A stretch of DNA of 64,000 bases from Tolypothrix bouteillei VB521301 (GTDB lineage Bacteria > Cyanobacteriota > Cyanobacteriia > Cyanobacteriales > Nostocaceae): positions 1,954,717 through 2,018,716 of the forward strand of contig NZ_JHEG04000001.1 of assembly GCF_000760695.4 (NCBI RefSeq), given 5' to 3'. Under the pieces are notes generated by a model. The model was not told the DNA's origin. It saw only the letters and a program-made list of their open reading frames with translations, and did no database searches. Numbering within the stretch: position 1 is the first letter of the stretch; the number at the start of each line of letters is the position of its first letter. Below, piece after piece: positions 1 to 64,000 of this stretch. A program made the position numbers and the translations under genes.

Positions 1-486
1 TTTTCTGGTATCTAGTTCACTTTCTAAATCCCAAATTAAAGTTAGTAAGTCATCTGGATGACGGATCAACTGCTGAGAGTTAAGCAACCAAACAGCTTGC
101 GAATTGACTTGAATAAATCCAGTTATAACTGAAATAGTGCGATCGGATATATCTCCTTGTAATATAGGTGTTTCGATAAGATTATTATCGACTTCTATCA
201 TCTCTAAAATTTCGTGAACTATTATGCCAATTTGTAAGCTTTCCCACTGTATGATGATGAGAAAATCGTTTATATGGCAATTTTTTAGTGAATAACCTAA
301 TAGTAAATCGAGATGTAATACGGGGATGAGTTGCTGTTTTAAATAAAAGACTCCAATCAGATCGCTGTTGGTATCGGTAACAGGTATAAGTTCCGGAAGA
401 GGAAAAATTTCTTGAACAAATTCTGCTTCAATACCGTATAGTGAATCGTGGAGCAGGACTGTTAGATATTTACTACTTTGATACAT
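1..486 (-). CDS. CheW-like chemotaxis coupling protein (3' end off window)
   Basis: Reading the minus strand from the ATG at 486 gives 162 open codons that run off the left edge, so the C-terminus is missing. The start (MYQSSKYLTVLLHDSLYGIE) and the later IGVFYLKQQLIPVLHL and GIIVHEILEMIEV segments fit the CheW beta-barrel, which couples methyl-accepting receptors to a CheA kinase. It lies 174 bp downstream of, and on the same strand as, a PatA-type response regulator. Cyanobacterial pix/pil/hmp taxis operons have this kind of order, so a receptor and a CheA may follow to the left. That they follow is inference from known operons. Confidence 0.75.
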   Translation of the reverse strand, partial: MYQSSKYLTVLLHDSLYGIEAEFVQEIFPLPELIPVTDTNSDLIGVFYLKQQLIPVLHLDLLLGYSLKNCHINDFLIIIQWESLQIGIIVHEILEMIEVDNNLIETPILQGDISDRTISVITGFIQVNSQAVWLLNSQQLIRHPDDLLTLIWDLESELDTRK

Positions 487-660
487 ATATAATACCGTTT
501 TAAAAAAAGAAAATACACCCCAAGAGTCCTATAATGAACGGAGCTTCAAAAGCACGAACGTAACAATATGATTTTCCCTAATTTGTTAATAAATTTCACG
601 ATTGTACTAAAGAGTTGTATAAAATTCATCTCTATTTAATTCTTTGAATTGATTTACCCA

Positions 661-1911
661 TTAAAAAATTTTGCTGGATGTAGTTTGGCTTTTAAAGCCT
701 AAAGCACGAAAACGTGATTCACGAGAGTTTGTTTCAGCAAGCTTTTTTTCTTTAACATATTTATCTACAATTTTTAGTAAGGCTTCTGGTTCAAATGGCT
801 TCGTTAAATAATGGGTAGTACCTGCAATTTGACCTCGAAGTTTATCGGAAAATTTATCTCGTGCTGTTACCATAACAATAGGTAATTGCTTAAATCTAGG
901 AATACTGCGGACTGTGCGACAAAACTCTAATCCGTCAATTTCTGGCATAGTTACATCCAACAGCAAGAGCATAATTGGATGAGTATTCAGCATTTTTAAA
1001 GCTTCTACAGCATTGCTTGCAGAGAAAACTTGGTAGTCTTCAACCAACGCTCTCTTAATAAGAGCCTGTACGACTGGGCTGTCGTCAACACTCAAAACAA
1101 TTGGACGTTCTTGCTCTACAGGAACAGGAACGTCTGGAGTCACAGTTTGAGTTTGGGATGGTGTTAGGAACGTGTTTTCCCTTATAGAAAGCAAATTCGA
1201 GGCTGACCACACTTTGTAGCATTGAGCTAGTTCTAGTGGATCTTGATCTAATTCTTCAGCAATATCTATGAGCGATCGCCTACCATCCACCCTCTCAAGT
1301 AAGTGTTGCTGTTTGTTATTTTCTATGATGGCTCGCCAACGACCGGACAAAATTTGAGGAATAGCCTCCATACTGGGGACGATTGGAGCCAGAGCATCCC
1401 ATTTTTTTTGGCGTTCTCCCACTTCTTGAAGCAGCGCGTACCAGTTCAAGGTATGACCATCAGTTCCGTAACTCAGATCGATCTGTAGTGTATTGTCCAC
1501 CTGCAATTGTCCGGAAAATGAATGGGTTTGTTCCAAGACTTGCGCGACTTGAGTGCGGACGAAGGTTTCAATCTCCTCCCATTTGAATACTCTTATCCGA
1601 ACGATATGTTCTAACAGTTCTCGAAAAGATAAGGGATTTTGTAACTTTTGCGCGGCGTATCTGACAGCTGTATCCGCCCAGCTACTGCTGCACTTTACCC
1701 CAATTTGTCTGGCAAATTCTTGATTGGTGAGAGTTTTTATTCCACCGTAAATAATTTCGCCGTTGTTAAAAACTAAAACACGTTTTCTAGGTTGTTTATC
1801 CGGATGAACGAAGGCGCTGATATCAACTAAGCCACTCACTCGCTGACATCGCAGATCTTCAAGCTCATTCTGTAATTCTCCAGCTTGATATTGTATTTTT
1901 CTTGACATCAT
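661..1911 (-). CDS. PatA-like response regulator (N-terminal PATAN-type domain plus receiver)
   Basis: 416 aa. Residues 10-110 resemble the PATAN/DUF4388 region of PatA, PixG and HmpA (RVSGLVDIS, VLVFNNGEIIYGG). The middle part is helical. The C-terminus, about 270-385, is a complete CheY-type receiver: acidic pair D276/D277, phospho-acceptor D319 in LLLLDVTMPEIDG, T349 and K371 in TKPF. There is no output domain after the receiver, as in PatA and PixG. The start reads MMSRK; either methionine could be used. The CheW gene follows on the same strand, which supports a role in phototaxis, twitching motility or cell patterning. It is not called patA because the heterocyst-pattern protein cannot be separated from its paralogues by eye. 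Confidence 0.8.
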   Translation of the reverse strand: MMSRKIQYQAGELQNELEDLRCQRVSGLVDISAFVHPDKQPRKRVLVFNNGEIIYGGIKTLTNQEFARQIGVKCSSSWADTAVRYAAQKLQNPLSFRELLEHIVRIRVFKWEEIETFVRTQVAQVLEQTHSFSGQLQVDNTLQIDLSYGTDGHTLNWYALLQEVGERQKKWDALAPIVPSMEAIPQILSGRWRAIIENNKQQHLLERVDGRRSLIDIAEELDQDPLELAQCYKVWSASNLLSIRENTFLTPSQTQTVTPDVPVPVEQERPIVLSVDDSPVVQALIKRALVEDYQVFSASNAVEALKMLNTHPIMLLLLDVTMPEIDGLEFCRTVRSIPRFKQLPIVMVTARDKFSDKLRGQIAGTTHYLTKPFEPEALLKIVDKYVKEKKLAETNSRESRFRALGFKSQTTSSKIF

Positions 1912-3905
1912 CTAAACCCAATTAGCAGGCATATATTTCAACATCAGATCTAGCAAAGTAAAGGCAGAGCCCAATCTGTGTATAATTTTGTAGATAACCT
2001 GCCTGAGCGATCGCCATCGCACAAATTTTGCAACAGTTCCAGATGTCTGAAGTGGAGTACAAGACATAAATTGATACCTACCAATCCTACTTTGTGGGGA
2101 TAAGCTTTAGCAAATTTAGCTTTCTTGGAACGATAAGAAAGGTAGCTGACCTATTATACTGACAATAACAATGTCTTTAATGCTACTTTCTTTTGAGGTT
2201 CAGTGAGCTCGTTTACTTAGCTTGACTAGAGAGATTTCTGGTAGATACACCGGAACTATGTTGAGATGTATTGTAACAATTGAGATGCACCAAGTCTGGA
2301 CTTCTTAACAAAGGCTTTTCTTAGAGCGACGGTCTTTACTATATCCTTAACTATAAAGAGAGGTTATGCATAAAACTTAACTGCATATTATCTCGCATAT
2401 TCAAAGCTACCAGACAAAGTGCCAAAAAGCAAGAGCAAGCTCCACGTGCCTTTCGCGAAGCTCACACGCAACAGCTTATTTGTAAAATTTCTCCGAACTT
2501 AGTATATAGGATAATGTCACTTATTTCACTAAACTTTCCTAGTTGAGGAAAAACAGAATTGGGCTGTACACCACACAAAATTCCTCTGTATCATTTCTAA
2601 AGTTTGTCCTTTTGCTCTGCTCGCAGATAAACATATTAAATTATCATAATCATTACAAAAAAAGAGTGAGCGTTTTTGATGAGATCCTTGACTTTTTGAA
2701 CAAGTTTAAGACTGACGCACTCTACAAGGAAACAATGATATGCACTAATTAAACTGCAACCTTGACAGGTTTTTGTTCAAAATAAATTTACAAAATGCTC
2801 ACCTATTTCCCATATTTTATACTTATTCTCAAATTAAAAGTTCTACTTAGATCGAAGTAATGCATCTGAAAAACGCTTTAAAGCAAAAGTTTCACCTAAT
2901 GCACGTAATTATTTTTTGGACAATGCAGAAGTTATAAAGCCAAAAATTTTACATAAGCATACGAGGAAATTTCATATGGCTCGCGTACACATAGCGCTTT
3001 GCATCTCAATGAGGTAAACCCCTCCCCAACCCAGACATTGGTATCCGGATAGGTACTCGGTTCGGGTGGCTAGGGTATTGCTGTACTCGTCCAGTAGAAA
3101 TCTGCTGTAATTATTTGCTTTGAACAGTTTCTATACTATTACGAACATCTTGACAAGGAGTTAAAATTACACTTTTCAATAACCTTTAGTAGCTTTTTTG
3201 GCTTATGACTTATTTATTACTTTAGATCGATGATAGCTATCAAATTCGCTTACTCTCTCATTTTTAGCTTGATTTTAAGCTGTTAAAAACGAATTGCAAA
3301 CTTAGAAAAGTCAACAAATCATAACATTGTGACAAGATTACTTAAAATAAAAGTTATTTTTATTACTTTCAAAAAGTATCATATCTAATATTTTGTGAAA
3401 CTCATTAAGATTTAACTTATAACGAAATTTTGAATAGTGTAAAACGCGGAAATAACGTAATCTCAAGGGAATTTGATAGCAAAAGAAGCGAAAATTGCCT
3501 TCTGTACTTCCATCCTTGAATAGCCAAAATCCTAAGAAATGGTATGAGGAAGCTCTTTTCATTGAAATATTTTAGACAATGTAATATTTATATATTTGTT
3601 CTGAAAAAAATCAGTAAAATTCCAATCCGCTTTTTTAATATTTATTAAAAGATAATTTTGGGATGATAAAATATATTCATTTATGAGAATAAAAATAGTT
3701 TTCATATCAGAAAGAATAGTAATTTTACTAACAATTAAGTCAAATCTATTTCTATTAGATGAAGTATGTAGCAAGCTCAGATTAGATATTCTGCAAGATT
3801 TTTTTAGCAATTATTTATTGCTATTAAGTCAGTAAATTTCATGCTTAATATATGTATGAGGGAATTTCTAAATAGCCATTCTAAATAAGTCATAAAGAGG
3901 AGTTT
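1912..3905. other. Gene-poor AT-rich interval
   Basis: Nearly 2 kb with no convincing gene. Short open frames occur (2543-2752 plus; 3338-3562 and 3559-3810 minus, the last two sharing an ATGA overlap), but they lack ribosome-binding sites and recognisable motifs and their composition is that of AT-rich noncoding DNA. A more GC-rich patch at about 2430-2475 and another at 2975-3110 break the pattern and may be relics of repeats. The right end presumably holds the promoter of the dioxygenase gene at 3906. Confidence 0.4.
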
Positions 3906-4769
3906 ATGATTCTAAGTGACAAACTTTCAATTTGGAAAGCAAATGAGTATAACTTCAATATTTTTGAAGATTCCAAAATTAATCTCGATCGCGTAACACT
4001 AAAGATTGATAAAGTTGTAGAAATGTCTGAACAAGATCAACAGAAGCTGTTTGAGACATTCAATAAGTTTAAGTTTGTCATACTAGAATGCGATCCTTCT
4101 CCCAATCCTCAAGAGAATTTATTAGCTTTAGGGAAGTTTTTTGGTTCTGTTAAGAGACACCAACGTTCCGATCGAAATGGTATTGTTCCAGTTGAAAATC
4201 TAGGCAAATTAGCTCCTGAAGATCAGATTTCTGCTACCAATCGACTGCATCCAATACATACAGACGGTTCATTTGACATGGACCCCCCTAAGGTAGTTGC
4301 CATGCAGTGCGAGATCCCATCTAAACATGGCGGATTGTCTCAAATTGTTTACGGTCAGGATGTCTATGAGTATTTACTAGAAAATTATGTTCAAGAGTTG
4401 TATAAGCTGTTTGCCAATCCATTAACCATCACAAGAGGCGAACGAACAGCTACACGACCAATATTTGTTGAAAAAGAAGGCAGAATATCGATTGCATTCC
4501 GATCTGATTCAGTTATTTCAGTAGAAATGAATTTTCAAATAGAAAAAGGTTTTAGAGTTATTAAAAATTACGTTAACGAGCCGAAAAATCAATTAATTTT
4601 TAAACTTAAAGCCAATCAAATTTTGTTGATTGAAAATAATAGTGTCTTACATGGAAGAACTTCTTTTCCAGATAATGAAGTTCGTAAAATAAATAGACTG
4701 TGGTTTGATGGAGTTTCGGAATATGCTCAATACCTAAAATTTGGATTTCTTCCTAAGACTAAAATTTAG
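3906..4769 (+). CDS. TauD/TfdA-family Fe(II)/2-oxoglutarate dioxygenase
   Basis: 287 aa, preceded by a good Shine-Dalgarno (AAGAGGAG) 6-7 nt before ATG. The iron-binding facial triad is visible: H118 and D120 in PIHTDGSF, and the distal H249 in SVLHGRTSF. R264 in NRLWFDG is at the usual place for 2-oxoglutarate binding. Family members oxidise taurine, other sulfonates, alkylsulfates, chlorinated herbicides, or amino acids in natural-product pathways. The next gene (46 bp away) is a TauE/SafE-type exporter and the third is a VOC protein, so release of sulfite from an organosulfonate is one reading. No taurine ABC importer is adjacent, and the real substrate is unknown. Confidence 0.85.
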   Translation: MILSDKLSIWKANEYNFNIFEDSKINLDRVTLKIDKVVEMSEQDQQKLFETFNKFKFVILECDPSPNPQENLLALGKFFGSVKRHQRSDRNGIVPVENLGKLAPEDQISATNRLHPIHTDGSFDMDPPKVVAMQCEIPSKHGGLSQIVYGQDVYEYLLENYVQELYKLFANPLTITRGERTATRPIFVEKEGRISIAFRSDSVISVEMNFQIEKGFRVIKNYVNEPKNQLIFKLKANQILLIENNSVLHGRTSFPDNEVRKINRLWFDGVSEYAQYLKFGFLPKTKI

Positions 4770-4815
4770 ATTTTGAAAGACTCTAAGAAAAAGCATCTAC
4801 ATTGGTTCAAAAACT

Positions 4816-5598
4816 ATGACCTTTCCTGAGAATTACTTCATCATATTCATTCTTGCGATCGTTTCTTTTATTCTGAGCTATTTTGGCGCTTCAGTAGGTC
4901 TAGTTCTGGGTAATATCCGGCTTCCTTTGCTTGTATATGCTTTACAAGCATCCACCAGTTCAATCGGTATTGCAACGGGTACAAACCTAGCAACTTCTGC
5001 TATGGGATCGATCGCAGGCACTTATTGTCATATTAGAGAAGGTCGTGTCAATTTTCGATTGTTATGGGCGATTGGTATACCTTCAGGGCTTGGTGCTTTT
5101 ATCAGTATGCTTACCTTTGCTCGTATGGAAGCATATTGGGCAAAAATTCTTATAGGAATTATACTTATTTACTCCAGCTTTCAAATAGCTAAGAATCAAA
5201 AAACAAATTTAGTTGGAAAACAGCATTCTACTCAACAAAGTTTATTACTTGAGGTAGCAATTGGGGTTGTCTTGGGATTGCTATCCGGTGCTGTAGGCTT
5301 AGCGCTTGGTAGTATGAGATTGCCCGCAATGATTCGAGTTTTGGGTATCGATCCAAAGGATGCCGTAGGAACCAATTTGGCAATTAACCTTATTACTGCC
5401 AGTATTGGTGCAGTCACCAGTATTTTGACTTTAGGCGTTCATTTACCACTTCTTTTATTTCTCGTACCAGCAACTATACTAGGCTCATACTTAGGAGCAC
5501 GTTCTGTGAAAAAGATCGATACGTCAAAGCTTCGTAAGCTAATTGCTTGGGCTTTGGCTGCTACGGGAACGTTTATGATTGTTGAAAGTTTGCACTAA
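4816..5598 (+). CDS. TauE/SafE (TSUP) family membrane permease
   Basis: 260 aa, almost wholly hydrophobic with about eight membrane segments. The internal two-fold repeat of the TSUP family is plain: GASVGLVLGNIRLP near residue 24 and GAVGLALGSMRLP near residue 160, each followed by a GTNLA motif. TSUP proteins move sulfite, sulfoacetate, sulfite-like anions or other organic anions across the inner membrane. Lying 46 bp after a TauD-like dioxygenase, it may export sulfite released by that enzyme; this is inference from context. It reads as one cassette with the genes on either side. Confidence 0.85.
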   Translation: MTFPENYFIIFILAIVSFILSYFGASVGLVLGNIRLPLLVYALQASTSSIGIATGTNLATSAMGSIAGTYCHIREGRVNFRLLWAIGIPSGLGAFISMLTFARMEAYWAKILIGIILIYSSFQIAKNQKTNLVGKQHSTQQSLLLEVAIGVVLGLLSGAVGLALGSMRLPAMIRVLGIDPKDAVGTNLAINLITASIGAVTSILTLGVHLPLLLFLVPATILGSYLGARSVKKIDTSKLRKLIAWALAATGTFMIVESLH

Positions 5599-5689
5599 TT
5601 TGTGTTGATTGTATTAAGTTTCCCAAAGAAAATCAGAATACGCCTGCCTTCTTATACCTTCATAGTCTTGCCTTCTTAAGGAGAAAAAA

Positions 5690-6091
5690 ATGGAAGATAA
5701 TAACAAAGTTTTTCACGTAGCTATTCCTTGTAAAGATTTAGATGAAGCTGAAAATTTCTATGTGACAAAACTGAGGTGTAAATTGGGGCGAAAGTACTCA
5801 GATAGAATAACTTTAAACTTCTTTAGTTCTCAGTTAGTGTGTCATCTATATCCCGAACAAGTTGATTCGATGCCACAAATGTATCCAAGGCATTTTGGCG
5901 TCATTTTCCAAAATAAAGAAGATTTTAATACGGTCTTGGAATTAGCCAAACAACACAATCTTGAATTTGTTCAAGAAGTAACGAGAAAACGTCAACAAGA
6001 AGCAGCAGACCAGTTGAATTTCTATTTAAAAGATCCATCTAATAACGTTATTCAGTTTAAATTGTTTCTAAAAGCGGAGATGGTTTATTAA
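5690..6091 (+). CDS. VOC-superfamily (glyoxalase/dioxygenase-like) protein
   Basis: 133 aa with Shine-Dalgarno AAGGAG before ATG. The fold is recognisable from FHVAIPCKDLDEAENFY at the start and FYLKDPSNNVIQFK near the end. Candidate metal ligands are H9 and H52 or H68; the usual terminal Glu of the DPSGN..EF motif is Gln (Q122), so metal binding may be altered or the protein may be a binding rather than catalytic member. It is the third gene of the dioxygenase/exporter cassette (91 bp after the exporter). Lyase, isomerase, ring-cleavage dioxygenase or resistance functions all occur in the superfamily, and none can be chosen here. Confidence 0.75.
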   Translation: MEDNNKVFHVAIPCKDLDEAENFYVTKLRCKLGRKYSDRITLNFFSSQLVCHLYPEQVDSMPQMYPRHFGVIFQNKEDFNTVLELAKQHNLEFVQEVTRKRQQEAADQLNFYLKDPSNNVIQFKLFLKAEMVY

Positions 6092-6220
6092 GCTTTTTAG
6101 GATATTCACGGAGTTCGCAAGTTCTATTGAAGTCAAAAATTACCGATGACGAATTATTAATTAGTAAGGTGGACTTTGCCCACCTCAAGCGCCTGGATTC
6201 AATCTAGGGGTCACTTAAGC

Positions 6221-7417
6221 TTAGCGTATGGGAACGAGTTCTGCCTTTTCAACAATCTGCTGACCTTCTTTAGACAGTAACATCTGGATGAAAGCGTATC
6301 CGGCTAGTTCATCGATCGTACCATCTTGACGAAACACAATAAACAGACGCCGGGTAAGGGGATAGGTACTATCCCGTACTGCATTGGTGTTGATCCGTTT
6401 ATTATCTTCTATGAATGGTTGTATATATTCTTGGGTATTTGCTCTAGCAACAGCAAGGGGACGGATTGTTTGTTGACCAACAATGGGTCCAACTCCTCCA
6501 AAAGAAATCCCTCCAGGCGTAGAAGCTACTTTACGGATAGCATCAGTGTAATCAATAATAAATTGCACTCTCGAACTAACTTGCTCAGCTTTTGAACCGA
6601 GAAATTCACTTAATAAAGTGGAATTCTTAGGGTCTCGAGAAAAAGGTACGATTGACAGATTTGGTCCTCCTACTTGGCTCCAGTTAGTTATTTTACCCGT
6701 GTATATATCTTGAAGTTGATTGACTGAAAGCCCAGGAATAGATATGTCTCGATGAGTAAAGAAGACAAACATATCCAAGGCGATTGGCACTTGCTTTAAC
6801 TGAAAGCCTCGTTGTTTAGCCATATCATAATCAGCATCTCTGAGAGATGCTCCTTGTAAAGTCAAGCTAAGTTGGCTATCGAGCAGCATAGTTATACCCT
6901 TTCTCCCACCTGGTTTACCCTCTCTGGGTAGAGTGTAACGGAGGCGAAAATTGGGGTGCGCTCGGGCGATCGCATCATTCAGACCCCGAGCGGTGAGCGC
7001 TGCAAAAGTAGCACCTCCGCCATAGTTAAATGTACCTTCCGGTACATTGGGTACATCTTTTATAGAGTTGTAGAGTTTGAGATCGGGAGAAATGTCTGCA
7101 TTGTTGCTGCTAGAACCGGAACCTACAAGTCGATCGGAATTGCTCACATTGCTAACAGTTATAAATAAAGAGTAGATCAACCAACTCAAAAACAAAAACA
7201 GCAAACCAAAAACAGAGCGCACTATCCAAGGTGTTAATAGCAAATCTTGAACGGGTTTTGGCTTGGGTTGAGTAACTGCTTTACTGTTTTCCCCTATAGA
7301 AACAACATTCAAGGGCTTACCACATTTCCGACAGCGTTTAGCTTCAATAGGATTTTTATCATAACCACAATGGCTGCACTCATTAGTCTTTTGATTGTTC
7401 AATTTGCTGGGATTCAT
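6221..7417 (-). CDS. Membrane-anchored zinc-ribbon / PstS-like substrate-binding protein
   Basis: 398 aa. N-terminal zinc ribbon with C14-C17 and C29-C32 (CSHCGYD, CRKCGKPL), then a single membrane segment at about 64-87, then a periplasmic-binding-protein domain to the end. The latter has PBP-like signatures such as LSVNQLQDIYTGKITNWSQVGG and PFSRDPKNS, typical of PstS-type phosphate-binding proteins. With no cleavable signal peptide, the ribbon should stay in the cytoplasm and the binding domain in the periplasm. The gene starts 71 bp after the porin on the same strand, so the two may be one operon. Ligand unknown: phosphate is the family default. Confidence 0.8.
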   Translation of the reverse strand: MNPSKLNNQKTNECSHCGYDKNPIEAKRCRKCGKPLNVVSIGENSKAVTQPKPKPVQDLLLTPWIVRSVFGLLFLFLSWLIYSLFITVSNVSNSDRLVGSGSSSNNADISPDLKLYNSIKDVPNVPEGTFNYGGGATFAALTARGLNDAIARAHPNFRLRYTLPREGKPGGRKGITMLLDSQLSLTLQGASLRDADYDMAKQRGFQLKQVPIALDMFVFFTHRDISIPGLSVNQLQDIYTGKITNWSQVGGPNLSIVPFSRDPKNSTLLSEFLGSKAEQVSSRVQFIIDYTDAIRKVASTPGGISFGGVGPIVGQQTIRPLAVARANTQEYIQPFIEDNKRINTNAVRDSTYPLTRRLFIVFRQDGTIDELAGYAFIQMLLSKEGQQIVEKAELVPIR

Positions 7418-7488
7418 TCTATTCTCTCTAGGTATATTTTTGCTGACGGTATTGCACCCAGGAGATGCTTGTATTGTAAAATTTTTAT

Positions 7489-9228
7489 TTAGAAAGAAAA
7501 GGTTGTACGGATTGTTCCTATATAAATTGTGTTATTGTCATTATTATGTTCTGGATTGAAAATGACCAACACACCAGGAGTAATGCTCAAATTATCATTG
7601 ACTCGCAAGCGGTAAAGAGCTTCTAAGTGATAGGAGGTGTTGGGGTCTTCAATAACATCACTATGTGTGACTTTTGGTGGCTGACCAAAGACTATTCCAA
7701 GCACATTTCCTTCTTTACCCAAATCCTTCAGTGCGATCGCACCAGCCCAGTAGAAAATATCCGCTTCCGCACCCTCAAACGGACCTGCTTGGGCTTCTGC
7801 ATTTGTATAACCTACCCAACCTGAAATATCCAACTTTGAGCTAGGACGGAAACTTGCTTCTAAACCATAATTATTAGCTGTCGTTGCAAAATTACCAAAT
7901 GGACGGCTTGCATTAAAACTACCCGTGGAACCAAGAAGGTTCACACCTCCTTCGTTATTAAAGTAACTTCGTACATAAGTTAGGCCTACATTGAAGGCTT
8001 TACTGGGGCGAAATGCAATCTGACCAAGAGCTGCATAAGAACCATTAAAAAGACCAAGTCCCAAACTAGGGTCACTAGCTTGTGGTGCTAGAAAGCCTAC
8101 TGAAGCACTGATAGGTGAGTTAGGCCCAAAGGTAAGTGTTGCACCAGCTGCATTGTCAGTCGTTCGGTAAATGGGGCTGAACCTTCCATAACGGGAGAGA
8201 GAACCACGACCACTGCTTTCAAAAGAAGGGTTGAAGACGTAAATGCTATCGTTGATCTCAGTTTGAGCGGCAAGTGTCACACGCAGCCCAGTACCTAAGT
8301 TAAATTGATAGTACAGATCGTTAAGCTCAACATCGTTGTTTTCATTCCCATCAAACCCCAAACGAGTCATGTTTGTACCCGTTGTCCCTGTAGAATACTG
8401 GGTAATATTCCGAGCTTGTAACCGCACTCTTAAACGGTCATTTCCAAAAAAGCTAGCGTCAAAGTTCAAACGAACTCGGTCAGCAAAGACAGTGTTATCT
8501 GCCACATCTCTATCTAAATTTCCAAAATTACCCGCACCATAAGAGTTGAGCAATGCTTGAGCTTGTGCGGTATTAAAACCCGTTAAACTAGCTATGCGGT
8601 TCACAACTTGGGTTTGGTTTGCCAAGTTAACACCATTAAAGTCATCGCGATCGAGTCCGTAAGGAAATGCTCTATCATCTCCGAAAGCCTCAGCTACATT
8701 AAAAATCACTTCTCCAGTCAGTTTAGTCGTGGTAGAAAACTGGTTTGCTTCTAGTTCGGCTGTGCGGGCTTCCACAGCATCAACACGACCGCGCAAAGTA
8801 GACAATTCCGCCGCAAATTCTTCTTGTAAGCGCTGTAAAGTTGCTAAATCTTCCCTTTTAACCAAATCAGCCGTTGCTGTGGCAATCAGTTCGTTCACCC
8901 TATCCAAACAAGCATTTAAACCTGCTGCAAATTCATAACGCGTCAAAGCGCGGTTTCCGCGATACGTCCCATTAGGGTAACCAGCAATACAACCATACCG
9001 TTCTACTAGAGATTGTAATGCTTGAAAAGCCCAGTCTGTAGGCTGTACGTCAGAAAATTGAGATACTGATGTAACTTGGCTTAGGCTTTCCGACTCTTGA
9101 GACAATTGCTCAACAGATACTACCGATTCTTTGATTTCACCAGCCAAGGTGCGATCGGCAGCACAAAATAGAGCGACAAATAGCACCGTAGTGACTTTAA
9201 GAAGTTTACAAAGTTGTTTTGTCATCAT
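7489..9228 (-). CDS. SLH-domain porin, OprB family (iron-uptake porin type)
   Basis: About 579 aa. An N-terminal signal peptide (TVLFVALFCAADRTLAG) is followed by an SLH domain at about 55-115 (FSDVQPTDWAFQALQSLVE, TRYEFAAGL), a coiled coil at about 120-165, and an OprB-type beta-barrel ending in a terminal aromatic (TIRTTFSF), as expected for outer-membrane insertion. This is the standard cyanobacterial major porin (SomA/SomB-like) architecture; several relatives are annotated as iron-uptake porins. I prefer the ATG at 9228 (or 9225) over the in-frame GTG at 9240 because GTGAG-type pairing lies just before them. A Fur-like palindrome lies about 310 bp upstream. Confidence 0.88.
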   Translation of the reverse strand: MMTKQLCKLLKVTTVLFVALFCAADRTLAGEIKESVVSVEQLSQESESLSQVTSVSQFSDVQPTDWAFQALQSLVERYGCIAGYPNGTYRGNRALTRYEFAAGLNACLDRVNELIATATADLVKREDLATLQRLQEEFAAELSTLRGRVDAVEARTAELEANQFSTTTKLTGEVIFNVAEAFGDDRAFPYGLDRDDFNGVNLANQTQVVNRIASLTGFNTAQAQALLNSYGAGNFGNLDRDVADNTVFADRVRLNFDASFFGNDRLRVRLQARNITQYSTGTTGTNMTRLGFDGNENNDVELNDLYYQFNLGTGLRVTLAAQTEINDSIYVFNPSFESSGRGSLSRYGRFSPIYRTTDNAAGATLTFGPNSPISASVGFLAPQASDPSLGLGLFNGSYAALGQIAFRPSKAFNVGLTYVRSYFNNEGGVNLLGSTGSFNASRPFGNFATTANNYGLEASFRPSSKLDISGWVGYTNAEAQAGPFEGAEADIFYWAGAIALKDLGKEGNVLGIVFGQPPKVTHSDVIEDPNTSYHLEALYRLRVNDNLSITPGVLVIFNPEHNNDNNTIYIGTIRTTFSF

Positions 9229-9240
9229 TATTAATCTCAC

Positions 9241-9903
9241 TCACACCTAATTTTCTTTTGTCTGCTAGCGCCTCTACACCCCATTGTCAGTAGCATTTTA
9301 TGGCACTTTAAATCAGCCCATATCAATTGATATAGGTTCTCTCATTAAGCTCTTTATTTAGCCTGTTAAGGTAGGCTTCCCTTGGATAGCCCACACTTCC
9401 CGTGTAAGGTCTGGTATGACGCTAAAACCCTGTTTTACTGAGATTTCGCTTCGGACTTTAAGTAAAAAATAGCTATATTTATACAGCGGCAATGCAATTT
9501 TTAATAGCAACCACGCGATCGCTTAGTACACCCAATATGATTATCATTTTTTTTTGAGAATATCATCGTAAAAAAATGATTAATCGCAAAAGTTTTTTAC
9601 GAGTATCTCGCACCATTCAAATTATCAAAGAAATTCTCAAAAGGCAAGTTTCTCCGCGTACATACTGAAAACTTTCAGCAGCGATCGATGAATCTTCATA
9701 CTTACAATGTAGGAAATTAGAAAAATGAATCGATTTCTGTTTTTCCAAAATAATCTGGAGGGGCTTCTACGTGGTATTTAGATGCGTAGCGGGAATTAGT
9801 ATCACCGCTCGTCGGTCACTGATTAGCGATCGCTGACTTTCAGAAACCATAGGAAACCCGATCGCGTCAAAATAAAGAAAAATATTATAGTGGACTCTAT
9901 CGC
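9241..9903. other. Divergent intergenic region between porin and ABC exporter
   Basis: 663 bp between divergently transcribed genes. No gene is supported. It contains a run of T/A-rich sequence with a TGATTATCAT core near 9538 (listed separately) and presumably the promoters of both neighbours. A short open frame on the minus strand at 9767-9964 overlaps the exporter start and looks accidental. Confidence 0.45.
9534..9548. promoter_or_regulatory. Possible Fur-like iron box
   Basis: The sequence contains TGATTATCAT, close to the core of the Fur consensus (GATAATGATAATCATTATC), flanked by A/T-rich DNA. A second ATCAT/ATGAT pair follows at 9562-9580. It lies about 310 bp upstream of the porin start, which is far for a repressor site. 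In an AT-rich spacer the match could be chance. The iron link rests mainly on the porin family. Confidence 0.25.
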
Positions 9904-11634
9904 TTGAAAACACGCTCTCATTACTGGCATCTCCTACCATATATCCGACCCCAATGGCAAACAATCCTTAAAGGATTTGTTGGCATTATAGGATATGTAC
10001 TGGCAACCCTAGCACTGATCTCGCTTGTCAAGGAATTGTCAAATGCCTTTGGCAAAGGTAATGCGATCGCAATTGCCGAAATTCTGGGTATTTTAGGTGG
10101 CGTGTTTCTTGTGAGGGGCTTTTTTCAGTCCGTACAAGATATCTACATGGCAAAAGCTGCTCTGAGAGTTGCTTTTCACGTCCGCAAGCAGGTTTACACC
10201 CATCTCCAAAAATTAAATTTCAGCTATTTTGAAACAGCAAAAGCAGGCGATCTATCTTACCGACTTACCGAAGATATAGATCGGGTGGGAGAAGTCGTAC
10301 ACAAACTTTTTCACGATTTTATTCCCTGCTCCTTGCAGTTAATAGCCATTCCCATTTATATGATTTACCTCAACTGGCAACTTACGCTCACTACAGTGAT
10401 TGTTGCACCGTTGATGGGTCTTTTGATTGGATGGTTTGGCGAACGGTTGCGATTGTTCTCCCTCAAAAGCCAAAATCGTGTTTCAGATTTATCATCTATA
10501 CTGACTGAAGTTTTTAGCGGTATCCGTATAGTACAAGCTTTTGCAGCCGAAGATTATGAGATTGCTCGATTTAGCCGTGAAGCCGAACGTGCTTTAAAAG
10601 CAAAATATTCCACCGAACGGCTTAAAGCCATTCAAATTCCCATTGTTGGTTTTCTACAAGCAGTGAGTTTTTTGCTGCTTTTATTGTTTGCCGCATGGCA
10701 GATCGATAGCGGTAATTTGACTGTAGCAGAGTTTTTTAGTTTCCTAGCAGCAGCTGCATCCTTAATCGATCCCATAAGTCACACAACTAACAATTACAAC
10801 GAATTTAAACAAGGCGAAGCGTCAGTTGACCGTGTTTTCGAGTTATTAGCTATTCAACCAACAGTTGTAGAAAAACCAGATGCTATCATACTTCCAACTG
10901 TTACCGCAAAGGTAGAGTATCGTCACGTCTCCTTTGCCTATAAATCCGGCGAACCCGTATTAAAAGATATTAGTTTACTAGCAATGCCAGGAGAAGCAAT
11001 TGCTTTAGTTGGTGCTTCTGGTGCAGGTAAAACGACTTTTGTCAACCTCTTACCTCGCTTTTACGATCCGAATGCAGGTCAAATCTTGATTGACGGTGTG
11101 GATATTCGGGATGTGACACTGCACAGTTTGCGGCGACAAATTGGTATTGTTCCTCAAGAAACTATCATGTTTTCTGGAACCATTGCTCAAAATATCGCTT
11201 TTGGGCGAGATTCGTTTGATATGGCAGATGTTGAGAACGCAGCTAAAATTGCCAACGCTCATAAATTCATCTCTCAATTACCAGATGGTTACTATACCTG
11301 GGTTGGGGAAAGAGGCGTCAATTTATCAGGCGGACAAAGGCAAAGAATTGCGATCGCCCGTGCTGTTCTCCTCAATCCCAGAATACTCATCTTGGACGAA
11401 GCGACGTCTGCTTTAGATTCTGAATCAGAAGCTTTGGTGCAAGAAGCATTAGAAAGGCTTATGGAGGGGCGCACTGTGTTTATTATCGCTCATCGTTTAA
11501 GCACGGTACGACGGTGCGACCGCATTTTAGTTCTTGAAAAGGGACAAATTGTAGAATCAGGAACTCACGAGGAATTGTTGGCGTTTGAAAACCGTTATGC
11601 ACGGTTCTATTCCCAGCAATTTAGCATGAAATAA
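9904..11634 (+). CDS. ABC exporter, fused permease and ATPase (MsbA/HepA-like)
   Basis: 576 aa half-transporter. The exporter-type membrane domain spans about 20-300 with five to six helices; the ATPase domain spans about 335-576. Walker A is GASGAGKTT near 370, signature LSGGQRQR at about 474, Walker B ILILDEATSALD at about 494, and H-loop IIAHRLS near 529. The start is TTG (MKTRSHYWHLLPYIRPQW), with no clear Shine-Dalgarno, but this N-terminus is what cyanobacterial homologues have. Related proteins flip lipid A or glycolipid, or export polysaccharide (HepA in heterocyst envelopes). The next gene, a mannosyltransferase-like membrane protein, makes a glycolipid or glycan substrate plausible but unproven. 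Confidence 0.85.
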   Translation: MKTRSHYWHLLPYIRPQWQTILKGFVGIIGYVLATLALISLVKELSNAFGKGNAIAIAEILGILGGVFLVRGFFQSVQDIYMAKAALRVAFHVRKQVYTHLQKLNFSYFETAKAGDLSYRLTEDIDRVGEVVHKLFHDFIPCSLQLIAIPIYMIYLNWQLTLTTVIVAPLMGLLIGWFGERLRLFSLKSQNRVSDLSSILTEVFSGIRIVQAFAAEDYEIARFSREAERALKAKYSTERLKAIQIPIVGFLQAVSFLLLLLFAAWQIDSGNLTVAEFFSFLAAAASLIDPISHTTNNYNEFKQGEASVDRVFELLAIQPTVVEKPDAIILPTVTAKVEYRHVSFAYKSGEPVLKDISLLAMPGEAIALVGASGAGKTTFVNLLPRFYDPNAGQILIDGVDIRDVTLHSLRRQIGIVPQETIMFSGTIAQNIAFGRDSFDMADVENAAKIANAHKFISQLPDGYYTWVGERGVNLSGGQRQRIAIARAVLLNPRILILDEATSALDSESEALVQEALERLMEGRTVFIIAHRLSTVRRCDRILVLEKGQIVESGTHEELLAFENRYARFYSQQFSMK

Positions 11635-11683
11635 TTTAGTTTGAGATTGGAAAGAATTTGTGTCTGCGGCTTGAGTGCTTACT

Positions 11684-12835
11684 ATGACAAAACTAACTTC
11701 AGAAGCAACCAATCTTTGCAAAAAATATAAGCTGACAACTCAAGGATTCCTTTTTGTTATTGCAATGTGGTTGGTTAGCCGCCTTGTTATTGTGGTTGCA
11801 ATGCAAGTCATTGCTCCAATACTTTACACATCTCCAGTACAAACACATTGGCGAACTGCACATCCACTTGACTTTGTTCCCGGTTTTATTCCCGAACCCA
11901 GTTGGGAGCTCTTTTCCCATTGGGATGGTAAATGGTATCGGCGAATTGCACTGACAGGTTACGACTATTTAGATGACGGGCAACAGCATTCTATTGCTTT
12001 TTATCCCCTGTTTCCTTTAGTGATTCGTGGGGTAATGATGCTAGGCTTACCCTTTGAAGTTGCTGGTACACTTGTCAGCAATCTGGCTTTTCTTGGTACT
12101 TTGCTGCTGTTATATTCTTGGACAAAAGCTCGTCATGGTATTCACATAGCCCGGTGGGTAATTGCTGTCTTTGCTTGGTGTCCGTTTTCACTCTTTGGGA
12201 CTGTCATTTATACTGAAGGTTTATTTTTATTGCTAACAACTGCGGCTTTACGAGCATTTGACAAACGCCAGCACGTACAAGCAGCTGTTTGGGGTGCATT
12301 GGCAAGTGCAACTCGTGCTACAGGAATCACACTTATACCCGCTTTCCTTTTTGTGGCTTGGAGAGAAAAAAGACCTGCGATCGCCTATGCAGCAGGTTTG
12401 GCTGTGGGGATTGGGTTAGTTTCATTTAGTTTGTATTGTGGAATTCGATTTGGCGATCCCTTGGCATTTGTTCGCGTACAGAAAGCATGGGCGCAGCCAA
12501 ATTGGTGGTTTATCCTGAGAGATGCAATAGCCGTAGGTAGAGATAGCTTAATTAAAGTTGTAATGGTTTTTGGTGGCGGATACCTGTTATGGTACTTACG
12601 CACCAAAATAAGCCGTGTTGCTATCGCCTATGGTTTTTGCTCGTTGTTATTGATGATTTTTTCCGGTGCTCTCATGTCCGTCAACCGCTATGCTTATGGC
12701 GTTGTGTCCTTATCTATAGCTTTTGGAATGTTGCTTTCGCAACACCTTCGTTGGGGCTACGCTATATTAACCTGGTTCGCCATATCGCTTTTTTTCTACG
12801 CGATTGACTTTGCAATTTGGAATTGGGTAGCGTAG
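11684..12835 (+). CDS. PIG-V-like integral membrane mannosyltransferase family protein
   Basis: About 383 aa with eight to ten membrane helices. After the first helix an extramembrane loop carries HWDGKWYRRIALTGYDY, matching the conserved WDxxWY region of PIG-V/GPI mannosyltransferase-2-like proteins, and YPLFPLVIRG follows. In eukaryotes the family adds mannose to GPI precursors from a polyprenyl-phosphate donor; the bacterial members have unknown acceptors. The start may be the ATG at 11684 or the in-frame GTG at 11675. It lies 49 bp after the ABC exporter on the same strand, so the two may act on the same glycolipid. Convergent with the HlyD gene. Confidence 0.8.
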   Translation: MTKLTSEATNLCKKYKLTTQGFLFVIAMWLVSRLVIVVAMQVIAPILYTSPVQTHWRTAHPLDFVPGFIPEPSWELFSHWDGKWYRRIALTGYDYLDDGQQHSIAFYPLFPLVIRGVMMLGLPFEVAGTLVSNLAFLGTLLLLYSWTKARHGIHIARWVIAVFAWCPFSLFGTVIYTEGLFLLLTTAALRAFDKRQHVQAAVWGALASATRATGITLIPAFLFVAWREKRPAIAYAAGLAVGIGLVSFSLYCGIRFGDPLAFVRVQKAWAQPNWWFILRDAIAVGRDSLIKVVMVFGGGYLLWYLRTKISRVAIAYGFCSLLLMIFSGALMSVNRYAYGVVSLSIAFGMLLSQHLRWGYAILTWFAISLFFYAIDFAIWNWVA

Positions 12836-12906
12836 GAGGATAGGGGGGACAAGGGAGACAAGGGGGAATCTGTATACAAATTCAAAATTGAAAATCCAAA
12901 ATGACA
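12836..12906. repeat. Purine-rich low-complexity spacer
   Basis: Between convergent genes there is a run of GGGGGACAAGGGAGACAAGG type, a sequence style repeated at 23480-23550 and, altered, at the ruvX start. It resembles the short dispersed G/A-rich repeats common between cyanobacterial genes. No strong hairpin plus T-run terminator was seen here. Confidence 0.4.
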
Positions 12907-14451
12907 TCACCTGATTGTTTTGAGATTGTCAATCTGTTCTGAGAATAAATCTGTAAAAATGCTCATAACCGTGCGATCGCGTACCTTAATATTCGCATTA
13001 ATTGACATTCCCGATTGAAGTGGGACTTCTCGATTGCGAACAGCCAAAGATTGACGTTCTAAGCGAATTTTGACAGGAAAACTGTAGTAAGGACGAATTT
13101 GGTCTGGTGGTAAAGCATCAGAACCAATCCAGACAACTTCTCCTTTAATATCACCAAACTCGCTAAAAGGAAAAGAGTCAATTCGGACATCTACTTTCAT
13201 TCCCTCTTTAATAAAACCAATATCTTTATTGGTGATATAAACTTTTGCTGTCAGATCTTCAGTTGGCACAATTTTGAGGACAGCTTGGCTGGGATTAGTC
13301 ACAAAACCAGGATAACGCGCTTGTAAATCAAAAACAATTCCGTCTGATGGCGATCTCAGTTCTTGGTATTGTAAATTTAACCGTGCTTGACTAATTTGAT
13401 TTTCTGTTTCAGCGATCTTTTTATCATTTTCTAAAATTGTCTTGTTCAATTCACTGTCAATTTGAGCAACTTGTTTGTTATTACTAGCAATTTGAGTGAG
13501 CAATTCTTTTTTTGCTGCTGCAATAGTATTTTTGAGCTTTTCTTGTGATTGAGCGATCGCAAAGCGCAAACGTGCTTGCTCTTGCGTTAACCGTTCCACA
13601 TCTGCTTGATGAGTACGAACTTGCTCTTTCTGTTTGAGGAACTGTATCCGAGAAATTGCTCCTTCTACCGCAAGAGGTTCAAAACTGTTGAGAATAGTCT
13701 GATTAACCTCTCGAATATCCCGAGCAGACGATAATTGCGCTTGGTTTTCATTGAGTTGTTTTTTTAATTGATCTGTCTGCAATTGGTCGGAGGAAACTCG
13801 AGCCTGCAATTCCGCTTGACTAAATTCTATACGAGCCGCTTCCTCGGGCGAAAAACTTGGATTCTGATATTGTCCATTTAATTGAGCGCGGTAAAGCCGA
13901 TTTTCTGCTATTAACGCTGCTCTGCTCTGAGTCAAAGAAATCAACCCTGGAGGTAACTGGATTTGCGAGATCGATAACGATGTATTCGAGCTTGTATTTT
14001 TACCAGCAAGCTGCGCTCGGTAGAATTGATTCTCCTGCATTAAAGCAGTACGAATTTTGAGAAGTGAGATTAATTGAGACCTAACTGCTGTGGGATCTAG
14101 TCTTAAAAGCACATCACCACGGCGGACTCGTTGTCCGTCTTTCACAAGGACAGCTTTTACGACTCCAGCCACGGGAGCCTGCACTTCCTTCACGGTTCCT
14201 TGAGGTTCCAATTTTCCTTGACTGGGAATTGCTTCCTCAATTTTCGCGAAATGTGCCCAAATCAACACTAAGGCTGTGACTCCTAAAATTCCCCAAAGGA
14301 TAGCTCGCGACCAGATTGGCGATTGTCGCAGGACAACAGAGCGAGCAAATTTATTATCTTCAGTAGAAGTATTTACAGGTACTCTAACTTCGGGTTCTAA
14401 CACCCTTGATGACGGAAGCGGTTCTGGGTTGCATTGAATTGATTTGTTCAT
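12907..14451 (-). CDS. HlyD-family membrane-fusion (adaptor) protein of a type I exporter
   Basis: 514 aa. A single N-terminal membrane anchor at about 47-68 follows a cytoplasmic tail of about 45 residues. Then come a lipoyl/barrel half (GTVKEVQAPVAGVVKAVLVK near 83-103), a long coiled coil at about 130-355, and the returning half (ELRSPSDGIVFDLQARYPG) with the C-terminal beta domain. It links the inner-membrane ABC exporter to an outer-membrane channel. It is the last gene of parvulin, ABC exporter, HlyD on the minus strand, with 52 bp after the exporter. No TolC-type channel is present in the window. Confidence 0.88.
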   Translation of the reverse strand: MNKSIQCNPEPLPSSRVLEPEVRVPVNTSTEDNKFARSVVLRQSPIWSRAILWGILGVTALVLIWAHFAKIEEAIPSQGKLEPQGTVKEVQAPVAGVVKAVLVKDGQRVRRGDVLLRLDPTAVRSQLISLLKIRTALMQENQFYRAQLAGKNTSSNTSLSISQIQLPPGLISLTQSRAALIAENRLYRAQLNGQYQNPSFSPEEAARIEFSQAELQARVSSDQLQTDQLKKQLNENQAQLSSARDIREVNQTILNSFEPLAVEGAISRIQFLKQKEQVRTHQADVERLTQEQARLRFAIAQSQEKLKNTIAAAKKELLTQIASNNKQVAQIDSELNKTILENDKKIAETENQISQARLNLQYQELRSPSDGIVFDLQARYPGFVTNPSQAVLKIVPTEDLTAKVYITNKDIGFIKEGMKVDVRIDSFPFSEFGDIKGEVVWIGSDALPPDQIRPYYSFPVKIRLERQSLAVRNREVPLQSGMSINANIKVRDRTVMSIFTDLFSEQIDNLKTIR

Positions 14452-14503
14452 GGTTGATTGTTGTTTGTTAGTGGTTGTTTGTTATTTGTTTTTCTAATAA
14501 CTA
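14452..14503. repeat. Heptamer-type repeat spacer (GTTTGTT / TTAGTGG units)
   Basis: The spacer between the exporter and HlyD genes consists of GTTTGTTAGTGG-like units, related to the perfect hairpin on the other side of the exporter gene (17529-17577). This is typical of short tandemly repeated repetitive sequences in heterocystous cyanobacteria. Confidence 0.5.
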
Positions 14504-17500
14504 CTAACTACCAGCCACTAACTCTTGTTGTTGATAGAGGCAGTAGTAACGACCTTTTTGCGCCATAAGTTCTTCGTGGGTTCCTTGTTCGACAACGGCT
14601 CCTCGATCTAATAGCAAAATTACGTCAGCATTCTTAACAGTGCCTAAACGATGGGTAATAAAAAAGACAGTGCGATCGCGAAATGCTGCTGCTAAATTAA
14701 GGCAAACTTCTCGCTCTGACTGGTAATCTAAAGCACTCGTTGCTTCATCTAAAATGAGTAAGCGAGGATTTTGTAGAATTACACGAGCAATTGCAATGCG
14801 CTGTCTCTGTCCTCCTGAAAGAGCTGAACCTCTTTCTCCTACTCTCGTGTTATAGCCATTGGACAGAGACATGATAAAGTCATGTGCTGCAGCTATTTTT
14901 GCTGCTTGTATAATTTCTTCGGGTGTCGCATCTGGATGAGTCAACGCTATATTCTCCTGAACTGTTCCATCAAATAAGAGAGAATCTTGAAGTACCATAC
15001 CAATCTGACGGCGTAGGGAATACAGTTCTACTTTGGCAATATCATAGTCATCAATAAAAATTCTGCCTGATTCTGGTTCGTAAAGTCGTTGTAAAAGCTT
15101 TGTTAAAGTGCTTTTTCCTGAGCCACTTTGTCCAACAATTCCAACAAATTGTCCGGGTTGAAAATCAATATTAATATTTTTCAGTTGCAATGAACCGTTA
15201 GGGTTAAAGCGAAAAGAGACATTTTCATACTTAACAGCCCCACGAATAGAAGGCATAGGAATGTTCTGACGGTCTAACTCTGTAACTTCTGCAGGACTAT
15301 CCAAAATATCACCAAGCCGTTCTAGAGAGAGTGCTGTCTCTTGAAAGTTTTGCCACAATTGCGTTAAACGCAGTAACGGTGCTGTCACGTAACCAGCAAT
15401 AATGCGAAAGGCAATCAATTGTCCTAAAGAGAGTTTTCCTTGAAGAACTAAGGATGCTCCTACCCATATGACTAATAAACTAGAAACCTGGTTGAGAAAA
15501 TTACTTGTGACGTTAGCACCAGTAGAAGTAACAACAGTTTTAAAGCCAGCATCGACATAGTTAGCATAGCGCTCTTGCCACTGCCAGCGCGATCGCAACT
15601 CTATATTTTGTGCTTTTACTGTTTGAATACCTGACATCACCTCCACCAAATAAGATTGAGCTTCGGCATTGCGTTCTGCTTTATTTCGTAACTGCTGTCG
15701 GATTACGGGGGAAACTACTATTGTTAGAAAGGCAAAAAGTGGCACAGTTGCTAGAGCAACTAAAGTTAGCAACCAACTATACATTGCCATCACCACTATA
15801 TAAATGACGGAAAACACAGCATCTAAGACCACTGTTAAAGCAGTTCCTGTAAGAAATGAGCGAATGTTTTCCAATTCCTGAGCGCGAGTGGCTAACTCTC
15901 CTACAGGACGTTTTTCAAAATAACGCAAAGGTAGACGTAGCAAATGGTCAATAATTTCTGAGCCTAAAGTGAGGTCAATGCGGTTAGTTGTATCAACAAA
16001 TAAATAGGTACGCAGGCTTGTCAGGAGTCCTTCAAAAAAAGATAAAATTAACAGTAATATACCTAAAATATTGAGAGTACCAAAACTATTTTGTATAATA
16101 ACTTTATCAATAATGAGTTGAACGATCAGAGGATTCGCCAAACTAAAAATTTGAACCAAAAATGAAGCAAGTAGGACTTCAAGGAGAACTTTACTGTATT
16201 TTATCAAGGAAGGAATAAACCAACGCAAGCTAAATTTTTGCTTGGGTGTGTACTTAGTTGGTTTAAGTAGTAATACCTGACCTTCTGCACCCCAATTTTC
16301 GATAAAATTACCTATTTTTTGATGTATTAGCCCTATTTCTGGTACTGCTAACACAAGCTTTTGTTCGCTGATTTCATAAAGGATAGCAAAACTATCTTGC
16401 CATCGAATCATAGCAGGAGGTTGCAGCTTGGTAATTCCAATAGCATTGATATTGTTAATTAATTGAGCATTTAATCCTACTAATTCAGCAATAGCACCAC
16501 AAAGTTGTAATGACAAAGTTTGAGTTCGCTGAATTTGATTATCTAGCACTTTTGCGATCGCATCTCGACGAAAAGGAATGTTCCAATATTGACTGAGCAT
16601 ATGAAAACAAGCTAGAGTTGCATTCTTTGGTCCTCGACCTTGAATGTAGGGATAATTGGAATTAGGCGAACCCGATTGATAAAGAACTCCTGCTTCTAAT
16701 TTAGGTGGATTTTCTGGTGCATAGAAAATTGCTTCGGAAGAATGAATTGTAAAAGAAGAATCAAAATCTTCATCGTCGATGCTTTCTACTTCATCCTCTT
16801 TAAGTGGTAAACCTATCAAACGAGGTTTAACAGAACCTTGTCCTACGATTTCACTTGTCTTAGTTTTAATGTCTAAAAGAGTTCCTACAGGAAATTTTTC
16901 AGAAACTTTACTACTTATAAACCAATCTAATGTAGGATCGAGTTGAACATTAGTTTTTTTATTTTTCCCAAGAGTCAGAACAGTTGCTTCGTTAGATAAC
17001 TTGAAAGCGAGTTCTGCAATATCGGATACAGCATAAGAGTTTAGTATAGCTTCACTATTAGCTCGTCGCGCCAGTTCAATACCTAATAATTCAAAAATTT
17101 CAATAATACTACAACGATTGTAAAATTCTAGCGCAAATGTTGGATAGTTCTCTAATAAGCTTAAAAATTCTGTTGCAGGTAAATTTACACAAATTGTTTC
17201 CTCCGAAGCAATGACTGTTTCACAAGGAACTCCCCTTATCAAACTGACCCAACCCAAGATTTCCCCCGATTTAAGTAGTTGCAGTGTAATGGGCATTTCA
17301 GTATTTGGATCGTTCGCTAGTAAACGTGCTTGTCCCTCATAAATAATTGATACTTGAGAGGATATATGTTCGTGTGTGAGAATTATTTGACCCATGCGAT
17401 AACGCAAAAGCTGTAGCTTAGGCAACAACTTTGCTAGTTCTTGTGCTGAGAGTTGACTAAAAGGGATTAAGTTGGTTAAGAAATCTTGAATAGAGGCTTT

Positions 17501-17512
17501 AGTATGACTCAT
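14504..17512 (-). CDS. HetC-like ABC exporter with cNMP-binding-type domain and degenerate C39 domain
   Basis: 1002 aa. Domains in order: cyclic-nucleotide-binding-like domain at about 15-140; linker; C39-like domain at about 288-418; exporter membrane domain at about 435-720; ATPase at about 760-1000 with Walker A (VGQSGSGKST, near 793), LSGGQ at 898 and Walker B LLILDEATSALD. The C39 catalytic residues appear lost: the DCG cysteine position reads N-A298-T, the HFVVL histidine position reads S374 in SFAIL, and the aspartate position is V390. It should therefore bind rather than cleave leader peptides, as in HlyB. HetC shares the cNMP/C39/ABC plan, but the hetC name is not assigned. Upstream is a parvulin, downstream HlyD. 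Confidence 0.88.
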   Translation of the reverse strand: MSHTKASIQDFLTNLIPFSQLSAQELAKLLPKLQLLRYRMGQIILTHEHISSQVSIIYEGQARLLANDPNTEMPITLQLLKSGEILGWVSLIRGVPCETVIASEETICVNLPATEFLSLLENYPTFALEFYNRCSIIEIFELLGIELARRANSEAILNSYAVSDIAELAFKLSNEATVLTLGKNKKTNVQLDPTLDWFISSKVSEKFPVGTLLDIKTKTSEIVGQGSVKPRLIGLPLKEDEVESIDDEDFDSSFTIHSSEAIFYAPENPPKLEAGVLYQSGSPNSNYPYIQGRGPKNATLACFHMLSQYWNIPFRRDAIAKVLDNQIQRTQTLSLQLCGAIAELVGLNAQLINNINAIGITKLQPPAMIRWQDSFAILYEISEQKLVLAVPEIGLIHQKIGNFIENWGAEGQVLLLKPTKYTPKQKFSLRWFIPSLIKYSKVLLEVLLASFLVQIFSLANPLIVQLIIDKVIIQNSFGTLNILGILLLILSFFEGLLTSLRTYLFVDTTNRIDLTLGSEIIDHLLRLPLRYFEKRPVGELATRAQELENIRSFLTGTALTVVLDAVFSVIYIVVMAMYSWLLTLVALATVPLFAFLTIVVSPVIRQQLRNKAERNAEAQSYLVEVMSGIQTVKAQNIELRSRWQWQERYANYVDAGFKTVVTSTGANVTSNFLNQVSSLLVIWVGASLVLQGKLSLGQLIAFRIIAGYVTAPLLRLTQLWQNFQETALSLERLGDILDSPAEVTELDRQNIPMPSIRGAVKYENVSFRFNPNGSLQLKNINIDFQPGQFVGIVGQSGSGKSTLTKLLQRLYEPESGRIFIDDYDIAKVELYSLRRQIGMVLQDSLLFDGTVQENIALTHPDATPEEIIQAAKIAAAHDFIMSLSNGYNTRVGERGSALSGGQRQRIAIARVILQNPRLLILDEATSALDYQSEREVCLNLAAAFRDRTVFFITHRLGTVKNADVILLLDRGAVVEQGTHEELMAQKGRYYCLYQQQELVAGS

Positions 17513-17621
17513 GAGTTTTGAAATGATTAGTTGTTAGTTGTTAGTTGTTAGTGGTTCTTGTCCACTAACAACTAACCCTTCTGGTATTTCTTTACAAGGA
17601 AGTTTCGAGAACACCAATCCC
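17513..17621. repeat. Heptamer tandem repeat with perfect 15-bp hairpin
   Basis: TTAGTTG units repeat about four times from 17529. GTTAGTTGTTAGTGG (17540-17554) pairs perfectly with CCACTAACAACTAAC (17562-17576) around a 7-nt loop. It lies between the parvulin and exporter genes on the transcribed path, so the mRNA would carry the hairpin; it could modulate read-through or stability. It lacks a U-run, so it is not a classic terminator. Confidence 0.7.
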
Positions 17622-18389
17622 CTAGGTTGGGAAATTCGTGTACGGGGTTGGACTCACCACTAACTGTTCTTTTTCATTCCTCAGTTTTTGAAGCTGTTCT
17701 GTAAGCCAATTTTCAAAGAGTTCATTGAGGAGGCGAGATTTCATTGCTTCATCCAACTGTGCCGAGAGATATTTCTCTAAGCGCACTATGACAAACCACT
17801 CACCAATACGAGTAGGAGGCAAAAGTTTACCTGGTTGGTTGCTAGACAGAAATTGCACTATTCCTGGATGAAGTGCAGATAGTTCAACAGGACCAACTAA
17901 GCCGCTCGTTTGGGCTTCCGGACCTTGTGAATATTCTCGTGCTAGTTCTGTAAAGGACTGTTCTTTCGCCAAAATACGAAAGTAGAGTTCTTGAGCAACT
18001 CCTGCATCTTGAGTTCTCAGTAGAGAATAAATTACTTTGTCCAGTTTTGTTTTGCACTGGAAAAAGTAGGGTTCCAACATTTTCCCCCAAGTTGCTTGCT
18101 TGAATTTTTCGATTTTGAGTCTGCGAGTAACGATTCTCTCTAGCTGCGCTGGTGACAAATGGTAGTATGCCATCCATGCTCTGACATCAGCTTCATTTTT
18201 AAACTGATGTTCGGCATAAAACTGCCGTTGAGTTTGGGCAACTTCATCAGGTGTACACTCTATTAGTTCAACAGCCTCATCCAGAATTAACTCCCTCAGG
18301 AACTGAGGTAGCATTTGATAGCTAGCCAGTAAGGAAGTTAATTCACTCGCTTTGATTGTACGGTTACCAATTTGCAACACTTCAGTCAT
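17622..18389 (-). CDS. Parvulin-type peptidylprolyl isomerase (PpiC/SurA-like)
   Basis: 255 aa without a signal peptide. A helical SurA-N-like region (1-115) is followed by the PpiC domain at about 115-215 (FTELAREYSQGP, SGLVGPVELSALHPGI, GEWFVIVRLEKY). In many cyanobacteria such a parvulin precedes a C39-type exporter and a HlyD gene, and it may keep the exported protein in a transport-competent state. That role is inference from gene order. The ATG at 18389 lacks an obvious Shine-Dalgarno. It begins the type I secretion set on the minus strand. Confidence 0.8.
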   Translation of the reverse strand: MTEVLQIGNRTIKASELTSLLASYQMLPQFLRELILDEAVELIECTPDEVAQTQRQFYAEHQFKNEADVRAWMAYYHLSPAQLERIVTRRLKIEKFKQATWGKMLEPYFFQCKTKLDKVIYSLLRTQDAGVAQELYFRILAKEQSFTELAREYSQGPEAQTSGLVGPVELSALHPGIVQFLSSNQPGKLLPPTRIGEWFVIVRLEKYLSAQLDEAMKSRLLNELFENWLTEQLQKLRNEKEQLVVSPTPYTNFPT

Positions 18390-19025
18390 TCACTGCGAGA
18401 CACTTGAAAATGCATAGTCTGCTTGGTGCTGCGCCCTGTGTTTGTAGATGTTATTTAAACAGCAGAAAGAAGTTGGTTATGCTTTTAGCTCTCTCAAGAG
18501 TCGTTTTCCCCTCTGCACCCACCAGTAAAGGCAAACTCACTTCTTCCATACGCTAGCTATTTTAATAACGAATTATACAATTGATGTGTATCTTAACAAT
18601 AGTACATATAATAATATAAAATTTTATATGACTGGTAAAGCCAGTCTTTGTCGGGAAAGGCAGAGGGCACCTTTGCTTGAGACATTTATGGAATACTGCC
18701 TCCAGCAAGTTTCTGTAATTTCCCTAGCATACCCACTCCCGCCACAGGCAACTAGAGCGCCAGTTCAGTAAAAGTACTTGACCTAAAACGCTAGCTATGC
18801 AATTTGTTAGAATTGGGGATTTTAGTATTCGGTTTTTATGCGATTTCTAAAAATCTGACCCAAATATTTTACGGAAAATCGGTATTTTACCCTAGCCTAC
18901 ATAATTAGTTTTTGTCAACAAATATTAGTGGATCGGTGCTCTAGCGAACAAGGGAGGACAAACGTGGTGAGGCTCGGGACCCTAGCAATAGGGATATTAA
19001 AGCAGTAATGTCTTAAGAATCCCCT
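18390..19025. other. Intergenic region upstream of the secretion genes
   Basis: 636 bp. I looked for a small secreted-peptide precursor (double-glycine or Nif11-like leader) on both strands and found none. A 61-codon open frame at 18586-18771 has no supporting features. A small stem CCCTA-GCAA-TAGGG at about 18980-18993 lies just beyond the 3' end of the minus-strand gene at 19026 and could act in termination. The promoter of the parvulin gene must lie here. Confidence 0.4.
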
Positions 19026-19556
19026 TTAGGAGTCGATTTCAGAAGCAAGATTGAGATTTGAGAAACTCCAATTGAGAAGTTTCTCCAAAATTCGGCTTTG
19101 GCGTTTGGCATTTTGCTCGATCGCCTCAAAAGCCTCAACGGTAGTACTTTGACTAAATTGACTTTGATGCCAAAGCTGAGTCAGACTCAAGGTGCGATTG
19201 AGGTAAAATTTAAATTCTTTAACCTGAAGATATTGATCGCGTTCAAATTGTTGATTAACAGCAGCTACAATCATTGGCTTGCAATTAACTCCTTCAAGTT
19301 TGTCAGCAGTGAGACGCCATGACAAAAGTTGTTCTATGAGGAGACTCTGACATTTAAGGTTTTGCTCAATTTCTTCAACAGCTTGAACGGTTGCACTGTA
19401 ATCCAATCGCCCTTGACGCCAAAGATGAGCCCAAGCCAGGATGCTATTCAGTGAGAGCTTCAGTTCAACTGACAGGGATGATGCAAATCTTTTAAATTCT
19501 CGGTTAATCCGAGCACTATCGATGTACGTCTCAGGAGAGATTACTTTATCACTCAT
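19026..19556 (-). CDS. Tandem histidine-kinase DHp-like protein lacking phospho-acceptor histidines
   Basis: 176 aa made of two similar halves (about 25-85 and 108-170). Each matches the HisKA dimerisation helices of cyanobacterial sensor kinases: LNSILAWAHLWRQGRL / EEIEQNLKCQSLLIEQLL and LNRTLSLTQLWHQSQF / EAIEQNAKRQSRILEKLL. Where kinases have S-H-E-L-R, the first repeat reads S-V30-E-L-K and the second V-K113-E-F-K, so both phospho-acceptor histidines are missing. No HATPase domain follows. It could be a decoy that dimerises with a kinase or occupies a response-regulator surface. The start at 19556 is ATG, with a shared 23-bp element about 45 bp upstream. Divergent from the NACHT gene. Function unknown. 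Confidence 0.7.
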   Translation of the reverse strand: MSDKVISPETYIDSARINREFKRFASSLSVELKLSLNSILAWAHLWRQGRLDYSATVQAVEEIEQNLKCQSLLIEQLLSWRLTADKLEGVNCKPMIVAAVNQQFERDQYLQVKEFKFYLNRTLSLTQLWHQSQFSQSTTVEAFEAIEQNAKRQSRILEKLLNWSFSNLNLASEIDS

Positions 19557-19867
19557 AATTAAGACTTTTTGTTTAATAATTTTTTTCTAAAAATAATTCG
19601 CGGTAAATAACGGTAAAGATCGGAAACTGCTACTACTTTACAAGCTATTTGCGCTTCCAACCCTATACCTAAAAGTAGATTTAATCTTTCTTAGTACTGT
19701 TTTCTATCTTTGGATGTATTGATAGAATATTACGAGAAAGAGTAATGTTGCTCTTTCCGTGTCAAGTGAAAGATTTGGGAGGTGAGGTTTTTCTATCCTT
19801 GGTGTAGCCGATTTAAGCATGACAGTTTTAGTGCTTAAAGATTTTAGAAAGCGTAGCGAGACCAAAC
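19557..19867. other. Divergent regulatory region, DHp-mimic gene / NACHT gene
   Basis: 311 bp. It contains the left 23-bp element (19601-19623) near the DHp-mimic start. No gene is supported. The NACHT gene has a 5' leader of up to about 250 bp here. Confidence 0.45.
19601..19623 (-). promoter_or_regulatory. 23-bp direct-repeat element, left copy
   Basis: On the minus strand this reads CCGATCTTTACCGTTATTTA followed by CCG: two TTTACCG units with 10-bp spacing, one helical turn. It lies 45-67 bp upstream of the DHp-mimic start and faces that gene. A second copy with 21 of 23 identical bases is at 22479-22501, facing away from the NACHT gene. The placement and periodicity suggest an activator or repressor site at about the -35 region. 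Confidence 0.5.
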
Positions 19868-22381
19868 ATGGCAGCAATATCAGTTCATCAGAAAATTTTT
19901 GAAAAATTAAAACAAGCATATATAGAGAAATTTGGTGCTTCACCTAAATTTCTGATTGGGGAGCTAAATCGGGTTTATCAAGAAAAAAAAGAAGATTCCA
20001 AAGATATTATTTCAGATAAAACGATACGGAATTTCTTTAAGGATGATGAACCAACGAAGATGCAGGAGAAAAATCTCAACTTTTTATGTGGAATTTTACT
20101 AGGATATAACAGTTATCAGGAAGCTTTAAGACAACAAACATCATTGGAACAAGGAGAAAAAGTCGAGACGGATGAGCAAGAAACTTGGCTTCAGCGTTAT
20201 CAAGAATATCTTCAGAGAAAGTGCAGTACTATAAAAGTCCTGACAATGACTCACCCCGTAGAGCTAAATAGTGTTTACGCCCAAGTCAATGTTTTAGAAA
20301 ATGTTCAAGGAAAACAGTCTAAAACTATTCAAGAACTCTTCAGCCACTTTTCAAACGAAGGTGCAAGCTTTAGTCGATTTAACTATAGAATTAGAAATCA
20401 TTTATCTGCTTTAGACGCTGTTAAAAACTATTCTAAGCTGCTTATTTGGGGTAGACCAGGTGCAGGTAAAACAACTTTTCTCAAGCATCTAGTTTTACAT
20501 TCTATTCAACAAAATAAAGAATTACAAAAAATTCCTATTTTTATTTCATTAAAATCTTTTTCTGATGACGAAAATCAACAAGATCTTATTGATGCTATTA
20601 AACAAGATTTGTCAGACTATATTTGCGAAATATCTCAATTTGTTCACAACTTACTAGAACAAGGTCGTTGCTTGATTTTGTTAGATGGATTGGATGAGGT
20701 CGGCGAAACAAAAAGCGATCGCGTTTATCAAAACATCGATCGTTTTGTCAAGAGATTTCCTAAAAATCGTTTTGTCCTTACTTGTCGTTCGGGATCTGCT
20801 GATTATATATTTCCTGATTTTACAGAAGTGGAAATGGCAGATTTCGATTGCAATCAGGTTGAGTTTTTTATTAGAAAATGGTTTGCACCAAGTGAAGATT
20901 TGAAGTTAGCAGATAGCTTACTTGAAAAAATAGAAAAAAATAGATCGCTAGAAGAATTAACAGCAAATCCATTATTGCTGACAATGTTATGCTTGGTATT
21001 TGACGATCGCTACGAACTTCCAAGAAATCAGTACTCACTGATTCACGATGCAGTAGAAATCCTTTTACGCAAATGGGATGCAAGCAGACGGATAGAAAGG
21101 AGTGTAACAAATAAGTTCAATCTACCGTACCAACAAAAAGTTAATTTAATGAGCAAAATAGCTTATGAATCTTTCTTGCAAGAACCCCATAAAATTTTAT
21201 GGCAACAAAGGGAATTAGAAGAAATTATTGGAAATTACATTGAGAATCTTCCTGATTTTTCTAATGATATTTCAACTGTTGATAGTTTGGCAATTTTAAA
21301 AAGAATAGAAGCCAATCACGGATTGCTTGTTAAACAGGCGCAAGATATATATTCATTTTCTCACTTAAGTTTTCAAGAATATTTTGTAGCTAATTATATT
21401 GTAGAGAGTCGAAGCTATGAACTTTTAAAAGAAGTTGTTAAACAGCACTTAGTAAATCGTCAGTGGCGAGAGGTCTTTCTCATAATTGCAGGACGGCTAG
21501 CTAATGCTGATGATTTTTTTAAAATTCTATTTATTCAAATTAATAAATTAGTGAGTAATAAACGATTGCAAGAGATGTTGGCTTGGCTGGATGATGTCAC
21601 AACTTATCATGGTGTCAAATCTAGCTCTTGGAGAGCTTTCTATTTATTCGTGGATCAGGAATTTGAGCTTTATACGAATGAACTCTCAAAAGTCGATTCT
21701 GCTTTAGCACAAAAACTTGCTACTCTTTTAAAAGAGTTCAATCGAGAAAGAAAGAAGATTATCGATCGCTCACCCCTTTCTGATTTTGCATTATATTTGG
21801 TGGACACTTATACCAAAGTATCTGCTAAAGCGGATAATAAACCGTTTAAACCTCATAAAGTCAATCCTTTGCTGAGAAAGGAACTTCCCGTAAGCGACGA
21901 TACGGTCATGGCTCCTCAATTGGGAGGCGAAGGTGTAACAATTGATAAAAATCGGGGTGTAATTACTCTTATCAAACAAACGAGACAAATTACGCTGGAA
22001 AAAGATAATTTTCCCAATCAGATTATTTCTAATATTACCAGTGATAGAGCTTTAAATTACGAAGGTTTAGCTGACGAACTCATATTCTTACAGGAGAGCT
22101 TTCCTGATGACAATGCACCTCAATCTGATTGGCAAGATTGGATCAAACATTTAAGAGGAGTCATGAGGCTGTATTTGAATATTGGTTATGATGACGTAAA
22201 ATTTTCCCCCGAACAAATTAAAATTTTAAAAGATTATTTGTACTCAAATATTCTCCTTCTAGAATGTATAAAAGGAAGTAATTACTCTTCTAAAGAGTTA
22301 CGCAATCAAATTCTCGATTATATGTTGCTACCTAGCAAGCGCATTCCTGAAACTCTTATTAGAGAACAAGGGTTAAGGTAA
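19868..22381 (+). CDS. NACHT-domain NTPase (bacterial NLR-like, possible anti-phage)
   Basis: 837 aa. A small helical N-terminal domain (1-90; SDKTIRNFF, LNFLCGILLG) precedes the NACHT module at about 150-370: Walker A GRPGAGKTTFL (195-205), Walker B LILLDGLDEV (269-278), sensor FVLTCRSG, and NPLLLTMLCLVF. A winged-helix-like segment with FSHLSFQEYFVA follows near 505. The C-terminal part (about 690-837) is helical and ends with the GYDDVKFSPEQIKIL region seen in other cyanobacterial NACHT proteins. There are no WD40, LRR or TPR sensor repeats and no obvious nuclease, TIR or protease effector. Some bacterial NACHT proteins protect against phage; that role here is inference. A DHp-mimic gene is divergent and a small ORF follows. 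Confidence 0.85.
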   Translation: MAAISVHQKIFEKLKQAYIEKFGASPKFLIGELNRVYQEKKEDSKDIISDKTIRNFFKDDEPTKMQEKNLNFLCGILLGYNSYQEALRQQTSLEQGEKVETDEQETWLQRYQEYLQRKCSTIKVLTMTHPVELNSVYAQVNVLENVQGKQSKTIQELFSHFSNEGASFSRFNYRIRNHLSALDAVKNYSKLLIWGRPGAGKTTFLKHLVLHSIQQNKELQKIPIFISLKSFSDDENQQDLIDAIKQDLSDYICEISQFVHNLLEQGRCLILLDGLDEVGETKSDRVYQNIDRFVKRFPKNRFVLTCRSGSADYIFPDFTEVEMADFDCNQVEFFIRKWFAPSEDLKLADSLLEKIEKNRSLEELTANPLLLTMLCLVFDDRYELPRNQYSLIHDAVEILLRKWDASRRIERSVTNKFNLPYQQKVNLMSKIAYESFLQEPHKILWQQRELEEIIGNYIENLPDFSNDISTVDSLAILKRIEANHGLLVKQAQDIYSFSHLSFQEYFVANYIVESRSYELLKEVVKQHLVNRQWREVFLIIAGRLANADDFFKILFIQINKLVSNKRLQEMLAWLDDVTTYHGVKSSSWRAFYLFVDQEFELYTNELSKVDSALAQKLATLLKEFNRERKKIIDRSPLSDFALYLVDTYTKVSAKADNKPFKPHKVNPLLRKELPVSDDTVMAPQLGGEGVTIDKNRGVITLIKQTRQITLEKDNFPNQIISNITSDRALNYEGLADELIFLQESFPDDNAPQSDWQDWIKHLRGVMRLYLNIGYDDVKFSPEQIKILKDYLYSNILLLECIKGSNYSSKELRNQILDYMLLPSKRIPETLIREQGLR

Positions 22382-22392
22382 CTCGCAATCGC

Positions 22393-22428
22393 TTTCTCTC
22401 GTTCCCTGGTGCAGCTTGAGAATGCAGT
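22393..22428. repeat. Dispersed repeat, copy 1 (CTCTCGTTCCC...AATGCAGT)
   Basis: A sequence beginning TTCTCTCGTTCCCTGG and ending GAATGCAGT just after the NACHT gene. A second copy at 52664-52701 shares most bases and has a fuller internal palindrome (CCCAGGCTCAGCCTGGG). Copy 1 has a decayed palindrome. Both lie in spacers just downstream of plus-strand genes. Confidence 0.6.
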
Positions 22429-22478
22429 ATACAAGGTTTTGCCTTCTGGCTTTTACCCCCTGTCGGTTCTTTTATATC

Positions 22479-22501
22479 CCGAACTTTACCGTTTTTTACC
22501 G
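22479..22501 (+). promoter_or_regulatory. 23-bp direct-repeat element, right copy
   Basis: Two TTTACCG units with a 10-bp period, matching the left element at 19601-19623 in inverted orientation with two mismatches. The second unit (TTTACC, 22495-22500) is placed as a -35 element relative to TATAAT at 22519. It faces the small ORF at 22564. Confidence 0.5.
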
Positions 22502-22524
22502 TAAAATGCCACAAGTGGTATAAT
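22495..22524 (+). promoter_or_regulatory. Predicted sigma-70-type promoter for the small ORF
   Basis: -10 TATAAT (22519-22524), an exact consensus hexamer, with an 18-bp spacer from a -35-like TTTACC (22495-22500) that sits inside the direct-repeat element. Transcription would start near 22531, about 33 nt before the ATG of the small ORF. No strong Shine-Dalgarno is seen between. Confidence 0.45.
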
Positions 22525-22563
22525 TTTGTAGTACTCAACAAGCTAAGAACTAGCAAATTCAAT

Positions 22564-22737
22564 ATGGGCAAACAACAAGTAAAAAAGTGCGATCGCAAAC
22601 CAGGTGAGAAATGGACCGATGGTTGTTGTAGCTCAAATTCGGCAGAAGATTTTGAGACAGAAAAATTTGAAGACTCAATAACACATCCCGCGATCGAGTC
22701 TTCTTTCTTACCTGAATCAGAAACACACAAACATTAA
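22564..22737 (+). CDS. Small hypothetical protein (57 aa) downstream of NACHT gene
   Basis: 57 codons from ATG to TAA. The N-terminus is basic with a CC pair (MGKQQVKKCDRKPGEK, then DGCC); the C-terminal half is acidic and serine-rich (ETEKFEDS, SSFLPESETHKH). There is no signal peptide or membrane helix, and I do not recognise a family. Support comes from a predicted promoter with a perfect TATAAT just upstream and from the shared 23-bp element. It contains two GCGATCG-type sites, and its codon use is unremarkable. It could be an accessory of the NACHT locus or a spurious frame; convergent with the cytochrome gene. Confidence 0.35.
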   Translation: MGKQQVKKCDRKPGEKWTDGCCSSNSAEDFETEKFEDSITHPAIESSFLPESETHKH

Positions 22738-22765
22738 CTTTTTACCCAATTTATGTAAATTATTT

Positions 22766-23155
22766 TTACAGAGATTCCAAATAAGTCAAAAGGTCTGCCA
22801 TGGCTTGAGGACTGGGCTGAAATTTTGGCATAGGTGGCGTTTCACCACTTGTCACTTGGTGTATGAGACCATAGGGCGATTTGCGTTTAGAGACCCCCTG
22901 CAAGCTAGGTCCAACACTACCATCTGCTTGCCAGCCATGACAACCAGCACAGTTGATTTGAAAGATGGCATGTCCTTGTACTGGGTCACCTTTAAGCGCT
23001 ATAACAGCTTTGGCATAAGGATCTGAGGGTCTAGTTGCATAAACAGCAAAAACGCCCAAAAGGACTGTTAGCACGACCGCCAGAACAATGAGTGCGATGC
23101 GCTGAAGCAGAATCTTAGGTTTGGGGATCTGGTTATCCAAAAGTTTGCTGTTCAA
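22766..23155 (-). CDS. cytM: Cytochrome c, CytM type
   Basis: 129 aa. An uncleaved-looking N-terminal membrane helix (about 18-40) anchors a small class I cytochrome c: haem attachment CAGCH at 69-73, and likely axial Met109 in TPPMPKF. The segment DPYAKAVIALKGDPVQGHAIF and the GVSKRKSPYGLIHQVTSG region match what I recall of cyanobacterial cytochrome cM, which affects respiration and photosynthesis balance under stress. It is divergent from petG, the b6f subunit gene, separated by 192 bp. The symbol is assigned on motif similarity; another membrane-bound c-type cytochrome remains possible. Confidence 0.75.
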   Translation of the reverse strand: MNSKLLDNQIPKPKILLQRIALIVLAVVLTVLLGVFAVYATRPSDPYAKAVIALKGDPVQGHAIFQINCAGCHGWQADGSVGPSLQGVSKRKSPYGLIHQVTSGETPPMPKFQPSPQAMADLLTYLESL

Positions 23156-23334
23156 GTCAAAGTGTACAAAAAAATTTTATTTCATACACATAGCTTAAAA
23201 GTTCTTGATTAAATATGCAATTGATTGTGTTTGAGAGCACAGATTGGGGACAAGGAGGATAATGAGATGAGAACAATGAAAGAGTTGTTGCTGAATTTGG
23301 TAGAATCAGTGACGGGAACCAATTTTGTTGCATA

Positions 23335-23340
23335 AAGGAG
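23335..23340 (+). promoter_or_regulatory. Ribosome-binding site of petG
   Basis: AAGGAG seven nt before a GTG start; it fixes the GTG at 23348 as the start codon of this very short gene. Confidence 0.75.
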
Positions 23341-23347
23341 ATCTAAC

Positions 23348-23461
23348 GTGGTTGAACCCTTGCTAGACGGCATTGTACTGGGTCTAATCTTCGTAACCCT
23401 AGCTGGATTGTTTTATAAAGCTTACGAGCAGTACAAGCGTGGCAATCAGCTTGGTTTGTAA
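23348..23461 (+). CDS. petG: Cytochrome b6-f complex subunit V (PetG)
   Basis: 37 aa beginning at [23 protein letters not shown], then [17 protein letters not shown]. This is the single membrane helix of PetG, a small subunit needed for assembly or stability of the cytochrome b6f complex in thylakoids. The match to the conserved MVEPLL..GIVLGLI..TLAGLF pattern is near complete. A strong AAGGAG precedes the start. Gene neighbours are divergent cytM and convergent rsmD, the latter across a G/A-rich and C/T-rich spacer that may form a hairpin. Confidence 0.95.
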
Positions 23462-23474
23462 GTTTGAGAATAGT

Positions 23475-23554
23475 CAGTGGGAGAAGGGAGACAAGGAAGA
23501 AAGAGCACACAAGGAGAACATTCTACCTTGTCCCCTTGTTCCCCTTGTCTGTCT
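23475..23554. repeat. Purine/pyrimidine mirror repeat between petG and rsmD
   Basis: GGGAGACAAGG-type units followed by CCTTGTCCCCTTGTTCCCC-type units; AGACAAGG (23489-23496) is complementary to CCTTGTCT (23543-23550), with further partial pairing inside. Placed between convergent genes, it could serve as a bidirectional terminator for both. Confidence 0.5.
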
Positions 23555-24100
23555 TCACTTCGCGATTCTATAAAAGGTCAAAGCAGTATTGCCATAAACT
23601 TTCTCACGGCAGATTTCCCAAGAAGGTATGATAGGCGGTGTCCAATCTTGGGGGCTGTGTTCTAGTGCGATTTCGCCATCTGTATCTAAAAGATGATGGT
23701 AAGCTAAGACTTCTAATACTGGCTGATATAATCCACTTGCATAGGGTGGATCGAAATAAATTTTGTCAAATTGTTGCCCTGAAAGTTTGGGCAATATCTG
23801 TAAGACATCTCCCCGCAGCAGTTGAAATTTTTGTTCTGCACTCGTCAGATGCTGCCAGTTCTCTTGAATAATTGCACACGCACGGCTGGACTTTTCAATA
23901 CCTGTGACTAAACTGGCTCCCCTGCACAAAGCTTCTGCGCCCATTGACCCAGTTCCAGCACACAAATCCAACCAGCGACAACCATCTATCGTTCCCTGCC
24001 AAATGTTAAACACTGCCTCCCGTACTCGCGCACTGGTAGGTCGGGTTTCTCTCCCTGGCAATGTTTTTAAGGGACGATTACCGTAAATTCTTAAGCTCAT
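23555..24100 (-). CDS. rsmD: 16S rRNA (guanine(966)-N(2))-methyltransferase
   Basis: 181 aa, the usual RsmD length. SAM-binding motif LDLCAGTGSMGAEALCRGA (about 44-62), acidic E69 after strand 2, and the N6/N2-methyltransferase motif DPPY at 117-120. The N-terminus RIYGNRPLKTLPG..TRPTSARVREAVFNIW is highly typical. It methylates G966 of 16S rRNA during 30S assembly. The stop lies in the petG-side repeat; hisH is upstream on the same strand across a repeat-filled spacer. Confidence 0.92.
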   Translation of the reverse strand: MSLRIYGNRPLKTLPGRETRPTSARVREAVFNIWQGTIDGCRWLDLCAGTGSMGAEALCRGASLVTGIEKSSRACAIIQENWQHLTSAEQKFQLLRGDVLQILPKLSGQQFDKIYFDPPYASGLYQPVLEVLAYHHLLDTDGEIALEHSPQDWTPPIIPSWEICREKVYGNTALTFYRIAK

Positions 24101-24185
24101 TTGTCAGCAGCCATCAGTCATTAGTCATGAGTCATCGGTCATTTGACAAAGAACAAATGACAAAGGACGCTCGTACAAAATTCTA
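24101..24185. repeat. GTCATTN heptamer repeat with small hairpin
   Basis: Units such as GTCATTA, GTCATGA, GTCATCG and GTCATTT run in tandem from about 24116; GTCATTTG (24138-24145) pairs with CAAATGAC (24154-24161). The same heptamer family appears inside the kinase gene at 44648-44670. It separates hisH from rsmD. Confidence 0.6.
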
Positions 24186-24821
24186 TTATGCAGCAACTTG
24201 TGTCCAAACTTGAGATACAAAATTAGAGAGAATTTGCAATCCAACGTTAGAAGATTTTTCTGGATGGAATTGCACCGCCATCAGATTGTCTCGGGCGATC
24301 GCAGCTGTGACAGTTTGGCTACCATGAGTGACAGTTGCAGCACAAATTTGGGAATCTGTTGGCTCTACATAATAGGAATGGACAAAATATACCCAAGGAT
24401 TTTGCGGTAGATATTCCCACAAAGTTGTTTTTGGATGGGTAAGTTCGAGTTGATTCCAACCCATATGGGGAATTGTAATACCTGGTTCGCTAACAAATCG
24501 CCGTACTATTCCTTGAATAATTCCGAGTCCCGGTTCAACTCCTTCTGCACTTGATTCAAAAAGAATTTGCAAACCCAAACAAATACCTAAAAAAGGTTTG
24601 CCAGAAGCAATTGCTTCTTTGATGGGTTTTTCCAAATCAAGCGATCGCAGCTGTTTTACAGCTGGATCGAAGGAACCCACCCCCGGCAAAACGATAGCAT
24701 CTGCTTTTTCTAATTCTTTTGCCGAATCAGTAATCCTTGGAGTTGCGCCCGCTTTTTCTAATCCTTTGCAAACTGAGTGCAAGTTTCCCATGTCGTAGTC
24801 TACGACTGCAATCAACGCCAT
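24186..24821 (-). CDS. hisH: Imidazole glycerol phosphate synthase, glutamine amidotransferase subunit
   Basis: 211 aa. Class I amidotransferase triad: C81 in GICLGLQ, H186 and E188 in AVQFHPEKS. The N-terminal strand IAVVDYDMGNLHSV and the LPGVGSFD motif are diagnostic of HisH. With HisF it makes imidazole glycerol phosphate and AICAR in histidine synthesis, supplying ammonia from glutamine through a channel. HisF is not in the window, which is usual in cyanobacteria, where his genes are scattered. Confidence 0.95.
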   Translation of the reverse strand: MALIAVVDYDMGNLHSVCKGLEKAGATPRITDSAKELEKADAIVLPGVGSFDPAVKQLRSLDLEKPIKEAIASGKPFLGICLGLQILFESSAEGVEPGLGIIQGIVRRFVSEPGITIPHMGWNQLELTHPKTTLWEYLPQNPWVYFVHSYYVEPTDSQICAATVTHGSQTVTAAIARDNLMAVQFHPEKSSNVGLQILSNFVSQVWTQVAA

Positions 24822-24879
24822 TTACCTACTCCTTGCTAATTTATTATGTAGGGTACTTATATTCTAAATAATAATTCTT

Positions 24880-25392
24880 ATGCAGAAAAGGTTTTTATTA
24901 ACTTCTTTTCAAACTTGGTTACCCCATCAAAAATCAAATTCTTCTGATGATCTACTGGCAGAAGTTGTCCGGCTCAATTGCTTGCCTTATGATTTAACGC
25001 TGTTGCGACAATTGCCTGTAGATGTTGAGCAAGCCAGTTTTCGAGTCATAGAAAAGATCCGCGAAGTTCAACCAGACTGCATCATTTGCTGTGGTATGGC
25101 TGAAAAACGGACGCTATTAAGTGTGGAAGTAGGAGCTGTCTGTGGGGAAAGTATGTTGGTGACAACTGTTGATTTAGAAAAATTAGTGGTGGGGTTCGGG
25201 GCTGTTGAGATTAGCCATGACTGTGGAAAATTTGTCTGTGAAGGTCTTTATTATTCTGTTTTAGATGAACTGCGCCTCCGGGAACTTAAAACCCCTTGCA
25301 TCTTTGTCCACGTTCCTATTTTGACTGAAGAAAACTTTCCCTCAATTAGGGAGGATTTCTTACTGATGACCCACAAATTGGCACTTTTGTAA
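24880..25392 (+). CDS. Pyroglutamyl-peptidase I-like protein (peptidase family C15)
   Basis: 170 aa, shorter than typical Pcp (about 200-215). The catalytic triad appears in the expected order: E75 in CGMAEKRT, C120 in SHDCGKFVCEGLYYSVL, H144 in IFVHVPIL. The N-terminal LLTSFQTW replaces the usual TGFEPF loop, and the segment between is compressed. Family enzymes remove N-terminal pyroglutamate from peptides in the cytoplasm; with an altered substrate loop, specificity may differ. Divergent from hisH (58 bp); the DUF3370 gene follows after 40 bp. Confidence 0.75.
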   Translation: MQKRFLLTSFQTWLPHQKSNSSDDLLAEVVRLNCLPYDLTLLRQLPVDVEQASFRVIEKIREVQPDCIICCGMAEKRTLLSVEVGAVCGESMLVTTVDLEKLVVGFGAVEISHDCGKFVCEGLYYSVLDELRLRELKTPCIFVHVPILTEENFPSIREDFLLMTHKLALL

Positions 25393-25432
25393 AGATAATT
25401 GCGTCTCAAAGTAGAAAAAAATATTTCGGTAT

Positions 25433-26806
25433 ATGTTTCCATTCTTACTAATTCTTCCCCTTGCACAAGTAACACCTTCCCCAATCGCTCCCTCACCTGC
25501 GCCGGTGGAAGAAATAGTGCAACAGCAAGAAGTACGCCCTTTACCAGGAAAATTAGATGAAGTACCCGTTTTCAATAGTAATAGCCCTGAAAAGGTTTTG
25601 AAGGAAGGGATTTTGCTGTCAACTTTTCCATCAGAAGGAAAAAAAGTTCCCACAGCACATTTAAATTTTCCTTTTAAAGGTCGATTTGATGTTTTTGCTC
25701 ATCACGTAGCAGCAGCACCAACTCCTGAAGATTTGCGATCGCTATATCTGGGAATTATCGTACACAACCCCAGTTCTCAACCGGTGACAGTGAATATTTT
25801 GCAAGCCGCTACTTATCTCAGCCAGCCAGATGCACCTTTTATTGAGTTGCCATCTAAAAGTGATAATCTTTTAAGCACTATCTTTGCAGGACCAGGCGAT
25901 CGCGTAACAAATCAAGTTCTTCGAGGACAACGGCAAGAAACTTTCCCTGCTCAAATAATTATTCCACCTGGGGAAAGCCAAATGTTACTAAATGTACCAA
26001 TTCCCGTCAAAGAACTCACACCACCATTAAATGGTCGGTCTACATATATGCGACTGTGGAGTAGTGGCACAGTTTATGCAGCTAGTCTGGCTATGTTTGC
26101 ACCAACAAATTCTGATGGTAGCGAACGTCCTCCTACAGTGGAAGAGTGGCAATATCTATTAAATAATAGTGAATTATCCGGACCTCGTGACAAAGTCCCC
26201 ACTCCTTTAGAAGAGACAAGCAAACCAATAATATACGGGCGGGTTGCTGGAGTTGCCTTAGGTGCGGAATGGAAGGGTTTACTTGTAGATAACCCTGGAA
26301 AAACATATCTCACTATTCCCAGTCCCGGACAAGCTTTTTCCTATGGAGTCTCTACTTTAGATCGCGGAACATTAGGTACACAGCAAATACAAAGTGCTCC
26401 CATGTTGGTACGCTATCCGGATACTGCTTATCGCGCTCATGGAAACTATGGCGTGCAATACAGCTTAACTTTGCCGTTATATAACAACACTCAAAACCAG
26501 CAAACAGTCACCGTGTCAATGCAAACACCTATTAAAGAAGATAAGTTAACTAAATCAGGATTGCGCTTTTTTAACTCATTAGCACCACAAGTCTTCTTTC
26601 GCGGATCGGTAAGAGTTCGCTATCAAGATGATGCTGGTTTGCCTCAAATTCAATACGTGCATTTGGTGCAAAGACGCGGACAGCAGGGAGAACCTTTGGT
26701 AGTGTTGAATATGAAGGGAGGCGAGAAAAGATTAGTTGAAGTAGATTTTCTCTATCCGCCAGACGCTACTCCTCCGCAAGTTTTGACAGTGACTAGCAGT
26801 CAGTAA
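25433..26806 (+). CDS. DUF3370 domain protein, probably exported
   Basis: 457 aa. A short hydrophobic start (FPFLLILPLAQ) and a Pro-rich stretch with QQQEVRPLPGKLDEVPVFNS suggest export to the periplasm or envelope. The rest is beta-rich with conserved-looking blocks (AHLNFPFKGRFDVFAHHV, LYLGIIVHNPSSQPVTVNIL, VQYSLTLPLYNN). I recognise it as the cyanobacterial DUF3370 family, whose function is unknown; no enzyme motif is visible. The 40-bp gap from the C15 peptidase gene could mean co-transcription. Confidence 0.75.
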   Translation: MFPFLLILPLAQVTPSPIAPSPAPVEEIVQQQEVRPLPGKLDEVPVFNSNSPEKVLKEGILLSTFPSEGKKVPTAHLNFPFKGRFDVFAHHVAAAPTPEDLRSLYLGIIVHNPSSQPVTVNILQAATYLSQPDAPFIELPSKSDNLLSTIFAGPGDRVTNQVLRGQRQETFPAQIIIPPGESQMLLNVPIPVKELTPPLNGRSTYMRLWSSGTVYAASLAMFAPTNSDGSERPPTVEEWQYLLNNSELSGPRDKVPTPLEETSKPIIYGRVAGVALGAEWKGLLVDNPGKTYLTIPSPGQAFSYGVSTLDRGTLGTQQIQSAPMLVRYPDTAYRAHGNYGVQYSLTLPLYNNTQNQQTVTVSMQTPIKEDKLTKSGLRFFNSLAPQVFFRGSVRVRYQDDAGLPQIQYVHLVQRRGQQGEPLVVLNMKGGEKRLVEVDFLYPPDATPPQVLTVTSSQ

Positions 26807-26879
26807 CTTGTGACTGGCAATCGGGAACCAGTACTTGCCTTTAGTCATGTTAGGTTGACAGATCTTGGAGAAGTAAAGC

Positions 26880-27125
26880 GTTCTGATTCAAATTCAAGAT
26901 AATGGGGTGGGAATTCCTGAAGAATTGAAATCCAAAATTTTCGACCATCTGTTTACCACAAAAGCTGTTGGCAAAGGTACGGAATTGGGATTATCAATTG
27001 CCCATCAAATTGTTGTCCAAAAGCATCAGGGGGTTTTAGAAGTCCATTCTGTTCCGGGACAGGGTGTAGAATTTCTCATCACTCTTCCCGTTGAATCAGA
27101 ATTTTCCCCAAGAAAAATTAGCTAA
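26880..27125 (+). pseudogene. Fragment of a histidine-kinase ATPase domain
   Basis: An open stretch encoding [20 protein letters not shown] through to FLITLPVE with no start or upstream kinase. It is a near copy of 30974-31190, the 3' end of the large kinase remnant downstream; by eye there are about 25 differences over about 213 bases. The ATP-lid G2 motif, KGTGLGLS in the intact copy, reads KGTELGLS here, and the tail is different (ESEFSPRKIS). It looks like the relic of a tandem paralogue whose 5' part has been lost. Confidence 0.75.
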
Positions 27126-27214
27126 CTGTGTGCGTTGCAATTGGTAATTTTAGTACATCAATGGGAAGAATAAGTTTGTACGGGCAAAAATAATTGATTT
27201 TGCTAGAGGCAGCT

Positions 27215-27685
27215 ATGGTGAAGTTGACTGGTTATCTTATTTCTCAACAAATCTATTCAGGTTACAAAACTGTAGTTTATCGAGGGGTAAGAGAACTAGA
27301 CCGACAGCCAGTCATTCTCAAAATGATGCGGAATGAGTATCCTAGTTTGAAAGAACTCATACAATTCCGCAATCAGTTCGCCATCGCCAAAAATTTCCAA
27401 TTAGAAGGTGTGATTCAAACGTATAGTTTGGAACACTACAAGAACAGGTATGTTTTGGTAATGGAGGATTTTGGAGGCATATCTTTAAAGGATTATGTAA
27501 AGAATTATTTCTGCACTCGGATGCGCGAGTGCTATAGCGCTTGTCAGGAAGAGTTTCTGCAAATTGCGATTCAAATAGCGATCGCATTGGAAGGGTTGTA
27601 TCGCCATCGCATCATTCACAAAGATATCAAACCAGCCAACATCCTGATTCATCCCGTCACAAAGCAAGTCAAGCAACTCTTTTGA
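27215..27685 (+). pseudogene. Truncated Ser/Thr kinase domain (5' part of a broken hybrid kinase)
   Basis: Starts MVKLTGYLISQQIYSGYKTV (an in-frame start at 27194 adds seven residues), as in cyanobacterial kinase/AAA/GAF/histidine-kinase hybrids. The N-lobe lysine (PVILKMM) and the catalytic loop HKDIKPANIL are present; HRD is HKD. The frame ends at a TGA just after VTKQVK, where intact members continue with the DFG-like LIDFSIAS segment. From 27681 a +1 frame resumes with [20 protein letters not shown], which belongs near the end of the AAA domain. About 400 codons are therefore missing and the join is out of frame. Confidence 0.8.
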
Positions 27686-27716
27686 TTTAGCAACTCTGGC
27701 AATTATCTGCGAACAA

Positions 27717-30700
27717 TTGCCATCTCAAACAGCTGCCAATTTGTGGAAAGCTTTACAGGAAGGATTGGCGATTCCTACAACAGAAGTTTATAAATTTTAT
27801 CACAATGAAGGTGCTCACAGTCAATTGACTGTGAGCCATGAGCCATTAGCCAACTACAAATTCCTTCACGACCGCGTACAGCAAGCAGCATATTCTTTAA
27901 TTCCTGAAGACAAAAAACCAGCGACTCACCTGAAAATCGGGCAATTGCTGTTGAGCAAAACACCCAAATTACAACAAGAAGAGAAGATTTTTGAAATTGT
28001 CAATCAATTCAATTCTGGTTTAGAATTAATCACTTGCCAAAGCGAGCGGGAAAATTTAGCATCATTAAATCTGATAGCAGGGCAGAAAGCAAAAACAGCT
28101 ACGGCTTACATAACTGCTATGAAATACTTGACGACGGCTATCCAACTTCTAGGAAGCGAGCGTTGGGAAACGAATTACGAGCTTACCCTCATATTGCATC
28201 AAGAAGCAGCAGAGGTAGCATATTTGGCTGGCGACTTTGAACAAGTCACACAATTGGTAGATATTGTCTTAGAAAAAGCTTCTTTATTGGTCGATAAAAT
28301 CAAAGTTTATGAAGTCAAAACTAGGTCTTTGGGAGCACAAAATCAAGCTAAAGAAGCTATCAATACAGCATTAAGTGTACTGAAAATGTTGGGGCAAGAA
28401 TTGCCAAGCAATCCTAAGGATTTAGATATCGAGCAAGCTTTGTCAGAAATTACTGTCAATCTGAAGGAAAGACGTATTGAAGATTTAATTTATCTACCAA
28501 AAATGACAGATACCAATCTCTTAGCAATCCTGCGTATTCTATCATTGGTTAATAGTTACTCCTATTATACTGTACCGGAACTGTTCTCATTAATTTTGTT
28601 GAAACAGGTCAATTGGTCACTTCAATATGGCAATGCTCCTTTATCAGCCTGTGCATACATGGGTTATGGGATAATACTGGGTGGGTTGATGGGAGATATA
28701 GAACAAGGATATCAATTTGGCAAACTGGCTTTAAATATAGTGATTAAATTTAATGCCAAAGACATGAAGGCTGAAATTATGCAATCATTTTATGGTCTGA
28801 TCGGGCATTGGAAAACCCATCCTCAGAAAGGATTACCATCTTTGTTAGAAGCTTATTCTGCGGCTTTAGAAACAGGAGATTTAGAATTTGCCGCCCTTTC
28901 TCTTCAAATGCATTCCAACATTTCATACTACATTGGCAAAGAACTCACCCTACTAGAAACAGAAATGGCAACTTACAATCGTGCCATTGGTCAACTCAAA
29001 CAGGAAGTTGCATTAGCTTGGGCTTCCATCTTTCGACAGATCGTTCTGAATTTACTAGAAAAAACCGAGAATCCCTATTACTTATCTGGAGAATCTTTTG
29101 ATGAAGAAACAATACTGCCACTTTTCCAAAAAGCAAACGATCGCCTTGGGCTTTTATTTTTCTATTTCAGCAAATTGCACCTGTGTTATTTATTTGAAGA
29201 ATATCAGCAAGCTGTAGAATATGCAGCGTTAGCAGAAAAGTATTTGGATAGCGGGATAGGGCAAATCGTCGTTGTACTTGTTCATTTTTATGATTCACTC
29301 TCGCGACTGGCAATCTACTCTCAGTCCTTAGAACAAGAACAAAAGAGTCATCTGGACAAGGTGCGTATCAATCAAGAAAAATTACAGAAATGGGCGCATT
29401 ACGCACCGATGAATTACCTGCACAAATTCTATCTCGTGGAAGCAGAACGCCATCGAGTACTCGAGCAAAAATCGGAAGCGATCGAGATGTACGATCTTGC
29501 TATCTCTTTATCTCAGGAGAATGAGTACCTCAATGAAGAAGCTCTCGCTTGGGAATTAGCTGCTCGCTTTTACCTGTCATGGGGGAAACAAAGAATTGCT
29601 CAAGACTACATGACCCACGCCTACTATTGCTATGCTCGGTGGAGTGCAAAGGCAAAAGTTTCTGACTTAGAAAAACGCTATCCTCATCTACTAGACTCCG
29701 TTCTACAACCGCAAACAAATCTTCTCAATTCAAGCGATACACTTACAGTGTCCGGCGAAACAACATTAGTGACGCCCTCAAGTAGTAGCAGTGTTTCCGA
29801 ACAACTCGATTTGACGAGTGCGATCGAAGCTTCACAAACTCTGGCAAGCGAAATTGAATTGGACAAGTTACTTGATAAATTGATGCAAGTTGTCATGGAA
29901 AACGCCGGAGCCAAAAAATGTGCTCTGATGTTACCTCATGGCAACAATTTAGTGATTGAGGCGCTTGCAACCTTCTCAGGAAGCCCAATTATTCTGCGCT
30001 CGATTCCTGTTGAGTCTTGTTTGGAAGTTCCTCTCCACCCGATTTACTATGTCAAAAATACGCTCAAAACTTTAGTGATTGATGATGCTGTTGCGGATAA
30101 TTCCTTTATTAGCGACCCCTATCTCAATCAATACAAACCCAAAAGTCTGTTGTGTACTCCCATCCTCAATCAAGGGAAGTTAATTGGAATTTTGTACTTA
30201 GAAAATTCTCTGACGACCGGAGCCTTTACCTCCGAGAGATTGCAAGTGCTGAACCTTCTGATTTCCCAAGTCGCCATCTCCCTGGAAAACGCTCGCCTCT
30301 ATCAAAAATCCCAAGACCTCTACCTGCAAATGCAAAGCTACGCCCAACAACTCGAACATTCTCTGAGCGACCTACAGCAAATGCAACTCCAACTCATCCA
30401 AAATGAGAAAATGTCTGCTTTGGGGAATTTAGTGGCGGGTGTAGCACACGAAATTAACAACCCTGTGGGATTTATTGCGAGTAATTTACAACCAACACTT
30501 GAATATCTTCGCGATCTATTCCACCTGATTGACCTTTATCAAGAAAAATTCCCTCATCCTGGTGCTGAAATTTTAGCTCAAATCGAAGCGATAGATCTCG
30601 AATACCTGCGGGAAGATTTTCCCAAACTGATTGACTCTTTAAAACTGGGAACCGATCGCATTCGTCACATGAGCCAGAGCTTGCGGATCTTCTCCCGCGC

Positions 30701-31190
30701 TGACACCGATACCAAAGTTCCCTTCAATGTTCATGATGGTCTTGAATGTACCTTGCTGATTCTCAAACACCGTTTAAAAGCAAATGGCAACCGCCCGGAA
30801 ATCAAAATTATCAAAGACTATGGTGAGTTACCATTAGTCAAATGTTTTCCCGGACAACTCAATCAAGTCTTGATGAATCTTTTAGCTAATGCTATCGATG
30901 CTGTTGAAGACTCATCTGTCTCAAAAGCGCCTAGGATTTCCATTAGGACTCAACACCTGTTGGAGAAGCAAAGTATTCTGATTGGGATTCAAGATAACGG
31001 GGTGGGAATCCCTGAGGAATTGAAATCGAAAATTTTCGACCATCTGTTTACTACAAAAGCTGTTGGCAAAGGGACTGGATTGGGATTATCAATTGCCCAT
31101 CAAATTGTTGTCCAAAAACATCAGGGGATTTTAGATGTCAATTCTACTCCCGGAGTGGGTGCGGAATTTCTCATTACTCTTCCAGTGTAA
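27717..31190 (+). CDS. ATPase-tail/GAF/histidine-kinase remnant (3' part of a broken hybrid kinase)
   Basis: 1157 open codons; the TTG at 27717 is only the first possible start, without a Shine-Dalgarno. The sequence begins in the C-terminal part of an AAA-type ATPase module ([19 protein letters not shown] near 45) and runs through a long helical-repeat region (60-660). A GAF domain follows at about 700-860 ([20 protein letters not shown]), then a coiled coil, HisKA with H911 in GVAHEINNP, and HATPase with N-box, DNGVGIPEE and GTGLGLS. The 5' kinase and most of the AAA domain are separated by a frameshifting deletion, so a full hybrid cannot be made. The histidine-kinase half itself looks intact and could be expressed only if translation re-initiates. 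Confidence 0.7.
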
Positions 31191-31329
31191 TGACATATCG
31201 CGTTCAGATAACTGACACGTGCTCAAGCTTTAGGACAATTTGTCTGTGCGAATCCACACGAGCCAAGCATAATTCATTCTGAGAGATTTTCTGGATTACG
31301 GGCATCTGTTAATCTAAACCTCCCCCATT

Positions 31330-32196
31330 TTATCTTTTTTCCCTGTTCAATCTTTCCTTTCTTAAAGCAGCGAGAGGTTCACTTACAGAAGTCACTGCTT
31401 CTGGGCGAAATTGTAGCGCGGGATCTTGTACCACTTTCAAAGCTTTTTCCAAGTTCGAGATAATTTTGTCTAGCTCTTGTGTTGGTAACTGCTTGATATT
31501 TTGTTGCCATTTGGAACTGATAGTACCCAAAGCATAAGCCGCACTATGACGGGCTGTGATATCTGTATCTTGCAAGCGCATTACTAAGATCGGTATTGCA
31601 GGTGTAGAGGCTGTACCAATGCTACCCAAAGTAGAAGCAGCACTGACCCGCATCCAAGGATCCCCTTCATCCTGTAACTTTCTCATTAAGACAGGTACGG
31701 CTGGTGCAGCATCTTTCCCCATAGCACGTAAACCATGAGATGCATTGTAGCGTTCCCATGACTTTGTGCTATTTAAACCTGCTATTAAATGAGGAACATA
31801 GGCTTGCTTGCCAATTTTTTGTATGGCTAGGACTGCAGAAGAACGAACAACTGGATCTCCATCGTCTATAACTCGCAGTATAGCAGGCGCAGCTTCACTT
31901 GCATTTGGCCCCATTTGACCTAAGATCGCAGCTGCACTAGCACGCACTTGAGGGTTGCTGTCCTGTAACGCTGTTATTAAAGCGGGAATAGCAGATTTGC
32001 CAGCAGTGACTAAATTCTCTATAGCCGCAGAACGTTGTTGGGGATTCTTTAATTGTTCGATATAAGACTTAATTTGTATATCATTTTGTGACTGCGCCCA
32101 AATGGTATTTATCTCTAATAAAGATACTGCCAAACAAACTACTGCGATCGCACAGCCTTTAATTGTCAATTGAGTCAACATTCGTAGAAAAAGCAT
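31330..32196 (-). CDS. Exported HEAT-repeat protein
   Basis: 288 aa. A signal peptide (CAIAVVCLAVSLLEINTIWAQ) is followed by about five HEAT repeats, e.g. AIPALITALQDSNPQVRASAAAILG, AAPAILRVIDDGDPVVRSSA and AVPVLMRKLQDEGDPWMRVSAA. Such alpha-solenoids bind other proteins; an N-terminal signal places this one in the periplasm or thylakoid lumen. Two starts are possible (32196 and 32181). It is downstream of proB on the same strand with a 90-bp gap. No enzymatic motif; partner unknown. Confidence 0.75.
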   Translation of the reverse strand: MLFLRMLTQLTIKGCAIAVVCLAVSLLEINTIWAQSQNDIQIKSYIEQLKNPQQRSAAIENLVTAGKSAIPALITALQDSNPQVRASAAAILGQMGPNASEAAPAILRVIDDGDPVVRSSAVLAIQKIGKQAYVPHLIAGLNSTKSWERYNASHGLRAMGKDAAPAVPVLMRKLQDEGDPWMRVSAASTLGSIGTASTPAIPILVMRLQDTDITARHSAAYALGTISSKWQQNIKQLPTQELDKIISNLEKALKVVQDPALQFRPEAVTSVSEPLAALRKERLNREKR

Positions 32197-32286
32197 ATAT
32201 TTCAGTAGGTTGTTATTGGGGGCTGCAAGATACTAGACTTCTTCATGAAGCCCGGTATCCAAACAAAGAGTTATCTTGGATCGTGG

Positions 32287-33396
32287 CTATGTCAAAACCA
32301 AATTATCTCTATGTACGACAGTTTCCGCTCCGACATAACCTAAAATAGTAGGAATTTCACTGGAACGACGCCCGCAAATCTTTTGCAGTTCCCCACTGGT
32401 ATAGTTAACAAGCCCTCTAGCAATTTCATGACCGTTTTTATCGCATAACAGGACTGCTTCTTGAGTGTCAAACTCTCCTTCTACTGCCAAAATCCCTGCG
32501 GCTAATAATGACTTTCCTGAAGTAGAAATTGCGATCGCTGCCCCTTCATCTAGGTACAATTTTCCTAGAGGAACCAAACCATAAGCTATCCAGCGTTTGC
32601 GAGCAGAAGTTGGTTCGGGGTGTGCTTCAAAGTGAGTTCCAAAAGATTCACCTTGTAAAATCTTTTCTATATTCCGGGGTTGTCGTCCTTGAGTAATCAC
32701 TGTACGAACACCAGCTGCTGTTGCAATTCTTGCTGCTGATATTTTAGTCACCATACCACCTGTTCCCCATTGAGAACCTTGACCACCTGTTTGGACTTGT
32801 AATTTTGCTAATTCATTTATATTACTTACTAAAGATATAGGCTGTGCATCAGGTACAGAACGGGGATCTGCTGAATAAAGTCTATCTACATCAGTCAGTA
32901 AAAACAGCCAGTTAGCTTCTACTAGACTAGCAACTAAAGCGGAAAGCGTATCATTATCACCAAATTTTAGCTCTTCCACTGCCACCGTGTCATTCTCATT
33001 CACCACTGGAATGACACCCAATTCTAGTAATTCCCTAAATGTATTGTATACGTTGAGATATCGACTGCGCTGCACCAAGTCACTACGGGTCAGCAAAACC
33101 TGAGCAATTGGTTGCTGCAAGGTTGTAAACAAATCGTCGTACACTCGCATTAACCTACCTTGTCCTACAGCTGCTACCGCTTGTTTTAGAGCAATTGCTT
33201 TGGGGCGTTCAGTTAGACCCAACCGAGCACAACCGACGCCTACAGCACCAGAAGATACTAAGATCGCACGATAGTTTTGCCTTCGCAGGTCTGAGAGGGT
33301 TTCTGCTAAGGTGGCTATTGTAGAAAGTGCCAATTGTCCGGTTTCTGGTTGTGTCAGGCTAGAGGTGCCTATTTTAACAACAATTGTTTGAGTCAT
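32287..33396 (-). CDS. proB: Glutamate 5-kinase
   Basis: About 369 aa. The amino-acid-kinase domain starts with [12 protein letters not shown] and contains [42 protein letters not shown] and the [15 protein letters not shown] loop. The C-terminal PUA domain follows from about 280 ([13 protein letters not shown]). It phosphorylates glutamate in the first step of proline synthesis. The ATG at 33396 is preferred to the in-frame TTG at 33408 because [10 protein letters not shown] is the family start. Confidence 0.95.
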
Positions 33397-33581
33397 TTGC
33401 CTAACCAATTGATAAAGCGCCAGTCCCCCTAATATATGAAGGCTGACGCTCTATATTTTATCTGTACTTATTATATTTGAGGTCTTTATTGTGCTGACCT
33501 CACTGTTATATATACCTATATTCTCCGAATTTTAGCGAAAACCAAAAGTTGTTAACTATTTCTTTAGATTTAGTTTCCTGT

Positions 33582-34127
33582 CTATTTGTCACGATTTTTA
33601 AATCTTCTTTTTTTAGGAGTAATTGAGGCTCCTAATATTTCTGATACCCAAACTTCAAAGTTCCGTATCGGATGAGAGCGCAGGGCTGCATCAGGGTGTA
33701 TAATAGGCTCAACCAATATAGTAAACATTCCCAAGCGATTACCAGCTAACACATCAGTAAACAAGCGATCGCCAACCATTGCTACCTGGTTCTCGGGCAA
33801 ATCCATTGCTTTGAGCGCTTCTCTAATCTTGCGACGCGAAGGTTTAGCAGCACCCGTAAAGTAAGGTAAATCGAGAGAGCGAGCGATTCCACCTATACGA
33901 GCATCACTGATGTTATTGCTTACCAACCATAATTTTGCACAAGTGCGGATCTCTTCTACCCACTGCTGCAATTCAGGAGAAGCTGACGCCACTCTTATCG
34001 GTACTAACGTTTCATCTACGTCTAACACCAAACCTTTAAGGTTGTATTTCCTAACTATATCTGGTGTGAGGTTTAACACCGACCCCTCTACAATCAAATC
34101 GGGCTGCAAGAAATCGTTCCAGCGCAT
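33582..34127 (-). CDS. YqeG-family HAD IIIA-type phosphatase
   Basis: 181 aa. HAD motif I DVDETL at 36-41 (nucleophile D36, acid/base D38), motif II VSNN near 74, motif III K in AKPSRRKIREAL, and motif IV GDRLFTDVLAGNR near 120-132. The short IIIA form without a cap matches YqeG / phosphatidylglycerol-phosphate phosphatase relatives; in plants and algae the homologue (PGPP1) makes phosphatidylglycerol, essential for thylakoids. That activity is plausible here but not proven. Start at ATG 34127 (MRWNDFLQPDL) is typical. Confidence 0.88.
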   Translation of the reverse strand: MRWNDFLQPDLIVEGSVLNLTPDIVRKYNLKGLVLDVDETLVPIRVASASPELQQWVEEIRTCAKLWLVSNNISDARIGGIARSLDLPYFTGAAKPSRRKIREALKAMDLPENQVAMVGDRLFTDVLAGNRLGMFTILVEPIIHPDAALRSHPIRNFEVWVSEILGASITPKKRRFKNRDK

Positions 34128-34328
34128 AATGTTCCCAAGTCAGCGACTACCCTCTCTACCATCTTCTCCCTTGTAAAGTGCAAAGCCACAGCTTTAAAGG
34201 CAGCTGAGTCAAAACAGGTAACCGCTGCCTATCTTTAACTATCAAAGGTTTTCTATAGACCATGATAGTCTAAAACCCTTATTAAAAATTAAAATTTCTT
34301 TTAACTTCTAATTTGGGATTTATAAATT

Positions 34329-34898
34329 TCATTCAACTTCATTAAACAAGTGTTCTTCTAACAAAGGCTGAACTTTGCGGAACTCTTCTGGAGACAATAA
34401 CTCGGGGTTACCATTTTTTGCTATGCGTGCAAAAAACAGCAAGGGGTCTAGGGGTGTGTAAATAGCATATTCTTGCTCTTCATGATAGAAATTAGCAAGA
34501 AGTTGCAACTGCTCTGGTTCTAGATCGGTTCCTTCATCTTCAATTTCCAAAGTGAAGAGTTCTGACTCCTCAACAGGAGGCAATTCACCAGAAACAGTTA
34601 AAGCATACGCAGTATTTTTTAATGCCAGGTTTTGTTCTGCAAGAACAACCTGAGCTGTTGCAAAAATTTCGTCAATTCTAGCTTCATCTTCAACCAGAAT
34701 AGCTTCCTCTTCCTCATCGTCGCCTTCCCAAGAAAAAATTTCTACTGGTGAGTCAACAGGAAGAAGCAAGACATATTCTTGCCCATCTACTTCTAAGGAG
34801 TGCTCGATATAACAATCAAGGGTTCTTCCTTTTTCGTCGGTGAGAGTGATGGAACCGGCATGAACATTATCTTCTTCAGAAAATGGCGAGGAAAACAT
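34329..34898 (-). CDS. DUF3727 domain protein
   Basis: 189 aa, strongly acidic. The first part (AGSITLTDEKGRTLDCYIEH through YVLLLPVDSPVEIFSW) resembles DUF1292-like small domains; the second (LANFYHEEQEYAIYTPLDPLLFFARI) is the DUF3727 signature seen across cyanobacteria and plastids. Function unknown. It has no signal or membrane helix, so should be soluble. It is followed on the same strand by the YqeG phosphatase gene and preceded by ruvX, a neighbourhood I recall as common in cyanobacteria. Confidence 0.82.
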   Translation of the reverse strand: MFSSPFSEEDNVHAGSITLTDEKGRTLDCYIEHSLEVDGQEYVLLLPVDSPVEIFSWEGDDEEEEAILVEDEARIDEIFATAQVVLAEQNLALKNTAYALTVSGELPPVEESELFTLEIEDEGTDLEPEQLQLLANFYHEEQEYAIYTPLDPLLFFARIAKNGNPELLSPEEFRKVQPLLEEHLFNEVE

Positions 34899-35022
34899 AG
34901 CCTAATAGGTGATTTATATTGAAAACGGACTTTCTTATCTTTATTCTTTTAACTGATATTATCAATCAAATAGTTATTGGAATAAATCATCAGTCTTGTA
35001 AAGATTACCTTAAATAATTGTA

Positions 35023-35556
35023 TCAATCAACAGCAGCCTCCTTATCTTTGGACATGGATCGCCTTGCATCAAGCCATTGTTGCAAGATAAGAGCTGCTGC
35101 TTTACGGTCAATCAAGCCTTTATGACGGGAAGGCGAGCGATTTTCTGAGAGCAGCATTTGCTCTGCTTGAAAGGATGTCAGCCTTTCATCTATATATTCC
35201 ACAGGAAGGTTGAGCGCTTTGGCAAGTCTTTTTGCAAATTTTTGTATTTGACGTGCCTGAAAGCCCAAAGATCCATCCATTGAATAGGGCAATCCTACAA
35301 CCAAAACTTGTACTTCGCGATCGCTTGTAATTTGGCGGAGCTTTTCCACGTCTTTCTCAAAGGAAGTCCGCTCAACTGTGACTAAACCAGTGGCAATTAA
35401 TCCCGTGCGATCGCATCCTGCTACACCAATTCGCTTGCTACCCACGTCTAATCCTAGTGCGGATACGTACTTTTGGGGAGTGGAAGACTTGAGGTTATTT
35501 CCCTGTGTCCCCAAATCCCCCACTCCCCGTATCTCTTTATCCCCAATTTCTTCCAC
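35023..35556 (-). CDS. ruvX: Putative pre-16S rRNA nuclease / Holliday-junction resolvase-like protein (YqgF/RuvX)
   Basis: 177 aa; the YqgF RNase-H-like core starts at about residue 33 (ALGLDVGSKRIGVAGCDRTG) with the conserved Asp, VGLPYSMDGS, YIDERLTSFQAE and KGLIDRKAAALILQQWL. It processes the 5' end of 16S rRNA in E. coli. The first 32 residues have no family counterpart and are encoded by G/A-rich spacer repeat sequence (GGGGAGTGGGGGATTTGGGG style). A GAGGAG sits 6 nt before the GTG at 35556, supporting this start. The gene lies just after the GNAT gene. Confidence 0.88.
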   Translation of the reverse strand: MEEIGDKEIRGVGDLGTQGNNLKSSTPQKYVSALGLDVGSKRIGVAGCDRTGLIATGLVTVERTSFEKDVEKLRQITSDREVQVLVVGLPYSMDGSLGFQARQIQKFAKRLAKALNLPVEYIDERLTSFQAEQMLLSENRSPSRHKGLIDRKAAALILQQWLDARRSMSKDKEAAVD

Positions 35557-35567
35557 GCCTCACTCCT

Positions 35568-36830
35568 CTACTCCTGCTGTGAAGAATCTGTGGTTTCTGG
35601 CTGACAAGAAGTTTCCATGCTGTTGTTGCATGAAAAAGCGACATTGTCTTGAGGGGGATTGGGTTGTACTCTCTCTGGTGCTGGTTGCCTTTTTTGCTTT
35701 GGTGGCGTCCAAGACATACCACCCGGTATTGGTTTGTGTGCTGGTTGCAAACCTTGCAGCATTTCCGGTAATTGAATTCCCTCCAAGGACACAAACTTAG
35801 ATTCCCGTTGCTTGTGCCATACCGAACGAGACATCATTAGAGTGTGCTCTGTGCGCGTCGCCCCAATTCGTTCGAGATATTCTTCCCTTTCTGGATGGTA
35901 GTCTGCTGAGGTCAACTGTAAAGATTGAGGGGGAAAATCCTGAGCTATTCGCGCTAGTTGAGACAGCAGTTCTGGGTACAACCAGGTATAAGCTGGGTTT
36001 ACGGTTAGAGTTCCTACGTGGGGCTGCTGACCTTTGCGATCGAGCCGTACTTGAAAGTAACCTATAGCTGCTTTGCGCTGGGGTTCAAATACGTAGCCAC
36101 TCACCACTTCTGTTTTAGTCAGCCATTGCTTCACTGCTTCTGTCAAAGCACCCGACAAACTTGTTTTAAAATCATCGGCATTGCGATCGAAGACCTGTCG
36201 GACAATGGGTGGCATGGATGCCGTATCTAATTGATACAGCAGTTGTGCATCGGCATTACTGACAGGTAAGAGATTAGGTAAGTCTGGTTCTGCTTGTGCT
36301 AGTTCTTGAAGCAACTCTGGTTCAATTTCCCAGTAAGTCATTTCTGCTAGACGTTGAAATCCGTTTCGCCGATAAAGCGCCAAAGCGTCCTTATCGTTGA
36401 CGTTAACTTCTAATATCCAAGTGCGAGCCTCTAAGATTGACTCAAAGCAATGGCGCAGAAGTTGTGAACCTATCCCTTGCTTATCAGTCGCACGCTCCAA
36501 AACCACGCGTTCTACCCGCCACGTGCTGTGTGTACGGTTAAACGGAGATACTTGGATCATGCCCAACAGCGTGCGTCCCTGTTCTGCGACATAAGCACAA
36601 AGACCGTACTGTAGGGGATTGGGAAACCAACTCAAAAACTTCAATAACCCATACCAACGGCGCAGCGATTGCATTTGCCGCATAGCATCACCAGATCCTT
36701 TCGGAGTTTGGGCTGCGAATGACTCTTGAGTTAGGCGGTCTATACCATCCAGATCCCGATGCTGGACGGGACGGATAATAACGCTGAGATTTCGAGGAAG
36801 CAATGAAGTCATTTTCATTCGAGCCGCCAT
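35568..36830 (-). CDS. GNAT-family N-acetyltransferase with C-terminal second domain
   Basis: 420 aa. The first GNAT domain is at about 15-175: RVERVVLERATDKQGIGSQLLRHCFE (acetyl-CoA loop, the Q/RxxGxG/A motif as DKQGIG) and ALALYRRNGFQRL. A second, more divergent GNAT-like half follows (about 190-350; GYFQVRLDRKGQQPHVGTLTV, YPELLSQLARIA). The last 50 residues are Pro/Gln-rich and probably disordered. Acetyl acceptor unknown. It ends right before ruvX (11 bp), so the two may be co-transcribed. Three nearby ATGs (36830, 36818, 36812) could start it. Confidence 0.8.
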   Translation of the reverse strand: MAARMKMTSLLPRNLSVIIRPVQHRDLDGIDRLTQESFAAQTPKGSGDAMRQMQSLRRWYGLLKFLSWFPNPLQYGLCAYVAEQGRTLLGMIQVSPFNRTHSTWRVERVVLERATDKQGIGSQLLRHCFESILEARTWILEVNVNDKDALALYRRNGFQRLAEMTYWEIEPELLQELAQAEPDLPNLLPVSNADAQLLYQLDTASMPPIVRQVFDRNADDFKTSLSGALTEAVKQWLTKTEVVSGYVFEPQRKAAIGYFQVRLDRKGQQPHVGTLTVNPAYTWLYPELLSQLARIAQDFPPQSLQLTSADYHPEREEYLERIGATRTEHTLMMSRSVWHKQRESKFVSLEGIQLPEMLQGLQPAHKPIPGGMSWTPPKQKRQPAPERVQPNPPQDNVAFSCNNSMETSCQPETTDSSQQE

Positions 36831-37153
36831 TCAGCTTTTAGTCACTGAAGAAAAGGAACTGCTGCAATAATCTTAGCGGCTTTCCACTTGTTTCTAGTGA
36901 ACCAAAAGTGTGATTTTACAACAAAAATACTTAAAAAGCAGACCTTGTTGAGAATGACTGAATCACTCTTACAAAATCTGCCTCTATCTTATTTTATTTT
37001 ACCTTATTTAACCACGGTGTAAGAAACTCGACTGCCGATGTATTCATCTTGCCCCAGCCATTTTCTGCTAAGAACGGGTCAAGCAGCGTGTCTCTACATT
37101 AACGTGTATATCGAGGTCGCTGTTGCTTTCATCCTCAATCCTTCTTCTTTGTA
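36831..37153. other. Spacer with a possible gene remnant
   Basis: 323 bp. On the minus strand a frame open from about 37098 to the stop at 36994 encodes LLDPFLAENGWGKMNTSAVE then FLTPWLNKVK; its only ATG gives 18 codons. It may be the tail of a lost gene or chance. Nothing else is seen. Confidence 0.3.
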
Positions 37154-37363
37154 CTAGCTTTGCCGAGAAACCAGCTTTTCAAAATGAGCTTGAGTTTGAT
37201 GGAGGAGTTGCTCTCGGCTATCTTCCACAGTCTGCTTCAGAGATGGAACCAGGTTGCGAGCTTGCAGAGTCATGTGAAGCTGTAGGTGGGCAACGTATTC
37301 ACTAAAATCTTCACGTGTATGTACTGCGTTCGCGCCCTCAAGAAAAGTTGATTCCATTGCCAC
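37154..37363 (-). CDS. Small hypothetical helical protein
   Basis: 69 aa from GTG (MAMESTFLEGANAVHTREDF). An AAGGAG lies 6 nt before this GTG, which makes the gene credible; an ATG six bases further in is also possible. The protein is predicted mostly helical (DFSEYVAHLQLHMTLQARNL, QTVEDSREQLLHQTQAHFEKL), soluble, and Gln/His-rich. I do not recognise the family. It stands alone between the GNAT gene (same strand, 323 bp downstream) and a divergent sensor kinase. Confidence 0.6.
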   Translation of the reverse strand: MAMESTFLEGANAVHTREDFSEYVAHLQLHMTLQARNLVPSLKQTVEDSREQLLHQTQAHFEKLVSRQS

Positions 37364-37863
37364 TCTGTTCTCCTTACATCGTTATGTAATTAAAGTGTTT
37401 ACATTACCAATACTTATCATGTTGTTTTGCCTTAACTTCGTACTTCGCAATGAACTTTAATGAATGACAGACCAATTGTAAAGAAATGTAAAATTTAGAG
37501 GAAAGAGGATTGAGGGGACACTTCCAAAATGTTCCTGATTTCAAAGAAATCATGCCGAAATCGGTGAGTAAGCTCCGAAAAGACTTGGCTTTTGCTTTCT
37601 GTCTTTAAAATCGCTGCTTCAAAAAACGCAGACAAACAGGGTGTATAAAGTATTTTTCAGTATTATTAACTACACTTAAGTTATAACATAGACAAGCAGC
37701 AGACATTAAGGGGAAAGCCACTGACTCCCTTCCCAATGGCTATATCAGCCATAGCCGTAGGGTGAATATTGCCAGCTACATAGTGTGGTCGGGCAATGCC
37801 CACCTGCAAAAATCGGTAATTTTTAGATGGGAAAGGAAGTAAAAACTGCCACAAGCAAGGTTT
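37364..37863. other. Divergent intergenic region
   Basis: 500 bp between the small hypothetical gene and the sensor kinase. No gene or strong structure seen; presumably promoters in both directions. Confidence 0.4.
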
Positions 37864-40059
37864 GTGCCGTCAACCAAAGAATATGTCACAAGTGTTGCTG
37901 ATTTATCTTTAAAAAAAATGTCAATACACAACTTCTCTAAAGAAACCATCAGCCAACAAGTTAAATCAGGAATTGCGATCCGAGGTGTAAAGTTGCAAGC
38001 TAGCTATTCAAAACTAGCTTTAAGCCAGAGAATAGTTATGCCATTTCTTCTGGTATTTTTCAGTATTATGGTGCTTGCGGTTATTAACTTTGCTTACTGG
38101 TTCAGCAGTAGTTTGGAGCAGCAGATAACGAGCCATCTTGAGACTACGACTTTAGCAGTTTTGCAAGCCATACACAAAGAAAAACAATTTTTACATTCTT
38201 GGACACGGCTGATAGCTGAACGAGAAGATGTTCGTACCGCAATTAAGCAATCCGATACACAAGCACTTCTAAAGATATTAGTGTCACAAAAAACAACTTT
38301 AAAATTAGATTTACTGAAAGTCGTTAATCAAAATGGTGTAACTCTATTAAATTTGAAACAGCCAGCATTAGATGAGTCATTTTTAGAAGATCGAAAAAGT
38401 ATTTCCCTCGCACTGAGTGGCTTATATCCTTCTGATGTCGTTCATGTTTCTCAGCAACAAGGTCAGATAAAATCGGTATTAGTTGGGTTATCACCTATTC
38501 GAGACGGAGAAGAAATTATTGGTGCTATCGAACTGGGTACTGTTATCAAGCCAGAATTATTTCAACACACAGATCCCATTAAAGGAGAACACGTAGTTGC
38601 TTTTAATGTGCGTCAATCATCATTATCCGGTAAAGCAAATCTCCTGTGTGTTTACGCCTCCACAATACCAGCTGTTTGTAAAACTCAGTGGCAGCCTCCC
38701 GGAGTTACCGATGCACCTCAACGTTTTATAATTGCGGGAGAAGATTACTTAGCAAAAAGTGTTGCGATCGCGGACTTGAGTAATGCGTCTTTAACAGTTA
38801 CAGTCTTAAAATCCCTTTCTCCCTTAAACAAGACTCTCCAGTTTTTATGGTTGAGGCTGTGGAGTTTTTTTATACTGGGTGCGTTAATAACCATTTTTGT
38901 AGGTAAAAGCATTGCGCGAAGAATTGCCGATCCCTTAGTAGTTGTTACTCAAGTTGCACAAAAAGTCACAAAAGAATCCAACTTTGAGCTACAAGCCCCC
39001 GTCACCAGTCAAGACGAAGTAGGAATACTAGCGGTTTCTCTCAACAGCCTGATTCGTAAAGTAGCTGAATACACTCAACAATTAGAACAAGCAAGATTAA
39101 CCTTAGAAAAACGGGTGCAGGAACGGACTCAACAACTTTTACAGAAAAATCAGGAATTAAATTTAGCTTACGATCAACTGACTGAAGCATTAAACGAATT
39201 GCAGCAAACTCAAGCACAATTAATTCAAAAAGAAAAAATGTCTTCCCTTGGCAATATGGTAGCGGGTGTTGCCCATGAAATCAACAATCCCATCAACTTT
39301 ATTTATGGTAATATAGCCTACACTAAAGATTATACAGAAGAATTACTCAGATTACTATTGCTGTATCAACAAGAGTATCCCCAGCCAACTCCAGCAATTC
39401 AAAATCTTTTAGAAGAAATTGATTTTAATTTTATCACCGAGGACTTAACCAAACTGATGTCTTCGATGAAAATAGGTGCTCAACGCATTCGCGATATTAT
39501 TTTATCATTAAGAAATTTCTCACGTTTAGATGAATCAGAAATGAAATTTGTGGATATTCATGAAGGAATTGAAAGCACTTTATTGTTAGTCAATCACCAA
39601 TTTAGAGATGAAATTAAAGTTATTAAAAAATATGGTGATTTACCATCGATTGAATGTTATCCTGCACAACTCAATCAAGTTTTTATAAATATTTTAAACA
39701 ATGCTATAGATGCCTTAAAAGAGTTATTCGTTATTAATGATTCGCTACTTGTAGAGAAAGGACAAAGGAGAAACCGTCAAATTGAAATTTGTACTGAAAA
39801 CGTGACTATAAATGACGTTGTTGAAGGAATTTGTATCAAAATCAAAGATAATGGTTCTGGAATAGAACCAAAATTACAAAATAAAATTTTCGATCCTTTT
39901 TTTACAACGAAAGAAGTTGGTAAAGGGAGTGGATTGGGATTGTGGATTTCCTATCAAATTATTCAGAAGCACAAAGGTAAAATAGAAGTTGATTCTGCCT
40001 TGGGTAAAGGAACAACGTTTATTATTACTTTGCCGCTGGTACAAACTAGGAATAGCTAA
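37864..40059 (+). CDS. Membrane sensor histidine kinase (periplasmic sensor, HAMP, HisKA, HATPase)
   Basis: 731 aa from GTG; the ATG at 37918 (MSIHNFSKETI) is an alternative start, as neither has a clear ribosome site. TM1 is at about 55-79, a periplasmic sensor at 80-327 (single-Cache-like), TM2 at about 328-347, HAMP at 348-400 (RRIADPL..VTQVAQKV, DEVGILAVSLNSLI) and a coiled coil at 400-455. The kinase core has H471 in [10 protein letters not shown]-box NILNNAIDAL, DNGSGIEP, and GSGLGL. It lacks a receiver domain and no response regulator is adjacent, so the partner is unknown. The last codons overlap a perfect 19-bp inverted repeat. Confidence 0.88.
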   Translation: MPSTKEYVTSVADLSLKKMSIHNFSKETISQQVKSGIAIRGVKLQASYSKLALSQRIVMPFLLVFFSIMVLAVINFAYWFSSSLEQQITSHLETTTLAVLQAIHKEKQFLHSWTRLIAEREDVRTAIKQSDTQALLKILVSQKTTLKLDLLKVVNQNGVTLLNLKQPALDESFLEDRKSISLALSGLYPSDVVHVSQQQGQIKSVLVGLSPIRDGEEIIGAIELGTVIKPELFQHTDPIKGEHVVAFNVRQSSLSGKANLLCVYASTIPAVCKTQWQPPGVTDAPQRFIIAGEDYLAKSVAIADLSNASLTVTVLKSLSPLNKTLQFLWLRLWSFFILGALITIFVGKSIARRIADPLVVVTQVAQKVTKESNFELQAPVTSQDEVGILAVSLNSLIRKVAEYTQQLEQARLTLEKRVQERTQQLLQKNQELNLAYDQLTEALNELQQTQAQLIQKEKMSSLGNMVAGVAHEINNPINFIYGNIAYTKDYTEELLRLLLLYQQEYPQPTPAIQNLLEEIDFNFITEDLTKLMSSMKIGAQRIRDIILSLRNFSRLDESEMKFVDIHEGIESTLLLVNHQFRDEIKVIKKYGDLPSIECYPAQLNQVFINILNNAIDALKELFVINDSLLVEKGQRRNRQIEICTENVTINDVVEGICIKIKDNGSGIEPKLQNKIFDPFFTTKEVGKGSGLGLWISYQIIQKHKGKIEVDSALGKGTTFIITLPLVQTRNS

Positions 40060-40121
40060 TGGCTAATTGCTAACGGTTCCATTAGCAATTAGCCATTAGC
40101 TATTAGCCATTAGCAATTAGC
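40055..40121. repeat. 19-bp perfect inverted repeat plus third copy, between convergent genes
   Basis: GCTAATGGCTAATTGCTAA (40055-40073) pairs perfectly with TTAGCAATTAGCCATTAGC (40082-40100) across an 8-nt loop; a further direct copy of TTAGCCATTAGCAATTAGCC follows to 40121. It starts inside the last codons of the sensor kinase and ends just before the radical SAM gene end. It may serve as a bidirectional terminator and belongs to the ATTAGC heptamer-type repeats. Confidence 0.8.
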
Positions 40122-41690
40122 CACTAACTCATTCACGGTCTCATAAGGTTTCTCAGCACCTTGTGCTAAATACTCAGCAAGCTGAGATTCTATTTGCTCG
40201 CGTACAATTTGACGGTATTCCAAGAAATGCTCGTTGTGAGCGCAGGTGGCAAGATAATGTTCTGCTACTCTGGGATTCCGCTTGATGATGCTAAACAAGT
40301 GATGCCAGAATTTCCATCTGGTTTCACGTTTGATTCCCTGTCTCCAGATAACAAGCAATAGCGCTTTCACAACCACCCACTCTGGCATTTTAAAAGGAGA
40401 AGTCCATGTTGGCTTGCCCATCATGAGAAAACAACGATAAGTGCGATCTAAGTACTGCATGGGCTCGTACAAAGTACAGAAAGCATCTATATATTCTCTA
40501 GCAATATCTTCTAAAGGACGAGTGGGAATAAAGTTCATTAAAGTCGTCTGGTTAATATTGCCATCTTTGTTATCTCGCAATCTTCCTTCCCGACTCAGGC
40601 GATGCCAAAGGGCTGTATTTGGAAGTGCTTGTAGCATGGCAAAAGTTGTAGAGGGAATTGCTGCTTGTTCGGCAAAGCGGACAATACGATTCCCTGCACC
40701 TGCTTTTTCTCCATCGAACCCAATGATAAAGCCAGCCATTGGGCGCAAACCTGCTTTGATGATGGTGTGAACCGCTTCAGTTAAGGAATTGCGGGTATTT
40801 TGAAACTTTTTCGTGAGTTGCAAACTGTCCTCATCTGGTGTTTCAATGCCCAAAAATACAGCAGCAAAACCGCACTCAACCATCAACTCCATTAATTCTG
40901 GATCTTGTGCTAGGTCGATAGAAGCTTCGGTATCAAACCGGAATGGATAGTTGTGCTTTGCCATCCAAAGCTTTAACTCTTTCAGCAACAGCTTCACGTT
41001 GCGCTTGTTACCGATAAAGTTGTCATCCACCATAAAAATACCGCGCCGCCAACCTAACTTGTAGAGGTAATCCAACTCTGACAATAGCTGTGCTGGAGTT
41101 TTGGTACGTGGCTTGCGCCCGTAGAGAACAATAATGTCGCAAAATTCACATTGAAAAGGACAGCCCCTTGAGAATTGGACTGACATCATGTCGTAGGCGT
41201 CGAACTCTAGCAAATCAAACCGGGGTATGGGGGTTGTTGTCACGTCTGGTTTTTCTGTAGCGCGAAAAATACCAGAAGTGTCACCTCGTTTGATTGCCCC
41301 GACAAACATCGGTAGGGTAACTTCTCCTTCATCTAGAATAAGAAAATCAGCACCCACTCCCTGAACTTCATGAGGAACTGAAGTTGGGTAAGGACCTCCC
41401 ACAGCAACTAATTTACCGCGCCGCTTTGCTTCTCGAATTTGTTCGAGTAAATCTTGTTTTTGAACAATCATAGCGCTAAAAATACACACATCTGCCCATG
41501 CCCATTCTTCCTCTGTAACTGGGCGAATATTACGGTCAACTAACTTGAATTCCCATTCTTGGGGTAATATTGCCGCTACTGTCACTAAACCCAAAGGTGG
41601 TAGCAAAACCTTACGATTAACTAACTCTAAAATTTTTTCATATGACCAAAATGTTTTGGGAAAAACAGGATAAACCAGTAAAATTCGCAT
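40110..41690 (-). CDS. B12-binding-domain radical SAM protein (DUF4070 type)
   Basis: 526 aa. An N-terminal cobalamin-binding-like Rossmann domain (1-135; MRILLVYPVFPKTFWSYEKI) lacks the DxHxxG histidine motif. The radical SAM core follows, with CxxxCxxC C177/C181/C184 (GCPFQCEFCD), and then the DUF4070 C-terminal domain. Relatives include HpnP, which methylates hopanoids at C-2, but the family is large and many cyanobacterial members are uncharacterised; I do not assign hpnP. Cytoplasmic, oxygen-sensitive [4Fe-4S] enzyme. Transcribed toward the kinase at 37864; stop lies in the repeat. Confidence 0.85.
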   Translation of the reverse strand: MRILLVYPVFPKTFWSYEKILELVNRKVLLPPLGLVTVAAILPQEWEFKLVDRNIRPVTEEEWAWADVCIFSAMIVQKQDLLEQIREAKRRGKLVAVGGPYPTSVPHEVQGVGADFLILDEGEVTLPMFVGAIKRGDTSGIFRATEKPDVTTTPIPRFDLLEFDAYDMMSVQFSRGCPFQCEFCDIIVLYGRKPRTKTPAQLLSELDYLYKLGWRRGIFMVDDNFIGNKRNVKLLLKELKLWMAKHNYPFRFDTEASIDLAQDPELMELMVECGFAAVFLGIETPDEDSLQLTKKFQNTRNSLTEAVHTIIKAGLRPMAGFIIGFDGEKAGAGNRIVRFAEQAAIPSTTFAMLQALPNTALWHRLSREGRLRDNKDGNINQTTLMNFIPTRPLEDIAREYIDAFCTLYEPMQYLDRTYRCFLMMGKPTWTSPFKMPEWVVVKALLLVIWRQGIKRETRWKFWHHLFSIIKRNPRVAEHYLATCAHNEHFLEYRQIVREQIESQLAEYLAQGAEKPYETVNELVANC

Positions 41691-42505
41691 GAACCGTCAT
41701 ACCTCACCAAAATCAGCGTACAAGGAAATTAGTATTTGATGCTTGAGAGTCTTCCAGACGCAGTTAACTTTTATAAAGTTTCTGAGATCTCCTAGCTTAA
41801 AATATATTTAGTCAATTTTTTCACCAAGTGTTGTGTAATTTAACGGGAATTTTATAGGATGGCATCAAAATCTGAAAAGCTGTTAGCAATGTGTCAAAAT
41901 TTCTGAAACACCCCTAAACTACCGTGAATAAAGGGGACTTTAACAGTGTTTTTCTACATTCTTTCTGTAAGTGTCTAAATAAAATCTGAGACTCGAGAGA
42001 TCTTTTCTCAGAGGATCTCGAAATACTTTATAAAGTTGTAATTTATACTAGTATAACATGACTGAAATAACTATACCATTGGGATTGAGAAAAAAGATTC
42101 AGTAATAAGCGTTTGCGCCTTCTATCCTCAGACGAGCGTACTTCTGCCTTCACGTACTAGTATTGATAACTGGAAATGGCACGGCAGGTATTACGACCGG
42201 GAAAACCTCCTCCAGATAATTCTCTAAGGAGATATCCAAAGGGGATTTGTTTGTATAGTAGCGAATTATATTGGTCCAAAACTTTTAAAAAATCTTCTAA
42301 AAACTGATATGAAAATAGGATTGGCACTCGAGATCGACCTCTCCGTCGCTAGTTACCAGCCTTTAATTTCAAAGTAACCCGTAACCTTACATACTAGTTT
42401 TACTTAAATTTTTAATACTTTTTAACTTGTGATTGGGATCACTGCCAAAAGATTTTTAGAGGTAAAAAATATATCATCTTGAGTATGAAGGAAAGGTGTA
42501 GTAAT
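41691..42505. other. Long divergent intergenic region
   Basis: About 800 bp between the radical SAM gene and the dual kinase gene. No credible gene; AT-rich with scattered HIP1-free sequence. In-frame TTG/ATG codons at 42479 and 42485 upstream of the kinase start fall here. No riboswitch or repeat was recognised. Confidence 0.4.
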
Positions 42506-45004
42506 ATGCTCAAGTTGAGTGATTACGAAATTCTAGAGAAAATTCACATCAGTAGTAATACTGTTATTTATAAAGGATATATTATACATAACAAGAAACC
42601 AGTTATTATTAAAACTTATAACTATCAACAGCCCTCCTTAGAAGAAGTTAATCTATTGAAACATGAATATCAAATAACTAAAGATTTAAATATAGAAGGA
42701 ATTATTAAGCCGTATAATTTAGAAAGCTATAATAATGAGCTAGCTCTAGTACTGGAATATTATGAAGGGCAATCGATAGACCGACTCATTGAACAGCAAA
42801 AGCTTGAATTAAAAGAATTCTTAGAAATAGCAATTCAATTAGCACAAACTTTATCAGAGTTGCATGCCAATCAAATTATTCATAGAGACATAAAAAGTTC
42901 AAATATTCTTCTAAATGTAGAAACTAAGCAAGCAAAGATTATAGATTTTGCGATCGCAACACGTTGGTCTCCAGAAAATACAAATATCAGCAGTACAAAC
43001 AGCCTTGAAGGGACTCTTGCCTATATGTCCCCAGAACAGACAGGTAGAATGAATCGTCAGATTGATTTTAGGTCTGACTATTACTCATTAGGTGTCACCT
43101 TCTATGAAATGCTGAGCGGTCAGTTACCATTTGCAGCAACAGACCCAATGGAACTCATTCACTGTCACATTGCGAAAAAACCAGTTCCACCCCATGAGCT
43201 AAACTCAGAAATCCCAGAAATGGTTTCTGAGATTATTGTAAAATTACTAGCAAAAAACCCAGAGGATAGATACCAAAGCGCTTTGGGGTTAAAACACGAC
43301 TTAGAATTTTGTTTAAATCAACTGACAACTACAGGTAAAGTTTCCCATTTCACTATAGGGAAACAAGACTTATTGAGCGAACAATACACCCATCAAAAAC
43401 TCTATAACGACGAATTAGAGTTAAACCCTACTTCCGCTCGCCTTCCAGTTACGAAAACAACAAAATTAACAGCTACGGAAGTCATAGATGCTTTCGATTT
43501 TTCAACAGTCATGAAATTTTCTTGCGCTATCTCAGAAGAAATTTATCTGGATAAGTTGCTAGATAAGTTAATGCATATTCTTATTGAAAATGTAGGAGCA
43601 CAAAGAGGGTTACTAGTTTTACAAAGATCGGGGAAATTAGTTTTAGCAGCTGAAGGTTCTCTAGAATCCGAGAAATCCGTTTTAGTTCCTTTTATACCTA
43701 TACAAGAGAACCTCGATCTACCTATATCTATTATTAAATATGTTGCTCAAAATCAAGAAATTTTAGTATTTGATAATGCAAATCAAGAACATTTATGTAA
43801 GAACGATCCCTATATTATCAAGCATCAAACCCAGTCAATTCTTTGTTTGCCAATTATCTATAAAAATCATTTAACAGGATTGTTATATCTAGAAAATACC
43901 ATAACTCAGGGTGCTTTTACACGCGATCGCCTTAAAGTTCTATCACTGCTGTGTACGCAAGTTTCTATCTCAATTGAAAATGCCAATCTTTACAGCAATT
44001 TGCAGAGCCATTCCCAAGAACTAGAGGAAAAAAATCAGGCTCTACAGGAATCTGAAGCGAGAGAAAGAGAAAAGGCAAGACAGCTAGAAGCAACATTACA
44101 GCAACTACAAAATACACAGCTACAACTTATACAAAATGAAAAGTTGTGTAGTTTGGGACAAATGGTAGCAGGTATTGCTCACGAAATTAATAATCCAGTC
44201 ACCTTTATAACTGCCAATCTCTCTCATGCAAGTAACTATACTAAAGACTTGCTCCATCTTATCAACTTGTACCAGTTCTACTATCCCAAACCAGTTGATG
44301 AAATTAAAGACGAGATAGAAGCAATGGACTTGGCTTTTCTTCAAGAAGATTTGCCAAAAATGCTGAAATCATTAAAAGTAGGAGCAGACCGGATTAAAGA
44401 AATTATCCGCAATTTGCGAAATTTTTCCAGACAGGATTCAACCGAACTGACGCTGCAAGATATTCATGAAGGAATCGATACAAATTTGATGATTCTACAA
44501 CACCGTTTGAAAGCCCAACCTCACAGACCTGCCATTGAAGTGATTAGAGATTACAGTGATTTACCAATGGTACAGTGTTATGCCGGGTTGCTCAACCAAG
44601 TGTTTATGAATCTTCTGGCTAATGCGATTGATGCTGTTGAAGACTCATTTGTCATTCGTCATTCGTCATGTCTACGAGACGATGAACAAATGATACATAA
44701 CACGGGACTGATTCATATTCGCACAGAAATATCAGATAGCGATCGCGTGACAATTCGGATTGCAGATAATGGTTCTGGGATGCCAGAAGAGGTGAGATGC
44801 AAGCTGTTTAGCCCGTTCTTCACCACAAAACCAATAGGTAAAGGAACAGGTATTGGGTTATCAATCAGCCGTCAGATTATTGAAGAAAAGCACAAAGGAC
44901 AGTTGAGTTGTATTTCATCACCCGGTCAAGGTGCAGAATTTATCATAGAAATTCCCCTCAGACAACAATACGAAGAAACACAAGTGAATGAAATGGTATT
45001 TTAG
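42506..45004 (+). CDS. Ser/Thr kinase - GAF - histidine kinase hybrid lacking the AAA module
   Basis: About 832 aa from ATG 42506 (MLKLSDYEILEKI), the family-typical start; TTG 42479 would add nine residues. Kinase domain 5-280: VIIK lysine, HRDIKSSN loop, DFA in place of DFG, SPEQTGRMNR activation region. GAF at about 340-495, coiled coil at 500-545, then HisKA with GIAHEINNP and HATPase ([28 protein letters not shown]). The usual AAA/TPR region of about 900 residues between kinase and GAF is absent, and the join is in frame, so this looks like a compact natural variant. An insertion of about 20 residues after NAIDAVEDS is encoded by heptamer repeats. Confidence 0.87.
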   Translation: MLKLSDYEILEKIHISSNTVIYKGYIIHNKKPVIIKTYNYQQPSLEEVNLLKHEYQITKDLNIEGIIKPYNLESYNNELALVLEYYEGQSIDRLIEQQKLELKEFLEIAIQLAQTLSELHANQIIHRDIKSSNILLNVETKQAKIIDFAIATRWSPENTNISSTNSLEGTLAYMSPEQTGRMNRQIDFRSDYYSLGVTFYEMLSGQLPFAATDPMELIHCHIAKKPVPPHELNSEIPEMVSEIIVKLLAKNPEDRYQSALGLKHDLEFCLNQLTTTGKVSHFTIGKQDLLSEQYTHQKLYNDELELNPTSARLPVTKTTKLTATEVIDAFDFSTVMKFSCAISEEIYLDKLLDKLMHILIENVGAQRGLLVLQRSGKLVLAAEGSLESEKSVLVPFIPIQENLDLPISIIKYVAQNQEILVFDNANQEHLCKNDPYIIKHQTQSILCLPIIYKNHLTGLLYLENTITQGAFTRDRLKVLSLLCTQVSISIENANLYSNLQSHSQELEEKNQALQESEAREREKARQLEATLQQLQNTQLQLIQNEKLCSLGQMVAGIAHEINNPVTFITANLSHASNYTKDLLHLINLYQFYYPKPVDEIKDEIEAMDLAFLQEDLPKMLKSLKVGADRIKEIIRNLRNFSRQDSTELTLQDIHEGIDTNLMILQHRLKAQPHRPAIEVIRDYSDLPMVQCYAGLLNQVFMNLLANAIDAVEDSFVIRHSSCLRDDEQMIHNTGLIHIRTEISDSDRVTIRIADNGSGMPEEVRCKLFSPFFTTKPIGKGTGIGLSISRQIIEEKHKGQLSCISSPGQGAEFIIEIPLRQQYEETQVNEMVF
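44648..44702. repeat. TTCGTCA heptamer repeat inside the kinase gene
   Basis: TTTGTCA, TTCGTCA and TTCGTCA run in tandem (44648-44668), followed after a short loop by a partly complementary GATGAACAAATGAT. The repeat encodes FVIRHSSCLRDDEQMIHN between the N-box helix and the next strand of the ATPase domain, keeping frame. Paralogues in this window have only a few residues there. Confidence 0.7.
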
Positions 45005-45081
45005 GTTAATTGTTCTTTTAGCCGTATAAACTGGGTATCCTTTATTACAAGCTATCTAGCAATTTTGTAGGATGTAACAGA

Positions 45082-45552
45082 ATGAATCAACTTTACTGGT
45101 TGATTGTAATTACACTCTTGTATTTAGGATTTTCTTGGTTGCGGCATCGATACTTACCACAGACTTCTTGGATTCGGGAGGTTGCTACGTTACGCAAACC
45201 TCTGCTAAACCAACAAAACCTAACTCGTGCTCAGATTTGGGGTAACAGTCTCGATTTTTTGAAGCTCGGCTTCGTCGAAATGTCTGTTTATCTCGTTTTG
45301 AATTATCTCACGAGTCCCATGACTGAGAGCGGTTCTCAAGAACCTGTAGTGTTGTTTGTACAATTTATATTGTTTGTCTTGTTTGCAGTCAGTTGTTTTG
45401 GATTGGGTTTTGGGCTCTACCTCATTCGTAACTTACTTTATTGGCAAATCTTTGAATTCGTAATTCCTTCATTACGTCGAATCTTTCAATCAAAATATTT
45501 TCAATCTCAATCTACTTCCCCCAGTCTTGATTTACCAAGAGAATGGGTCTAA
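45082..45552 (+). CDS. Hypothetical membrane protein, 3' end altered by an IS
   Basis: 156 aa with an N-terminal helix (about 3-20) and two or three further hydrophobic segments (about 62-80 and 88-118). An extramembrane segment (TSWIREVATLRKPLLNQQNL) lies between. I do not recognise the family. The stop codon TAA at 45550 lies in the left end of the TnpB insertion; without it the reading frame would run a few codons into the DnaJ-like gene. So the native C-terminus probably differs by only a few residues. Confidence 0.6.
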   Translation: MNQLYWLIVITLLYLGFSWLRHRYLPQTSWIREVATLRKPLLNQQNLTRAQIWGNSLDFLKLGFVEMSVYLVLNYLTSPMTESGSQEPVVLFVQFILFVLFAVSCFGLGFGLYLIRNLLYWQIFEFVIPSLRRIFQSKYFQSQSTSPSLDLPREWV

Positions 45553-46840
45553 AGCCTCGCCCTTCTAGGGCGACTTATATGTGTTATAATATTTTGCGCA
45601 GAAGTTTTCCACGGAAAATGATTGTTTTAGAATTCAAAGCCAAAGGGAAAACGACTCAATATACTGCCATTGATGAGGCGATTAGGACTGCTCAATTTGT
45701 TCGCAATAAGAGTATCCGTTTTTGGATGGATAATCGAGGCGTGGGACAAAAACAAATGTATCGCCTTAGTAAGTCATTGAGAAGCGAATTCCCGTTTGTA
45801 AAAGCTTTGAATTCTAGTGCTTGCCAAGCTTCTATTGAACGGGCTTATAGTTCTATTGCTCGTTTTTACGACAACTGCAAAAAGTCTGTTCCGGGTAAAA
45901 AGGGATATCCAAAGTTCAAGAAAAATTCTCGCTCAGTGGAGTATAAAACCTCTGGGTGGTCACTTTCCGAGACCAGGAAACAAATAACCTTCACCGACAA
46001 AAAAGGTATTGGTACGCTCAAGCTGAAAGGAACATGGGATTTAAACTTCTACCAATTAGAACAGGTAAAACGAGTTAGATTAGTTCGTCGTGCTGATGGG
46101 TATTATGTTCAATTTCTGATTAGTGTAGACAACAAATTAGAAACACAACCCACAGGGAAAACCATTGGTTTGGATGTAGGACTTAAAGAATTCTATACCG
46201 ACAGCAATGGACATAGTGAACCTAACCCAAGGTTTTATCGCACAGGAGAGAAACGTCTAAAATTTAGACAAAAGCGCGTTTCTCGTAAAAAGAAAGGCTC
46301 TGCCAACCGTAAGAAAGCTATTAATAAATTAGGGCGAGTACACCTCAAAATAAGTAGGCAACGTGAAGAACACGCCAAGAGACTGGCGCGTTGCGTAATC
46401 CAATCTCACGACTTGGTATCCTATGAAGATTTGAGGATTAAAAATTTAGTGAAAAATCACTGTCTCGCTAAATCTATTAATGATGCTGGTTGGTATAAAT
46501 TCAGAAAATGGTTGGAGTATTTTGGGGTGAAGTTTGGCAGGATAACTGTTGCGGTTAACCCCGCCTACACTTCTCAAGAATGCTTCAGTTGTGGCGCAAT
46601 AGTCAAAAAATCTCTATCTACAAGAACCCATGTTTGCGAATGCGGCTTTGTAATAGATAGAGACTCGAATGCCGCTATCAATATTCTGAAATTAGCCTTG
46701 AGTACCGTAGGGCATACGGGAACTTGGATCTACTATCCGAACGCTTCAGGAGATTCGACCTCTACTCATACTGGAGAAATCCTGTATCAGCAAGTTGGGT
46801 CTGTGATTGAAGAATCTTCGCCCTTATAGGGCGGAGAGTG
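45546..46840 (+). mobile_element. IS605-family (IS1341-type) insertion carrying only tnpB
   Basis: Left-end hairpin CGCCC-TTCTA-GGGCG (45558-45572) and right-end hairpin CGCCC-TTATA-GGGCG (46819-46833) flank a tnpB gene; there is no tnpA. Ends are inferred: if the element spans 45546-46840, removing it joins AGAGAATG directly to TCAAAAATTGAG and recreates an ATG start for the downstream gene. No target-site duplication is expected in this family. The 3' end of tnpB overlaps the right-end hairpin, where the guide (omega) RNA scaffold normally lies. Confidence 0.75.
45618..46829 (+). CDS. tnpB: RNA-guided endonuclease TnpB (IS605 OrfB)
   Basis: 403 aa from ATG 45618 (MIVLEFKAKGKTTQ), the family start; an in-frame extension to 45543 is part of the IS end. 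RuvC residues are intact: D186 in IGLDVGL, E270 in VSYEDLRIKNL, and the DRDSNAAINIL motif at 347. The zinc finger has CFSC (322/325) and CEC (340/342) cysteines. TnpB is an RNA-guided DNA nuclease whose guide comes from the element's right end. With no tnpA it can move only with a transposase in trans. The stop TAG lies inside the right-end hairpin. Confidence 0.92.
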   Translation: MIVLEFKAKGKTTQYTAIDEAIRTAQFVRNKSIRFWMDNRGVGQKQMYRLSKSLRSEFPFVKALNSSACQASIERAYSSIARFYDNCKKSVPGKKGYPKFKKNSRSVEYKTSGWSLSETRKQITFTDKKGIGTLKLKGTWDLNFYQLEQVKRVRLVRRADGYYVQFLISVDNKLETQPTGKTIGLDVGLKEFYTDSNGHSEPNPRFYRTGEKRLKFRQKRVSRKKKGSANRKKAINKLGRVHLKISRQREEHAKRLARCVIQSHDLVSYEDLRIKNLVKNHCLAKSINDAGWYKFRKWLEYFGVKFGRITVAVNPAYTSQECFSCGAIVKKSLSTRTHVCECGFVIDRDSNAAINILKLALSTVGHTGTWIYYPNASGDSTSTHTGEILYQQVGSVIEESSPL

Positions 46841-47134
46841 TCAAAAATTGAGCTAAAGATAACACCACAAGAAGCTGTTCGGGTTACCGACAAGCTAGTG
46901 GAGTTCTCCCGACAGAAACGCTGTCAATGGTGTAGGGGTCATGGCAAAGAACGAGATAGCGAGGCAATGTGTTTGAATTGCTTGGGCCAAGGTTACCACT
47001 ATGAATTAGACTCTTTAAAGGTTCAAATTCCGGCTGGTGTGAGTGATAATACCCGATTGCGTATCAAAGGAGCAGGGAACACCGACAGCCAAGGTGACTC
47101 AGGCGATTTATTCATCATCCTAAAAATCCAATAA
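46838..47134 (+). CDS. DnaJ-like zinc-finger/C-terminal domain protein
   Basis: 98 aa from GTG. One pair of CxxCxGxG-type motifs (CQWCRGHG, CLNCLGQG) is followed by LKVQIPAGVSDNTRLRIKGAG, the start of DnaJ C-terminal domain II. There is no J domain. It could form a single zinc centre and help peptide binding. The present GTG and a preceding GGAGAG come from the right end of the TnpB element; the original start was probably the ATG at 45543-45545 on the other side. Intact otherwise. Confidence 0.65.
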   Translation: MSKIELKITPQEAVRVTDKLVEFSRQKRCQWCRGHGKERDSEAMCLNCLGQGYHYELDSLKVQIPAGVSDNTRLRIKGAGNTDSQGDSGDLFIILKIQ

Positions 47135-47156
47135 CGTTTAGCTGTAGCACACGCAA

Positions 47157-48101
47157 TTATACGCCACTAATTTTTAATACATCACCCATTGTTTCGCAAT
47201 AATTTGGTAATGCAAAACTTGCAGGATTAACAACAGTTTTGTAAGTAAAATGTCGGTAGTTCATACAGAATCTATCCCAAGCAGCCATTTGAATGCGGAA
47301 CAACACTATAATTAAGTTAGCTAACGATACAGACAAAGGGATGCGAAAGTAAATTTTTTTCCCAAGATAGCTACAAACCTCTTGAATAGCTTCGTCTGCA
47401 GTGATTTGCTTTTGACCTAACACAAACCGACGCGTTTTTTCTTCTTCTGGTGGATTATCTATCAAATATTTTACGACAGTGGCAATGTCTTGTCCGTGAA
47501 TAAAGTGAAAGCTACCATCGGCGCTCAAAAAACGGATGAGATCTATATATTTTGTCACTTGTGGAATACCGCTTGTTGCGTGTGAGTAAGGTTTTTTGCT
47601 ATCACCACCCAATACTAAAGTGGGAAACACAGAAGTGACTTTAGATGCGATCGCGAGTTGTGATATCTTGTGCAAGCAATCATATTTAGACCGGATGTAA
47701 TCTGTCCCTAATTCCCCTGCTTCTTTTAACGGTTGATTGTGACTATCCAAAACACTCGCTGTGGAAAAATAGATAACTTGTTCGCACTTTTGCGGATCTA
47801 ACAAGTTCAGTAATTCTAAAGTTTTAGATACATTAATTTCATATGTTCCTTCTCCACCCCAAGCAGTTGCTGTCAGCACCGCAACATCTATTGTTTTCAA
47901 CAAGTCAGCAAATTGCCCTATTTCTTGCATATCACCTTGCAATACAGTGATATCCGGTCGTGCTTGCGTATCAACTTGCAGCTTTTTTGGATTTCTAACC
48001 AATAGATACAGCTCGTGGTTTGTTTGTTGTATTAAAGTTTCGCTTATATAGTGACCGATACAACCGCTTGCACCCGTCACAAAAATCTTTTTATGACTCA
48101 T
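47157..48101 (-). CDS. NAD(P)-dependent epimerase/dehydratase (extended SDR)
   Basis: 314 aa. Nucleotide-binding GASGCIG near the N-terminus (FVTGASGCIGHYIS), and the SDR active-site pair as YIRSK (YxxxK) with the preceding Ser in FSTASV. Substrate is not evident: sugar-nucleotide epimerase, dehydratase or reductase are all possible. The C-terminal part has a hydrophobic helix (LANLIIVLFRI), suggesting membrane association as in 3-beta-HSD-like members. It follows hemE on the same strand across a repeat spacer. Confidence 0.8.
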   Translation of the reverse strand: MSHKKIFVTGASGCIGHYISETLIQQTNHELYLLVRNPKKLQVDTQARPDITVLQGDMQEIGQFADLLKTIDVAVLTATAWGGEGTYEINVSKTLELLNLLDPQKCEQVIYFSTASVLDSHNQPLKEAGELGTDYIRSKYDCLHKISQLAIASKVTSVFPTLVLGGDSKKPYSHATSGIPQVTKYIDLIRFLSADGSFHFIHGQDIATVVKYLIDNPPEEEKTRRFVLGQKQITADEAIQEVCSYLGKKIYFRIPLSVSLANLIIVLFRIQMAAWDRFCMNYRHFTYKTVVNPASFALPNYCETMGDVLKISGV

Positions 48102-48202
48102 AGTGAAAATTATAAATTATGAATTATGAATTATGAAGTATAAATGGTAAAAAAGTTTCATAATTCATAATTTTAACTTCATAATTTATAACTGCTCCCT
48201 CC
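48102..48202. repeat. AATTATG heptamer repeat with 16-bp hairpin
   Basis: Three AATTATG units (from about 48115) and their inverted partner: AATTATGAATTATGAA (48122-48137) pairs perfectly with TTCATAATTCATAATT (48157-48172), loop 19 nt. Spacer between hemE and the epimerase gene. Confidence 0.75.
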
Positions 48203-49258
48203 TCACACAGTCACTGCATTGAGATTTTTTGCAGTCTCAAAGAAGAAAGCTACATTTTCCTCTGGTGTTTCTGGCAAAACACCGTGACCGAGGTTGAGAA
48301 TATGCCCTCTGTTACCTGCTTTGCGAACGGTATCGAGAATGCGATCGCGAATAAACTCCTTAGAACCGAATAGCACCCCTGGGTCTAGATTGCCTTGCAC
48401 TTTCATTTGCCTGCCCAATCTTTCCCGTGCGTCTGCCATGTCTACTGTCCAGTCTACACTGATAATATCTGCACCCGAGTGTGCCATTCTTTCCAGCAAA
48501 CCAGCGCTACCGGTAACTAGCAGAATTAAGGGTGTCTCTGGATGAGTTGCCTTAACTTGCTCGAAAACTCTTTGCTGGTAGGGGAGAGCAAAGACTTCGT
48601 AATCTTGAGGGCTTAACTGACCTGCCCAAGAGTCAAACATTTGTACTACTTGAGCACCACAATCAATTTGGTAGCGGACATAGGTGGCGATGGAATCTGC
48701 CAATTTTCCTAGCAGTTGATGCAGGATAACTGGGTCTGAAAACGCCATATTTTTGATTATGGAGTAGGTTTTGGAACCTTTTCCTTCTACAGCGTAAGCT
48801 GCCAATGTCCAGGGCGCACCCACAAAGCCCAAAACAGTTGACTTATTACCTACTTCCTGCCGCAACGCCTTTAAGATTGGTTTAATGAACGGCAGAGACT
48901 CTTCTGGTTCTAGAGGGTGAAGGTTAGCAATTTGCTCAGATGTACGGATGGGCGAGTAAATAATAGGACCTTTGCCTTCCGCGATATCCATATCAATGCC
49001 TATGCCAGGGAGCGGTGTGACAATGTCGGAGAACAAAATCACTCCATCTGGCTGAAAGGCTTTCCACGGTTGCAAGGATATTTCAATCGCTACTTCCGGT
49101 ATTTCCGAGCGATCGCGAAAAGAAGGGTACTTCTCCCGTAAATCTCGATAAGCTTTCATGTACCGTCCTGCTTGCCGCATCATCCATACGGGAGGACGAT
49201 CTAAAACTTCACCACGAGCTGCTCTAAGGAGAAATGGATCGTTAGAGGAAACACCCAT
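48203..49258 (-). CDS. hemE: Uroporphyrinogen decarboxylase
   Basis: 351 aa. The N-terminal signature [17 protein letters not shown] (substrate-binding arginines), [17 protein letters not shown] and [20 protein letters not shown] are diagnostic, as is [13 protein letters not shown] near the end. It removes four acetate carboxyls of uroporphyrinogen III to give coproporphyrinogen III, on the route to haem, chlorophyll and phycobilins. Start [17 protein letters not shown] is the usual one. It stands apart from other tetrapyrrole genes here. Confidence 0.96.
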
Positions 49259-49714
49259 TTAACAATTCATCCTAAAATCTTTTTTGTCATTGTTTAGCTT
49301 ATCATTCCCGCTTTGCCCTTTTTCCAAGAGAAATACCTTTTGGGGCTGTTCGCAAAACTTCTTATAAAATTATTGACTAAATGCAAAGTTTTAAGAAGTA
49401 AATATTGACAATTTTTAATAATTGCCTGTATGTAATTTTGTTTGGATTTCAAATTTTGGAATAAAAGATAAAGTACATAGGGTAGACAATGCTCGCCCTA
49501 CACTCATTAGAATTTTCCATAGATGATATTAGTAAGATTCGTAGTATTGACCTAATTTTTTAACAAATTGGTATAAAACCTAAAAAATAAAACATTTCTA
49601 AATTCTTCGTGGGATAAAGAAAATCAGTATCTTTAGATACCAAATCTCCAAGATAGTCTTTTCTCATAACATCAAACAGATAAAAGCAATTATGTAAAGA
49701 AATATAAATTTTTT
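49259..49714. other. Intergenic region upstream of hemE and the membrane protein
   Basis: 456 bp between divergent genes. AT-rich, no gene, repeat or known RNA recognised; expected to hold both promoters. Confidence 0.4.
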
Positions 49715-50464
49715 ATGTCAACCAACTCAAACCACCCCTCGAATGAAACGCCTTCCTCTAGTGTTGTTATTCCACAAAGGTATTTAATAGCGCGATCGCA
49801 ACGCCAAAAATTTTTCATCCTGTTCTGTTTCATGACTGTCTTGGGGTGGGTTGTAGGCGGAATTGCCAGTATAGCGATAGAAAAGATCCTTGCAGAAACA
49901 CTGTCACCTGAGATTCTTCAGCAACCAAGATGGAACGCTTTGGGGAGGTATATCAGTTATTGTGTGTTTGCGCTTATCTATGGGGTCGATCAAGCACTTG
50001 TTGTCAGACAATATATATCTGGTTGGCTGTGGATGATAGCAACAAGTTTGGGCTGGCTGGTTTCCACCAACGTTTCTACAGCTTGGATTGACTACATCTC
50101 ATCTATCGCCTCATCCTTAAACAGAAATCTCACTTTTCAAGAGGCTTTGATTTTTGGAATTGTGTCAACGACTGCGTACATTTTCTCAGGGATTTGGCTG
50201 GGATTTTTCCAATGGATAGTGCTGCGCCGATATACCGCACGTGCTTGGTGGTGGAATTTTTTACCTTCAATTTCATTTTTACTGATTAGTTTTGTGGTGG
50301 GATTGCTATCCGTTGTGCAAGATTTTATTCCAGCACCGAGCCGAGATCGGGTAGTGTATTTGAGCGGACAGGGATTTACAGCTATTATTCTGGGAATTAT
50401 CCCAGCTATTGGCTTTTGTATCCTAAAAACAAAACATCGGAAACAGATTGACGAAGATGACTAA
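49715..50464 (+). CDS. Hypothetical multi-pass membrane protein
   Basis: 249 aa. After a Ser-rich cytoplasmic-looking start (STNSNHPSNETPSSS) there are five to six hydrophobic segments (about 31-52, 78-95, 103-124, 147-175, 183-201, 219-236). No enzyme motif and no family recognised. It overlaps the start of the S9 peptidase gene by 8 bp (ATGACTAA), which indicates translational coupling. Confidence 0.65.
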   Translation: MSTNSNHPSNETPSSSVVIPQRYLIARSQRQKFFILFCFMTVLGWVVGGIASIAIEKILAETLSPEILQQPRWNALGRYISYCVFALIYGVDQALVVRQYISGWLWMIATSLGWLVSTNVSTAWIDYISSIASSLNRNLTFQEALIFGIVSTTAYIFSGIWLGFFQWIVLRRYTARAWWWNFLPSISFLLISFVVGLLSVVQDFIPAPSRDRVVYLSGQGFTAIILGIIPAIGFCILKTKHRKQIDEDD

Positions 50465-52529
50465 AGACAATGCTTTGCAAAGGACACTCACTCCACCCAC
50501 TGCGTCCAAGAAACCTCATGTTTTAGAATTACATGGCGATCGTCGTATCGATAATTACTTTTGGATGCGCGAGATTGATAACCCAGACACGATCGCTTAT
50601 TTAGAAGCTGAGAACGCTTACACTGAGGCTATGATGCAGCATACAGAAGCATTGCAAACAAAGCTTTACGAGGAAATGCTTGCTCGCATCAAAGAAACAG
50701 ACTTATCAGTACCTTATCGCAAAGATAACTATTATTATTATTCACGTACTGAAGAAGGTAAGGCATATCCAATACACTGTCGCAAACAAGGTAGCCTCGA
50801 AGCACCGGAAGAAGTGCTATTAGACCAAAACGAGTTAGCACTAGAGCACGAATTCTTTAGTTTGGGTGTCCTGCAAGTAAGCCCCAATCACCAGATTTTA
50901 GCTTACTCAGTTGATACCAGTGGAGCCGAGCAATACACCCTTTTCTTTCTCGATCTAACCACCAAAAAGCTTTACCCGGAAACTATCCCCGAAACCTATT
51001 ATTCTTTTGCCTGGGCAAATGATAATAAAACGGTATTCTATACCAAGATAGATCCTGCAAACCGCCCGTTCCAGCTTTTTAGACACACTTTAGGAACTTC
51101 TGCAGACGAAGACGTTCTCATTTTTCACGAACCAGATGATGCTTTCTTTTTGGAAGTTGGAAAAACGAGAAGCGAAGCATACATTATGATGAGTTTGGGT
51201 AGCCAAATTACATCAGAAATTCATTACTTAGATGCCAACGAGCCCAATGGAAATTTTCAAATTTTTCTGCCAAGAAAGACAGGAGTATTGTATGATATCG
51301 ACCATCACAGTGATTCCTTTTACATTGTTACCAATGAAGAGGCAATTAACTTTAAACTCATGAAAACTCTTGTCGCCTCACCAGCACGGGAAAATTGGCA
51401 AACAGTCATTCCTCATCGAGAAGATATCATGCTTTCGGGTGTTAGCTTATTTGCCAACTATATGGTGATTTATGAAAGGCAAGGTGGGCTACCTATCGGG
51501 AGAGTACAAAATTTATCGACAGGAAATATTTATCAAATTTCCTTTCCAGAACCAACCTACGATTTTTACGAAAGTAGTAACCCTGAATTTAACACAACAA
51601 TCCTGCGATTTAATTACACCTCTTTCACTACTCCCCATTCTGTGTTTGATTATGACATGGAAACAAATCAGCGAGAGTTGAAAAAAGAGATAGAAGTTTT
51701 GGGCGGATACGATCGCGATCGGTACCAAAGCGAATGGTTGGTTGCTACCTCTGCTGATGGAACGCAAGTTCCCATATCTATTGTTTACAAAAATGGCATT
51801 CAAAAAGATGGAAAAAATGCTCTATTCTTGACAGGATATGGTTCTTACGGTTATCCTTCCTCTTCTGGGTTTTCCTCCAATCGACTCTCATTATTAGACC
51901 GTGGAGTCGTGTTTGCCATAGCTCATATTCGCGGTGGTGGTGAAATGGGAAGGAAGTGGTATGAAGATGGCAAATTTTTGAAGAAAAAGAACACCTTTAC
52001 TGATTTTATTGCTTGTGCTGAGTACTTGATTGGTGAAAAATGGACATCCAGCGATCGCCTTGTGATTTCTGGTGGAAGTGCAGGCGGCTTATTGATGGGA
52101 GCAGTTATGAATATGCGTCCCGATCTGTTTAAAGCCGTCATTGCTGATGTTCCATTTGTAGACGTAGTTACAACCATATTGGATACTTCCTTACCCCTTT
52201 CCGTAACAGAGTGGGAAGAATGGGGGAATCCAAACGATAAAGCTTATTACGACTACATAAAATCCTACTCTCCCTATGACAATGTTGAAGCCAAAGATTA
52301 TCCGGACACGCTTATTTTAGCAGGTTTAAATGATTCTCGTGTCAAATACTGGGAACCGGCAAAATGGACGGCAAAACTGCGAGAAATCAAAACAGACAAA
52401 AATATTCTCCTGCTGAGAACTAATATGGGTGCGGGTCATAGCGGTGCATCTGGGCGTTATGAAAGCTTGAAGGAACTCGCTTTTGAATATGCCTTTGTTT
52501 TAGATAGGTTAGGTTTGGGAGATTGTTAA
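50457..52529 (+). CDS. S9-family oligopeptidase (oligopeptidase B / PtrB type)
   Basis: About 690 aa. An N-terminal seven-bladed propeller (about 75-410) precedes an alpha/beta-hydrolase domain: nucleophile S541 in SGGSAGG, Asp in AGLNDSRVKYWEPAKW, His in GAGHSGASGR. HIRGGGEMGRKWYEDGK is a typical block. Oligopeptidase B cleaves small peptides after Arg/Lys in the cytoplasm. The ATG at 50457 overlaps the previous stop; TTG at 50448 is less likely. Confidence 0.9.
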   Translation: MTKDNALQRTLTPPTASKKPHVLELHGDRRIDNYFWMREIDNPDTIAYLEAENAYTEAMMQHTEALQTKLYEEMLARIKETDLSVPYRKDNYYYYSRTEEGKAYPIHCRKQGSLEAPEEVLLDQNELALEHEFFSLGVLQVSPNHQILAYSVDTSGAEQYTLFFLDLTTKKLYPETIPETYYSFAWANDNKTVFYTKIDPANRPFQLFRHTLGTSADEDVLIFHEPDDAFFLEVGKTRSEAYIMMSLGSQITSEIHYLDANEPNGNFQIFLPRKTGVLYDIDHHSDSFYIVTNEEAINFKLMKTLVASPARENWQTVIPHREDIMLSGVSLFANYMVIYERQGGLPIGRVQNLSTGNIYQISFPEPTYDFYESSNPEFNTTILRFNYTSFTTPHSVFDYDMETNQRELKKEIEVLGGYDRDRYQSEWLVATSADGTQVPISIVYKNGIQKDGKNALFLTGYGSYGYPSSSGFSSNRLSLLDRGVVFAIAHIRGGGEMGRKWYEDGKFLKKKNTFTDFIACAEYLIGEKWTSSDRLVISGGSAGGLLMGAVMNMRPDLFKAVIADVPFVDVVTTILDTSLPLSVTEWEEWGNPNDKAYYDYIKSYSPYDNVEAKDYPDTLILAGLNDSRVKYWEPAKWTAKLREIKTDKNILLLRTNMGAGHSGASGRYESLKELAFEYAFVLDRLGLGDC

Positions 52530-52549
52530 TTATAAGTCAATACGGTTTA

Positions 52550-52605
52550 GCTAAGACTCGTCTAGCCCCCCTTAAAAAGGGTGGGATCTTCAAGGATGAG
52601 ATATT
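52550..52605. repeat. CCCCCCTTAAAAAGGG inverted repeat
   Basis: CCCCCCTTAAAAAGGGTGGG near 52566 is an imperfect palindrome just after the S9 peptidase gene. It resembles the inner arms of the MITE-like element at 62611 and may be a terminator or repeat relic. Confidence 0.4.
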
Positions 52606-52663
52606 GTTAACTGAAGCGTGTTGAATTATAAGTTCACTGATGTAGGAATTCTATTTGAACCCG

Positions 52664-52701
52664 TTTTCTCTCGTTCCCAGGCTCAGCCTGGGAATGCAGT
52701 T
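52664..52701. repeat. Dispersed repeat, copy 2 (CTCTCGTTCCCAGG...)
   Basis: Contains the palindrome CCCAGGCTCAGCCTGGG flanked by TCTCTCGTT and AATGCAGTT. The related, more decayed copy lies at 22393-22428. It is a REP-like sequence common in cyanobacterial spacers. Confidence 0.6.
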
Positions 52702-52772
52702 GATGAGACTCTACCATCAAGTAACAAAACAAGGTAATATAGCTGCGTTCGTTGGAGATTTTAATGCCTTAT

Positions 52773-53633
52773 TTAAGAATAAATCAGCCAAGCAAACTGA
52801 CCAACGCCAAACCCAAAATAGACAATTAAAGCTAGGAAAAATAAACCAATGCTGCTTCCTATGATGAAATAATCAGTCGTACTAAGTATAGATTCGTGAA
52901 GATAAGTTCTCTGAGAACTACCAGAAAAAGCTTTTGATTGTAATACAACTTCTAAGGTTTGGGATTTAGTCATAGCATTTAAAATAAGCGGAACTGCAAC
53001 GGTAGCATAGACTCGAGTTCGTTGCATCCAACCCATTTTTTCAAAAGCTAGCCCTCTCAATCGTTGAGCTTCAATAATCGATTGGATTTCTTCAAAAAGT
53101 ACGGGAAAAAATCGTAGAGTAGACGAAAAAATAAAGACAATTTTATAAGGTATATTAGCCTTAACCATACTGACAATCATTTGATTGACATCAGTTGTGA
53201 AAATTCCTAATGGAATGACTAGAACCATGGTTAAAGTTTTAAATATAACATTCACTCCATATAAAATTCCTTCTAATGATATTTTTCCTCCACCAAGAAA
53301 CCACCAATTTGAAGGAATAGTCAGTAGAGAAGTTAATTCTTCCTTGTGGGTTAATAATTTCACTTGAGAGACATTAAACAACCCCATACTCAATAAGAGG
53401 AATATATAAAAAGGAATCATAATTTTCAAAAGAGTCGCCAAATAATTTAACTTGACTCCTGCTATGAGACAAGCAAGGGCAACACTTAAAGTTAAAAGAC
53501 CTCCGGTAATAGGACTTTCCCAGATAAAAGCAATCAGGGTAATTGTTCCTATCATCACCAATTTTGTACGAAAATCTATACGAGTAAAAATTGAATCTCG
53601 TTTTACAGTCTGAAAATTTCTAATTCCCATCAC
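52773..53633 (-). CDS. ECF transporter transmembrane (T) component, CbiQ/EcfT family
   Basis: 286 aa with five or six helices. The two short coupling-helix motifs of EcfT are visible in the cytoplasmic part as AQRLRG (IIEAQRLRGLAF) and a later SKAFSGSSQRT. It couples ATP hydrolysis by the two ATPase domains to rotation of the substrate-binding S protein in the membrane. It is the last gene of the S, A-A', T set, 8 bp after the ATPase gene. Confidence 0.88.
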   Translation of the reverse strand: MMGIRNFQTVKRDSIFTRIDFRTKLVMIGTITLIAFIWESPITGGLLTLSVALACLIAGVKLNYLATLLKIMIPFYIFLLLSMGLFNVSQVKLLTHKEELTSLLTIPSNWWFLGGGKISLEGILYGVNVIFKTLTMVLVIPLGIFTTDVNQMIVSMVKANIPYKIVFIFSSTLRFFPVLFEEIQSIIEAQRLRGLAFEKMGWMQRTRVYATVAVPLILNAMTKSQTLEVVLQSKAFSGSSQRTYLHESILSTTDYFIIGSSIGLFFLALIVYFGFGVGQFAWLIYS

Positions 53634-53641
53634 TTTATCTC

Positions 53642-55366
53642 CTAAACAGAATCACGAGATACAAAACAATTAGCTAACTCTTGAGGAGTCAATAAAGGAT
53701 AGTTTTGATTGGTAAGCTCGGAAAGCTTTTGAGATAACAAAACTGCTTGCGGTGGAGTTAAATAAGTTGATTGTAATAATTCTGTCTCATGGTAAGCTTG
53801 ACGTATAGGTGCGTCGAGAAGAACGGTTCCTTTTCCCATAACGACAACCCGTTGGGCGTATTCAGTCATTAAATATAAATGATGAGTAATAACAATTACA
53901 GTTTTTCCCTGCTGATGTAATTGACGGCTTACATCCAAAATTGAGCAAGCTCCTTGGTAATCCTGTCCGATAGTTGGTTCATCGAAAATAACGATTTCTG
54001 GATTCATGGCTAGAATCGCCGCAATTACAATCCGAGCACGATCGCCTTTAGGTAAAGACAAGGGATGAAGATGGCGCTCGTCCCATAAGTTCATATTTTT
54101 AAGGCTGTTATGAGTTCTTTGCTCTACGATTTTGCGCGAGTACCCCAAATTTCGTAAAGCAAAGGAAACTTCTTTTTCTACTGTTGTGTTAAAAATTTGG
54201 TTATCGGGATTTTGCGCGACATAGCCGATGGAACGAGCTAAACTACTAACTGACAGGTTACTTGTCTCTTGATTATTAACGTATACCTTTCCTTGAGATG
54301 GTTGTAAAAGGTTGAGGAAATGCTTAACCAAAGTACTTTTTCCTGCTCCATTTTGCCCAACAATTAGCACATATTCTCCCCGATAAATATCGAGAGAAAC
54401 ATCCCGCAATGCTTGCGTACCATCCTCATAGATGTGACTTAGGTTTTGCACGGACAATAAGGGCGTTTGCGTACTTTTTTCATTTTGAGAAAATTCAGGG
54501 GATGGAACAATTTGATTTGCTGTAGATAATTTGCTCAACAAAGAGAACCCATCAGAGAGCGTCACGGGAATTTGACTAACGGGAATTTGACGTTGGTTGA
54601 TAAAGTAAAAAGTTTGAGCAACTTGAGGCGGACGCAGGTTGTGCTGTCTTAATTGTTCGATCCGAGAATAAATTTGATTGGGCGTTCCCACGTCTAAGAG
54701 CTGACCATCAGATAAAAAAGCCAAGCGGTCGGCGAATTGAGCCATCTCTTCAGCTGCATGGGAAACCATAACAATTGAAATGCCTAATTCTTGATTGAGT
54801 TCTTTAACAGTAGCAAAAACTTCTTCAGAACCAATGGGGTCTAATTGAGAGGTCGGTTCATCGAGAATGAGTAGAGCAGGTTGTAAAGCTAAGGTTGCAG
54901 CAATGGCTAAACGTTGTTTTTGTCCGCCAGATAATTCCTGAGGATTTTTTGTTTCACAGCCTTCCAAGCGAACTGCTTCTAAAACTTGGGGAATCCGCTT
55001 GATAATTTCATCTCTAGGAACGCATAAATTTTCAAGAGCAAAAGCAATTTCATTTTCTACAGAGGTGGAAGTGAGTTGCATTTCAGGGTCTTCAAATACC
55101 ATCCCTACATAACGCGCTAACTCAGATATCGGACACTCAAGAGTATCCTTCCCTGCAACTGTAATATGTCCAAAAAAACGTCCCCCATAAAATTGAGGAA
55201 CAATTCCATTCAGTGCGAGACATAGTGTAGTTTTCCCCGCACCTGTTGGTCCGATAATACCTAAAAATTCTCCGGAGTAGATTTCTAGAGAGATATCTTT
55301 TAATACTGAGTTAGGAGAACTTGGGTAAAGATAAGAGAATTTTTCTAAAGTGGCGATCGCTTTCAT
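53642..55366 (-). CDS. ECF transporter ATPase with two fused ABC domains
   Basis: 574 aa, two nucleotide-binding domains in one chain. NBD1 (1-235): Walker A GPTGAGKTTL at 39-48, signature LSGGQKQR, Walker B LLILDEPTSQLDP. NBD2 (about 305-540): Walker A GQNGAGKSTLVKH, Walker B IVIFDEPTIGQD. Its signature reads LSLPKGDRARI instead of LSGGQxQR, so one of the two ATP sites is probably non-canonical, though such signatures occur in related fused ECF ATPases. Substrate depends on the S protein encoded just upstream. Confidence 0.9.
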   Translation of the reverse strand: MKAIATLEKFSYLYPSSPNSVLKDISLEIYSGEFLGIIGPTGAGKTTLCLALNGIVPQFYGGRFFGHITVAGKDTLECPISELARYVGMVFEDPEMQLTSTSVENEIAFALENLCVPRDEIIKRIPQVLEAVRLEGCETKNPQELSGGQKQRLAIAATLALQPALLILDEPTSQLDPIGSEEVFATVKELNQELGISIVMVSHAAEEMAQFADRLAFLSDGQLLDVGTPNQIYSRIEQLRQHNLRPPQVAQTFYFINQRQIPVSQIPVTLSDGFSLLSKLSTANQIVPSPEFSQNEKSTQTPLLSVQNLSHIYEDGTQALRDVSLDIYRGEYVLIVGQNGAGKSTLVKHFLNLLQPSQGKVYVNNQETSNLSVSSLARSIGYVAQNPDNQIFNTTVEKEVSFALRNLGYSRKIVEQRTHNSLKNMNLWDERHLHPLSLPKGDRARIVIAAILAMNPEIVIFDEPTIGQDYQGACSILDVSRQLHQQGKTVIVITHHLYLMTEYAQRVVVMGKGTVLLDAPIRQAYHETELLQSTYLTPPQAVLLSQKLSELTNQNYPLLTPQELANCFVSRDSV

Positions 55367-55370
55367 TCTT

Positions 55371-56156
55371 TTAATAAATGGCTTCTCTAGGTTTCACTAA
55401 ATTGATCTCTCTGAGCCCGGAAATGACGCCCGCACCAATAACTGTCGCAGCTACACAGCGAATCAAGTTTTCTACAGGGATGACAGGAATCAAGACCATC
55501 CATACCTCTTCTGGCCAATTAAATATGTAGTACGTTATTGTTGTTGCGCTCAGATGAATAACACCCCATACCATCCATGTTCCTAAAAATAAACCCGTTA
55601 TTAAGGGAATAATCTTCTGACTTGAGATCCATCGAGCAAATAAAGTGCGTGTAGGTAAGGCAAATAACACTAGACCAGACCAGTCAACGAAAGAACCTGC
55701 TATGACTATGTTGGGAGCTACGCCATTGCGAAGGGCGCGATCGGCATACAGAAAAAGCTCAAAGGCGAAAAAAATAGTCAATGCGATCCACCAATATTTG
55801 CGTCTGTAACTTAAAACCATCATTCCCGCTGTAAAGCTACCTAGCATTGCTCCCCAAATTGACAATAAGGGAATACCTGCAGTGTAGGGAGCTAAAAAAG
55901 TTCCAATTAACGTACCAATACCACTAGCTAATGCACCACTCATAGGTCCAAGTATCCATCCTAACAAAGGAAAAATACTTTGGCTCAGTGGCATTCCTCC
56001 TCCCGATGCCAATACGATAGTGAACGGAATAAAAGCAAGCGCCGTGGTTACTGCTGCTAAAACGACAATGTACGCCACGGGAGTTCCGTCAATAGAAGCA
56101 GTACTCGTAATTTGAACTTTCCGTTCTTCTCCTTCTGGAGAATGAATCAGTGTCAT
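55371..56156 (-). CDS. ECF transporter substrate-binding (S) component, substrate unknown
   Basis: 261 aa with about six to seven helices; it starts the ECF operon and is 4 bp from the ATPase gene. Segments such as FPLLGWILGPMSGALASGIGTLIG resemble the S-component core, but the chain is longer than classic S proteins (about 180-200), with extra C-terminal helices. None of the ligand-diagnostic motifs for thiamine, biotin, riboflavin or folate was recognised, and no known riboswitch was seen upstream. The dedicated ATPase and T genes suggest a group I (own-energiser) system. Confidence 0.7.
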   Translation of the reverse strand: MTLIHSPEGEERKVQITSTASIDGTPVAYIVVLAAVTTALAFIPFTIVLASGGGMPLSQSIFPLLGWILGPMSGALASGIGTLIGTFLAPYTAGIPLLSIWGAMLGSFTAGMMVLSYRRKYWWIALTIFFAFELFLYADRALRNGVAPNIVIAGSFVDWSGLVLFALPTRTLFARWISSQKIIPLITGLFLGTWMVWGVIHLSATTITYYIFNWPEEVWMVLIPVIPVENLIRCVAATVIGAGVISGLREINLVKPREAIY

Positions 56157-56520
56157 GGTTATATCTAGTCCTAATTAGGGCGGAGCGAAAAACTTTGGGT
56201 TCTGGTGGTTATACTAACCTAGATTTACTTTCAAATGGGATTGAGAAGTTCCGCGATCGCTAAGAAATATAGCCATTCTATTTGAGATCCAAACAAGGGA
56301 GACAAGGAAGAGGTGATTGTAAATCATTTGGGAGTGCTATAGCATTTAGTTATACTGCGTTTAACTAAATACTCCTCGATCTGGATCTAAAGTTACCTCC
56401 ATATTGACTACTAAAGCACTATTCGGTCTATCATAGCCTCATTGTATACAAGATGCTGATTTCATTGATACTTCAGTATCTTTTTCACCAACCTATAGTT
56501 TGGAAATAACAGAGTCGGCA
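56157..56520. other. Divergent intergenic region
   Basis: About 360 bp between the ECF operon and the FkbM methyltransferase. It carries AAACAAGGGAGACAAGG (a G/A spacer repeat) near 56290. I looked for cobalamin, TPP, FMN and preQ1 riboswitch cores and saw none. Confidence 0.4.
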
Positions 56521-57282
56521 ATGAGTGAAAAAAAGATGACTTCTCCAAGTGGCTTGGAGTATTACTACGTTAGTAGTCAAGAGGAAACACAATATATTTA
56601 TTCAGAAATCTTTACTGAACAGCAATATATTGGACATAATATTGTCATTAACGAAGGTGATTGTATATTTGATGTTGGGGCTAATATTGGACTCTTCTCT
56701 CTATATGTAAGTACCATCCAAGAAAAATTAAAAATTTATGCTTTTGAGCCAATTCCAGAAACTTTTGCCGTGTTAGAAAAAAATAAACAGTTGCACTCCC
56801 TAGATAATCTGTTCGTATTTAACTATGGTTTGAGTTCAGAAAACAACTTAGAAAAAGCGTTCACTTTTTATCCCGACATGGCGGGAAATTCAACAACAAG
56901 ACCTGGTGAAATACTTGTGGAGCAGGAGTCTTTTCCTTCTGAAATCAGAATAGAAGACCTCTTTAAAGATTTTTTTCAAGATGAGAAAAAAATAAAATGT
57001 GAGGTAAAAACACTGTCTTCGGTGATTTCTGAATTAGGGATTAGCTCAATAGAATTATTGAAGATTGATGTAGAAGGAGAAGAATACGAAGTTTTGAAAG
57101 GCATAGAAGACAGTGACTGGTCTAAAATCAAGCAAATAATTGCTGAAGTTCATGATAAAAATGGGCGAATAGAAAAAGTGAAAAAAATGCTGACTTCCCA
57201 TGGTTTTAACATAGAACTGCGAAAAAGAGAACTTTTACCTTCTACATATGTAGATACCTTTAATTTGTATGCTAAGCGTTAA
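56521..57282 (+). CDS. FkbM-family SAM-dependent methyltransferase
   Basis: 253 aa from ATG 56521; TTG 56500 would add seven residues. SAM-binding motif I IFDVGANIGLFSLYVS, acidic end of strand 2 in IYAFEPIPE, and the C-terminal LKIDVEGEEYEVLKGIED, all FkbM-like. Such enzymes O-methylate sugars or natural products. It is convergent with a glycosyltransferase gene, overlapping it by 4 bp at the stops, which suits a role in glycan decoration but does not prove it. Confidence 0.85.
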   Translation: MSEKKMTSPSGLEYYYVSSQEETQYIYSEIFTEQQYIGHNIVINEGDCIFDVGANIGLFSLYVSTIQEKLKIYAFEPIPETFAVLEKNKQLHSLDNLFVFNYGLSSENNLEKAFTFYPDMAGNSTTRPGEILVEQESFPSEIRIEDLFKDFFQDEKKIKCEVKTLSSVISELGISSIELLKIDVEGEEYEVLKGIEDSDWSKIKQIIAEVHDKNGRIEKVKKMLTSHGFNIELRKRELLPSTYVDTFNLYAKR

Positions 57283-58346
57283 AGTTTAGTTAACAACTGG
57301 CTGAAGCGTCGGGCGGTAACAGGTGCATCAAACTCTGCAACTTTAACCCGCCCTGCTTTGCCAAGTGCAGAGCTTTTCTCTGGTGATAAAAGTACTTCTG
57401 CTAGCTGACGTGCTAAATCTTCCGGATCTAGAGGGGTTGCTAGCAAACCTTGTACGCCATGTTGAATTAATTCGGGTGTAGAGGACGAACGACTGGCGAC
57501 AATGGGCTTGCTAGTTGCCATGGCTTCAGCAAAGACAATCCCAAAGCCTTCTTGCAGGCTTGGCAAGCAGAAAACATGACAGCGAACGTACTCGCGTACT
57601 AGTTTCTCATAAGGGAGGTAGCCGAGGAAGGTTACGTTTTGATTTAAATTGAGTTCTTGAGTTAGACGGCGCAAGTTGTCCCATTCTGGTCCTTTGCTTG
57701 CAATTCGCACTTCCACATCTGGTATTCGATCGCGGAGAATTGCTGTTGCTCGAACCAGGGTAGCAACGTTTTTACGCGGATACTGCACGCCAACACACAA
57801 TACGGTGGGACGCGCATTATTAGCTTCTTGACTGATAGATGTTATTGCTGCATCCCATGCTTGGAGGTCGATAGGAGGCGGTACAATTTGGATGTCTTTG
57901 GTGTAGTTATAGAGATAGCTTAGCCTGGTGCGAGAGTAATCGCTAGTGGCAATTACCATATTGGCACGATGGACGCTGACTCGTTCTGCTTTTGCCATCA
58001 ACTCTAAAGAGACACGTACCCACCCCCGCTCAAACTTGGCTTCGTCGGCAATAATACCATGAATGTAAGCAATAAATGGGGGTTTGATGCGATTGGCAAT
58101 GGTGTAACCATCCATATCAAGACCAATAACAGCATCGTAATTGTCGAAGCATCGTGGATCGAGCCCCCAATTCCATCGGAAACGATCTACCATGTAGCCC
58201 ATCAATCCAGTTGGTTGAGAGGGGGTAAAAACATCAACGGTAGGATGTAGCGATCGCAGGTTAGCAATCAGGTGTGCATTACCCACAAAAGTTCCGCTTC
58301 CTAGCTCGGCATTTTGGGGAGTAGCTGTGATAAATGCTAGCTTCAT
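57279..58346 (-). CDS. Glycosyltransferase family 4 protein
   Basis: 355 aa, GT-B fold. The C-terminal Rossmann half carries the E-x7-E donor motif in PSLQEGFGIVFAEAMATSKP, preceded by NVTFLGYLPYEKLV. The N-terminal half starts MKLAFITATPQNAELGSGT. Likely transfers an activated sugar in polysaccharide, lipopolysaccharide or glycolipid synthesis; acceptor unknown. The 3' end overlaps the convergent FkbM gene by four bases. Confidence 0.88.
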   Translation of the reverse strand: MKLAFITATPQNAELGSGTFVGNAHLIANLRSLHPTVDVFTPSQPTGLMGYMVDRFRWNWGLDPRCFDNYDAVIGLDMDGYTIANRIKPPFIAYIHGIIADEAKFERGWVRVSLELMAKAERVSVHRANMVIATSDYSRTRLSYLYNYTKDIQIVPPPIDLQAWDAAITSISQEANNARPTVLCVGVQYPRKNVATLVRATAILRDRIPDVEVRIASKGPEWDNLRRLTQELNLNQNVTFLGYLPYEKLVREYVRCHVFCLPSLQEGFGIVFAEAMATSKPIVASRSSSTPELIQHGVQGLLATPLDPEDLARQLAEVLLSPEKSSALGKAGRVKVAEFDAPVTARRFSQLLTKL

Positions 58347-58378
58347 TTAAGCTCTACGTGTTAGGAGCAATCGTATTA

Positions 58379-59353
58379 TCACTCAATTTGTGTGCAATCT
58401 AATAGCCCCCGATCTGCGTCTAGAGTTACCTTCACACCTACTGGTAAAGCAGCGTTTGGTCCATCATGACCAAAAGGTAGACCGGAAACCACAGGAATGC
58501 CTAAATTACCCAAGCGATCGCGTAAAACTTCCTCAATAGTGAAACTAGGGACATTGGGAGGTGGTTCGCATCGGCTAAAGCGCCCCAAAGCAATACCTCG
58601 AACTTTTTGCAAAGCACCACTCATTCGCCATTGAGTCAGCAGTCTGTCTATTCTGTAAGGTGCTTCTGTCACATCTTCCCATGCCAAAATTACACCATCC
58701 ATATCTGGCTGTAATGGTGTACCTAGGAGATGAGTTGCTACTGTGAGATTGGCTGGTAATAAAATACCACTAGCAATGCCACCACCCCAGCCGTCACCTT
58801 CTAAAGGTGCTAAAGGACGACCTTCCACCAAATCAAATAATCTTTGAATTGACCACTCTGGTTCTGAAGCTAGAGTTGTCATGACAGGACCGTGAACGCT
58901 TGAAATACCTACTGTATAAAGACTCCACAAAAGGGCAGTAATGTCAGAAAAACCAATTAACCATTTAGGGTTAGTCAGTAGGGGACTTGGAGTTCCAACG
59001 GCTTGGGAAGCGGAGGGTGAGGGGGACAATTCTCCCATTGTCCATACCCAATCTTCGAGAATGCGTGCGCTACCAAAACCACCTCTCGCACATAGAATTC
59101 CACGACATTGCAGTTTTTGCCAAGCCGTTGCTAGTTGATGGCGGCGGTTTTCATCTTGACCTGCTAAATATCCCCATTTGTCATCAAACCCCGACGCTAA
59201 CTCAACTTGGTAACCTCGCGATCGCCAAATTTCAACTCCTTTTTGAAACGATTCAAATTCTCTCAAAGCACCACTTGGTGAAATAACTTGCAGTAGATCG
59301 CCCGGTTTTAGGGATTGCGGGACAATTTTAGATGGGTATTGGGCGTTGGACAT
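58379..59353 (-). CDS. LD-carboxypeptidase (peptidase family S66)
   Basis: 324 aa. S66 triad candidates: Ser in IGFSDITALLW, Glu in ILAWEDVTEAPYRIDRLL, His in GLPFGHDGPNAALPVG. CARGGFGSARIL and SSVHGPVMTTL are typical blocks. The family cleaves L,D-bonds of murein tetrapeptides during recycling, or microcin-like amides (MccF). The ATG at 59353 and the first codons (MSNAQYPSK) lie within a heptamer-type repeat, so the N-terminus may have been reshaped. Confidence 0.88.
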   Translation of the reverse strand: MSNAQYPSKIVPQSLKPGDLLQVISPSGALREFESFQKGVEIWRSRGYQVELASGFDDKWGYLAGQDENRRHQLATAWQKLQCRGILCARGGFGSARILEDWVWTMGELSPSPSASQAVGTPSPLLTNPKWLIGFSDITALLWSLYTVGISSVHGPVMTTLASEPEWSIQRLFDLVEGRPLAPLEGDGWGGGIASGILLPANLTVATHLLGTPLQPDMDGVILAWEDVTEAPYRIDRLLTQWRMSGALQKVRGIALGRFSRCEPPPNVPSFTIEEVLRDRLGNLGIPVVSGLPFGHDGPNAALPVGVKVTLDADRGLLDCTQIE

Positions 59354-59398
59354 TGGTCATCGGTTACTGGACATTGTTCACTGGTCACTGGTCTTGTC
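59339..59398. repeat. ACTGGTC/ACATTGGTC heptamer-type repeat bridging two genes
   Basis: GGACATTGGTCATCGGTTAC and TTCACTGGTCACTGGTC-type units fill the gap. They encode the start MSN of the LD-carboxypeptidase and the end KTSDQ of the upstream HEAT protein (both on the minus strand). Confidence 0.6.
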
Positions 59399-60559
59399 TT
59401 CTCTTTCCTGACTCGGTAAAGAACGGATGCGGTTCATTTGTGAAAGAGCGTACTTTGCTGTGGCTTGTACCTCAGCATCGGGGTCGTGCATGGCGTGTGA
59501 TACCATTTGGCTCACTTGAGCCATCATGTCATAAATCCGAGTCAAATCGCGGATAGCATTTTTCCGCACTTGGGGGCTTTCATCCTGCAACGAAATTGCC
59601 AAAGCACGATTCATGGGTTTCAGTGTCCGAGTGCCAATTTCTGCCAAAGCTGCCAAAATTAAGCTGCGTTGCTGAGTATCTGCATCTACCATCAGTTCCA
59701 CCAGAGGTTGAACCGCTCTTGAATCTCCCTGTTGTCCCAAATCCCAGATAGCTTTACGGCGTTGTGTGGGATCTGCGCTGTGCAAGTCCTCTATCAATTG
59801 CTCGATGATGTTGACTTTGGCAAGGCGAGAAGTTTTTTCTACTGATAGAAGTTGGGGTTTAAGGTTTGCAACTGTTTCTGGTGGGACAAGTTCGCTAGTT
59901 CTTAAGTATCCTGCATTCGCTGTTGTGGTGTGTTCTTGTCTTGATGGCGTAACAGAGTTGGTGTGTTCTTGAGGAGAAGTTTCAATATAGCGAGCAGGTT
60001 TTTTGACTTGACTGAATCCCTTAATAATGTAAGCGAGTGCGCCAAGACTTCCTATAGTACCCATACCAACCAGCAGCCACCACAGTATGTCCTGTTTTTC
60101 TACTGGGTCTGTTGTTGTAGTACTGGCTGAGATGGCATTGCTTGCGATCGCTACAGAAGGTGTCAAAGACTTTTTCTGAATATTTTGTTCAAGATTCTGC
60201 TTTGTAACAGTTCCAAATACACCGTCTGCAACTAAACCCCTAGCTTGCTGAAATTTGGCGACAGCCACACTTGTCACACCACCATATTTACCGTCTATTT
60301 CACCATCGTAGTACCCCAACTCTTTCAATAAGGTTTGGAGTGTTCTCACTTCCGTACCCGTGCTACCAGGTTCGAGGAGATTAGAAATCTTGACATTGTC
60401 TGTAGAACTGACTTGAGCAAGTTTAAAGCCTTTCACAGCTTGGGTAGGGGTAGCGTTGCTTGCTAAATTATGGTCAAGACCCAAGCAAGCAAAGCAGGCA
60501 ATGAGAAATACAGAGGAACTACGTAGCCCCATATAAAGTTTTTTAGGTAGGATATGCAT
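59378..60559 (-). CDS. Peptidoglycan-binding / transmembrane / HEAT-repeat protein
   Basis: 393 aa. Signal-like start (FLIACFACLGLDHNLAS), a PG_binding_1 domain at about 60-122 (LLEPGSTGTEVRTLQTLLKE, YGGVTSVAVAKFQQ, ADGVFGTVT), a membrane helix at about 158-179, then three to four HEAT repeats (260-390; RRKAIWDLGQQGDSRAVQPL). The layout suggests a protein that touches the cell wall outside and a partner inside. It precedes an LD-carboxypeptidase, another murein-related gene. The last five residues come from the spacer repeat. Confidence 0.8.
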   Translation of the reverse strand: MHILPKKLYMGLRSSSVFLIACFACLGLDHNLASNATPTQAVKGFKLAQVSSTDNVKISNLLEPGSTGTEVRTLQTLLKELGYYDGEIDGKYGGVTSVAVAKFQQARGLVADGVFGTVTKQNLEQNIQKKSLTPSVAIASNAISASTTTTDPVEKQDILWWLLVGMGTIGSLGALAYIIKGFSQVKKPARYIETSPQEHTNSVTPSRQEHTTTANAGYLRTSELVPPETVANLKPQLLSVEKTSRLAKVNIIEQLIEDLHSADPTQRRKAIWDLGQQGDSRAVQPLVELMVDADTQQRSLILAALAEIGTRTLKPMNRALAISLQDESPQVRKNAIRDLTRIYDMMAQVSQMVSHAMHDPDAEVQATAKYALSQMNRIRSLPSQEREDKTSDQ

Positions 60560-60824
60560 TACTAACGCATTAATGCCACGGTAACAAGCTATTTTAATGT
60601 TAAGTTTTTTCTTGGCTACAAAATAATTAAATACACCCTACTTATCCAAGCCATAGAAAACTGTAACTATAGAGATGCTAGTAGCTAGCAGCTTAACAGC
60701 TCGGTATACGTAAATAAAGAGAGTAACAGATGAATATGATTGAAAAATACCATAGCCTGTTTCCCATCTTTTATCAATGCCGCGAATTTTGATAATTCTT
60801 TCTTTTTCAGTACTTTTTTTTAAC

Positions 60825-61895
60825 TTACGGTAAACTCTCTGGTTCCGATTCGCGTAACGGTACGGAAACTCTATTCAGTTTTCTTGCAGAAGCTTCTAAC
60901 AGGGATTGTTGCTGTGCAGTATTTGTATCACTGGCGACGAGTTTATGACCGGCTTGTGCTAAAGTATCGCGCTGATTGATGAGGTAAATACTGACTAGAG
61001 TCAATCCTACTCCTACCCACTGCACCGGGCTTAGTACTTCTTGAAGAAGCAAATTCCCAAATAGCAAAGCAAATACAGGTGTGAGAAAGGTTAGAGAACT
61101 TAAACTGGTGAGACTGCCACTAGAGGCAAAATAGAAAAATAAGCCGTATGCGATCGCACTTCCAAACACTGTAGCGTAGCATAAAGCCAGCCAATCCGAA
61201 GGAACAAGATTCTGTATCTGTTGGGATTCTGTCACTGCTGAAACTCCCCACAATGGCAATCCACCCAGAATCATGTGCCATCCTGTAGCGGTCACGGGGT
61301 CGGCGTGACGACACACAAAGCGAATTAGTACAGTTCCCACTGCCATACTAAGCGCTGCCAAAAGCATTAACCATTCGCCACTCTCTAGAAAGGAGTGTGG
61401 GAAAGTAGTAGAGGAGGGCAAGGAATTAGAGAGCAGACCTAAGATTAACTCATCTGGTAAGCCAATTAAACTAATACCCATCACTCCGAGCGCAAGTCCC
61501 AACCATCCCCACAAACCAATCCGTTCTTGGAACAGCCACAAAGACAATAAAGCAACTGCTAAAGGTTGAGAATCAATCATTACAGACCCCAGCCCAGCTC
61601 CGGTTCTGACTAACCCTGCTGCTAAAAAGCCCTGAAATAGAGTTCCATCTATCAAAGCAAATAGAGCGATCCACAACCACGCCAACCATCCTTTTGGCTG
61701 AGGTTTTCCCATGAATGCTGCTGCGATCAGAATAAGTACCCCTGCTGGTATCAAACGCACCCCTGCTAAAAAGAATGGTGTTGTGTGGGGGATCGCTCCT
61801 TTCATAGCCACCATTGCAGTACCCCACAAGAAAAATGGGGCTATCAGCAGTATTGGTGCGAAGGGTTGTTGAGATGCACTGAGCTTCAGTTGCAT
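60825..61895 (-). CDS. DMT-superfamily EamA transporter
   Basis: 356 aa, ten helices in two EamA halves (about 12-145 and 170-305), e.g. FFLWGTAMVAMKGAIPHTTP and MLLAALSMAVGTVLIRFV. Family members export amino acids, metabolites or drugs. The C-terminal 45 residues are hydrophilic. Substrate unknown. An upstream spacer separates it from the GNAT gene on the other strand. Confidence 0.85.
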   Translation of the reverse strand: MQLKLSASQQPFAPILLIAPFFLWGTAMVAMKGAIPHTTPFFLAGVRLIPAGVLILIAAAFMGKPQPKGWLAWLWIALFALIDGTLFQGFLAAGLVRTGAGLGSVMIDSQPLAVALLSLWLFQERIGLWGWLGLALGVMGISLIGLPDELILGLLSNSLPSSTTFPHSFLESGEWLMLLAALSMAVGTVLIRFVCRHADPVTATGWHMILGGLPLWGVSAVTESQQIQNLVPSDWLALCYATVFGSAIAYGLFFYFASSGSLTSLSSLTFLTPVFALLFGNLLLQEVLSPVQWVGVGLTLVSIYLINQRDTLAQAGHKLVASDTNTAQQQSLLEASARKLNRVSVPLRESEPESLP

Positions 61896-62045
61896 GGGAG
61901 TGGGTGCGCCTTTGTTTTACAATTGCGAGAAATACTTTACACAATTGTACCGAATTATGTTGTTTTGTAAAGGAACCTCAAAGTTATACTGGAGACTGGT
62001 AAGTTTCCCAAAGCTGGATCGTTAATTGTTAATGCCCTCACCACA

Positions 62046-62585
62046 ATGATTCTTTCCTCCAAACGTCTTATCTTACGAGAATTTATACCGGAAGACTGGG
62101 AACCGATTTTTGAGTACCAAACAGAACCCCAATATCTGGAATTTTACGAATGGGAGACACGTAGCAAAACTGAGGTGCAGGAATTTGTACAAATGTTTTT
62201 AGAACAACAAAAGCAAGTACCGAGAACGAAATTTCAGTTAGCGATCGTCTTAAAATCTGAAGAAAAAGTCATTGGTAATTGCGGTATTCGTAAAATCAAA
62301 CCAGAGTTACCAGAAGCTTCCCTTGGTTACGAAATTGCTTCAGATTACTGGGGAAAGGGATATGCAACTGAAGCAGCAAGCACGATGATAAAGTTTGGGT
62401 TTGAGGAGTTGAAGCTAAAGCGCATTTATGGATGGTGCATTGCTGAAAACCTTGCTTCTGCTAGAGTCATGCAAAAAGTTGGGATGCAGTTTGAGGAAAG
62501 ATTTACTGAGAATGAGTGGTTTAAGGGACGTTGGTGGGATACTTTGATTTTTGGAATTTCAAAAGCTCGGTGGGAAAAGCTATGA
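62046..62585 (+). CDS. GNAT-family acetyltransferase, RimJ/RimL type
   Basis: 179 aa. Starts SSKRLILREFIPEDWEPIFEY; acetyl-CoA region SLGYEIASDYWGKGYATEAA with WGKGYA as the pyrophosphate loop; ends with RIYGWCIAENLASARVMQKVGMQFEE. This is typical of N-terminal ribosomal-protein acetyltransferases and related small-molecule acetylases. Acceptor unknown. Single gene, followed by a MITE-like element. Confidence 0.88.
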   Translation: MILSSKRLILREFIPEDWEPIFEYQTEPQYLEFYEWETRSKTEVQEFVQMFLEQQKQVPRTKFQLAIVLKSEEKVIGNCGIRKIKPELPEASLGYEIASDYWGKGYATEAASTMIKFGFEELKLKRIYGWCIAENLASARVMQKVGMQFEERFTENEWFKGRWWDTLIFGISKARWEKL

Positions 62586-62610
62586 GCTACTTCAATCCCC
62601 AGTGTATAGG

Positions 62611-62757
62611 CTGCGGTGGTGTACACATCTTTAGAGATCTCCCTAAAATCCCCAATAAATTGGGGGATTGAAAAATTTTCCCCCCAATTTATCGGGGGGT
62701 TAGGGGGGATCGAAACTGCAAGAATGCACTTTAGAAAACTTGTGTACACCACCGTAG
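62611..62757. mobile_element. MITE-like palindromic element
   Basis: 147 bp bounded by 17-bp terminal inverted repeats with one mismatch (CTGCGGTGGTGTACACA and its partner at 62741-62757). The inside carries a second inverted repeat: a GATCTCCCTAAAATCCCC arm at about 62635 pairs with a GGGGGGTTAGGGGGGATC arm ending near 62711, both next to AATAAATTGGGGG / CCCCCAATTTAT. No coding capacity. Size and structure fit a non-autonomous miniature transposon or a large repeat hairpin. Confidence 0.7.
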
Positions 62758-62905
62758 AGACTATAGGACGGCTAAAGCCAGCCATTCAATGTTGTAGGGG
62801 ATAGCCGCACCTACAAGAATCGGTAATTTTAATTTTTCTGTACAGTAAGGGCGCAAAGCCTTGCGCCCCTGTTTGGTTCAAATGAATGCCATCCTTTTTC
62901 TTTAT

Positions 62906-64000
62906 CTAACAACTACTTGGAACAGTGGATGTTTCCAAAATAGGCACTAATTTCACCCCAAACTCTGCTTCAAAAATTCCTTTGTTATAATCTAAACTCC
63001 ACATTTCTAAAGCACAATCATCATCAAAATGTGCTGGAAAAATTTTAAGTTGGAATCCCCGATCTTTAGGCAAAGATTCACATTGGACTCTTGTAATCGC
63101 TCCAATTTGCCGCCTATCTAAAGCTACTCCCAATCTTAAAATAGCACTTAACTGGTTAACAATTTGCCTGTGAGTTTTACTGGCCAAATTCCCATAACTA
63201 TCATGCTTTTTCTTAGGTGCTGATTTACGATGGTAGCGTGCTAAGTTAGCAATGATTTCTATCTCTGTTTCGTTGTAACCTAGCAACTCACTATTACGAA
63301 TGAGATAATATGAGTGCTTGTGGTGTGAGGAGTGACTGATATAATGACCGCAATTGTGTAAGATTGCAGATGCCCAAAGCAATTGCCGTTCTTCAGCACC
63401 CCAATTGTGAAGTATTCCTTTGGTTTGGTCAAATAGACTTAAAGCAAATACGGCAACCCGATCGCTGTGCTCTATATTAACGTGGAATTTCTTTGCTGTT
63501 TTCAGAACGCTTCGTTGGCGTACCGTACTCTGATAGCGCAGACGGTCGTCAATTAAACCGTGAGTCAGCATCCAATCTACAATTACGCCCTCTCTTAAAG
63601 AACGCTCGCACACAACAAATGATTCAACTCCCAACAGAGTCATTGCTTCCTGCATGACAATCGCACCAGCCAGTATCACTTCCGCCCGTTTTTCTGGCAT
63701 ACCGGGAATAGTCGCTCGTTCTACATTGCTCATTAAGCGCAAGCGATTGACCAACTCGCGCAAATTCCTCAGGTGTACTTCATAACCGTTGAGAGTAGAG
63801 GGAACATAACCCAACTTTTCCCGCGCATCAATCGCTGCTAAAGTTTCCGCCGTACCGGAAGTACCAACCAGGCGGGGATGTTCGCCAAACTTGATATTTG
63901 CCTGTACTTCTTCTACAGCCCGCTCTAGCATTCCGCGTGTATAAGCTTGTAAGTACTCAAATTCAATATTGCTGATGGGATCGGTTTTAATGAATTCACC
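62906..64000 (-). CDS. Ppx/GppA-family phosphatase with C-terminal HD-like domain (5' end off window)
   Basis: 364 codons are in view; the frame stays open to the right edge, so the N-terminus is missing (ATG at 63931 is internal). The Ppx/GppA ATPase-fold half is represented by RLVGTSGTAETLAAID and AEVILAGAIVMQEAM. The C-terminal half is an HD-like region with ILHNCGHYISHSSHHKHSYYLI, as in E. coli Ppx. It should hydrolyse polyphosphate or pppGpp. No neighbouring ppk is visible. The Ppx and GppA functions cannot be told apart here. Confidence 0.88.
   Translation of the reverse strand, partial: GEFIKTDPISNIEFEYLQAYTRGMLERAVEEVQANIKFGEHPRLVGTSGTAETLAAIDAREKLGYVPSTLNGYEVHLRNLRELVNRLRLMSNVERATIPGMPEKRAEVILAGAIVMQEAMTLLGVESFVVCERSLREGVIVDWMLTHGLIDDRLRYQSTVRQRSVLKTAKKFHVNIEHSDRVAVFALSLFDQTKGILHNWGAEERQLLWASAILHNCGHYISHSSHHKHSYYLIRNSELLGYNETEIEIIANLARYHRKSAPKKKHDSYGNLASKTHRQIVNQLSAILRLGVALDRRQIGAITRVQCESLPKDRGFQLKIFPAHFDDDCALEMWSLDYNKGIFEAEFGVKLVPILETSTVPSSC

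Follow-up and report, generated by a model that had tools for sequence, protein, structure and literature searches.

A tandem DHp protein without phospho-acceptor histidines, encoded with an immune-type NACHT gene in Nostocaceae

Among the small proteins of two-component pathways, Spo0B keeps the phospho-acceptor histidine, and Sda is a kinase inhibitor that targets the DHp and is not itself derived from one. A histidine-less DHp that acts by binding, without kinase activity, is described for DivL in the excerpted text of PMC4211667. On the side of bacterial immunity, the excerpts of PMC12169576 describe bNACHT25 as sensing phage indirectly via a host protein, and those of PMC7159879 and PMC8195603 describe STAND-based conflict systems of multicellular bacteria with effector-associated adaptor domains. 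Receiver domains that occur without histidine kinases are also described in conflict systems (excerpts of PMC8195603), which makes a DHp-like partner for such receivers conceivable. The term HisKA has 0 occurrences in the texts of PMC7159879 and PMC8195603, and no DHp-derived adaptor is named in their excerpts. Judged by titles and abstract openings in the open-licence PMC literature, neither a DHp-only tandem protein nor such a NACHT partner was found among the entries listed, which is not proof of being unpublished.

The gene studied here, which we call dDHp, lies in a 64,000-nucleotide stretch of DNA from Tolypothrix bouteillei VB521301 (the window). An earlier note on the window had read it as two successive kinase dimerisation domains without the phospho-acceptor histidine, encoded beside a NACHT NTPase, and had suggested a decoy or inhibitor of a two-component pathway. 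By sequence comparison across genomes, we found that dDHp is a real conserved gene, which occurs together with a NACHT gene of immune type and a common DNA control element. It is a signalling domain without its chemistry, doubled in one chain and now the companion of an NLR-like gene.

Sequence, predicted fold and spread of dDHp

The tandem histidine-less DHp protein is encoded by an open reading frame of 176 aa on the minus strand at 19026..19556. As cut for the repeat alignment, repeat 1 covers residues 17-84 (19305..19508, minus strand) and repeat 2 residues 100-167 (19056..19259, minus strand), and the alignment places Val30 (codon 19467-19469, minus strand) and Lys113 (codon 19218-19220, minus strand) at the phospho-acceptor sites of repeats 1 and 2, respectively. 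The window protein matched Pfam HisKA (PF00512) with E 9.9e-6 and 26.0 bits, just below the gathering score of 26.9, and 8 of the 12 family members matched at E<=0.01, the best with 1.7e-11. When the repeats were aligned by hhalign with 35 kinase DHps, 99.2% (E 6.6e-20) and 99.1% (E 8.5e-19) were obtained for repeats 1 and 2, compared with 0.1-0.6% for five column-shuffled and one reversed control. By these sequence comparisons both repeats of the one chain are homologous to the kinase DHp hairpin, and the internal DHp repeat, with Val30 and Lys113 in place of the histidines, is as the earlier note had described it. No HATPase or other ATPase domain was found in the chain by Pfam, in agreement with the same note. 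AlphaFold2 modelled dDHp as four helices in two hairpins (pLDDT 87.5, pTM 0.80), and a four-helix bundle within a single chain, such as the note had expected, is thereby predicted, which may pack like a DHp dimer; the note's alternative of a structure unlike DHp did not come out of the model, and among the matches listed in the PDB comparison of the model there were generic bundles only. Just 3′ of the dDHp stop codon, a stretch of approximately 65 bp (18959-19024) shows 82-88% identity to sites that carry an IS605 OrfB / TnpB annotation on two cyanobacterial plasmids and is probably the end of a transposon remnant.

Loss of the histidine, which had been noted for the window protein, extends to the whole aligned family: none of its 24 repeats has histidine at the phospho-acceptor site, whereas all 36 kinase DHps compared (29 from the own genome and 7 from relatives) keep it, with an ATPase N-box pattern downstream of the DHp in 33 of the 36 fetched stretches. 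The site is occupied by Ile, Val, Lys, Gly or Asn in repeat 1 and by Val, Ile, Lys, Arg or Ser in repeat 2, and by Asp and Gly in the dDHp of one genome, G107, which stands outside the 24 aligned repeats. The Pro at +5 is likewise lost in 24/24 repeats, and Glu at +1 is retained in 22/24 despite the loss of the histidine. In addition, residues particular to the family were found. Trp occupies position +51 in all 24 repeats, where kinases mostly have Val (24/35) or Ile (6/35), and His44 (19425-19427), 14 residues beyond the lost acceptor site of repeat 1, is invariant in 12/12 first repeats, where kinases mostly have Lys (25/35). These invariants of its own indicate that dDHp is a functional type of protein in its own right, and an alternative function of His44 is possible. 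Kinase-conserved residues in the half of dDHp expected to dock response regulators were kept slightly more often than those elsewhere, a difference that was not significant in six overlapping Fisher tests (p 0.07-0.35).

A search with the window dDHp as query recovered relatives from 9 of the 192 family genomes covered, and a profile of 12 sequences, with which the best 18 first-look candidates per genome were scored, raised this to 13 of 192 (own genome included in both counts), all with open frames. The note had considered that homologues might carry an intact kinase in the same frame, or be missing from other genomes altogether; the relatives are instead stand-alone open frames of 176-208 codons from stop to stop, carried by 12 genomes besides the own one. 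The carriers named, representing 10 loci, are Nostocales HT-58-2, Nostoc sp. T09, 106C and MG11, Scytonema sp. NIES-4073, S. hyalinum, Tolypothrix campylonemoides, Komarekiella atlantica, K. delphini-convector and Mojavia pulchra. The eleven other aligned proteins are 42-77% identical to the window dDHp. In G107 (L077, 8082-8555, plus strand) a very diverged dDHp (branch 1.3) without a Pfam match is still placed head-to-head with NACHT. Within the own genome, 29 further matches to the profile reached E<=1e-6; the open frames that contain them are 539 to 1842 aa long. At the order level, 2 of 388 genomes were found by the profile, both of the same family, and likewise 2/388 with the window dDHp as query; at the phylum level, 2/386 were found, where the only match besides the own genome was an open frame of 944 aa. 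In these order and phylum searches the best 8 candidates per genome were scored and genomes were drawn evenly from larger groups, so that absence is not proven by them. None of 303 viral stretches that matched a pattern encoded a dDHp relative by tblastn, and no dDHp-related gene was found on plasmids, where matches comprised just 63-66 bp of transposon-type sequence.

All 24 dDHp repeats fell into one clade, separated from 35 kinase DHps with support 100/100, in a tree of 69 columns whose inner forks are mostly weak. Within this clade, first and second repeats are interleaved by lineage, and the two repeats of one protein are 38-72% identical to each other, with 62-72% in some lineages and 38-44% in others. 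This pattern suggests either a single duplication with later homogenisation or repeated duplication, and concerted evolution of the repeats is possible. The dN/dS ratios were 0.12-0.47 for dDHp (nine pairs) and 0.12-0.19 for NACHT (seven pairs), which indicates at the codon level that dDHp is under purifying selection and is mostly faster-evolving than its NACHT neighbour.

The NACHT gene, the small peptide gene and the repeat array

Divergently from dDHp, a gene at 19868..22381 (plus strand) encodes a NACHT STAND NTPase of 837 aa, with Pfam matches to NACHT (residues 191-340, E 8.8e-18) and NCH2 (residues 738-822, E 1.4e-15); its N-terminal ~180 aa gave no Pfam match above cut-off. Matches to this protein at E<=1e-120 were found in 34/192 family genomes, 17 of which hold sequences 58-100% identical over nearly full length. 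In a tree, support 100 divides these 17, hereafter the NACHT clade, from the 7 sister sequences that were included. All 13 genomes with dDHp fall within the 17/192 that carry this clade, and the NACHT neighbour recognised in the earlier note is thus conserved, head-to-head with dDHp in 10/13 (G000, G018, G050, G058, G088, G104, G130, G118, G052 and G107). In the remaining three, the two genes lie on different contigs: G056 and G148 are draft assemblies, and in G005 the sequence of the NACHT contig diverges from that of relatives at the dDHp start, just beyond the repeat array described below. The pair occurs in at least two outer contexts, either by rsmD- and hisH-like genes or by an alcohol-dehydrogenase-like gene, names that were read from translations and not from a family search. 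Upstream of NACHT in G056 and G148 (L075 and L076), where no dDHp adjoins NACHT, a near-identical 88-aa gene (MxKQDAPLTGEALIKEVCRR...) was observed on the same strand as NACHT.

Four of the 17 clade genomes (G044, G037, G142 and G011) have no dDHp, and no credible remnant was found upstream of their NACHT genes, the best tblastn match (E 0.027) being in a sister locus. When dDHp presence was mapped on the NACHT tree, in which several forks are unresolved, three changes were required, possibly a single gain followed by two losses. The two main-clade groupings seen for dDHp also appear in the NACHT tree.

Against models of characterised defence proteins, the window NACHT gave no match at cut-off (EruA, 47.7 bits against 1000). 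Its best PADLOC match was the candidate PDC-S60, the top matches to named models being either under their threshold or partial; PADLOC gave none for dDHp or for the small peptide described below. A helix-turn-helix that might bind the array was suspected at the NACHT N-terminus, but no credible match emerged: the model was poor (pLDDT 60.4, pTM 0.38), the best Foldseek match had E 2.2 (two ClgR repressor chains at E 6.6 and 7.0 carry no weight), Pfam gave no consistent family across 24 members, and the best E in a PDB profile search was 0.053.

Sister NACHT genes were found in 17 genomes, from which 7 loci were fetched. In 5 of the 7, a WD40 protein bearing a TIR domain at its C-terminus is encoded divergently, head-to-head with the sister NACHT (L083 1544-4546, L084 1958-4981, L085 1713-4751, L086 6902-9919 and L088 2143-5220; identified by Pfam for L085 and by phmmer for the others). 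This indicates that the divergent slot, which dDHp fills here, holds partner genes of conflict-type domains. In L083 and L084 a separate TIR protein also adjoins the WD40-TIR gene.

Downstream of NACHT, a small and unannotated-looking gene at 22564..22737 (plus strand) encodes a Cys-rich peptide of 57 aa with the motif C-x-R-K-P-G-x2-W-x-D-G-C-C and no Pfam match. Searching by the family pattern (Cys / His-or-Arg / Trp / Gly-Cys-Cys), relatives were found after NACHT in 16/17 clade loci, all except G011, and similar peptides in 5 of the 7 sister loci fetched.

A second feature shared by the locus is an array of three CGGWA repeats with a 10-bp period, located at 19601..19625 (plus strand) between dDHp and NACHT, 44 bp upstream of the dDHp start codon. 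A second copy with 1 mismatch lies at 22477..22501 (minus strand), 62 bp upstream of the peptide gene, and both window arrays have the same orientation relative to their gene. Allowing up to 2 mismatches, the window holds three matches, one before dDHp and two overlapping before the peptide gene, compared with 0.20 expected, and 0/100 shuffles reached three. In the own genome of 9.95 Mb there is a single perfect array, the one before dDHp (reversed-pattern control 0). With one mismatch allowed there are three, two of them at the dDHp-NACHT locus, and the reversed control also gave three, so that at one mismatch clustering alone is informative; the third, at 6381671, coincides in part with a 191-codon ORF. 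A perfect array was found in 7 of 60 family genomes: 6 of these arrays belong to loci of this kind, including that of G044 with NACHT and without dDHp, and 1 lies inside an unrelated repetitive ORF. Perfect arrays are therefore nearly confined to this kind of locus and offer a handle for finding the regulator and further members.

The repeats stand directly before dDHp in an alignment of ten intergenic regions, with altered spacing in G107. Among the clade loci, arrays with up to 2 mismatches were found within 1 kb upstream of NACHT in 15/17 and within 700 bp downstream in 17/17, compared with 0 or 1 of 17 in ten shuffled sets and 2/17 inside the NACHT ORF. In G056 and G148, which have no array upstream of NACHT, it lies directly before the dDHp on the other contig as well as after NACHT, and in G037 the peptide gene and the downstream array have both switched orientation. 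This placement indicates that the array goes with the starts of dDHp and of the peptide gene. It is also present in 3 of the 7 sister loci, which have no dDHp, so its regulator may predate the pairing with dDHp. A promoter-like site matching the consensus, TTTACC-18-TATAAT with TG before the second hexamer, overlaps the array at the peptide gene (22495..22524, plus strand); 19 such sites were counted in the 4-kb region and 12.3 +/- 4.0 in shuffles. The array is probably an operator that co-expresses dDHp and the small peptide gene around NACHT. Its regulator may be an activator or repressor of the OmpR type, our guess from the 10-bp direct-repeat layout.

Possible roles of dDHp

Because neither repeat has a canonical acceptor, dDHp probably acts by binding rather than by phosphate relay. 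Its candidate ligands are the NACHT protein, receivers, the ATPase domains of kinases, and some foreign factor directed at DHps. Because of its tie to NACHT, the NACHT protein is the first candidate, and the imitation of a kinase makes two-component proteins or their attackers the second. That dDHp was found only with this NACHT clade, together with the shared array and the WD40-TIR genes of the sister loci, likewise puts the NACHT system first. We therefore lean tentatively, at somewhat less than an even chance, towards dDHp being a partner, either bait or adaptor, of the divergently encoded NACHT protein. By such a scheme dDHp would be a single-chain imitation of the histidine-kinase DHp dimer with the canonical phospho-acceptor gone from both halves, its bundle would be bound by a DHp-surface binder (a protein of a phage, or a receiver or kinase domain that has become deregulated), and NACHT would respond by NTP-driven assembly. 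Against the partner role, NACHT can manage alone, as the 4/17 clade genomes without dDHp demonstrate, and co-regulation and linkage do not prove a dDHp-NACHT complex. The array is present in sister loci also, and the NACHT N-terminus gave no credible match to any domain family.

The main rival is the two-component decoy, in which dDHp binds receivers or hybrid-kinase ATPase domains and lowers signalling while NACHT is merely co-regulated. It fits the descent of the repeats from the class of DHp found in the own genome's numerous hybrid kinases (the 29 further profile matches), the retained Glu at +1, and DivL, a His-less pseudo-kinase described in the excerpts of PMC4211667 as binding phosphorylated DivK; however, the retention preference for the expected docking half was not significant, no dDHp was found outside the NACHT clade among the 192 family genomes, and gene maps inspected by eye showed no constant neighbour that could be recognised as encoding a kinase or response regulator. 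We consider this rival rather doubtful. Of the interpretation in the earlier note, then, the DHp duplication, the loss of histidines, the predicted bundle and the NACHT neighbour stand, and the inhibition of a two-component pathway does not gain from the docking-half comparison. An antidote-like inhibitor, which would keep NACHT silent until loss of dDHp frees it, could account for the head-to-head order in 10/13, the array before dDHp and the groupings common to the dDHp and NACHT trees, but sits poorly with the 4/17 clade genomes that hold NACHT with neither dDHp nor a detectable remnant, and with the two draft assemblies in which the genes lie on different contigs; we regard it as quite improbable. 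Decay of a sensor kinase into functionless debris could be read from the patchy distribution, the very diverged copy of G107 and the G005 contig, where the sequence beside the array ceases to resemble that of relatives where dDHp would begin, dDHp itself being on another contig. The low dN/dS in nine pairs, the family invariants, the distribution, with open frames in all 13 genomes, and an array before dDHp even away from NACHT argue strongly against it, and debris was rejected as a most improbable explanation.

The partner reading can be carried further to a guard-and-decoy pair, in which an NLR-like NACHT is joined by a separately encoded, phosphorylation-dead dDHp, a kinase-dimer imitation in one chain, that baits factors of phages or rivals aimed at two-component signalling, the two forming one regulon with the CC-peptide gene under a dedicated direct-repeat operator of 10-bp period. 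We put this forward as an unlikely, speculative extension.

Comparison with described systems

The closest relatives by sequence are the DHps of cyanobacterial hybrid sensor kinases (HisKA, PF00512), which are homologous to the dDHp repeats and share the helical hairpin and the conserved core pattern; dDHp differs from them in having no phospho-acceptor His, no Pro at +5 and no ATPase, and two copies per chain. DivL also has its histidine replaced, but the DHp is the sole Pfam match of dDHp, whereas DivL, as described in the excerpted text, keeps PAS and ATPase domains, dimerises between chains and is no partner of a NACHT protein (PMC4211667). Like Spo0B and Sda, dDHp is a small two-component-pathway type of protein without kinase output of its own. 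The parallel with Spo0B drawn in the earlier note is weak, since the phospho-acceptor histidine of the Spo0B bundle has no counterpart in dDHp.

Compared with bNACHT defence proteins, the window NACHT shares the central NACHT NTPase (PMC12169576, in excerpt), and it is set apart by the absence of a characterised-model match at cut-off and by the additional dDHp partner. The dDHp locus also resembles the STAND conflict systems, partly cyanobacterial, in its NTPase switch, putative small helical adaptor and TIR domains, as far as the excerpts of PMC7159879 and PMC8195603 describe them. Plant NLR pairs with an integrated decoy (PMC4246468, in excerpt) likewise combine an immune NTPase with the imitation of a signalling protein, and the genes of the present pair are in head-to-head order; dDHp differs in being a separate protein that is not fused to the NLR, and its bait role is putative. 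DivL, bNACHT25 and the plant NLR pairs thus serve as precedents by analogy only. Should dDHp prove to be a bait, the guard-decoy logic known from plant NLR pairs would also have arisen in NACHT systems of bacteria, and two-component signalling would stand out as worth guarding.
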